From assembly GCF_041381155.1 (NCBI RefSeq), contig NC_091149.1, positions 10,928,609-10,992,608 of the forward strand: DNA of 64,000 nucleotides, given 5' to 3'. A model generated the notes under the pieces. It saw only the letters and a list, made by a program, of their open reading frames with translations, was not told the DNA's origin and made no database searches. The position numbers and the translations under genes were made by a program. The DNA comes from Argopecten irradians. Taxonomy: Eukaryota; Mollusca; Bivalvia; Pectinida; Pectinidae. Positions 1-64,000 of the stretch are shown piece after piece; the first letter of the stretch is position 1; the number at the start of each line of letters is the position of its first letter.

Positions 1-2
1 CC

Positions 3-353
3 TCCTCCCAGCTTGACCTTCGTCTTGCAACCTTTGACCTGTCTGGTCATCTGGACATGGCTGAAAACGTACTCCATGAACAAGTGTTTGACTTCCAGGT
101 TGGAGTTCATATCCTTTGCTTTTGAGCCTGAATCTACGTTTTAGTCTGCTCAGAAAGCCACCACTAAAAGAATGGGAGGATAACTTCTGCTGGGTTTTCA
201 CATGTGTTCCGGAGGAGGATGAAGATGGTGGTGCCATTCCTGCAGGTAATGTAGCAGATTTCTTTTTACTTTCCATCACTCACTGTTCTAGGACTTGGAC
301 TCAATGTTGTTGTATTATCTCCCCTGAAATTGGTGGTCCATGCCCAAACATGA
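3..353 (+). CDS. Possible 3' end of an unidentified gene (uncertain exons)
   Basis: I do not recognise this gene. An open frame at 3-98 reads protein-like (contains LATFDLSGHLDMAENVLHEQ) and ends at a CAG|GTTGGA donor. A second open stretch from about 135-153 to 245 contains KEWEDNFCWVFTC followed by an acidic EEDED run, and ends at a GCAG|GTAATG donor. A TTCTAG acceptor at 290-291 would open a short last exon, 292-353, in matching phase and ending in TGA, but the intron would be only 46 bp, which is unusually short. The junction between the first two exons needs a weak acceptor (AAAG|CCA) to keep phase. The alternative is plain read-through of the second frame to about 450. The left edge cuts the gene, so no domain can be named. 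Confidence 0.3.
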
Positions 354-451
354 TCTCTTTCTCCTCGCTCTCCATTGTCATGGTAATTTTGTATCTTCCA
401 TTTCAAGTAAGATCGGTCATGCCTGCAACAAAGAGAAAACTTAATGAATAA

Positions 452-1876
452 TGACTTTCCTGTTTTTATTCATCATAAACATATAGTCATTATGAGTCTA
501 AGATATATCATACTTGTATAAAAGTCCTCTAATATAATAAATAAAGGTATCCTATTAATGTCACAAGAGAAATAATGATGGAGTCAATGATAAGCAGCCA
601 GACTGAGATTCAAACCCGCGACCTCCAAACAATAGCCGAATGCTCTATGGCTGAGCTACCTGGTCACCGATGAGCGACCTAGTCCAATCCCGCTGCACTC
701 GCATATGAAAAAGGTATACAACTACACACTGAAATTATTCACACCTGTTACACTCCAAATACCATTTTACAAATACTGGTTGAGTGAATACTAACTGACA
801 AAGGATACATTAAATCATTTAACAAAAATTAAAAGGTTGATTAGAAAATAATGTGTCCTTTAAACAAAACACATGCACCGATTGAAATGAGTAGTCTGCA
901 ATGTCCGATCAGGGGTAGACTGCAGACTATTTGTAAAACAATTGATCTATTAAAACACCAACTATCATGATGTAATCATTTGTGCACAATGACCAATTAT
1001 ATTAAATAAATTAACTTGAAATACAATATGAAATTAGCTTTGTCATGTTTCAAATGACAACGAGTCATCATCATCTGATTATGTCATATCACAACAATCG
1101 ACAACTTAATTAAACTGTTATTTGTTCTGAATATTCAAATCTTACTTAAGATTCACATTACCCCGGCTCCCAGGTAAAGTATATATTCTCTTAAAGCTTT
1201 TAGATTCAAATTACCTCATGAAAGCAATTCATACGCGATGGTGAATATATAGTAGGCCTATATGTCTCCAATCGACACCGGCCACTCGTAAAATAAGAGC
1301 ACGGTTTCTTGACTTGATCAAAACAAAACTAAGATATTTGAGAGACATAACGGATAATCTTGATATCATGAAAGTTACATTTATGGACGTTGTCCGTGCT
1401 TACCTCTCTATCAGCTGTAGTGAGATACCGGATCTGATGGCTTCTGTTTCGGAATGTCCACAATAATTGAGATTTGATACTTGATGCTTCTTCGAACAGG
1501 AAGTGGAAATTTATGCCACAGTAATGAGGTTGAATATATTTTACGGAATGGACTAATCACAAATTGCAATATTCAAACGAAACGCAACCGTCTAAAATCT
1601 ACGATAGAAATAACATATTTTGATACATATTGTGAGTTTTTTTTCTGTTTTCTAATTTCATAAGTTCTAAAAAAGAGATATGCTATATTCGTTTTCTAAA
1701 TTAAGAAATATAGCACATTTAAAAATATAGTATATGATGTGATTTAAGCTATAAATAACGTTTGATTGTTTTAGGCCTATTAGAATATCGATGTATCAGA
1801 CAAAAATTCTTTTTTTTTTTTGTGTATATATATTTCAATTTTTTTTTTTTTGTGTATATATATTTCAATATTTTAG
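452..1876. other. Intergenic, no gene seen; one SINE piece
   Basis: AT-rich sequence without convincing exons. It holds a tRNA-like SINE head at 597-672. Two near-identical T-run plus TGTGTATATATATTTCAA blocks lie in tandem around 1808-1872. Confidence 0.5.
597..672 (-). repeat. tRNA-derived SINE head
   Basis: Read on the minus strand, it has an A-box-like GGTAGCTCAG and a B-box-like GGGTTTGAATCTC at tRNA-like spacing. No acceptor stem pairs, so it is not a tRNA gene. A related head (GCAGGTAGCTCAGTCGG, GCATTCGGCTGG) lies on the plus strand at about 29401-29470. Confidence 0.55.
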
Positions 1877-2638
1877 TTAAAGTTGCTCCACCGCTGACAA
1901 AGCATAAATGATATTCATCAGTTGAACAATAGTTGTGTTTGGTCATGAATACATATGTCTAATTAACACAAAAAGTATATAATATAAAATAATTCATTTC
2001 GCCTTTGGTGCAATCAGTACTTCCTTCCATATAGGATATAGTGACACGGAATTTTTTCGGGCAATCTGATTAAAATACAGATTCTTATTATCACTACGTT
2101 GGACAAGAGGATAGAGAACATCCCATTCGGGGTCACGTCAAGATGACCTTTTCAAATGGCCAATCAAATTGGCACTGTCAGAATCTTGATTGGGGACGAA
2201 AGAGTTTGAAAAAGCTGTCCAAATTATTTTCGTGTATGTAGTCATCTCGCCCGAAGTGCACACCAAAGCTAATTGCATATATATGTATACTGAGGCGAAA
2301 AGACGATTTCAATTGATGTTGTAAGGTGTAGAAACTGCATTTGCTCTGAAGTACACGTGATATAAAGGTCATCTGGACGTGACCCCTTATGGGCTATTGT
2401 CAGATCCTCTATTGAACTGAGTGGTTATAAGGATCTGTGTTTTAATTGGATTGTTTTTCGGGTTGCAATTAATGATTTTTCATATTTTTTACTTGAAGCA
2501 AAATCAGAAGCTCGAACTTTTCAATGGTGGTAATGGTGTAAAGTAAGTAACTTTTGTAACTGAAGAAAAATACTAAATTGTCTGCTCCTGTTTTTGATAG
2601 TGAAAAAATACCATTTGTCAGCGGTGGAGCATCTTTAA
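1877..2638. mobile_element. TTAA-flanked MITE with a second MITE nested in it
   Basis: The outer element has TTAA at both edges and about 22-bp terminal inverted repeats (GTTGCTCCACCGCTGACA and its complement). The uninterrupted form at 3967-4330 is 364 bp. Here the middle is split at about 2065-2455 by another inverted-repeat element whose ends read CAATCTGATTAAAATACAGA and its near complement. Confidence 0.75.
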
Positions 2639-2659
2639 TATATATAGACTGGCCACCAG

Positions 2660-3645
2660 ACCCCCATCCTCGATACCACTATCTTATTGTAAAACTGGAG
2701 GCAACAGGCTAGATTTTTGCTGGCATTTGATTGTTTAAGATTTTTTCCTCTGAGCTGCCTAGGTTTACTATGATCGCGATAGTACAGGGATGTACATCCT
2801 CGATACTCCAGGGGTTCCGATCACTTACGATCTTTACACCCCTGGACTATCTCATCGTAAAACTGGAGGCAACAGAACAGAACAGGTAATTTAGTCCTTT
2901 GATGTACATCAAAAGAGCCTTATAACGGTACACTGTGGTTGACTGTGTGGCTTTGAAGTTGGGAGTCGCTCTCTCTGTAGTCTTCAAAGGAAATCTTTGC
3001 TGGTCTGTGATTGGTCAAATATTTTCAGCTGAGCTGCCTTCAATTTCACTATGAGATAGTCCAGGGGTGTAGAGATCGTAAGTGATCGGAACCCCTGGAG
3101 TATAGAGGATGAGGGGTGTAGAGATCGTAAGTGATCGGAACCCTTGGACCATCCTCGATATTTCAGAGGTTCTGATCACTTAATTACGACCTCTACACCC
3201 TGGACTATCTCATAGTAAAACTGGAGACAACAGAATGATGTACATCAAAAGAGGCGTATAACGGTACACTGTGGTTGACTGTGTGGCTTTGATGTTCTTT
3301 GCTAGCCTGATTGGTCAAATGTTTTCCACTGAGCTGCCTTCAATTTCACAATGAGATAGTCCAGGGTTGTAGAGATCGTAAATGATCGGAACCCCTGGAG
3401 TATCGAGGATGCCCCTGGACTATCTCATAGTAAAATTTGAGGCAGCTCAGCGGAAAACATCTGACAGCAAATATTTCCTTTGAAGACTACAGAGAGAGCG
3501 ACGACGCTCCACGTCACAGTCAACCACAGTATACCGTTATACGTCTCTTTTGATGTACATCAAACGACTAAATAATTTTACTATGAGATAATCCAGAAGT
3601 ATAGAGAGCGTAAGTGATCGAAACCCCTGGATTATCGATGATGGT
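2660..3645. repeat. Cluster of nested MITEs (CCAGGGGTGTAGAGATCG family)
   Basis: Several head-to-head and head-to-tail copies of a segment that reads as CCAGGGGTTCCGATCACTTA on one strand and its complement a few hundred bases on. Internal parts (GAGAGAGCGAC, CAACCACAGT) repeat in both orientations. A simple single copy is at 35262-35577 (about 315 bp with long inverted ends). Other copies are at about 33945-34160 and 57011-57108. Confidence 0.7.
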
Positions 3646-3966
3646 TTCTCATCAGTTGTTTGTTGCTGTTTTTTGTTGTTTTTTTTTACCACGTCCACAT
3701 ACTTTTGATTTGCACATTTTATTGATACCCGATAGCTTCAATAATTTTAGACTAAGAAATTCTATAAAAATTGGAATAGTTAAATTTCCATCAAACATTC
3801 GTCACCACAAAAGTCCCGCAAGGAGTGCAGTTGAGGATAGATTACTAAATCATTATCAAATAAATTATGTTCAGTAATCATGAGAACCAATAACATTTAA
3901 TTGACGTTCTCCTTTTAAAATTCGCAATAAAATAATTCGGATTCTCCTTTGTTTTTCATGGTTCAT

Positions 3967-4330
3967 TTAAAGATGCTCCACCGCTGACAAATGGTATTTT
4001 TTCACTATTAAAAACAGGAGCAGACGATTCAGTATTTTTCTTCAGTTACAAAAGTTACTTACTTTATACCATTACCACCATTGAAAAGTTTGAGCTTCTA
4101 ATTTTACTTCAAGTTAAAAATATGAAAAATAATTAATTGCATCCCGAAAAAAATCCGTACCACTATATCCTATATGAAATGAACTACTGAATGAGCATGT
4201 ACCAAAGGCAAAATAAATTATTTTATATTATTTTTTGTGTTAATTAGACTATTATATACACGATTAAACACCAATTATTGTTCAAATGATGAATACCATT
4301 TTTGGTCTGTCGGCGGTGGAGCATCTTTAA
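3967..4330. mobile_element. TTAA-flanked MITE, uninterrupted copy
   Basis: Begins TTAAAGATGCTCCACCGCTG and ends with the complementary GGTGGAGCATCTTTAA, with TTAA at each side. It is non-coding. A TTAA target fits piggyBac-type mobilisation by a transposase supplied elsewhere. Sister copies: 1877-2638, 18872-19165 (3' end lost), 19416-19615 (partial) and 45780-46145. Confidence 0.8.
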
Positions 4331-7300
4331 GGTTATAAACCCTGTTTAAATTAGTGATATTTTGTATGCGTATTAAATATTCTTAAATATACTTGAATAT
4401 AACTAAGTTAATCAAAAGTGTGGTATGCATCGGGGCTAACACATTAGATATCACAAATTGTTGTGTAGCTTGTAAGTTTTGGCACATATGCGCCACGGAA
4501 AATGTACTTTTCAGTAAATTTATATTTTTGTTGTCTAATAACTATGCAATTATATTCACTAGTATTTATATATAGCAGGTACAAGGAGCATTTTTTGACC
4601 GGAATCGACTTTACAAAAACATCCATGTATACATTATTTTGACTGTGATTTAGAAACTAAATAAGGATATTGCTATTCCTTTGTGGATTTGTGAACACTA
4701 TTAATTCGAAACCTTGAAGAATATTAAGGATGTGCATCTAGGATACCGAAATCGGCCGAGGTTTGCCGAATGATATAGGTTCTAAGAATTAAGCCTGGAG
4801 CAGGCGATCTTATATTAGTAGAGCTGGATTAGACGTTTAGACCGATTGAATCAGTTAATTTGCATTATATCTTTTACAGATAAAAAGTGGAAATGACGGT
4901 TTTATGACTCATTACACCCCAATTTTTTTTTTAGAAAATAACATGCTTGCAACTTTAACTTTGGCGTCTAAATATTTTTGATATAAATCAGTATGTCCGA
5001 AGAAATAGGAAGCAAACTATTTGCCGGATCTCCGCCGTTTGACGGAGATTTAAATTTTCTTTCTTTATTGAGTCAGTATAAAAAAGAGGCTTTAAATATT
5101 TAAAAAAAATATATATATTATTGTCTGTTTAAGACAATCTTGTTTAAAATATACAATTAATTAATTAACCTTTGTTTTATTATATATAAAGAGCTACTAA
5201 GATAAATATGTAGAGATTTCCGATGAAATCATGTTCATCATTTTTTTCGGTAGTAAAACTTTCCTTTTGTCTTCATCGACCTGCAGCTTTCGAACCCCTG
5301 TGGATCTCCCTCATCACTTGTAACGTATCTGTCATGGACCTCGGAATAGCAGATCATTCTACATATGTGAACAGTTTTATATTATTCAATCGCTCGTGCA
5401 TGTTAGATATTGAACTTATTGGAATCCCGAATTAATACATCGTTATTGTATTGTTCCGTGGCTACTTTTTACTATCGATTTCGCCCTTGTGTGACAACCT
5501 CTCTGTCCATATATCATAAGACATATTACACAGATTATATGACGTGAATAGTTAATTACATTTAATGTCTAAAAAGTGTCGGCAATTACTATACATGGTG
5601 CCCTTTACATGGTTTTCTCGCAGGATTTCAAAGTCTGTTCTTGAACTGCGTTCACAACCGGTTCTGGCAAACCGTTTCAGACATTACAAACCACATTTTA
5701 TCATCCCTGTTGTTGGTGGGTATTGGTGTCTTTGGTGTATCGTTCAATTATTTTATCATATTTATAATTACTCCATTAAATTTCCCAAAATTTAGACTTC
5801 TGTGGTATGCAATGCTTGTTTGGTGAATACATGTATATATATTAATGTATAATGATTCGTACATGTATCTCGTCGATATACATGTAAATCAAGGTTTTTA
5901 GCTAACTCCCCCTATTACATCATATATAAGTACAAGTCAGAAAATATTATCGCTCCGCCTCAATGAAACTAGTAAACTCCGATCACTTCATTTCCCAATG
6001 AAGATGCTTGGTCACGCGCTGACCTCTGACCGGCGTGAGAATACATTTTGACATTGTTTACATTTTGACCTACATTGTAGTTTTACGCCGCTTCAGTTTT
6101 GAACGAACTTTCTGCGATGTGGCCTATCGTTGTACATTTAGAAACACAGACAGGAATGCTTGATAAAGTGATATTAGAAATTGTCAGTAATATAATATTA
6201 TAGTCGCCTAGAGATATTTTACACGTATTTTGATGAAACACTGAATTAGGCTCAAGCCCAGGTAAAAAAAATGCTGAGCATAGCCTGAACCGGGGATGCT
6301 TCAAAGCTCTCTATTTAGGCCTATAAATATATGCACTGCTGACAAGTAAACAAAGCATGAAATTAAAACTAAAAGCATTTATTTGTTTAATGTTTAGAGA
6401 AATATCTTAATTCAAGCACACGTAAGAAAATTTTAACAATGTTATCTTCAAAAAGTGTAATTTGGGTAGCGTCACGTTAGGACCGAACGCAGTGAGGTTC
6501 ACCACTCATCGCATAGCCTAGTAGGCATAATCGAACGCAAATAGTTTAATGTGTACAATATATGTGAAACTGTGTCATACATGTAAGCTTAGAAATGATA
6601 GATTCCATGAATATACGCTCAAATAGCAAACAGGCTAATTTCAGTGACATTAAGCCTAACGAAACGATTCTGTGAGTGTCAAAATCCACGGCATTGGAGG
6701 GTCGTTGGAAACCGCCAACATTTCAAATCGATGTTTCTCTACTTACTTTATACCGAATTTTAATCCCCAAACTCCAGTAGACAGAGAAGTTATCACATTT
6801 CAAGAAAAACACAGAAGTCTTCCAGTGATCTGCGACTAAGTCCCGCATTTTAACACGTTTTATTGAGCCCCGGAAGCATGATTATTGGACTGCATCACAT
6901 ACTATAGACACAGGGGTTGGATTTCACAACAGGTTTAGTTAATACATATTTAAATGTCAGCTACAAATAATTATCAGACGGAAATACAACATTCAGTTAA
7001 TTCCATAACAATTATAATTGAGTTTTAAAAGGTTTGATTATGTTTAGATACCAACCATTCAGCATTTTCACCACAATCGTCATTTTCTTCGAAACCGGAC
7101 CCCTGCTCAATCGAGCGACCGGATTACACATTGACTGCACTGCTAGTGCTGCGCAGCAGTTTTTGTATTTGAAGCTACATAATAATGTTTTATGATAAAA
7201 TTTAAGCCATTAGTTCTTGAATATAAAAACAATATTTCAAAATCTCCGTTTTTTATCGTAACAACGCACAAAGAATGAAGTTATTTTCGGAACTACATTT

Positions 7301-7468
7301 TGTGTTGCCTTGGTGACGAGAAGAACTGACTGGCGGCTGTTCCGTAGCTGTACATACATGTACGATAACTGGTACAATGTTGCAAAATTGTATAATAATC
7401 TTATACCAAACACATATAATTTGACTTTTTTCAACAGCGGAATTTTTAAATTGGTTAATGTAAATATA
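4331..7468. other. Intergenic, nothing recognised
   Basis: AT-rich. Short open frames (for example 5565-5826 in two overlapping frames, and 6083-6304 minus) lack recognisable domains and splice context. No repeat boundary could be placed. Confidence 0.45.
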
Positions 7469-7622
7469 AGGATTGATTATCAATTTTGTTGCTTGCATTG
7501 ACTGATGAAGAAAGTTAATCTCGTGCAAATGTTACATGAACTGCTTCGCAGTTCACTTCATTTGCACGAGATTAACTTTCTTCATCAGTCAATGCAAGCA
7601 ACAAAATTGACAATCAATCCTT
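7469..7622. repeat. Near-perfect foldback (62-bp arms)
   Basis: Arms 7469-7530 and 7561-7622 are reverse complements with about one mismatch. The 30-bp loop itself contains the palindrome GAACTGCTTCGCAGTTC. It is probably a young foldback MITE. No gene is nearby. Confidence 0.8.
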
Positions 7623-8391
7623 AAATGCATAAATTACAAGTCAGAAAATATTATCATATGTCATCATTGTTAAAAGCCAAACTATCCTGAACCTGTTTAA
7701 TCCACTGTTGCCGTTATCGATGGCGATCACTAGTATCACATTACAAGGGTATACTGGTATAATAGAAAGAAATTAGAGTTACCGGGATTGCCTTCACAGA
7801 AAAAATAATATAAACGAAAAAAACAACAACTATACTTTGCAAGTGACGATATAAATCCATGTTAATTTATGAATGTTATAAACTTACTTCCAGGTGTTCA
7901 GTTAAATAGTTAAACGCTAATTGTGGACAAAAATGTATTTAGATAATGTATTAAAATATTAATATTTAGAAAGATCGATTTTATTTACTATATTTAATGA
8001 AGTTCAATTCTAGTGTTAATTCACTCTATTCCTTCAAACACAGGTGCATAATGCACCAAGGTGTAATCAAAGCTCCCCTAAACCCTGATTGGCCTTCCCG
8101 TATGTTTGTCCTGATGCAAATGTAGAGTGTTACAGTGTTCTAATACTACACTTACATCTATGTTTGTCTGTTTCCTTCGTTGGTGGGTGGATCGGAGGTC
8201 CCTAATATGCTATGACTGGGTGACTTCTCATAGGATACACCCAACAGCGATTGTGTCCTTTAGAGACCATTTTGGTTGTGGTATGAGTAGGAAAGAGGCC
8301 TAGAGTGTCTGATGAGAAGAAACATGCAGTCTTATAATGTGCAATATAGACTTTTTTTTTGAAAATATCACTGTATTTATCATCACTGTTG

Positions 8392-8968
8392 TTAAAGGGA
8401 CAATTCAGTCTAAAAGAACATTAAAATTTGTACATATATCAGAAAAAAAACCCAGTTCTAATGGAAATTAGATCAGTCGGTTTTACTGTGATATGCCTGA
8501 AAAGCCCATGGTTGTGACATGTGTGTAAATGTTCAAACTCGCTCGCTGTCCGCCATTACACATTGTGGTCGAACTTCTTGTATGCCGAACCCTGTCCCTT
8601 GCGTGTAGAGTAATGCAACTTTTGTCTAGAACTGCTCAAATCGCTCTGACAGTAGTGTGTTTACCTTATTAGGTGAATTGTCTTGCCAAAAAATCATTTT
8701 ATCACTATCTCGGTGGTTATGTAGTTTATTTGTTTAACGTGCGTGACTTTGGCTCGGGTATGGGTACAGAGTCCATATTGTACCTGCTTAATCGTATTGA
8801 TCAACGATTTGATATTTCAACGATATTAATTAAAATACTAAACAATGACGTGGAATTTGTCAATATTTTATGTTATATGTTTCATAAGAAATGTAGAACA
8901 ATACATTTATGTCATATTTTGCTTCTTGGATATGTAAAAGAATTAGCCTGAGTGAATTGTCCCTTTAA
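8392..8968. mobile_element. About 575-bp TTAA MITE (AAAGGGACAATTCA ends)
   Basis: Starts TTAAAGGGACAATTCAGTCT and ends GAGTGAATTGTCCCTTTAA, giving about 14-16 bp inverted ends with TTAA at the edges. Two other copies of similar length lie at 31087-31669 (opposite orientation) and 52676-53234. Open frames inside are not conserved between copies, so it is non-autonomous. Confidence 0.8.
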
Positions 8969-9700
8969 ATATTGTACAATACTTGTGTTATCAACATTTA
9001 ATTCTTTACAAATTGTTATGCTAAGGCACAAATTAAATTATATTCTGAATACACCGAAAATACTAAAAGTGTTCAGAAATGCAGGGACGGGAATCCCAAT
9101 TTTCATTCATTTGGTTTTTATACTGCCTCATTGTAAAATATATCAAAAGCTGGGTCGTAGAAATTTGATCCGGTTTCCAGGATTGTTTGAACTGTTCCAG
9201 GACAAGTTGCTTTGAAAGGGATTCGGCAGATATTAATATTGTATTCACGTTGTAGCATACAGAGTATGAGTTTTACCTATTTTGACAAAACGTCTAAAAA
9301 TGGTCTATTAACACTAGTGGTACATATACACATATATATATATACACGTGCTGTTTTTATCAATATTAATTCTCAGATCCATCGCTTCTAGAATATCTTG
9401 CATTGGCAGAGCCTATATTGTGGCACTACTAACGATAGAATTTTCTTCAACATCCCGTAAACAGACCAAATAGGTTACTCCAGTTAAACTTTAGTACCGG
9501 GGTATTTCAATTTGATTCCAACGATCTTTAACTTCAGTGCCTATTGGTTATTGGTAAGTGTTTACTAATTGCTTTTTTAGCAGATTTGAACCATGTGGGC
9601 TTGAATGAAGGTCAATTGCATTCATTTGAAGTATTTTTCTTGACATTTTTTTATCCTTGCACTAGAATGCTTTAGACTAAATCAGGTTTATATGCCTTCA

Positions 9701-9892
9701 GGACCCAGTTTCATGAACATTCCTTAAATTTAAGGAGTCCCTTAACTTCAAATTCTCCATCGGAAAGCATTAAAGATTTTAAGGAAGGCTCCTTAACTTA
9801 AGATTTCTCCTAAACTTCCATAATGCTTTCCTATGAAGAATTTAAAGTTAAGGGATTTCTTAAAGTTAAGGAATGCTCATGAAACTGGGCCC
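9701..9892. repeat. Small inverted-repeat element (CCCAGTTTCATGAAC ends)
   Basis: Ends GGACCCAGTTTCATGAACAT and ATGCTCATGAAACTGGGCCC are near complements. The interior repeats TTAAGGA/TCCTTAA words, so the whole about 190-bp block can fold back. Confidence 0.65.
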
Positions 9893-11690
9893 TGTTTAAT
9901 TAGAAATCATTGTTATCCATTTGGATGTGTAGGAATATCATTGTAAATGAATTTAATTCAATCCAATTAAAGTGTTGATGCCCATAATTTTAATTAAAAG
10001 TTATCTAGGGTGCAGAGTTCGTAATTGATTTATACATGTAAAATTGTAAGTACACATGTATATGTTAATTCTCAAAATGCTGGTAACTTTTGGTCGTGAA
10101 TAACATACTAAAAGCTCATCTTCATTGGTGAGCATGAAAATTACGGCACATATAGCATAACAAATTACAACAAATATTTAATATTTGTGCTTGCTTTATT
10201 TGGAAAATAAACACAGAAATGTTTCCTTCTATTATCCATTTGTATAACTAGTTGTATACCAGTGTTAAGAAAATCAATATTCATCAATTCTTATTCTAAT
10301 AATTCACAATTCGAATTAATATCCAAAATGTTTGCAATTTCAATTCTAATCAGTTATTTAAAGAGTTACTGGCATCACAAGAGCAATATTTCAATTTGAC
10401 ACATACATGTACACAGATATACATTATATATGCTTGGTGACTTCTTGTTCATCAACATGCATGGCCATGTAAAAAACAGTGAAAAGGCTTCAGTTTAAGT
10501 AGTAACATTTTGGTGTGACACAATAATTCTAAAAACAAACATTTCAGATGCGAGTTCCACTTTGATTTATTTAAGGATACTTTTGATATTATCTTGAGGA
10601 TTTAAATAATTATTTTAATTAATTAAATGAAATAAGAAATGTTGGGAAAAAGCAACAATGTTTTTTCCTATAATAGCTAGGGTAATCTCCATAGCCTAAA
10701 GTTTAGCATTCCCTCAAAATACCCGACTTCGCTAGCCAAGGGTATTCAGTCGGATACTGTACCAGAACCAACCTGTTTCAGGTCGACTATCAGACTGAAT
10801 ACTCTCGACTTGCGAAGTTGCAAATACCAATCTCAAATGAAACTGAGGTCAAGGATACTTTAGGTACTGAAGGGCTAAAAATAGACCAACATGAAAGGGA
10901 TTGGGTTTAATGTCTTACACAAAGAAAATTCACATACACATAATGAAATGGATAGGAACAAAATGGTCACAACTCGAGTCATGTTTTTATACAATGCCAA
11001 TACAATATTTTCAGAGCAAAATGTGAGATCAACATCTCATTATACACATACATATTTGCCATAATTAGCACTCAATTGCCTACCAAGTTGATTTTTATAC
11101 TTCAATGTGATCAGAAAATATCCCAGGTGCTGGGAGTAGAGTATTATATTCCAGGTCTGGTATAATCAGTTTGGTTTGGTATTTTATAATGTCTTATTTA
11201 CAGCTGAAGCCACTCATTTAAGGACGTACCAGGTTTAGGAGCTGGCAGAAAGTCGAAGTACCCAGAGAAAAACCAATGACTGAGTTATAAGATTATACTG
11301 AACTGAAGTATCTGATATAAGAAATTAGAAAGGTAAAGGAGAATATGAATAATGTACAATATGCATCCAAATGATCAAAACAAGAAATGTTAAGGGAAAG
11401 AGATGCTAGTTACGGCAAATACGGTAACATCTACAGAGGTACATGAAAGAGTTCTTCAGAACCAGTACATAAGACATATTTCTTAAAATGATATACCGCT
11501 AATTATGATGAAGCATTGTAAAACAAATTGCTTGAATAAGAGAATAGAAATATATATATCACATGATCCACAGAAAACAATAACAAACAAAAAATCACAC
11601 AAATCGAAACATCATCCCATGATTACCGGTAGCTCTCATCCATAGGTAATCGCAACATCGTAATAGGACAAGCCTTCTCGCAGTTGTTTT
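9893..11690. other. Intergenic, mostly unrecognised
   Basis: No exons seen. A small inverted repeat around 10725-10830 (GCTAGCCAAGGGTATTCAG and partners) matches pieces at about 15030-15385. A SINE fragment (ACGTACCAGG... ACCCAGAGAAAAACC) lies at about 11220-11275. Confidence 0.45.
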
Positions 11691-11892
11691 ATTCTATATT
11701 TGCATATAATAGAGTTATCTGCCCTTGTGGGTAGGTACTGATTGTAACATCATGTGTTTGCGAGTATAACATAATATTTTTTTTTGAGAAAATGATGTGA
11801 ATTACATCTATAAATTAATGACGTAACAATCATTACCTAGCTACCGGCAAGGGAGCTAACTCTGTCATGTGCAAAGACTGAATAGGCCACAT
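11691..11892. mobile_element. About 200-bp MITE with octamer and CRE-like ends
   Basis: Inverted ends read TATTTGCATATTACAGAGTT...GGGTAGGTATTGATTGTGACG and the complement. Other copies: about 12345-12522, 17783-17965, 45560-45742, 51706-51891, 52348-52537, 57373-57545, and a fragment at about 21537-21660. It is non-coding and the most frequent MITE in the window. Confidence 0.8.
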
Positions 11893-12344
11893 CAATGTTA
11901 TATATGCCACATCATGATCATGATCAACACCCTGTGTAAAATCTAAAAGGCTAATTATCTATTACTCCTTCTTTATAACGTTTTTGGGTGTTGAAATGAA
12001 AGGTGTATTTTGCCTGAACTATATCTTTTTAGAATTTTTTTAGAATTTAGAACTGAACTTCCTGATATTCAAGTGAAGGAATGTCTTTTAACAAGCCATT
12101 TCATCAGTTTTATCGAGATCAGCTACACATTTCTGGAAGGAATTTTAGCATCAGATTTGTTTTGAGACATTCTAAATGGAAAGAATATTTGGCACTCTCA
12201 GTTATTTGTGCATTTCAAATAAACAATATGATTATGGATATGGACTTAGTCTATTATTTTAATGTACCCTAAAATTATTCGCTTGTTAAAATTATGTAAC
12301 AATTAACATTATTTATCTTATGAACTATCAAATATTAATATTTG

Positions 12345-12522
12345 CATATTTCAGAGTTATATGCCCTTGAGGGTACGCATTGTTTGTGACATCATGTTTT
12401 TTCGAGTGTAACATTATACTTTTCGGAGAAATGATGTAGTTGCGTTAAAAAAATAATGACGAAACAATCAATACCAACCAGCATGGGAGCTAACTCTGTA
12501 ATATGCAAAGACGGAATAACGA
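12345..12522. mobile_element. Octamer/CRE MITE copy
   Basis: Same family as 11691-11892: TATTTGCATATTTCAGAGTT at the left, and GGGAGCTAACTCTGTAATAT followed by GCAAAGACGGAATA at the right. Confidence 0.7.
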
Positions 12523-13181
12523 ATACATTTCAAGTAGAGGGAAGAGCACTTGATTGGTAAGATTAAAATTACTGCTAAAATGTATATATTTTTAGAAAGT
12601 ATCATTTTGTGTAAGATAAAACAGACCTTTGGTAAAAGTTATTACATGACTACATAATATATATATATACATCCAGCAAAATGTGAACCAAAACTAGACA
12701 CAAAGCATTGGTAGTTTGGGCAGAAGTAGTAGTAACAGTCGTGTAAGTACATAGTATTTACTAAAAAGATTCAAACTCATCAACATTAATCAATACTACA
12801 TTAAATCTACATACCAAGCCAGTGAGGGCTAACATCATTACAAGCCTCACGTTTTACAACATTTTGCGATCCTTTGGTAGCTATAGAGTATCCCTATTCT
12901 TCATATCCACATATGAAAGAGCCTTATACATGACCCTAATCATTAGGAAAGAGATGAATCCATCAATAAGCTTAAGGACAACACAAGATTTCAAACCAAA
13001 TGTTATGCCAAGTGACTGAAGTGAATCCATGCCGTGTGTAAATGCTGTTTTTTTAAGTTATGAGCTATTTAATGCTTGATGAACCAATCAGATGCACAAT
13101 GAAATTTACATTAAAGTTACAGGTAAATTTTTTTTTATATGATATATAAAGAAGAAATGGAAAAAAAAAATCAATAATTTA

Positions 13182-14000
13182 AACAAGAAGCCCATGGGCC
13201 TTAACGGTCACCTGAGTGTTGAAGTTTTAGCCTATTTGACCCCTTTTGACCACGCCGCTAAGGCCCCTGGGGGTCAGTCATGGAAAATTCGTAAATAATA
13301 TTCAATTGCCATCTCCTACTGATAATTCTGACAACATTTGAATTATTTCTTATTACAAATGACCAGAAAATGCTAAAAATTGTGTTTTCCCTACATAAAC
13401 TACAGTAAACTTAACCCCTCCCTAGGAGGAAACATGAGACCCAAGGGTCATATAATTCACAATTTTCGTAAAGGACCTTAAGACCTTTCCATTTATGAAA
13501 AGTATTTGATTCTACCATTTTTAAAATTTCAGAAGATTTTTGAAGTTTAAGCCTATTTTACCCCTTTTGACCCCACCCCTAAGGCCCAGTCATAGAAAAT
13601 TTGTTAATAGGATTCAAGGGCCATCTCATGCTGATAATTCTGACAACATTTGACTTATTTCCTATTACAAATGACCAATTAATGCTCATAAAGGGCCTTA
13701 AGACCTTTCTCTCTATGAAGAGTATTTGATTCTACCACATCTGTGAGTAGAGAAGAAGATTTTTGAAATTTTAGTCAGTTTTACCCCTTTTGACCCCTCC
13801 CACAGTCCCCTGGGGGTGGGGACCATATAATTCACAATTTTGATTGGTCTTATGCCTTAGAAGGTTTGTACAAAATTTCATTGAAATTGTTTCAGAAGTT
13901 TTGGAGAAGAAGTTGAGAATGTAAAAAGTTTATCGTCGCACGAAGGACGTACGACGGACAAAAGTCGATTAGAATATATATAGGTCACCATGTGACCTAA
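13182..14000 (+). mobile_element. Helitron-like non-autonomous element, family A
   Basis: Begins AACAAGAAGCCCATGGGCC and ends with hairpin GGTCACCATGTGACC followed by CTAA. The interior has about two long degenerate repeats (TTTTGACCCC..., GATAATTCTGACAACATTTG), then a CGCACGAAGGACGTACGACGG stretch before the terminal hairpin. A second copy with different internal repeats is at 22912-24238. Assignment to rolling-circle elements rests on the hairpin plus CTAA end and the layout, not on a helicase gene. Confidence 0.6.
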
Positions 14001-15908
14001 AAATGTGTTGAACATTTGCTCACTGCTTTATATATTACAACGTAGTGTCTATATCCCTATATATGATAGCAAATTATTACAATCCAGGGCCATTTGATGG
14101 CGTTTCTAATTCACACAAGAATTTCATATATAGTGGTATTATTATAATTACTGGTTATTTATCAACTGTATCAATCTTCATGGTCTGACAACAAAACATT
14201 GAGACAGGACATTGATTTAGTCAAGATTTTTCATGATGATAATTTGAATTTCGAAACTGATTTCATGTACCATATTCGACCCAATAAATGGCCTGGTGCT
14301 TACAATAGGGCCAAAAGACTACTTAATAACCTTTCATTATTACACAGAGTAAGCCACAAGCCAATAAACAAATCGAAGAAACTATCAGGACTAACAGTAT
14401 CCTGGTAATCATATTTTTATTTTGTATTACCGTATTCGACCAAATAAGCACTCATGTTCTTATAAACTCCACGTTCTTCCTTTTTGAGACATCATTTCAA
14501 TTGCCAGGGCATAAGACCAAAACTATCAAAACTGTACAGGTTTGCATTAATTTTGATTTATTCAGACCCTTTTCATTTTTTAATCGCCCTGGGCGGTTCT
14601 TGGATCGAATACCATAGATTCATAAGTGAACTGGGGACCTCAAAAAAGAGGAAGGTGCATGGACACTTATACAGTCAAATATGGTAATTTCTTTACTTAA
14701 TGCTGTTGAAATTTCAATGCTACCAGCACACATACCAATATACTTTCATCTCTATCTCCTCCAGTTTTGTAAAGTCTGATTGCATATGTGTATACATTAG
14801 CGTATAATATACACAGTCTATGTAAAGCCTAGCTAGCTAGCAACCATGGCATCCATAGTTAGCAGCTGAGCTTGATTCTGTACGTGTCTAAAACCAAAAC
14901 AGAAATGCAAATATAATGACTGATCTTCATTTTGAAAGTGTATATACGGCAGTATGAACAAATGAACATATAAGCCAACTGCATTCATACCACATATATG
15001 CAGTCAAAATGAATATGAATTTTTCAAAGTCACTAGCCAAGGTTATTCAGGAAGATATGTTTACTTTCCCTGAAACCATTAAGTTGGCAGATATCATGTT
15101 AAAATTGAAGTTACTGCATTACACCACCTGGTGGATCACTGCAGTTGCCGCTATTCCATTTACATAATTAGCAACCAATGGAAAAGCTTGTTATCATTTA
15201 TCTATGGATTGAGAAAATTGCGGCGCCCTTTAAACAATACGTTATATGTGATCGATTCGAAATACCATTAGACAGCTGACCTAGCAGCATCCAATTAGAA
15301 AGCGAGGGCTATATCAATTTTGACAAAAGATCTGTCAAGGGTTTCAGGGAGAGTATTGTACTAAATACCCTTGGCTAGCGAATTTGCATTGTATTTGATA
15401 CTAATAAAACAATAAGACATGAATGTGAGGATCTTGATTATCAGTTTTGAAGTATATTTTTTGCCTGCACCAACAGACAAGGCTTTTGACTCTATACAAC
15501 ATTTCACATATAAAACCTTATCATTCATGCATTCAAACGATATTCCACACATACTACCAAACACAACAAGTTCCTTTTTCTAAAAGTGGTGCCTTTCAAA
15601 GGCTAAATAAAGACACGGATTACATCCATTTCTTCAATCAGGAGTGTCTTTCCATTCTTTGAATATGTCACGAATGAAATTCACAATAAAATAACCACTT
15701 TCATCCAACTTCAAGTAAAAGTCAGATAAAATATCCTCTTCAACGTCACATTCTTGTAACTTTCAGAGTCATGCCAGTTTCTTAAAATAAGGGGATTGTT
15801 TAGCTGTCTTTTATCAGTTATCTACCCTTTTTGAAATACAAGTAGGGAGATTGAAATCTGTCCATATCAGAATTATCTCCCCTTATCACACAGGTTTATC
15901 ACAATTGT
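14001..15908. other. 3' flank or 3' UTR of the receptor gene, repeat pieces
   Basis: Downstream of the receptor stop codon. Holds a repeat bounded by ACCGTATTCGACCAAATAAG at about 14431-14690 and an inverted-repeat element at about 15030-15385. I could not place the poly(A) site. Confidence 0.4.
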
Positions 15909-30102
<14,194 letters not shown>

Positions 30103-33100
30103 CCATTAAAAAGTGACAGGATATTCATCCGCCGGTAAATAGTTCTTTGTTTACATGACAAGGTTTACAGCATTATATCTTCATGCATTTAATTTCCAAA
30201 ACAGCACGGGAAATAGTCATTGTTGGTGTATAGAGTATATTTCTGAACTATTAAAGGTAAATTATATGTATGGAAAATTATTTTCTTTTGGAAGAAATCC
30301 GAAGTGCGCTTCCGGAGAAAAAGGCTAATCAGACTGACGCGTATGAATATGTTATCAGGGGCACCTGAAGGGAAAACGTCTGGTACTTAAATCATATCTA
30401 GGTCATGGGGCTCTTTAAGGTGATTACGGTCACTTTCATGTTAAAATAGTAAATGTAAACTCAGGTTTTACAATGAGGCACCATTTGAATTTAACATTTT
30501 TATTTGCATGACTGTCAATTCAAAAACTTTTGACTATTTGTGAATTAATTTTATTTTGTGGACTAGGTACGCGTACGTGCTCTTATAATTACCGTATTCG
30601 ACGCAATATGCGCCCAGGCCGCTTAAATATTAAAGCAAAGGGGTGCTTAGTAAAAGCATAATCATTAATGGGACTAGCCTTTCATGAAATTATTCTACAT
30701 AGTAAGTCATAAATCAATTTGCAAAAGAAATTGGTAAGGGAACTAAAACAGTTTTAATTTTTTTCAGTCTATTTAATTTCAAGCAAGAGAAAATTGAAGC
30801 CTGTAAGGGAGGGATGCTTATTGTGTCGAATACTGTATGAGTGTTAAACTATTAATCTTAATTCGTTTGAAATTAAAACAGATCAGACTAATTATTATTT
30901 TACTTTAGACTCAATAATTGATTTCATTTACAAATGTACTTTGAATTAAATGCACTCGGATTGAGTGGATTCTTTTATTTCTTTTGAAAATTAATACAAC
31001 TAACTTTGTGCAATATAGTGTTTTGACAAGTAGGCATAGTCCAAATTTGGTTCTATATAAGTGCTAGCTATAGGCCCTCACTCTCTTTAAAGGGACAATT
31101 CACTCAGGCTAATTCTTTTACATAAACAAGAAGCAAAATATAGCATAAATGTATTGTTCTACATTTCTTATGAAACATATAACGTAAAACATTGACAAAT
31201 TCCACGACATTGTTAAGTACTTTAATTAATATCGTTGAAATATCAAATCGTTAATCAATACGATTAAGCAGGTACAATATGGACGCTGTACCCATACCCA
31301 AGCCAAAGTCACGCAGTTAAACAAATAAACTACATAACCACTGAGAAGGTGATAAAATGATTTTTAGACAAGACAATTCACCTAATGAGGTAAACACACC
31401 ACTGTCAGAGCGATTTGAGCAGTTCTAGACAACATTTGTGCGTGATGCATTACTCTACGATCAAGGGACAGGGTTCGGCATACAAGAAGTTCGACCACAA
31501 TGTGTAATGGCGGACAGCGAGCGAGTTTTAACATCTACACACATGTCACCACCATAGGCTTTTCAGGCATATCACAGTAAAACCGACTGATCTAATTTCC
31601 ATTAGAACTGGCTTTTTTTCGATATATGCACAAATTTAAATGTTCTCTTAGACTGAATTGTCCCTTTAATTACATTGTATTCAAATATTAGCCCAAATAG
31701 GTCGAATATGGTGCATATAAAATGATATTGTGTTTGAATCATGCATGACAAGAACAATTTAAACATTTTCTTCTAACTTCTTTATTTTCATTTCATATTC
31801 ATATAAGAAATAACATTGAAAACAGTTATTACAAATTAAAAAAACATACCACACATCTTTGTTTCGGTACATATGTACTAACTATGGTAAAGAAAATGTA
31901 GTGTAATTTAATTGTAACTAGCATTAGTAATAATTAATGCCAAACATGCATACCTTAATAAGACTATAATTATTGCAAACCTAGTTTAAGTCTTTATTTA
32001 TGTCCTGCAATTGTGACCTCAAAAGGGGGAGGGGCGCTTATAGGGACATGGGTGTTTATTGAGTCGAATATGGTACTAGTTAAACCATAGATTTATCTCC
32101 CTTTTGGAAGATAATTAGAACTCAGGCTAAGATTAAAAATATTGATTAAGACTATGTTATTCAGTAATGGAGATTGTGAGCATAATGTCATCATTTTTTT
32201 AGACATATTCCTCTGTTATATGTTAAGACAATATCAATAAAATTTCGTATATTTTTGTATGTGTACATAATCTGCATTTATTTCTAAAGAGTATAAGTTA
32301 ACAAAATAGAGGAACTAAATGTGAAGCAGTTCAAAGAACCAAGGATGAAGAATTAATACGAGATAATTGTAACCTCAAAAATCTCTCTCTCACATACACA
32401 TGATTCAGTATTCATTTACATTCCAATTTCATCCCGAAACAGAGGGCTATAGAGTGTACTTTTAGTATTCAAATTGAATTACCATACATACCGGTACTAT
32501 TATTCAAAGCTAACTAATTTCAAATAATTATAGAAACTGCAATATAAAAAAAATTAAAAATGCATACTGTTTTATTTATTTGAAGTGAATAGTCGGGCAA
32601 AGAAAACCTGTCTAAATGCGTTCATTGGCCTTCCAAAAGTTCTCACATATTAATACGACGGTCAAGTTCTGCTTACGTTTCCCAGTTCTGACCATTGAAA
32701 TGAAGAAAAGTTGAAAGCATTGAAAGCACGTCTGCGTGGAAATGTAACCACGGACATAGTCAGCCGGGGGGACGTTTTAGGATTCCTATACTTTAAATTA
32801 ATTTCTACTTACGCAGACAGATTTTGACGAGAAAGTTTATTTTTCTATTCCATAAGAAATTATACTGGATACATTCACACCATTTTTACCGACTTTAGTC
32901 ATCCTTGCCCGACTGTTCACTTTAAAGGTTTACTGTATATGTATGTAGATATAAAATATCTATTATAGAGAAATAGATATATATACATTACTAGGCCATC
33001 CACTTCCGTATATTTCTAATTCATTTGATGAAAATTCAGCTACACAGTACACAGTAATAAATTAGACATACACAACAATACACATGGTTACAGCTAGAGC

Positions 33101-34881
33101 ACTTGTACACATGCATTTTAACATGAAATGTGAAGAGAACTTCATCATGATTGTTTATCTCCTAATTAAGCTTTGGGTATGCAATGTATTTTGTTTGATG
33201 CCTTATTAACTGCCAGTGTCAGTCACTATAAGAACAAAAACCAGCAGTTATAATGCCATATACACAACTAGGGTCCTAGGGGACACCTACCAATATAGGT
33301 TCTTCTGAGAAATAGAGGCAACATTTTCAACTACCAAATCCAAGATGTCTGCCAAGTTTAACCAATCAGACACAAAATGCAATGTGCACAGCTAGCTAGG
33401 GTCGTAAGGAAACCTACCTATGGCTTTGACAAACTAACAGATGTTATATTTTTGTTCACTTAAAGATTTTAAATAGATAATTGTCACCAAGTCTGTTCTC
33501 TATATATATATGTAAATAACATCAATGAAATAAAAAAAAAAGATTATTCTTACATCATTACACATTCATCACAAATCATTATTGTAAACAAACAAAAGTG
33601 ATGGTCATTGATTCCAATTCTATTTCACATGTAGGACCAGTTAAACACATAGACATACTGGAAAAACACACACTTAATTACATCTTCACCAAGCCAATAT
33701 ACCTGTAAATATTAATATAAAATAATATAACAGTACAATAATATACTCCCATTAACACATTTGCTCACATACAAGCTACAATAAAAAGTCTGCATTCTCA
33801 AAGACATGTATAAAACAATGTGTTTACAATTCAATCAATAAGGTCTGTGTTTAAGTGCAATTATGAATAATAATGCATCATCAGGTTTTTGTTTTAAAAA
33901 ATGATATATATATACAAAATGTATATAAGTAACTGCTTATCAATGCCTCACTTACGATTTCTACACCCCTGGACTATCTCAGAGAGAGCGACTCCCTACT
34001 TCAAAGCCACACAGTCAACCATAGTGTACCATTATATGGCTCTTTTGAGGTACGTCACCGGACTAAATTACCTCTGTTTTGTTCCCTCCAGTTCCCTATG
34101 AGATAGTCCAGAGGTGTAGAGATCGTATGTGATCGGATCTCTTGGAGTATCAAGGATGCTGCTTAATGCTAACCAACTGACAGGCTAGTATTTTAAATTT
34201 GTCATCTCAGCGTAAATTTGAGTTGAAAATTTATATACATTTGTGTAACCACTCAGAAAGAGAGTGCAAAATTTCCTATACTGTTAAATTGCTTCCCCTA
34301 CCTCGGATCAAACTCAGAGACTCTAGTGTCCTAGTCTGACACTCAACTGATCAAATATAATATTATGTTCTCTCTACCCAAGATGTACATCGTGAATCAT
34401 ATTCACCAGGTTTAAATAAATTCTGTTATCAAAATCATACAAACCATATACCTATACCTGTTTTTTTAAATATCTAAAGCTCTATCCATGCTATAGCTAC
34501 TTTTGATAGTTTTAGATACACAATGTCTTGTATATAGCTGTACAAATATTTTAAATAGCTTTTAATTTAGTATAGCTATTATTTCGCTTTAGTATAATGG
34601 GTAGCTATTTTAGATATACAGTCATGTAGCTAGCTATACCCATGGTATACTACTTTTGATGACTTTAGTATAGTTATTTTAGATTCACATGATATCTCTT
34701 ACTTTCTTTCTCTAAGATTATATATAATCATCATTGCTATGGCCTCATAAAATATGTGTACCTTGGTCCTGTAACACATATCTACCGTAAACTTTATCAA
34801 TTTTTATAAAAACAAAGTAATCATTCATTGTAGCCTTGGCTTTCATAATTGATAACAATACAGTATTAACAGTAATAACAT
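30103..34881. other. Intergenic between the receptor and VPS25
   Basis: Holds the receptor promoter region (not resolved), a GTATTCGACGCAATATGCGC-type repeat at about 30595-30840, the 575-bp TTAA MITE at 31087-31669, a CCAGGGG-family MITE at about 33945-34160, and degenerate TAGCTATTTTAGATA repeats at about 34455-34690. No exons recognised. Confidence 0.5.
31087..31669. mobile_element. 575-bp TTAA MITE, reverse copy
   Basis: Starts TTAAAGGGACAATTCACTCA and ends GACTGAATTGTCCCTTTAA. It aligns over its full length to the reverse complement of 8392-8968. Confidence 0.8.
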
Positions 34882-37800
34882 TCAGAAGAACTTGACACCA
34901 TCACCACCGTCGATGAGTTCAGCAAGCTGTTGACTTTCCAGTGATTTGAGGGCACGCATTAGTAACCAGTTTTCGAGTCCATGGAACTCTGTAAAAAATC
35001 ATGAACAACTTTTAAAAACTCTTGGTTATTACAATCTATAACAATCTGTAAAAATAATGAATTACATGTTTTCTTGCGTCAAGCTTTTGGATTAGGAATG
35101 AAATGACCTTGACTTTGGACAGCTGAGCCTGACCTTTCACTATTTAAGACAACCTTGGCCAATAAAATATCATATCAAAAGATCTAGCATTTAAGTGCAC
35201 CATTAATTTTATCAAGACTAACTAGGACTGATATAACGATAACGGCTTTGGATTTCACATCCTCAATATTCCAGGGGTTCTGATCCCATACAATTTCTAC
35301 TCCCCTGGACTATCTTATAGTTAAACTGGAGGCAGCTCAGAGGAACATATCTGAACCAATCACAGCTAGGTCTACAAAACTTTTATCTGAAGACTACAGA
35401 GAGAGAAACACCTTACTTAAAAGCTACACAGTCAACCACAGTGTACCGTTTACACGGCTATATTGTGCAACACCAATGGACAAAATTACTTGTTCTGTTG
35501 CCTCCAGTTTTACTATGAGATAGTCCAGGGGTGTGGAGAGATCATAAGTGATCAAAACCTCTGGAGTATCGAGGATGTGGATTTCCTTGAAGTGTATCAA
35601 TAAAACTTGATTCAGACTTACTGCAATAACCTTTATCAGGATTGTTCACTTTTATTGTTTTTTTTTTTTTGTTTTTTGATAAAGCAGATTTGCTTGCTGC
35701 AAATAAGCAATATTAGCTAGTTTTACAGGGTTTTTTTAAGAATAGAGAGTAAAAATGATTATCAAAAGCAAACTAGTGAAATAATGACCAATACCTGCTA
35801 GCAGGTGCAGATATTCTAAATTAGTAAACACTACAAAATAACAGTTATTTTTTAAAAGTCTTATATTGAAATAATGAATTGATCAACAAACCTGTTCCCT
35901 CGGAATCCTCTCCTTCAGTCAACTCATACAAAGTACATACAGTGTTGTTCATACTGCGACTACATACCTAGGAACCAACAATAAGGCACCATTAGCATTT
36001 AAAGATACTACAATGTAGTTTATGCAAATATGTGACAATTGCTGCAACCATAGAGCATACTTTTGAACAAACTTTATATTTCTCCTAAAGACATATCGGA
36101 ATAGCTGCTATGACGTAGCTCTGAATGACGGATGAAAGATTCCTGATAGATGGTCAGAGCTAACCTGCCAGGAACGGAGTGGAGGCAGGGTATGATTATT
36201 TGTTCTAGTATGGGAAGTGCATACATAAGTCCACATTTTCAAAGGGCCTAAACCATACAAAGTCCCTTGACCCCTTCCCAAAGGAAAAATCTGAGATCAA
36301 AAGGCCATGAAATTCACAATTTTTGTAGAGGGCCTTAAGAACTTTCAATCTATGAAGAGTATTCTATTTTACCACATCTGCAAGTGGAAAAGAAGAAATT
36401 TTAATCAATTTTTACCCCTTATGATATGGCCCGTCCCACATCATATATACACTACTGTATAGAATGGCTATTAAATTGTCATGAAAATATCATAAATGTT
36501 CTTGCATTAAAACCTCATCAAATTCCATGAAAAACATGCATGAATAAGAACATTAATTGTTTCTTAATCTTTTCACAAAAGATCATCTTTAATGCTATTA
36601 AAATTATCATATTTAATGAAAAATAACTTAATGAGGTTTTAATTATTTGATTAATGATATTTTAAAATCAATTAAAAATTAATTAAAAAATTGTCAATTT
36701 TTAATTTTCTTTTCATTGTTATCATCACTGGTTTTAACAATAATTAAAATCATTAAAATTAATGAAATCAGTGCATGATTAAGAACATTAAAATGATTAA
36801 TGGTAATGAAAAAACAAAATTGAAATTTTAATAGCTATGTACTCCTTAATTAATTCCTTATTAATCAATTGTTGTTGAAAAATAGCCCACCATCTACTGA
36901 TTGTGAGCTAAAAATGCATATATATATTCATATCACTACTGGCAAATGTGACCAGCAACTGCCCAATAATATACCAATTAGTGGGTGCTTATTAATGATC
37001 AAATTCCATTATTTTTTATCAATATTTAATTGATTAATTGCCATTATTTAATAAGCATTGCAAAATAATGGTGTTCAATATCTAGTTTGAGGGTCATAAC
37101 ACAATAACCTTGTAATGACAATCAAATATCAAATTCAGATTATCATGGGCATTAATATTCCTTGTTTTCATTAATGACAATTACTGTAATGGCCATAAAT
37201 GGCAGTTGAAATGAACTAGACCATTATTTCCTTTCTGTCAGATGATTATCATATATAATAGGTGATTAAAAAATCTTAGAGATAACAGTTTTGCAGCTGT
37301 TACTTTCATTATAAACAAGATAATTGATATTTGCCTCAAATAAACTAATAGTTATAAAACATAAAACATTGACAAGAATTCAATATTTTTGTTTGACAAA
37401 CACATAAAATAAAAACCACATGCATTTTAGGAACACCTTAGAAATTATATTTGTGTGCCCTATTTCACGTTGATAAAGAATTGTAAACACATTTAAAATC
37501 TACTGAAAGTGTTCATCTGTACCTTAAGATATTCAGGAATGAGATCATCTTTTCACCAGTTCTCAAAACTTACATTTTAATAAGAAGAATGAATATTCCC
37601 CTCCAGCACTTCAACAGACACTGCAGCCATTTGGATTTTGTCTGTTTTGGCGGGAAAATTGAAGTCACATGACTTCTTATTTTGATTAATGGCCATTAAA
37701 AAATATTTAATGGAATCAAATATATATTTCATGACATACATAGAGAAATAATGGCCAATAATTCTACTGGGTAGATTTTCATCTAAAACTAATGGTCATT

Positions 37801-38389
37801 AAATTTCAAGCTGCATTTTCATTGTCTTAAAAGTTAGATAAATTAGAAATTTTGATAAATGTTATTGTTTTGCATTTCTTAATGATAATTATCATGGTCA
37901 TTAACTTACATCAAATATTTCAATTATCATCAAAAATCATTAATGATAATTAAAATGCAAATTAATGATCTTGAAAGTCAAAGACTACAAGAAGTAATGA
38001 TCATCAAATTGCTGAAATTCTTATAGCATAATTTTCATGGCCTTGAAAACTTATTTTAATGAGAAATAAGTTGTTCTTAATGAGCATTAAAATTAGTTTT
38101 AATGATTTTAAATGAAATAACTGCAGCTCATTAAATTAAGAAAAACATGATTTAATGAGCAGTTTTAATGTAAAAACAATGATTAATGACAGTTTAATAG
38201 GATTTTAAGTGCATTTTAATTAAAGTTCTATGCAGTAGTGATATATATATATATATACTGAGGCCATACAAAAAGACATTTGTAACCCGACCGACCCTAT
38301 AAAATCGGTGCCCACTCAAAAAACTTTTTATCAGTTGTAACCACAAGCAAACGCAAACGCAAACAAAATGTTTTGTTTTTTTTTTTTTT

Positions 38390-38440
<51 letters not shown>

Positions 38441-41400
38441 GGTTGTCCCGCACAAAATTAGGAATATGGGCACAATTGATGGAAATTTAAGACACCAGTA
38501 ATAACCTTGGAAACAAACCCATGGTTTATATAAGGTTGGTTAAAGTCTATTTCAGTTTTTCACTGCAAGAAACTGGGATGAAGAGGAATAAGAGATCCAA
38601 GAGGGATCTTGGCGCCCACCAAAGTATGATCTATGTCTGACAATGGAAAGAGGGATCTTTTCCCTGCTTTTCAAACTTTTCCAAACAAACATCATATGAA
38701 ATTTAAGACAGATTGCTACATTACTTTCTGAGAAACATGCACAACTAAATCACAAGGGGAACCTACCCATGGAATATGAGAAATATCACTTTAGTAATTT
38801 CTAACAAATAGCGATAATTATCAAAATTCATGATGGCAGTCGGTTGGCCATGTTGTTGACCGACCGGTCCCAAAATGCAATATGCCTTCAGTACTCTCTG
38901 AGAAATAGCGGTAACGAACTTTAACTATCAAAATCCAAGATGGCTGCTTGGTGGCCATTTTGTTCACCGATCAGTCCCAAAATGAAATATGCACAACAAG
39001 GGTCCTAGGGGAATCTACATATGAAATTTGAGAAAGATCTCTTAAGGACTTTCTGAGAAATAGCGATAACAACTTTAAGTATCAAAATACAAGATGGCTG
39101 ACGGTCGGCCAACTTGTTGACCGATTGGTCCCAAAATCTAATATGCATAGGGTCCTAGGGATACCAACATATGAAATTTCAGAAAGATCCCTTCAGATCT
39201 TTCTGAGAAATTGCGGTAACAAACTTTTAACTATCAAAATCCAAAATGGTCGCCTGGCGGCCATCTTCTTCACAGATCGGTCCCAAAATGCAATTTGCAA
39301 ACAAGGGCCCTAGGGAAAGCTACATATAAATTTGAGAAAGATCCCTTCAGTACTTTGGGAGAAATACTGATAACAAACTTTAACTATCAAAATCATTGGA
39401 GACCGATTGATCCCAAAATTCAAATATGCACAACTAGGGCCCTAGAGGGACCTACATATCATATGAAATTTGAGGCAGATCCCTTCAGTACATTTCTGAG
39501 AAATAGCGATAACAAGAATTGTTAACGGACGGACGGACAGACAGAAGGACGGACCACGGACCACGGACAAAAAGCAATTTGAATAGAAAAAATCCCTACC
39601 TACCGACCCTTCTTTATTAAAAGGGTGTTACCGGAAACAAGAATATTTTTTTAATTGGTCTGATTTATTTTTAATAATATTTCTAGCTTTCTATTCTTTT
39701 GCATATGTTCTATGAATGAATTAATTACCCAGCTGTATATAAGTTTTCCCCATTCCTCTGGTGTCCGCCACATCATAAGACATTGCTTCTTTGTTTTACT
39801 ATCAGTCCATTCTAGGTGTCCTGGACACAACATAACATATAGAGGTGTTATAGAATTAATTTTACAATATTCATACATTCAACTTGAACTCAATGAATAT
39901 TATAATGCTCTATGTAATCATACACTTCTGTAACATAAATTTAAACTGCAGGTAGCTATATACCATTACCGAGGAAGTATATAAATCCTTGACCATTACA
40001 TATGTATTGTGTTAGATACAAAACAGAGCTTTTAAATTTAATGACAAAAAAAGTAAAAATAAAGTATGGAGTAATCATATGTCCATGATTCTGCTAACAT
40101 GTTTTTGTTAACCATGTAATTTGTGTGATTTCAGACTTAGTACCATTTGATATCATATATATATACAGCCTGTTAGCTTTATTTTCGTGATTTCGTCAAT
40201 CGCTGGTTCGGTGACATTTCTATGATCACGAAAAATTTGATTGCATGCATGAAATATTGAGACATGGTTGAATGATATCAACCTTGAAAATCCATATCAC
40301 AAAAATTAAAAATCGCTAACATCAGATTTTCAAACCGCGAAAATTTTGGTCTGCAAAAAAAACCTCCTACACGGTAATTCTTAGATTACATGTAGCCCAT
40401 TAATGAAAAATAAGATAACACCTTCCATACAGTACAACACACAACATTCCAATTCCAACATTTTAAAGTTATCTATGATAAATTTATCTGGATCAGGTGT
40501 CATGATCACATGATGCAGAATTGAAAAAGATCCGACTTACCTGTTTTCCTCAATTCCTCTAAGACAGTTAGAATACCATCAATAGATAGCTTACCTATTT
40601 ACAATTAAGGAACAATCACTAATTTTTGGTTAGTTCATCAATATAATATAATAGACCATTAATTGGTTTTTTTTCTCTCCCACCTTTGGATGGATAATTG
40701 TACCTGCAGGCCTATAGGAATATCCAATAGTGCCCTGGCCCACTTAAACTTAATTGTTTACTGCAATCAGTCACAAAATTCTGACCAATTTTCCAACTTC
40801 TACATAATTTTGATGTATATTTGAGAAAACGATAATTGTTCCAATATTAATGATCTGCTTTTTAATCAGATTGTTTAATATCAAAGGTTATTTTCAGCAT
40901 CATAGAAACAGTGTTTGAAAATGAGCATAATATCGTGTGGAATGTGTCAAGGTAGTAAATGTACGCCAACCCGTTATGAATGTTTTACACAAAGGATACG
41001 GTTGATTGCTTTATTGTTGAATAGTGGAGAATTCTGTGATTCTGTCACATCAATGCTGTAGGTTTTCTGTTGGCGAGTGTATGATAACACAAGCGAACAC
41101 CAAGCTTCAATCTGTTTCTTCCGTGTTTCAAGGTTAGGCTGGATCCTACAAATATAATTCAAATTACCGTAATTAATGTTTTAATAATTCAAAAACATTG
41201 TTTTAGAGGTCTGTTTGTGAAGTAAACTATTGTGGTTATATTTGTGGAGTTGGAAAACTTTCTCCGTAATCAAAAACACATTTTCATTGAATATTCTTTG
41301 CATTGTACTGCACTCTTGAATAGGCTTGCATAACTATGTGAAACTGCCACCCAAGTTTGATTTGTCTATGGTAATTTGTTATGGGCAAAGCCGTGATGCA

Positions 41401-42987
41401 TGCATGCTTGCTCTAATTGGGTGGAAGTGTCATCTTATAATTAAGTAAGATTGAAAGAAAATTGAACCATTCCAGTTGGATTATTAAGAATTCTTTCTAA
41501 CTTGTTGTGACAATACATGGGTATAGGCATTTTAAGTAGCCTAGTCCATCAGCTAGCTTCTGTGGCTGTGTGGATGTGCTTTGTTATTGTATATTGTAGT
41601 TAAGCAACCAGTGACTGCTCCATTGGTTCTGGCCCCAGCCTCAGCATTTGGTGGCAGCAAACAAGGCTGGCATCCTGTAGGATGCCCCTGGACAGCACAA
41701 GAAGCAGTGGTCATGGTACTGCACTGCTTGGTGACTAGTGGGTTTCTATAGTCACGAGGCGGCACCACTATAAATTACCAGGGACCTGTTGTGTGTGCTG
41801 AGGATGCCAGGTTGAACCCTGAAAAGCTTCGGGACAAAGCTTGTCGACGAGGGTGTAATTTGACGATACATGGATATTGGAATTTCAGCCGCATAGTCCA
41901 CCAGCTAGATTTTGTGGCTGTGCGGATCATCGGATGAGTGTCGGTACTGTGTATCTATATAGCTACTTATATTATGCAACGATGGCGGCCCACTCTTGAA
42001 TGGATGACCACTTCGTTCCGCGTTGGTTCAGGCCAATGTCTCATAACGTTACAATAAGCTGTCCATTCCAATGAAATAACAGAAATTTATAAGGGCGCAG
42101 GCACAAAGTGCAAAGCACTTCTAAGGTAACACATACACGAAAATATAACAAAAAAGCAATCTTTTCAAATTCAATCCAACACACTGACAGCTTCAGTTTG
42201 CGGCCGCCATTGTTTTACCCACTGTAAAATATCCCATCAGCGTGATGTGATGCTTTGAAGTCATCTCATTATATGATCCGACGAATATACTAATCTTCAT
42301 CCGGCAGAAGTTTATGATCAGTGCTATTTGCTCTTTATTTGCAAGCGTTTAAGTGATAGACCACTTTCAATATAATCAGCCACAGGCGTCTGCTTCTGGT
42401 TTGATAAAAAATATAATAACCTACCCCTACTAGACTATATAGTAGGGTTAGGACATTGTATTTTTCCAAAACCAAATGCAGACGCCTGTGAATCAGCTCA
42501 CCAAAAACGGAATATCTGTTACGGAAATAAAATGTGGATTTCCTTCTCAAATGGGGGTTTGAGGACAAGGACAGAGTGTGAATATATGAATAAAAAATAA
42601 ACAGAAAATTCGGTCGGCTCCGTTATTTCCATAAATTGAACTTTTTAACATTGTATAATCAATGGTTTACTGAAACATCTGGCTGCGCCCTTTAAGGCCT
42701 TGCCTTCAGTCATATTAGTTGATATCTTAGAAACAATGTAAGCACATATCCAGTTTGAGGGTACTGAAGTATAATTCTCATTCTGTAAGATTTACGTGTA
42801 TGTAACTGTTAGCTGCGCTCTTCCGAGGCTTTGCCTTTAATTTTAAGTATACTGTATACGTAGGCCTATCATCACAAAAGGTGTTATTTTACAAAATATG
42901 TTTTTGATACATCTGTTAAAATAAAATAGCTACTTACGTAAAGAAAGGAGGAAATTGGTACTGCCATGGCCACTCTACGTCCGCCAT
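34882..42987 (-). CDS. VPS25: VPS25, ESCRT-II subunit
   Basis: Component of ESCRT-II (two VPS25 with VPS22 and VPS36), which sorts ubiquitinated membrane proteins into multivesicular bodies. Six coding exons: 42987-42938 (MADVEWPWQYQFPPFF); 41145-41000 (IQPNLETR, AWCSLVLSY, ESQNSPLFNN); 40594-40541 (ILTVLEELRKTG); 39820-39729 (HLEWTDSKTK, MMWRTPEEWGKLIYSW); 35967-35892 (NNTVCTLYELTEGED); 34988-34882 (EFHGLENWLL, ending DGGDGVKFF, TGA). Junction phases all agree and total 174 residues (human 176). Both winged-helix domains and the N-terminal aromatic/PPFF motif that contacts the other ESCRT-II subunits are present. The GVKFF end is as in animal orthologs. It shares an upstream region with UBE2F. 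Confidence 0.95.
35262..35577. mobile_element. CCAGGGG-family MITE in VPS25 last intron
   Basis: Single clean copy about 315 bp long: left CCTCAATATTCCAGGGGTTC, right CTCTGGAGTATCGAGGATG, with inverted ends of roughly 70-80 bp. The interior contains GAGAGAGAAAC and CAACCACAGTGTACCG, shared with 2660-3645. Confidence 0.75.
36240..36430. repeat. Fragment related to family A interior
   Basis: Contains GGGCCTTAAGAACTTTCAAT, CTATGAAGAGTATTCTATTT and TTTTTACCCCTTA, matching the internal repeats of the element at 13182-14000, without either terminus. Confidence 0.5.
36449..38241. mobile_element. 1.8-kb AT-rich inverted-repeat element
   Basis: Bounded by CACTACTGTATAGAA at the left and TTCTATGCAGTAGTG at the right. 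Almost the whole interior is made of ATTAATG/CATTAAT/AATGATTA words on both strands, with a more normal core at about 37440-37680. No coding potential. It sits in VPS25 intron 4. Confidence 0.55.
38376..38439. repeat. T24-G40 homopolymer run
   Basis: Twenty-four T followed directly by forty G. It is either a real G-quadruplex-capable tract or an assembly/sequencing artefact. It sits in VPS25 intron 4, between the AT-rich element and a family B element. Confidence 0.9.
38588..39586 (+). mobile_element. Helitron-like element, family B, 3' end missing
   Basis: Starts AAGAGATCCAAGAGGGATCT, then GGCGCCCACC. Carries about five units of roughly 165 bp (AAGATGGCTG..., GGTCCCAAAATGCAATATGC, CTAGGGTCCTAGGGG), then a GGACGGACGGACAGACAGAA stretch and CAATTTGAATAG. 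The terminal GCCCACCATC hairpin present in the other two copies is absent. Confidence 0.7.
42375..42510. repeat. Small inverted repeat in VPS25 intron 1
   Basis: Arms CAGCCACAGGCGTCTGCTTC and GCAGACGCCTGTGAATCAGC are near complements around about 75 bp of AT-rich sequence. Probably a MITE. Confidence 0.55.
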
Positions 42988-43239
42988 GTTCGTTTCAATG
43001 TCGCTTAAAACATTACAAATTATTTACAATAATGTAATATATCAATAACAATACAAACGATAACTAAGAAAATATCGAGTGATATATTTAAATTGAAGAT
43101 TCTTGAATTGATATAACTGCGAGAGCATACTAGGTTAATAAATATTCCATTATATTTATTTTTAGCCCCTCAAGCGACATACCGGGTTGTAAACTTCCGG
43201 TATGACGGATTGCCTGTTTTAGGAGAAAACGAAGTTGGA
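42988..43239. promoter_or_regulatory. Bidirectional promoter of VPS25 and UBE2F, with UBE2F 5' UTR exon
   Basis: Only about 250 bp separate the VPS25 start codon (42987, minus) from the 5' splice site of the UBE2F leader exon (GGA|GTAAGT, exon end 43239). An ETS/GABP-type site (ACTTCCGG at 43193-43200, complement CCGGAAGT) lies in or just before that exon. The VPS25 start lies in AACATGGCGGAC, close to the YY1/initiation-type motif AANATGGCGGC. No TATA box stands out. Confidence 0.6.
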
Positions 43240-43699
43240 GTAAGTTTTTTCAGCAATTTCGCGTTATCCTGTTCTGTTTACAATCTTTATCACATGTTTT
43301 CTGTTCATTATTGATTTGTTTATGTTTTGATGCACCGAAAAGCTAAAGAACGTTTACCCCCCAATATTGTAACCCCACACCATCAATTTAACGTTAGGCC
43401 TAACCTCGATTGAACTCTCTCCCAGCTGATTCAGTGATTTTGACGTTGAAAGGCTTTTTCAACAATTTGGGATGCATAGTACAACTATTACTATTGGACC
43501 AATAGTTTGCATCGTGGCAAAATAAGCCTAATGTCCAACAAGAAAACGGCTGACCAGTCGGTATCAGGTTTTATTTGTACATGGTGATATACGGTCAGCT
43601 AGCTTAGCTTCTAGTATCGTGCTAGGGAAAATTTCTCTTAAGCGTAGCACAGGTTTAAGACGCACAATGAAAGTTTTATGTTTTTTGGGTTTTTTTGCA

Positions 43700-43790
43700 C
43701 GTCGTACACCTGTGGGCTCAGTCAGTAGGGCGACGGATCATCAAGTCCAGGATTGCGTCTTCGAGTCGGCTTTTACTCTCCTCCTGTTAA
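43700..43790 (+). repeat. tRNA-like SINE head in UBE2F intron 1
   Basis: GTGGGCTCAGTCAGTAGGGC resembles an A box and GTCTTCGAGTCGG a B box. No acceptor stem is seen, so it is not a tRNA gene. Confidence 0.45.
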
Positions 43791-44950
43791 ATTAAATTTG
43801 GTGCTGTTATAGATCACTGCAAACAAAAAAAATTCACTGTAATTAACCCCTTCCTCACGCCTCTGCACAAAACCCAAAGCCTGGCACATAATCGTCGGCA
43901 ACGACAGAGTGTGCATCTCATTACTGGAGACTTCCTTAGAGAGAGAACCTGGATTATGGCCTAATTGTGACGCACTAAATGCCTCATAGTATTGTCAAGG
44001 GATAGAATAGTGCCCGAGGCGAAGGCAATATCCCATCACGAGGCAATTAGGCCAAAACAGGTTTCGAATAGTACATCACCCTCACATTTATATACAATGG
44101 CTTTTCATTTCTTTCGTCATAATTAACAGAAACACTTCAAAGGACACCTTGCAACGTTATCTTTATTTTTGCATAATGATGTTACATTATAAACCAAACA
44201 TATAAATTTTCGCAGAGATCTAGTGTATTTCTTTAAACGAGATTCAGTTTCATGAAGATAGTGAGCTGTACATGTCTACTGTTGAAAAAGCATTTCCTAA
44301 TGTTTTCTTCCTCGTACACCACAGCCAGACCGCCCATCTTGACGTCTTGCAATGTTATAATGTACATCATAAAATGCAAATGATACCTTCACTTTTCAAT
44401 AATGACATCATGCGCCAATATCCCAATAGTGCAATAGGCCGAGATGTATTTCTTTAAACAAATGATACCTTCACTTTCATATCTAGCGCTAGACTTGTTA
44501 AAATCAATGTTGCCTCATTCACGGGCATTTTGCCCATCACCTTGCACAATGCCCAGATTACAGTTTTATGTCATGTTATATACTATAATGCTATACATAT
44601 ATTATTGTCATCTTGATGAATATTGCAAAATCAGGTCAAATGATTATCCCTGTGCACATGCAGTCAGAGTCGTTCAAGCAAGCAACTTGTAAATATATTA
44701 AATACATATTTTTAATTCATCTTTTTAATCTTTCTTCAGACTTCATATTATTTTTTTATTTTTTTTTTATAATAAAAATTTTTATTCAGTGTAAATTATG
44801 ACCCCTTTCAACATTTGTGGCATGACTTTGATGCTGTTAATTTTGGGATGACCATTTTCTCTGTTGATTTTAAGTTGCTACATAAATTATTGTGACATGT
44901 ACATACATATATCGTGTACAGAAAGAGTGTCAATTATATATAATATCAGT

Positions 44951-45078
44951 CCCTGATTTCTCAAAACAAAAATGCAGACTTAAGTCAAAACTTTAATTTT
45001 TTCTCCTTATGTAACTAATATGAAAATTTATGACTTAAGTCAGTTTTTGACTTAAGTTTGTTTCGAGAAATCGGGGCC
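44951..45078. repeat. Short inverted-repeat element (CCCTGATTTCTCAAAAC ends)
   Basis: Left CCCTGATTTCTCAAAACAAA, right GTTTCGAGAAATCGGGGCC, with ACTTAAGTC words inside. A second copy at about 45747-46243 has been split by a TTAA MITE. Confidence 0.6.
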
Positions 45079-45261
45079 AGATCTATTGAAATCAGTTATA
45101 TATTAAAAATGTGACTTACTTAGGTTTTACTTTTTATTTCTTCAAAATTTCACAAGTTTATTGTAAGCTTTGTTAAAATCAAAATCAAACATTTTTTTCC
45201 GACATACTATACATTAAGAAGACAAGATGCACAAATGTATTTCTGTTCCAGTGATCGAGTC

Positions 45262-48200
45262 ATGATTACACTGTCCAAAAAATTAAAGCAACAGGCACCT
45301 GTGAAAAAGGAAACTGATGATCATGAAATCAAAAGGATATCAATCAGGGACAAACTTCTTGTGAAAGGTATACATGTAATTGATTTAATACAATATTTAT
45401 TAGTACAATTTATCAATAAATGTCGGCTAATTTTTTTTTCTGATTTCACCTCTGCAAGTAAATTGCCTTCTTTTCTATTATGTATTACATTGTTAAATAA
45501 ATTTCAGCAGGTTTTCATTTTCAAACTATTTCCTAAATTTCAGCTAAATACTAGCTGTATTCGCATATTACAGAGTTATCTGAACTTGCGGGTAGGTATT
45601 GATTGTGACGTCATGTGTTTATGAGCGTAACATCATATTTTTCGGAGAAACCATGTGAATTGCACTCACAAAATATGATGTGTAACAATCAATACCTACC
45701 TGCAAGGGAGCTAACTCTGTAATATGCAAGGACAGAGTAGTGACATCAGACCCTGATTTCTCATAACATAAGTGCAGATTTAAAGATGCTCCACTGCCGA
45801 CAGAGCATAAATGACATTCATCATTTGAACAATAATTGGTGTATAATCGTGTATATTTATGTCTGATTAACACAACAAATAATATAAAATAATTTATTTC
45901 GCCTTTGGTGCATGCGCAATCAGTACTTCATTCCATATAGGATATAATGACACAAAATTTTTTCGGGATGCAATTAATTATTTTTCATATTTTTACTTGA
46001 AGTAAAATTAGAAGCTCAAACTTTTCAATAGTGGTAATGGTGTAAAGTAATTAAGTAACTTTTGTAACTGAAGAAAAATGCTAAATCGTCTGCTCCTGTT
46101 TTTGATAGTGAAAAAATACCATATGTCAGCGGTGGAGCATCTTAAACCAAAAATTTTTTTTCTCCTTTTGTAACTTACATGTATATGAAAATTTATTACT
46201 TAAGTTTTTGATTTCAGTTTGTTTCGAGATATCAGGGCCTGATAAAAACAATTCTTTATGTTATTTCTACTTTGTTTCTCAACAGAGGTTCAGGAAATGG
46301 AAGAAAACTTGCCTAAAACATGCAAAGTAAACTTTGGTAATCCTAACCAGCTGCACGTCTTCTCCCTGACTATAACTCCTGACGAGGGATTCTGGCATGG
46401 AGGAAGATTCTTATTTAATGTTGATATACCTGAGGATTACAATATTGTGGTAACTATGAATATCTGTTATTATTTTGTATACATATATATATATATCCAT
46501 TTTGTTTATGGCCTAGCTAGCACATGACTGCTTGACAATCATCTGGTAGGCTTTGATGACATACCTAACTAGGATTTTTAGCCCACCATCATCAGATGGT
46601 GGGCTATTCAAATCGCCTTTCGTCCGTGGTCCGTCGTCCGTCCGTCCGTCCTTCCGTCCGTCCGTCCTTCCGTCCGTCCGTCCGTCCGTCCGTTAACAAT
46701 TCTTGTTACCGCTATTTCTCAGAAAGTCCTAAAGGGATCTTTCTCAAATTTCATATGTAGGTTCCCCTAGGACCCTAGTTGTGCATATTGCATTTTGCGA
46801 CCGATCGGTCAACAAGATGGCCGACAGGCGGCCATCTTGGATTTTGATAGTTAAAAGTTTGTTACCGCTATTTCTCAAAAAGTGCTGAAGGGATCTTTCT
46901 CAAATTTCATATGTAGGTTCCCCTAGGGCCCTAGTTGTGCATATTGCATTTCGGGACCAATCGGTCAACAAGATGGCCGACAGGCGGCCATCTTGGATTT
47001 TGATAGTTAAAGGTTGTTACCGCTATTTCTCAAAAAGTGCTGAAGGGATCTTTCTCAAATTTCATATACAGGTTCCCCCAGGACCCTAGTTGTGCATATA
47101 GCATTTTGGGACCGATCAGTCAACAAGATGGCCGACAGGCGGCCATCTTGTATTTTGATAGTTAAAAGTTTGTTACCGCTATTTCTCAAAAAGAACTGAA
47201 GGGATCTTTCTCAAATTTCATATGTATGTTCACCTAGGACCCTAGTTGTGCATATTGCATTTTGGGACCGATCAGTCAACAAGATGGGCCGACAGGCGGC
47301 CATCTTGGATTTTGATAGTTTAAGTTTGTTACCGCTATTTCTCAGAAAGTACTGAAGAGATCTTTCTCAAATTTCATATATAGGTTCCCTAGGGCCCTAG
47401 TTGTGTATGTTGCATTTTGGGACCGATCGGTGAACAAAATGGCCGACAGGCGGCCATCTTGGATTTTGATAGTTAAAAGTTTGTTACCGCTATTTCTCAA
47501 AAAGAACTGAAGGGATCTTTCTCAAATTTCATATGTAGGTTCACCTAGGACCCTAGTTGTGCATATTGCATTTTGGGACCGATCAGTCAACAAGATGGCC
47601 GACAGGCGGCCATCTTGGATTTTGATAGTTTAAGTTTGTTACCGCTATTTCTCAGAAAGTACTGAAGAGATCTTTCTCAAATTTCATATATAGGTTCCCT
47701 AGGGCCCTAGTTGTGCATATTGCATTTTGCGACCGATCGGTCAACAAGATGGGCCGACAGGCGGCCATCTTGGATTTTGATAGTTTAAGTTTGTTACCAC
47801 TATTTCTCAAAAAGTGCTGAAGGGATCTTTCTCAAATTTCATATGTAGGTTCCCCTAGGGCCCTAGTTGTGCATATTGCATTTCGGGACCAATCGGTCAA
47901 CAAGATGGCCGACAGGCGGCCATCTTGGATTTTGATAGTTAAAGGTTGTTACCGCTATTTCTCAAAAAGTGCTGAAGGGATCTTTCTCAAATTTCATATA
48001 CAGGTTCCCCCAGGACCCTAGTTGTGCATATAGCATTTTGGGACCGATCAGTCAACAAGATGGCCGACAGGCGGCCATCTTGTATTTTGATAGTTAAAAG
48101 TTTGTTACCGCTATTTCTCAAAAAGAACTGAAGGGATCTTTCTCAAATTTCATATGTATGTTCACCTAGGACCCTAGTTGTGCATATTGCATTTTGGGAC

Positions 48201-51200
48201 CGATCAGTCAACAAGATGGCCGACAGGCGGCCATCTTGGATTTTGATAGTTTAAGTTTGTTACCGCTATTTCTCAGAAAGTACTGAAGAGATCTTTCTCA
48301 AATTTCATATATAGGTTCCCTAGGGCCCTAGTTGTGTATGTTGCATTTTGGGACCGATCGGTGAACAAAATGGCCGACAGGCGGCCATCTTGGATTTTGA
48401 TAGTTAAAAGTTTGTTACCGCTATTTCTCAAAAAGAACTGAAGGGATCTTTCTCAAATTTCATATGTAGGTTCACCTAGGACCCTAGTTGTGCATATTGC
48501 ATTTTGGGACCGATCAGTCAACAAGATGGCCGACAGGCGGCCATCTTGGATTTTGATAGTTTAAGTTTGTTACCGCTATTTCTCAGAAAGTACTGAAGAG
48601 ATCTTTCTCAAATTTCATATATAGGTTCCCTAGGGCCCTAGTTGTGTATGTTGCATTTTGGGACCGATCGGTGAACAAAATGGCCGACAGGCGGCCATCT
48701 TGGATTTTGATAGTTTAAGTTTGTTACCGCTATTTCTCAAAAAGTACTGAGGGATCTTTCTCAAATTTCATATGTAGGTTCCCCTAGAACCCTAGTTGTG
48801 CATATTGCATTTTGGGACCGATCGGTGAACAAGATGACCGACCGACGGCCATCTTGGATTTTGATAGTTAAAGTTTGTTATCGCTATTTCTCAGAAAGTA
48901 CTGAAGGGATCTTTCTCAAATTCCAAGCACAGTTTCCCCTTGTACCCTAGTTGTGCATAGTACCTTTAAGGACTGCTCCATAATGCTTTTTGGGACTGAT
49001 CGGTAAAAAAGATGGCCAACCGGCCGCCATCTTAGATTTCATTGTTGAAGTTTGTTACCACTTTTTCTTAGAAAGTACTAGAGCGATCTGTCTCAAATTT
49101 TATATGTAGTGTGTTTGAAAAAGTTTGAAAAGCAGGGAAAAGATCCTCTTTCCATTATCAGACATAAATCATTCTTTGGTGGGCGCCAAGATCCCTCTGG
49201 GATCTCTTGTTTTTAGCTCACCTGGCCCGAAGGGCCGGTGAGCTTATGCCATGGCGCGGCGTCCGTCGTCCGTCGTCCGTCCGTCCGTCCGTCTGTCTGT
49301 CTGTCCGTCAACATTTCCTTTAAATCGCTACTAGTCATAGAGTTCTGCATGGATTGTGACCAAATTTGGCCACAAACATCCTTGGGGGAAGGGGAACAGA
49401 ACTTGTATAAATTTTTGGCTCTGAGCCCCTGGGGGCAGGAGGGGCGGGGCCCAATAGGGGAAATAAAGGTAAATCCTATAAATCGCTACTAGTCATAGAG
49501 TTCTGCATGGAGTGTAACCAAATTTGGCCACAAGCATCCTTGGGGGAAGGGGAACAGAACTTGTATAAATTTTGGCTCTGAGCCCCCGGGGGCAGGAGGG
49601 GCGGGGCCCAATAGGGGAAATAAAGGTAAATCCTATAAATCGCTACTTGTCCTAGAGTTCTGCATGGATTGTGACCAAATTTGGCCACAAACATCCTTAG
49701 GAGAAGGGGAACAGAACTTGTATAAATTTTGGCTCTGACCCCCTGGGGGCAGGAGGGGCGGGGCCCAATATAGGAAATAAAGGTAAATCCTATAAATTGC
49801 TACTAGTCATAGAGTTCTTCATGGATTGTAACCAAATTTGGCCACAAACATTCTTTGGGGAAGGGGAACAGAACTAGTATAAAATTTGGCTCTGACCCCC
49901 CGGGGCAGGAGGGGCGGGCCCAATAGGGGAAATAAAGGTAAATCCTATAAATCGCTACTAGTCATAGAGTTCTGCATGGATTGTAACCAAATTTGGCCAC
50001 AAGCATCCTTGGGGAAGGGAAACAGAACTTGTATAAATTTTGGCTCTGAGCCCCCGGGGGCAGGAGGGGTGGGGCCCAATAGGGGAAATAAAGGTAAATC
50101 CTATAAATCACTACTTGTCCTAGAGTTCTGCATGGATTGTGACCAAATTTGGCCACAAACATCCTTAGGAGAAGGTGAACAGAACTTGTATAAATTTTGG
50201 CTCTGAGCCCCTGGGGGCAGGAGGGGCGGAGCCCAATAGGGGAAATAAAGGTAAATCCTATAAATCACTACTAGTCATAGAGTTCTGCATGGATTGTAAC
50301 CAAATTTGACCACAAACATTCTTTGGGGAAGGGGATAAGAACCTGTATAAATTTTGACTCTGACCCCCCGGGGGCAGGAGGGGGCGGGGCCCAATATGGG
50401 AAATAAAGGTAAATCCTATAAATCGCTACTTGTCCTAGAGTTCTGCATGGATTGTGACCAAATTTGGCCACAAACATCCTTGGGAGAAGGGGAACAGAAC
50501 TTGTATAAATTTTGGCTCTGACCCCCTGGGGGCAGGAGGGGCGGGGCCCAATAGGGGAAATAAAGGTAAATCCTATAAATCGCTACTAGTCATAGAGTTC
50601 TGCATGGATTATAACCAAATTTGGCCACAAACATCCTTGGGGGAAGGGGAACAGAGCTTGTATAAATTTTGGCTCTGACCCCCAGGGGGCAGGAATGGTG
50701 GGGCCCAATAGGGGAATTAGAGGTAAATATTCAAATTTCTTCAGAAAATAAACAATGAACCTGTATCCAGAATATTACTTGGCATTACAAACCAGGTGAG
50801 CGATACAGGCCCTCTGGGCCTCTTGTTATATGATATCATCAGAATTTTCCCATGTCTGGTGATTTCAACTCAATAAATTATGCCCGGCAAAAGAAAAAAA
50901 AATCAAGGGGAGATAATTTTGGAATATATACTACACTGACCTACAGCTAACATATGTGGGGAAATTTGGATCAGTCAGAAAAAAACATATGAATTATTGA
51001 ATCAAAATGCTGAATGCAGATTAAGTCAGATAAAACATATATTTGTATTTTAGCCCACCATCATCTGACAGATAATATTTCTAAAAAAATCTATTTTACA
51101 AGCCTTGTTGAGCAAAAATTTTAAGATTAAGAAAAGTTTTGTAAAATCTTGTACAAGATCGATGACCACACAAATCAAAAACTGTTTTATCACACCTTCA

Positions 51201-54043
51201 ACTACAAGTGAACCTAGTTAGTTTTGAAGAATTTTAACTTTAAAATATGTTGTAATAAATCAAGCATGGCAGCCATTTTAACAACACTGTCTTCAAATCA
51301 GGTAAATATCTGACATTGTGTGCTGATGTCTTATTTATTAGCGTTTTGCTTTAGCCACCACAGGTAGTATGTAACACAAGAATATGGCACCCAAACATAA
51401 ATGAAGATGGTGAAGTTTGTTTAAGTTTACTACGACAGAGCTCCTACGACAGTTTAGGTAAGTATGTAACACAAAGGATAGTTACTAATATGTTTCTTGA
51501 TTGTTAGTGTACATGGATTACAATAGTCAATATTCAAAATTTGTCCTCATAGCCGATATATTTTTGACAAAATTGCAGAAAATCTTCATAATGTGTGCTA
51601 GCTAGCACATTATGAAGATTGTCAGCAAAGCTCTGGCATCTATATAGACCATAGATGCCAAAGGAAGACAGTTTAATGCTTAAGTGAATTCCTTATTCAT
51701 CTATTCTGTATTTGCATATTACAGAGTTATCTGCCCTTGCTACCCTTAATTGATTGTGACGTCATGTGTTTGCGAGCGAAACGTCATACTTTTCAGATAA
51801 AATGACGTGAATTGCGCTCACAAAATAATGACGTAACAATCGATACCTACCCGCAAGGGAGCTAACTCTGTAATATGCAAAGACGGAATACTATATATCT
51901 ATTTCCATAGCCAGACATCTATAACAAATGATTAACGATTCATATATGTATATGATCATGATATCTCTTTATTTGGTTGAAGGTTGGGCACCCACAAGGA
52001 GACTTAAAGATGTGATTTGGGGCCTCAATTCCTTATTTTCTGTGAGTACATATATACAATTGACTGTATACATATATATAGATGCATATAAGACAACATT
52101 TGGAAAAGTCCCTCTGATTTGCACAATGAAGAATATTTCCAAACTGTAATAATTCTAGAAAATTTCATAGCTGCAATGTAGACACTTTACAAGTGGTTTG
52201 TAATTAAAATTTTACAAGGTGTATGTGAAAAAAAGTCAGTTTACTTTTTATTATTCTATAACTTGACAGTGTAAATAAAATACATTAGAATTTGAAAGAA
52301 ATCAAATCCTTTTATCTGTTATTTCGGAGATCTATGTTACATGTGTATTCCGTATTTGCATATTACGGAGTCAGCTCCTTGCGGGTAGGTATCGATTATT
52401 ACATTAGTTTGTGGATGCAATTCACATCGATTTCTGCTAAAAGTATGACATTACACTAGCAAACATGACATCACAATCAATACCTACATACAAGTGCAGA
52501 TAACTCGGTAATATGCAAATACAAAATGGCCATCCAAAGGTTTGCCAATCAAAAGTAAAAAAGAAAGTGTATAAAAAATCCAGAATCATATGATGATATG
52601 TTTTATAGGTCATATGCATTATTATAACTTTTGATCAATATAGTAATAAAGATTTGCAATGTTTGTTGTTATGTTTTAAGGGACAATTCAGTCTAAGAGA
52701 ACATTAAAATTTGTACACATATCGGAAAAAACCCAGTTCTAATGGAAATTAGATTAGCCGGTTTTACTGTGATATGCCAGAAAAGCCCATGGTGGTGAAA
52801 TGCATATGAAACATTCAAACTCGCTCGCTGTCTGCCATTACATGTTGTGGTCGAACATCTTGTATGCCGAACCCTGTCCCTTGCACGTAGAGTAATGAAA
52901 CTTTTGTCTAGAACTTCTCAAATCGCTCTGACACTAGGTGAATTGTCTTGCCTTAAAAATCATTTTATCACCTCCTCAGTGGTTATGTAGTTCATTTGTT
53001 TGACGTGCATGACTTTGTCTCTGGTATGGGTACAGTGTACATATTTTACCTGCTTAATCGTATTGATCAATGATTTGTAATTACAACGGTATCAATTAAA
53101 ATACTAAACAATGACGTGGAATTTGTCAATATTTCATGTTATATGTTTCATAAGAAATGTAGAACAATACATTTATGCCATATTTTGCTTCTTGGTTATG
53201 TAAAAGATTTATCCTGAGTGAATTGTCCCTTTAATGATATTGAATGATTATATTGCCTCAGTGTAGCTACAACATTGTAGCTCAAAAGCCCTTTAGGCAG
53301 ATATTGGTGCCGTCTTTAAAGCTACAATTGGTGTCCATTACTGTTAGTGGAGCAAAGTGAAGAAAAAAAATATAAAATATTCCTTACCTAATAGGCAACA
53401 TATTCTCTATAAAATATTGAAGTCACAGTCAGATACTAAATTATTTGTGTTACATATAAATATGGTGTCTTCTCAAAGGAAATGTCCAGCAATTCAGATT
53501 CATTGTGAAGTTGACGTCTTGTGAGCGGTAGGATACTATCATTAATGATTGTCAAAAGTATACATTGTATATTTGTTTTACATAAATGTAGCTTGAGAGT
53601 AGTAGCTGGAAATAACATGATGTGTTTGTGTTTCTGTAGGATTTACTCAATTTTGATGACCCACTCAATGTAGATGCTGCCGATCATTATTCACGTAACA
53701 AAGTAAGTGTACAGATTGAACATCAAGTTTTTCTGGCTGTTATTAATATGTATCTTTACATGTATGTAGTTTCAGTAAAAAGTAGAACCATAATTTCATG
53801 TTGTTTTAAAAATATCAGTTTAAAGAATAATTTTTTAATGATGTCCTATGTTTATTGCTTGCATTACACTATTTAGATATTTCAGATTTTGTAAAATTAA
53901 TGATAAAATGTTTGTTTTTTATCTACAATTCATTTAGATATGGCATATTGAATAATAAGTTGCTTATTATGCCTATTTTTCTTTCACAGGAATCATTTAA
54001 GAGCAAAGTGAGAGACTATATACAAATGTATGCAGCTAGGTAA
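45262..54043 (+). CDS. UBE2F: UBE2F, NEDD8-conjugating enzyme E2
   Basis: Takes NEDD8 from the NAE1-UBA3 E1 and, with RBX2/RNF7, transfers it to cullin-5. Coding exons: 45262-45367 ([21 protein letters not shown]); 46286-46449 ([22 protein letters not shown], ending YNIV); 51355-51457 ([14 protein letters not shown], then EVCLSLL with the catalytic Cys codon at 51418-51420); 51983-52041 ([20 protein letters not shown]); 53640-53702 ([10 protein letters not shown]); 53990-54043 ([10 protein letters not shown], ending AAR, TAA). Phases fit at every junction; 182 residues against 185 in human. The N-terminal MITLSKKLK extension, which docks on UBA3 in the human protein, is conserved and separates UBE2F from ubiquitin E2s. 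The 5' UTR is split by an intron (43240-45251). A possible poly(A) signal AATAAA lies at 54611. Confidence 0.96.
45560..45742. mobile_element. Octamer/CRE MITE in UBE2F intron
   Basis: TATTCGCATATTACAGAGTT at the left, GATTGTGACGTCATGTGTTT inside (a full CRE TGACGTCA), and GGAGCTAACTCTGTAATATG at the right. Same family as 11691-11892. Confidence 0.75.
45780..46145. mobile_element. TTAA MITE inserted in another repeat
   Basis: 366 bp with TTAA at both edges and the CTCCACTGCCGACA/TGTCAGCGGTGGAG inverted ends. It lies inside a copy of the CCCTGATTTCTC element, whose two halves are visible just outside it. Confidence 0.8.
46577..49212 (-). mobile_element. Helitron-like element, family B, expanded copy
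   Basis: Read on the minus strand it starts AACAAGAGATCCCAGAGGGA and ends in the hairpin GCCCACCATC...GATGGTGGGC, then TAA. About fourteen units of roughly 166 bp (GGCCGCCTGTCGGCCATCTT, CAAAATGCAATATGCACAAC) come before a GGACGGACGG microsatellite. The array holds a recent duplication with about 932-bp spacing. It lies in UBE2F intron 3. Confidence 0.75.
49213..50827 (-). mobile_element. Helitron-like element, family C
   Basis: On the minus strand it starts AACAAGAGGCCCAGAGGGCC and ends with hairpin CTCACCGGCCCTTCGGGCCA, then GGTGAGCTAA. Inside are about nine units of roughly 155 bp (CCAAATTTGGTCACAATCCA, GCCCCGCCCCTCCTGCC), then GGACGGACGACGGACGACGC. It directly abuts the family B copy at 49212. 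Confidence 0.72.
51706..51891. mobile_element. Octamer/CRE MITE between UBE2F exons
   Basis: TATTTGCATATTACAGAGTT, GATTGTGACGTCATGTGTTT and GCTAACTCTGTAATATGCAA. It lies less than 100 bp before the exon at 51983. Confidence 0.75.
52348..52537. mobile_element. Octamer/CRE MITE in UBE2F intron
   Basis: GTATTTGCATATTACGGAGT at the left and TAACTCGGTAATATGCAAAT at the right, with GGGTAGGTATCGATTA inside. Opposite orientation to its neighbour at 51706. Confidence 0.7.
52676..53234. mobile_element. 575-bp TTAA MITE, third copy
   Basis: Starts TTAAGGGACAATTCAGTCTA and ends GAGTGAATTGTCCCTTTAA. Same orientation as 8392-8968. It lies in UBE2F intron between exons 52041 and 53640. Confidence 0.8.
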
Positions 54044-54085
54044 CACTGTGTGTGATGATTAAAACTATTGGATATCCATTTTAAA

Positions 54086-54263
54086 ACCATGGTAACCTGC
54101 AAGTCCCTGTATTTCTGTTGAGCTAAGCTATTGACTGGTTTGTTGCCATGGTAACCAGCATGTCTCCATGTGTCACCTGACAAATATTGGAATGCTAGTG
54201 TCCTACTAGTGTATTATGCGAATTTTTAATTAATGTAATGGGCTAGTGTGTTACTATGGTAAC
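54086..54263. promoter_or_regulatory. Three RFX X-box-like palindromes after UBE2F
   Basis: AACCATGGTAACC at about 54086-54098, GTTGCCATGGTAAC at 54142-54155 (a perfect X-box palindrome) and GTTACTATGGTAAC at 54250-54263. They lie in the presumed UBE2F 3' UTR. Confidence 0.45.
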
Positions 54264-55870
54264 TAGAATTATCATCACGTTGCTGACGGGATTGCCTCAT
54301 GTGCAGTAATGGTGACTGGAATCTTCTGCGTTTCAAGTGATAATAATCAAAGTGTTATACTGCGAGCTTGATCGACCGCCTAGCACCGACCTGTACACAA
54401 CAAGCCTATCAACAGCAATGCGCTAAAACCCACTCAGACAAAACTCATTCCCACACAGAAAAGATATTCTTGATATGAAGAGACCGAATAGATTGAAAAT
54501 AGTTACGTTACATTATGGAATTCAATCTTAAAGAAGGACAGACAACTATATATGTATTGATGATAGGAAAATTGATACCTGTCTTTGAATTTGTTAATGT
54601 TGATATAAAAAATAAACATACTGTGTAGCTGGTTAATTACGTAGGTTAAACTATTTGCGATTTGACATGTGTACATGTACATTTTACATAATTTCAAAGC
54701 CAGTTGTGAAATTTTAATTTGTAAAATAAATAATCTTATATAAAGTGAAAATGGCCAAAGTTTTGGCCCATAAAAAATAATCAGCTCTACCCTGGTAATT
54801 ACCATTCAGCCTTTAGTTGCATTTATAGATTTTTTGATGATGGGTTAATTACACTTAGGCCTCAGCCACAGGGACATGACATGAATTTCTAACCAGCAGT
54901 ATCAACTGAAATTTGTGCCAGGTCCCTGTGCTGAGGCCCTGACAGTCATATACTGTTCTGTAAATTTCAGTACAGAATAGATTCTACAGAGTAGCAGTGT
55001 TGATCCCCCCACAGTCAATGCAAGGTACTACCTTTATTCACAATAATTAGCGCCAAGGGAGCTTGAAAAATTGTGACAAAGGGGTGCTTATTAATTCATC
55101 AAAATGTAAGTTGTGGACGAAAAAAGTACATAAATCTATTAACAGTACACTTGCATATGCCTTTTATCCTGTGAGACTCATTATTATGTTGTGATTCACA
55201 TGTAAAAGACTCGGAAGTTCATGTAATATGGGATACAATGCTTATGTTAAGAGGCATCATATGTTGTAAAACATTGTTAAATTCATGAGATGGGGGGCAT
55301 TATGCAACTTAACTCTTCTTTAGAAAAGAGGAGGGGCGCTAATTACGGCGAATATGGTAAGTGGTTTATTAAAATTATACAGATGTACAGGTTGAAAACA
55401 CCTTCTAGAAATTCCTGTGTTATTTTATATGGTTAACAGGTTCTAGATATTTGAACGTGCATGTCTACTTATGGTTAAACTAGAATTGCTCTTATCTTAT
55501 TGCTTAAATTATCATCAAGTGAATTTTACATTGGGTGAATATCTTACCTTACATAGACTATTTGCATCTCGTATCACAGAGACCTGGCACAATTATCTTA
55601 CCAATATATATGTGTGTGTATTATAGTAAATTATAGTAAATGATACTATTTATATAATAATACATATATACTGTTGTAAGAAATTTGTGCCAGATCCCTG
55701 TGTCTTGTATAACATGTAAAGCAGTCGAATTCTCAACATGTACAATGTTAATGAAGAAATTTGATTCAGGACGAGTAAAATATCTTTTTACGAGAAAGAT
55801 AAATGAAGTTAATACTTGTTCTTCCTCCTGTCAAAACATTCTGCACACTAATGTTAAGTTTTCATAGTTG

Positions 55871-56297
55871 GATTGACAATGTATCCAATGGGTCCTGTAT
55901 GACAATGTAACAACGGGTCTTGTATGACAATTTATCCAGTGGGTCTTGTATGACATGGTATCCAATGGGTCTTGTATGACATGGTATCCAATGGGTCTTG
56001 TATGACAATGTATCCAATGAGTTTTGTAATACAATGTTACCTATGGGCCTTGTATGACAATGTATTCAATGGATCTTGTATGACAATGTGTCAAATGGGT
56101 TTTGTATGACAATGTATCAAATGGGTTTTGTATGACAATGTATCCAATGGGTCTTGTATTACAATGTTACCTATGGGTCTTGTATGACAATGTATCCAAT
56201 GGATCTTGTATGACAAGGTATCCATTTTGACAATGTATCCAATGGATCTTGTATGACAAGGTATCCATTTTGACAATGTATCCAATGGATCTTGTAT
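55871..56297. repeat. 26-bp minisatellite, about 16 copies
   Basis: Unit TATGACAATGTATCCAATGG followed by GTCTTG, with variants (ACGGGTCT, GGATCTTG) and one short block GGTATCCATTTTGACAATG repeated twice near the right end. Confidence 0.85.
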
Positions 56298-57372
56298 ATT
56301 TTAAAATCTATTTAGTCGATTAGGTCTATACTAAAGTTTCATACACTGTACGAAAAAATATGTGTACCCATTAATGTTTTGTTTCACATAATTTTATATC
56401 TAAGGAGTCATGTGGTAATTAATTAATGTTAATTGTCATGCAGTATTCAGTAAGTGAAATTACATACCATTACCTTTAATAATAAATATGTTGTTTACGC
56501 ATTATTTGTATGTTATTTTTATTAGAGTTTCAGGGGTTTCAATATCAGACTGTACACGGTACTTTTTGCCGGTTGAACCTGGCTGTGATACCGCCCAATT
56601 TGGGCTAAATTACATTAGATAGCATACAGATGGTATAGAAAAGTACCCCCTGAAATTGCAATTTTACTGTCTCTCTTGAAAGATAATAAAACCCCTTGAG
56701 TTTACTAGTCCACACCGGTATATATATAAACTTTTAATTAACTTCTTTAGCAGGAGCTTAATTGTATTGCTTTAGCAATGCTCAATATATATGCATATGG
56801 TTGTTTAAGGGGAAAAGTTTTCTCAGTAACTCGACTTTTGGTTGTTATTTGTGGGATCTTGCCATTGTTGGCTCTGTAGATACATCAAGCACCAGACATT
56901 CTGTAATATTACTTATCCATCTATTATCTGGCAAGGTCAGACATACTTGTTGTCCAGTTTTGACACAGCTGTCATCCAACGCTATCATGGTATTCATACC
57001 CACTGATGTCAAACTATCCTTAATACTCCAGGGGTTCCGATCACTTACTATCTCTACACCCCCGGACTATCTCATAGTAAAACTTGAGGCAACAGAAGCT
57101 ACCAGATAGCAGTCCCTGAAAACATTAACATCCATGTTTGATAGTAGAGTAGTGTGTACCCACAGGGACCTGGCACAAACTTTTAAACAACATTATATTG
57201 TAGTATTGAATACTATAATCTATACACTGTATATAAATAATGTTGGTTAAAATTTGTGCTAGGTCTCTTTGTATGTACCCAATCTAATGAAAGGTTCCAA
57301 TCAAAATTTAAAGTTTTTTGGAAATCATCGATCCAGTCCTACAAGCCTCTATGGTACACTTTGATGGGTATA

Positions 57373-57545
57373 CTGTATTTTCATATTACAGAGTTATCTG
57401 CCCTTGCGGGTAGGTATTGATTGTGACATCACATGTTTGAAAGCCTAATATCTTACTTTTCAGAGAAAATGGCGCGAATTGCGCCCACAAAATAATTACA
57501 TCACAATGGATACCTACCTGCAAGGGAGCTACCTCTGTGAAACAA
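57373..57545. mobile_element. Octamer/CRE MITE near COPS8 3' end
   Basis: TATTTTCATATTACAGAGTT, GCGGGTAGGTATTGATTGTG and GCAAGGGAGCTACCTCTGTG. Same family as 11691-11892. Confidence 0.65.
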
Positions 57546-57795
57546 GTTATGTCTGGGCTATACCTTCTAACGCTTTTAACAACGTCCTAGATCTGTCGTG
57601 ACAGACAATCAACATCACCAATTTGTGGCACAAGATCCCTCAGGATTCTTATTTATTCATTACAATCACTCCGCTACAATTATATCGCTCATTCATACAA
57701 ACAAACCACACACATACTGTCCAATACTTATAGCACTATGTAATATGTATATCACTTCTCAACAGATTCTTTATATTTATCATAAATACAAAACA

Positions 57796-58133
57796 TTTAT
57801 TCTGTCATAATGTCTTCATTACTGTAACTTTTGTCTTATTGAACTCAAAATTTCACATATACCATGCAGCCAGTTATTTTCATAAATGATACAATTAAAT
57901 TTTCCCCAGAAATTCCTATGTATCTAATTCTGGAAATTCCATAATCGCATCTCTATCTTCAATACATAGTCTGCAACAAAGTTCTTGTATGTTGGACACA
58001 AGAGGAAACTATTGAAGTTACCCGAGTCAGATATTTATGAATCAGTTCAGAGTTCAATCTGATCTGATGAGTCAAAGGTGAAGAAACTGAAGTTGACAAT
58101 ATCATTTGTATTTCTTTTCTTGAAGATTCAAAT
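57796..58133 (-). other. COPS8: Predicted COPS8 3' UTR exon with poly(A) signal
   Basis: A very strong minus-strand acceptor (long T/C tract, then TTTTTTGCAG) ends at 58134. A minus-strand AATAAA lies at 57801-57796. The last coding exon of COPS8 ends, five bases after its stop, at a perfect donor, so this is the likely terminal exon. This is an inference from splice signals only. Confidence 0.5.
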
Positions 58134-58613
58134 CTGCAAAAAAGAAAAGAAAAGATAAATAAAAAAAAATTGGGAAAACAAAAGGATTATTCAAATCAGA
58201 ATTATTAAATGAATAAAATCAGGGTTTCATATATTAATTGGGGAAATGTTCACAAATATATTGTTCACATAAATTCTTAATGACATCATTCTTGAACATT
58301 TTTCACTTTCCATACTACCATATTTCACAGCAAATATGCCCCCTCCGCACCCAGAGAGTAAAGGAAGATAAAAAGTGGTGGGGGTCTTATTTGCAGACAA
58401 TCTGCCTGACAAGATCGCTCTATTAGGTATAAGTCAGACATCCTCCTAAATTCTGGAAATTTGTTAAAATAGGGGGGGGGGGGATGGGGGTCATTGCAGT
58501 AAATAGTACATGTTTTGAAAAAATGATAAAAATCAGTAAAACCTTCCTTGAATAAAAACGTCATAATTTTCAGTTTCTAAATCTGAACTGAATACCTGAT
58601 GTTAATCCCTCTA

Positions 58614-60024
58614 CAATGGCTTTAACCTACCTGATTCAACTCTCTGGGAATAAAGATACACAGCACAATGGCTTTAACTTACCTGATTCAACTCTCTAGG
58701 AATAAAGATACACAGCACAATGGCTTTAACTTACCTGATTCAACTCTCCAGGAATACAGATACACAGTACAATGGCTTTAACCTACCTGATTCAACTCTC
58801 CAGGAATAAAGATACACAGCACAATGGCTTTAACCTACCTGATTCAACTCTCTAGGAATAAAGATACACAGCACAATGGCTTTAACCTACCTGATTCAAC
58901 TCTCCAGGAATAAAGATACACAGCACAATGGCTTTAACCTACCTGATTCAACTCTCTAGGAATAAAGATACACAGCACAATGGCTTTAACCTACCTGATT
59001 CAACTCTCCAGGAATAAAGATACACAGCACAATGGCTTTAACCTACCTGATTCAACTCTCCAGGAAAGATACACAGCACAATGGCTTTAACCTACCTGAT
59101 TCAACTCTCTAGGAATAAAGATACACAGCACAATGGCTTTAACCTACCTGATTCAACTCTCAGATACACAGCCAATGGCTTTAACTACCTGAAGCTCTCT
59201 AGGAATAAGATACACAGCACAATGGCTTTAACCTACCTGATTCAACTCTCCAGGAATAAAGATACACAGCACAATGGCTTTAACCTACCTGATTCAACTC
59301 TCCAGGAATAAAGATACACAGCACAATGGCTTTAACCTACCTGATTCAACTCTCCAGGAATAAAGATACACAGCACAATGGCTTTAACCTACCTGATTCA
59401 ACTCTCCAGAATAAGATACACAGCACAATGGCTTTAACCTACCTGATTCAACTAGGAATAGATACACAGCACAATGGCTTTAACCTACCTGATTCAACTC
59501 TCCAGGAATAAAGATACACAGCACAATGGCTTTAACCTACCTGATTCAACTCTCCAGGAATAAAGATACACAGCACAATGGCTTTAACCTACCTGATTCA
59601 ACTCTCCAGGAATAAAGATACACAGCACAATGGCTTTAACCTACCTGATTCAACTCTCCAGAATAAGATACACAGCACAATGGCTTTAACTACCTGATTC
59701 AACTCTCCAGGATAAAGATACACAGCACAATGGCTTTAACCTACCTGATTCAACTCTCCAGGAATAAAGATACACAGCACAATGGCTTTAACCTACCTGA
59801 TTCAACTCTCTAGGAATAAAGATACACAGCACAATGGCTTTAACCTACCTGATTCAACTCTCTAGGAATAAAGATACACAGCACAATGGCTTTAACCTAC
59901 CTGATTCAACTCTCTAGGAATAAAGATACACAGCACAATGGCTTTAACCTACCTGATTCAACTCTCTAGGAATAAAGATACACAGCACAATGGCTTTAAC
60001 TTACCTGATTCAACTCTCCAGGAA
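58614..60024. repeat. 52-bp minisatellite built from the COPS8 exon/intron junction, about 28 copies
   Basis: Minus-strand unit: TTCCTGGAGAGTTGAATCAG, then GTAGGTTAAAGCCATTGTGC, then TGTGTATCTTTA. The right-most copy is the real end of the last COPS8 coding exon (LES-stop) with its donor. Most internal copies read CAG|GTAGGT and the outermost ones CAG|GTAAGT. Many copies read TTTATTCCTAG|AGAG, which also resembles an acceptor. A few copies carry small deletions (about 59158-59200, 59447-59460). Confidence 0.92.
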
Positions 60025-63000
60025 CGATACATAGTCAGTGAGAACTGAGAGTTGCTGGTCACTTTTAAACTCCGGATCAACCTGTACACCTACTGCAACA
60101 TAAAACATACATATGTATATGATAATAACCAAATTCAAGCGTGAAAACTTACAATAAAGATTTAGAAACCACATGGGTGACGAAACCAAGGATTTTAAAT
60201 GAGTTATTCCCCTTTGCTCTACTTTCTGAGCTCTCAGCTTTTTGGAGTTATAATATGACAGAATTCTGATGCATTTCTGTCTGTGTATAATACAGGGGTT
60301 TCGAGATCCCAAAACAATGTGGGTAAAGTACAATTTACTATCGATAAGTCCCACCAACCGGGTATATGTAAAGATGATTTACTATCGATTGGTCCCACCT
60401 TCAGGTGATTATGATGTCACAAAAATCGTGTCAAATGTCATCATTTGACATTTGACACGATTTTTGTGACGTCATAATCACCGGAAGGTGGGACCAATTG
60501 ATAGTAGATAATCTTTACATATACCCGCATCATTTTGGGATGTCAAAACCCTCTTATTGAACAATGAATTCACAACATTACCAGTCTATAATTTACAGTA
60601 AAACTGCTCTTACGACTGCCTGCATATACTGACTACCTGTCTATAACGACCTGTTTTAAACTCCACGTGTGGTTTGACTATAAAATTACACTGCATAACG
60701 ACCACCTGTCTAATATGGCTAACAATAGACTTTTTGAGTTGCATCCCTTAAAATTAACTCCCTTTAGTAAGCATAAGACAGTCATTAAAAGAAGAACAAG
60801 CTATAAATTGTTTATACAGGACTGCATAGTTAGTAGCCTTGTAACATTTGAGGTAAAGTTTGAGTTGCCAACTTGAGGATGGAAGTTCTAACAACTGTTT
60901 AGTGTATTTACACCTATCAAAGATTGAAATGATGTTTAGTTGTTAGCATCATGTTCACAAAAAAAAATCAAAACAAAGTATGTGATACTTTTGAAGCTGT
61001 TTGTTTTTTATTAGTTTATCGTCCTATTAACATGCAGGGTCATGTAAGGACGTGCCAGGTTTGTTGGTGAAGGAAAGCCAGAGTACCCGGAGAAAAACCA
61101 CCGACCAATGGTCAGTACCTGTCAACTGCCCCACATGGGATTCAAACTCGAATCCCAGAGGTTGAGAGCATGTGGTAATATGTCAGGACATCTTAATCAT
61201 TCCGCCACCCATGCCCCTGTACTTTTGAAGCCATAAGAAGATATGGTAAGCTAATAAAACATATCAAATCATGTAATTTGATTTACATATTCCGTTATTC
61301 ATTGCCAATATCTAACTTTGTTATATTGATAAGAAATGCCTGGTACTAAACCTACTTCAAATTATAAATCTACAATCTTTACAATCAGGTATCGCCAAAT
61401 ATCTTGGTATTCTTGAAATGCATATTAATAACAAGAGATCCCAGAGGGATCTTGGCGCCCACCAAAGAATGATCTATGTCTGACAATGGAAAGATGGATC
61501 TTTTCCCTGCTTTTCAAACTTTTTCAAACACACTACATATAAAATTTGAGACAGATCGCTATAGTACTTTCTAAGAAATAGTGGTAACAAACTTCAACAA
61601 TGAAATCTAAGATGGCGGCCGGTTGGCCATCTTGTTTACCGATCAGTCCTGAAAGGCATTATGCATCAGTCCTAAAAGGTACTATGCACAACTAGGGTAC
61701 AAGAGGAACCTATCAATGGAATTTGAGAAAGATCCCTTACGTACTTTCTGAGAAATAGCTATAACAAACTTAAACTATCAAAATCCAAGATGGCCGTCGG
61801 TCAGCAATCTTGTTCATTGATCGGTCCCAAAATGCAATATGCACAACTAGGGTCCTAGGGTAACCTATATATGAAATTTGAGAAAGATCCCTTCAGTACT
61901 TTTTGAGAAATAGCGGTAACAAACTTTAACTATCAAAATCCAAGATGGCCGCCTGTCAGCCATCTTCTTCACCGATCGGTCCCAAAATGCACTATGCACA
62001 ACTAGGGTTCTAGGGAACCTGTATATGAAATTTGAGAAAGATCCCTTCAGTACTTTTTGAGAAATAGTGGTAACAAACTTTAACTATCAAAATCCAAGAT
62101 GGCCGCCTGTTGGCCATCTTGTTCACCGATCGGTCCCAAAATGCAATATGCACAACTAGGGTTCTAGGGGAACCTGTATATGAAATTTGAGAAAGATCCC
62201 TTCAGCACTTTTTGAGAAATAGCGGTAACAAACTTTAACTATCAAAATCCAAGATGGCCGCCTGTCGGCCATCTTGTTCACCGATCGGTCCCAAAATGCA
62301 ATATACACAACTAGGGTCCTAGGGGAACCTGTATATGAAATTTGAGAAAGATCCCTTCAGCATTTTTTGAGAAATAGCGGTTTCAATATTTAACTATCAA
62401 AATCCAAGATGGCCGCCTGTCGGCCATCTTGTTCATCGATCGGTCCCAAAATGCAATATGCACAACTAGGGTCCTAGGGGAACCTATATATGAAATTTGA
62501 GAAAGATCCCTTCAGTACTTTTTGAGAAATAGCGGTAACAAACTTTAACTATCAAAATCCAAGATGGCCGCCTGTCGGCCATCTTGTTCACCGATCGGTC
62601 CCAAAATGCAATATGCACAACTAGGGTCCTAGGGGAACCTATATATGAAATTTGAGAAAGATCCCTTCAGTACTTTTGAGAAATAGCGGTAACAAACTTT
62701 AACTATCAAAATCCAAGATGGCCGCCTGTGGGCCATCTTGTTCACCGATCGGTCCCAAAATGCAATATGCACAACTAGGGTCCTAGGGGAACCTACATAT
62801 GAAATTTGAAAAAGATCCCTTTAGCTCTTTCTGAGAAATAGCGGTAACAAGAATTGTTAACGGACGGACGGAAGGACGGACGGACGGAAGGAAGGACGGA
62901 CGGACGACGGACCACGGACGAAAGGCGATTTGAATAGCCCACCATCTGATGATGGTGGGCTAAAAAGCTATCCCATCACTAGAAGGAAGAAATGATACTG

Positions 63001-63562
63001 TATCTCCTATCTGACAATTCAATACCTGGTTTCTTTGGTGTGATAAATCGTGTTTGAGCATCAGCTTCCCATCCTTCTGTTCTAGCAGCTGCAATAGTAA
63101 TGTATAAGCATTATATTGAAATATTTTCATCTTTTTACATAAAATGCCATGGCATAGTGAATGGTAGCTATTAATAAAACAGGTGAGTAATATTTTTATA
63201 TTTTGGTTTTATGGCCTATACACAGGCAATATCAGTGATAAAGGTACCTTAAACAAAACCAATTTTAATTTTGAAGTGTAACCGTAACACAACATACTTA
63301 TTTTGCTGACAATAACTGACTATCAACTTTTGCTATTAGTTACCATAGATGGTGACATTAGCAAACTGTGACATATATTCTTATCAAAGGCAGCCAAAAC
63401 TTTGTAGAAGAGACTTTTTTGTGTGCAGTATCTTTTTTTTATAATATGTTTTACCTTGGACAGCATCTGTAGTAGACATGCCCAGAAATGTCGCCAGCTC
63501 ATCTCCATTTATAGAAGAATAGGCTTGTGATACTAGATGGAAAGCTCGTCTGCGATATGCCT
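60010..63562 (-). CDS. COPS8: COPS8, COP9 signalosome subunit 8 (C-terminal part)
   Basis: Small PCI-family subunit of the COP9 signalosome, the complex that removes NEDD8 from cullins. Coding exons seen: 63562-63455 ([26 protein letters not shown], ending AVQ); 63088-63026 ([20 protein letters not shown]); 60092-60010 ([20 protein letters not shown], ending LES, TGA). Phases agree at both junctions. The pieces follow the human protein in order (RRRAFALVSQAYTSI, GWQADSTTRM, LTDYVAFLEN). About 85 C-terminal residues are covered; the N-terminal PCI helices lie beyond the right edge. The gene converges on UBE2F. The last coding exon ends in the first copy of a 52-bp tandem repeat, and a spliced 3' UTR is likely. 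Confidence 0.93.
60296..60556. repeat. Foldback element in COPS8 intron
   Basis: Two arms of about 120 bp: the inner parts (GTCAAATGTCATCATTTGAC at the centre, CACAAAAATCGTGTCAAATG outward) are near-perfect complements. The outer parts (GGGGTTTCGAGATCCCAAAA against ATTTTGGGATGTCAAAACCC) are imperfect. Probably a MITE. Confidence 0.75.
61008..61217 (-). mobile_element. tRNA-derived SINE
   Basis: On the minus strand: a tRNA-like head (GGTGGCGGAATGATTAAGAT; B-box-like GAGTTTGAATCCC), then a body with GGTGGTTTTTCTCCGGGTAC and CTGGCACGTCCTTACATGAC, and a tail ATAGGACGATAAACTAATAA. A body-only fragment is at about 11200-11290. Confidence 0.65.
61430..62963 (+). mobile_element. Helitron-like element, family B, full copy in COPS8 intron
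   Basis: Starts AACAAGAGATCCCAGAGGGA. Has about eight units of roughly 165 bp (AAGATGGCCGCCTGTCGGCC, GATCGGTCCCAAAATGCAAT), then GGACGGACGGAAGGACGGAC, CGATTTGAATAG and the hairpin AGCCCACCATCTGATGATGG, then TGGGCTAA. It is the best copy for reading both ends of the family. Confidence 0.75.
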
Positions 63563-64000
63563 CTAAAACACACAAATCATGACTTACTTTAAGCTACATG
63601 CATCACATGAAATGGATCACAAACAAATCTTTGCTAGCCTTCAAATGTAAGAAACTAATACAACAAGTAAACTTAGCTGGTAATCAAAATATATATATTC
63701 AACTTAAATAACAAATTCTGCTCTTTTTGTAACCTCGTTGACCACTACCGCTCTCGCCGACCTCACTGTTTACCCGAGCCGAACCCGAGCTAAGAGTAGA
63801 CAACAATTTAGAATGCCTTACCGAGTGTAAATTAGATTATGTCATTCTGTTTCACATTCTTACCATTTTTGTTGTGTTACAATATTAACGTTATTATCCT
63901 ACGTAATTAGTGTCATTCTGCATTGATATTCATTATACATTAAAAGTGTACCATTTTTTTGTAGTGTATACAATTTGGTAGCGTCACGTAGCAACAAGGA
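63563..64000. other. COPS8 intron, running off the right edge
   Basis: No further COPS8 exon recognised before the edge. A GC-richer patch at about 63733-63800 (CTCGTTGACCACTACCGCTC) has no matching coding frame. Confidence 0.5.

Follow-up and report, generated by a model that had tools for sequence, protein, structure and literature searches.

A COPS8 minisatellite carrying the gene's own 5' splice site, and the probable wider class of donor-seeded arrays in the same genome

In the window (the whole stretch of 64,000 nucleotides analyzed here), a minisatellite begins at the end of the last coding exon of COPS8 and carries a copy of a consensus-like 5' splice site in each unit. Across the genome, tandem triplets of the donor motif greatly exceed their reversed control while acceptor motifs are spared from such arrays, and coding exons precede at least 5 of the 15 other donor arrays that were read to their start. 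We hold it to be fairly probable that these observations share one explanation, in which a segment across the exon border was duplicated, the first donor is the one used, the array leaves with the intron, and COPS8 harbors one of probably several hundred donor-seeded arrays. With marginally less confidence, we also favor the broader reading that 5' splice sites are hot spots for minisatellite birth or retention, with several hundred to a thousand arrays made of their own exon tail and intron head and with 3' splice sites spared.

The host gene lies on the minus strand and was recognized by tblastn using an approximate human COPS8 sequence, which recovered the exons in order, three of them within the window and others just past its end. 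The best match (E 5.6e-9) is the coding exon two upstream of the last (63455..63562, borders read), which is also the one exon matched above the cut-off by PF10075 (29.2 bits). The penultimate coding exon (63026..63088; E 0.010) is bordered by TTGCAG|CTG and CCAG|GTATTG, and the last coding exon (60005..60092; E 0.002, borders read), which gave a marginal phmmer match to COP9 subunit 8 in the PDB (E 0.1), terminates on the minus strand as GAG AGT TGA ATCAG, with the stop codon TGA at 60012-60010 and the donor GTAAGT directly after it. The genome searched comprised 845.8 Mb in 1508 contigs, and the sizes of the ten contigs inspected among C1-C16 (75.5 to 34.5 Mb), against 1.07 Mb for C17, suggest 16 chromosomes. 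In this genome a single occurrence was found for the last exon with its flank, for the array and for the predicted terminal exon, and the search returned no haplotype copy, retrocopy or paralog with an unexpanded or spliced junction. An uninterrupted PF10075 profile match in a 218-residue frame on another chromosome (L009, G000:C10:39874928-39875338) was rejected as COPS8; it is probably an intronless eIF3K.

Tandem Repeats Finder (TRF) placed the minisatellite at 58613..60024 on the minus strand (period 52, 27.7 copies, 94% matches, score 2495), where it overlaps the final 20 bases of the exon. The first-pass annotation had described it as built on COPS8's own exon/intron junction, and this overlap, together with the homology and reading frame of the exon, bears the description out, as it does the junction CAG|GTAAGT, since the exon end was read at 60005 and GTAAGT from 60004. 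Unit by unit, the minus strand presents 28 CAG|GT sites, namely the real donor at 60004 followed by 27 others, the last at 58630 (hexamers within 58625..59952), spaced 41-52 bases apart and in register, which agrees with the roughly 27 extra donors originally proposed. The additional sites are 23 GTAGGT, two GTAAGT (58734 and 58682) and two GTAGTT (59693 and 59188), although several copies have single-base losses in short runs that resemble assembly errors, so that the exact copy number and both GTAGTT sites are uncertain. The spread of a single donor variant through the interior, which had been suggested earlier, is evident from the 23 GTAGGT sites. The accompanying statement that the outermost copies keep GTAAGT is correct for the real donor, but the outermost distal site (58630) is GTAGGT and the distal GTAAGT sites are the two before it. 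When the 52-bp unit was searched against the 845.8-Mb genome, all 27 matches fell within the COPS8 array, in a search that scores the best candidates only.

The composition of the unit could be established in part. It had been divided into 20 exonic and 32 intronic bases, and the exonic portion of about 20 bases stands (19/20 identical to the exon tail), as do 18 bases that correspond to the intron head at the far edge of the array, where the last partial copy retains them (58613..58630, minus strand) before unique intron sequence begins. The 14 bases between these two parts are ambiguous in origin, so the proposed split is not secured; an ungapped match of their region to the exon was equalled by 493 of 20,000 shuffles and is merely suggestive. 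The alternative of about 34 exonic bases per unit, which the 18-base intron head had seemed to imply, gained no support from an anchored alignment, which was equalled by 1150 of 2000 shuffles. Besides, the units had been credited with acceptor-like sites ahead of a 13-base micro-exon, and 11 of the 27 copies do carry CCTAG (10) or CCCAG (1) at that position, which could serve as weak acceptors with a pyrimidine content of 0.70, compared with 0.90 at 58133. Between the real donor and the nearest of them there are just about 39 nt, and introns are usually longer than that. Every unit also has the CAG|GT itself, yet the tract preceding that AG is pyrimidine-poor.

The sequence downstream of the array points to a 3'-UTR intron. 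The first-pass annotation had named an acceptor at 58134/58133, and the predicted 3' splice site there (long pyrimidine tract at 58134..58156, minus strand) indeed has the richest tract of 151 YAG sites from 60095 to 55500. A terminal 3'-UTR exon is predicted at 57780..58133 on the minus strand from the poly(A) signal scan and sequence reading, its end being a guess, with AATAAA at 57801-57796 and another at 57657-57652. A hexamer scan found no AATAAA or ATTAAA between the stop codon and the acceptor at 58133, and the array is therefore probably located in a 3'-UTR intron. The layout fits an intron of about 1.87 kb containing the array, followed by a terminal exon of roughly 350 nt. A short poly-G run is also present within this putative intron, near 58473-58484. 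It is improbable, in our judgment, that the junction is unspliced and its donor match fortuitous, with the 3' UTR continuing through the array to the poly(A) signal at 57801 or 57657: the distance of about 2.2 kb from the stop codon to 57801 is a possible length, the intron is predicted from sequence and weaker AATATA hexamers occur ahead of the acceptor at 58262 and 58235, but a full donor consensus directly follows the stop codon, the best of 151 candidate acceptors lies downstream, and arrays of this kind are tied to real exon ends elsewhere in the genome.

Within a spliced 3' UTR, the question is which donor would be chosen. GTAAGT at 59999..60004 (minus strand) is predicted to be the 5' splice site used, given its position at the exon end and a U1 duplex energy of -11.9. 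Against a preference for the first donor based on strength, the predicted pairing of GTAGGT is nearly equal (-11.6), GTAGTT being weaker (-7.9). The distance from stop codon to exon junction would be 5 nt with the real donor, 57 nt with the second, and 109 nt and onward with those beyond. According to the exon junction complex (EJC) rule of vertebrates, an exon junction far past the stop codon leads to mRNA decay, and 57 nt is near or beyond the limit. A wrong choice, credited earlier with altering the 3' UTR only, may thus still do harm, as this rule predicts decay for the second donor and all later ones, their junctions lying at least 57 nt past the stop.

These distances also form part of the case for use of the extra donors, by which the 3' UTR would be lengthened in steps of about 52 nt, a fraction of the mRNA would be sent to decay, and copy number would tune COPS8 output. 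Turri and colleagues are said to have described, in 1995, a human IFI6 minisatellite, reportedly of short units, with multiple splice donor sites. Two of its downstream repeat units are reported as used donors (PMC4526556), and at COPS8 the predicted U1 pairing of 25 of the 27 extra sites differs little from that of the real donor. Conversely, the EJC rule is a vertebrate one that may not hold in this host, and the other arrays of the genome follow coding exons in mid-domain with units that are mostly not multiples of three, so that their use would break the protein. We regard use of the extra donors as rather unlikely and retain the reading in which the exon-proximal donor would prevail.

IFI6 is the closest parallel known: there, too, donor-bearing repeat units stand at an exon end ahead of an intron, and the COPS8 array has a consensus-like 5' splice site in each unit and starts at an exon end identified by homology and frame, its splicing being predicted. 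The differences are that the repeat donors of IFI6 are reported as used, while the COPS8 unit, of 52 bp and with a stop codon, is described from its sequence, and that IFI6 is a single human case, while here the arrangement recurs at many unrelated genes within one genome. Minisatellites that span exon-intron boundaries are likewise reported, in the available part of the study, as variable internal tandem repeats in human segmental duplications, with 27 intron modifications judged by comparison of paralogs and transcripts; those hosts are recent, near-identical paralogs, whereas the loci tested here are single copy with no such paralogs, and that part describes no particular excess of donors over acceptors (PMC2812944). 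In the Rogers model, intron gain by tandem AGGT duplication, of which ATP2A1, fission yeast and potato cases are presented in the portion consulted (PMC4974935), the tandem segment also contains AG|GT, from which each unit might give both splice sites, but here the segment spans an existing donor and no new intron is implied; by eye, the COPS8 array showed no coding continuation after its last copy that would make it a new intron between coding parts, and the strong acceptor lies about 480 bases on. Pairs of 4-30 bp direct repeats at both intron ends, as far as the accessible text describes them (PMC11782384), resemble the present arrays in lying near intron borders and differ from them in that these have tens of copies at the 5' end only. 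The consulted parts of five further papers mention no arrays of donors (PMC3045353, PMC12783039, PMC12235515, PMC4039745, PMC3862624), and searches of an open literature library, which has few subscription papers and preprints, listed no title that treats donor-bearing minisatellites as a genome-wide class. The COPS8 array alone is thus a further case of a known kind, and its interest derives from the large donor-specific class, by way of the counts and exon matches described below.

The whole genome was searched for three copies of CAGGTRRGT at a set spacing, with the reversed motif as control. At spacings of 50-80 bases, 8,382 places were obtained (4533+3849 on the two strands) compared to 803 (372+431) for the control, and at 19-49 there were 6484 (4040+2444) against 1304 (688+616). 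Single sites numbered 44351 (22343+22008) and 15939 (8255+7684), respectively, and triplet places per single site at 50-80 amounted to 0.189 for the donor and 0.050 for the control. Since place counts over-weight long arrays, separate arrays were counted among the matches listed, those of the donor from the start of C1: at 50-80 there were 12 donor arrays in the first 21.2 Mb of C1 and 12 control arrays in about 236 Mb, a density ratio of 11 (p 1e-7), to be read with the qualification that the control matches listed are on the plus strand only for C1 and on the minus strand only for C2-C4, and the control density could be up to double if a strand was omitted. Among the matches listed, the 19-49 set comprised five arrays in 6.5 Mb, one of them shared with the 50-80 set, and the related motif AAGGTRRGT, with 5266 triplet places (2708+2558) against 640 (359+281) reversed, comprised five arrays in the first 17.7 Mb. 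Extrapolated to the length of the genome, the donor arrays among the matches listed would amount to about 480 for spacing 50-80, and, provided that the start of C1 is representative, the genome probably holds several hundred donor-seeded minisatellites, or as many as a thousand.

Some of these arrays are conspicuous in themselves. One donor array with a 42-bp unit is very long, its copies numbering about 100 or more (G000:C1:6463090 to at least 6467246; L053-L057 in part), and AAGGTRRGT sites about 35 bp apart occupy a 6-kb stretch at G000:C1:5520006-5526072. A CAGGTRRGT array (C1:17739929-17742148) and an AAGGTRRGT array (C1:17748110-17749361) are distinct, on the same strand and about 6 kb apart, perhaps in one gene.

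The acceptor motif TTTTTCAGR, which equals the donor motif in frequency (44164 single sites, 22089+22075; reversed, 12966+12918), behaved differently. At spacings of 50-80 its triplets were found at 250 places (88+162) compared to 214 (65+149) for its reverse, or 0.0057 per single site against 0.0083, and 90 of the 100 triplet places listed stem from one array. Minisatellites may contain fewer T-rich words for unrelated reasons, and the fair comparison is that of each motif with its own reverse; on this comparison acceptors are spared from such arrays, unlike donors. The source of those 90 places is a long array of TTTTTCAGA at about 38-bp spacing (G000:C1:5651673-5655765).

The counts have to be weighed against the possibility that the class is an artefact of a few long arrays, of gene-rich or G+C-rich context, or of a taste of minisatellites for CAGG-like words, which we consider as improbable as use of the extra donors. 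Places are dominated by long arrays, the reversed control is not matched for genic context, and CAGGARRGT, in which one donor base is broken, still yielded 2295 triplet places (933+1362) against 569 (392+177) reversed. This last result, fewer than for the donor motif and above its own reverse, counts somewhat against a pure donor effect, although CAGGARRGT is a weak control because its listed places derive from two arrays, one of which is the opposite strand of a donor array (A7). On the other side, the excess persists when separate arrays are counted, the acceptor motif of equal frequency shows none, with the caveat on T-rich words given above, and 5 of 15 arrays start within one residue of a domain-matched exon end.

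This last point rests on 16 donor arrays (A1-A16) among the matches listed, the start of which was read for 15, A5 not being traced to its start. The open frames that end at the first donor and span 25 residues or more, 20 in all, were trimmed to their last 150 residues and scanned with Pfam. For five of the 15 arrays, a match over the curated cut-off stopped no more than one residue short of the donor (guanylate cyclase, 2e-6; aspartyl protease, 4.5e-8; RNA polymerase, 2.3e-17; PAX, 4.6e-22; proteasome, 7.3e-7), and in all five the profile extends past the end of the match, by just four positions for the aspartyl protease. A sixth and a seventh match were below the cut-off (transferrin-receptor dimerization domain, E 6.6e-5; AAA lid, weak, E 0.0015), and the other 13 of the 20 frames had no Pfam match below 0.01. 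No protein match was obtained for eight of the 15 arrays, three of which (A1, A2 and A11) look unlike exon ends by eye, while A10, A14, A15 and A16, and perhaps A4, resemble coding exons with an acceptor ahead. Searches of the PDB and NCBIfam with six peptides (A4, A9, A10, A14, A15 and A16) returned nothing, the latter being a bacterial and archaeal library whose silence has little weight; ATAD3, laminin, GART and GLUT are tentative names for A9, A10, A15 and A16. Moreover, the maximal open frame leading up to the first donor exceeded background over the 15 arrays (p 1.2e-6), with individual p values below 0.05 in five (A3, A7, A8, A10 and A14). A test of exon-likeness that required an acceptor and an open frame was passed by 4 of 16 loci (A6, A8, A9 and A12), against a background of 227 among 4000 random positions and 12 among 158 CAGGT sites; it is too strict, and COPS8 itself fails it.

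These exon matches bear on the earlier proposal that the expansion was tolerated because the stop codon comes first. As the five Pfam-matched arrays follow coding exons, with the match ending no more than one residue from the donor, precedence of the stop codon is not the general reason. First-unit lengths in these five arrays are 48, 56, 68, 62 and 35, one of them a multiple of three, and 5 of the 16 arrays have such a length, which is close to chance and does not indicate that the reading frame is lengthened by distal donors. The units of different arrays have little in common beyond the donor (best local score 22 in 120 pairs), and the class is therefore not one dispersed element.

How the arrays arose can be approached from their edges. 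In 3 of the 11 arrays with a readable far edge, the exon-tail and intron-head parts sum to about one unit (50+6 for 56, 24+14 for 35, and 8+20 for 27), as expected if a single contiguous stretch across the junction was duplicated in tandem; for the remaining eight, COPS8 among them, the parts do not sum to a unit. At COPS8, a short segment across the border of the last exon and the 3'-UTR intron would have been duplicated in tandem and then expanded and homogenized to 27 extra copies. The exon-proximal donor at 60004 would normally win and be joined to 58134/58133, so that the array leaves with the intron, the protein is untouched, and the repeats drift, presumably in a neutral manner. Each array of the class would be made in the same way from a different gene's own 5' splice site. 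Donor arrays may persist because the correct donor is always first on the exon side, whereas in an acceptor array the correct site would come last, behind decoys, making such arrays harmful and selected against; this difference in order would account for the contrast between donors and acceptors. The survival of harmless arrays cannot explain the donor excess over the reversed motif, for which a further mutational or selective cause is needed, such as biased mutation at exon ends, selection favoring additional donors, or genic context.

Selection on the extra donors, for example through bound U1 guarding long introns from early polyadenylation or through robust donor choice, is unlikely in our estimate, if less so than the other alternatives considered. 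Counted as places, donor triplets are about 5 to 10 times as frequent as the reversed control, and counted as arrays per Mb about 11 times; across seven arrays the donor core has fewer substitutions (19/1118) than the rest of the unit (188/5947; p 0.007), in a test for which six of the arrays were found through their intact donors and the cells are not independent. The lower variation is mainly owed to one array (2/301 vs 95/1419), however, and another shows the reverse (15/210 in the donor vs 22/514), including nine changes that turn CAG into AAG ahead of GT, while the difference at COPS8 alone lacks significance (0/189 vs 14/1173, p 0.24). We keep neutral drift of the repeats behind a first donor as the preferred account.

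If hundreds of introns start with many copies of their own donor, they represent a natural experiment on how the spliceosome chooses among near-identical 5' splice sites, and the contrast between donors and acceptors could separate the origin of repeats at splice sites from their survival. Arrays that vary between individuals would mark splicing robustness gene by gene, and donor arrays could mislead gene annotation. Should the hot-spot reading be true, they would form an undescribed genome-wide class, and introns would lengthen from their 5' end while leaving the transcript unharmed.

Other features of the window were also recorded. Arrays with units of 154-157 bp occur at 38885-39394, 46703-48959, 49316-50728 and 61665-62850, one of them in the COPS8 intron preceding the last coding exon, and three adjoin CGTC or ACGG microsatellites (46621-46693, 49260-49309 and 62860-62920); they are reminiscent of bivalve 'pearl'/Helitron-type elements. 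A run of 40 G at 38400-38439 directly follows a T-rich run. Finally, exon-like open frames on the minus strand at 19615-22281 resemble exons of a TGF-beta type receptor kinase.
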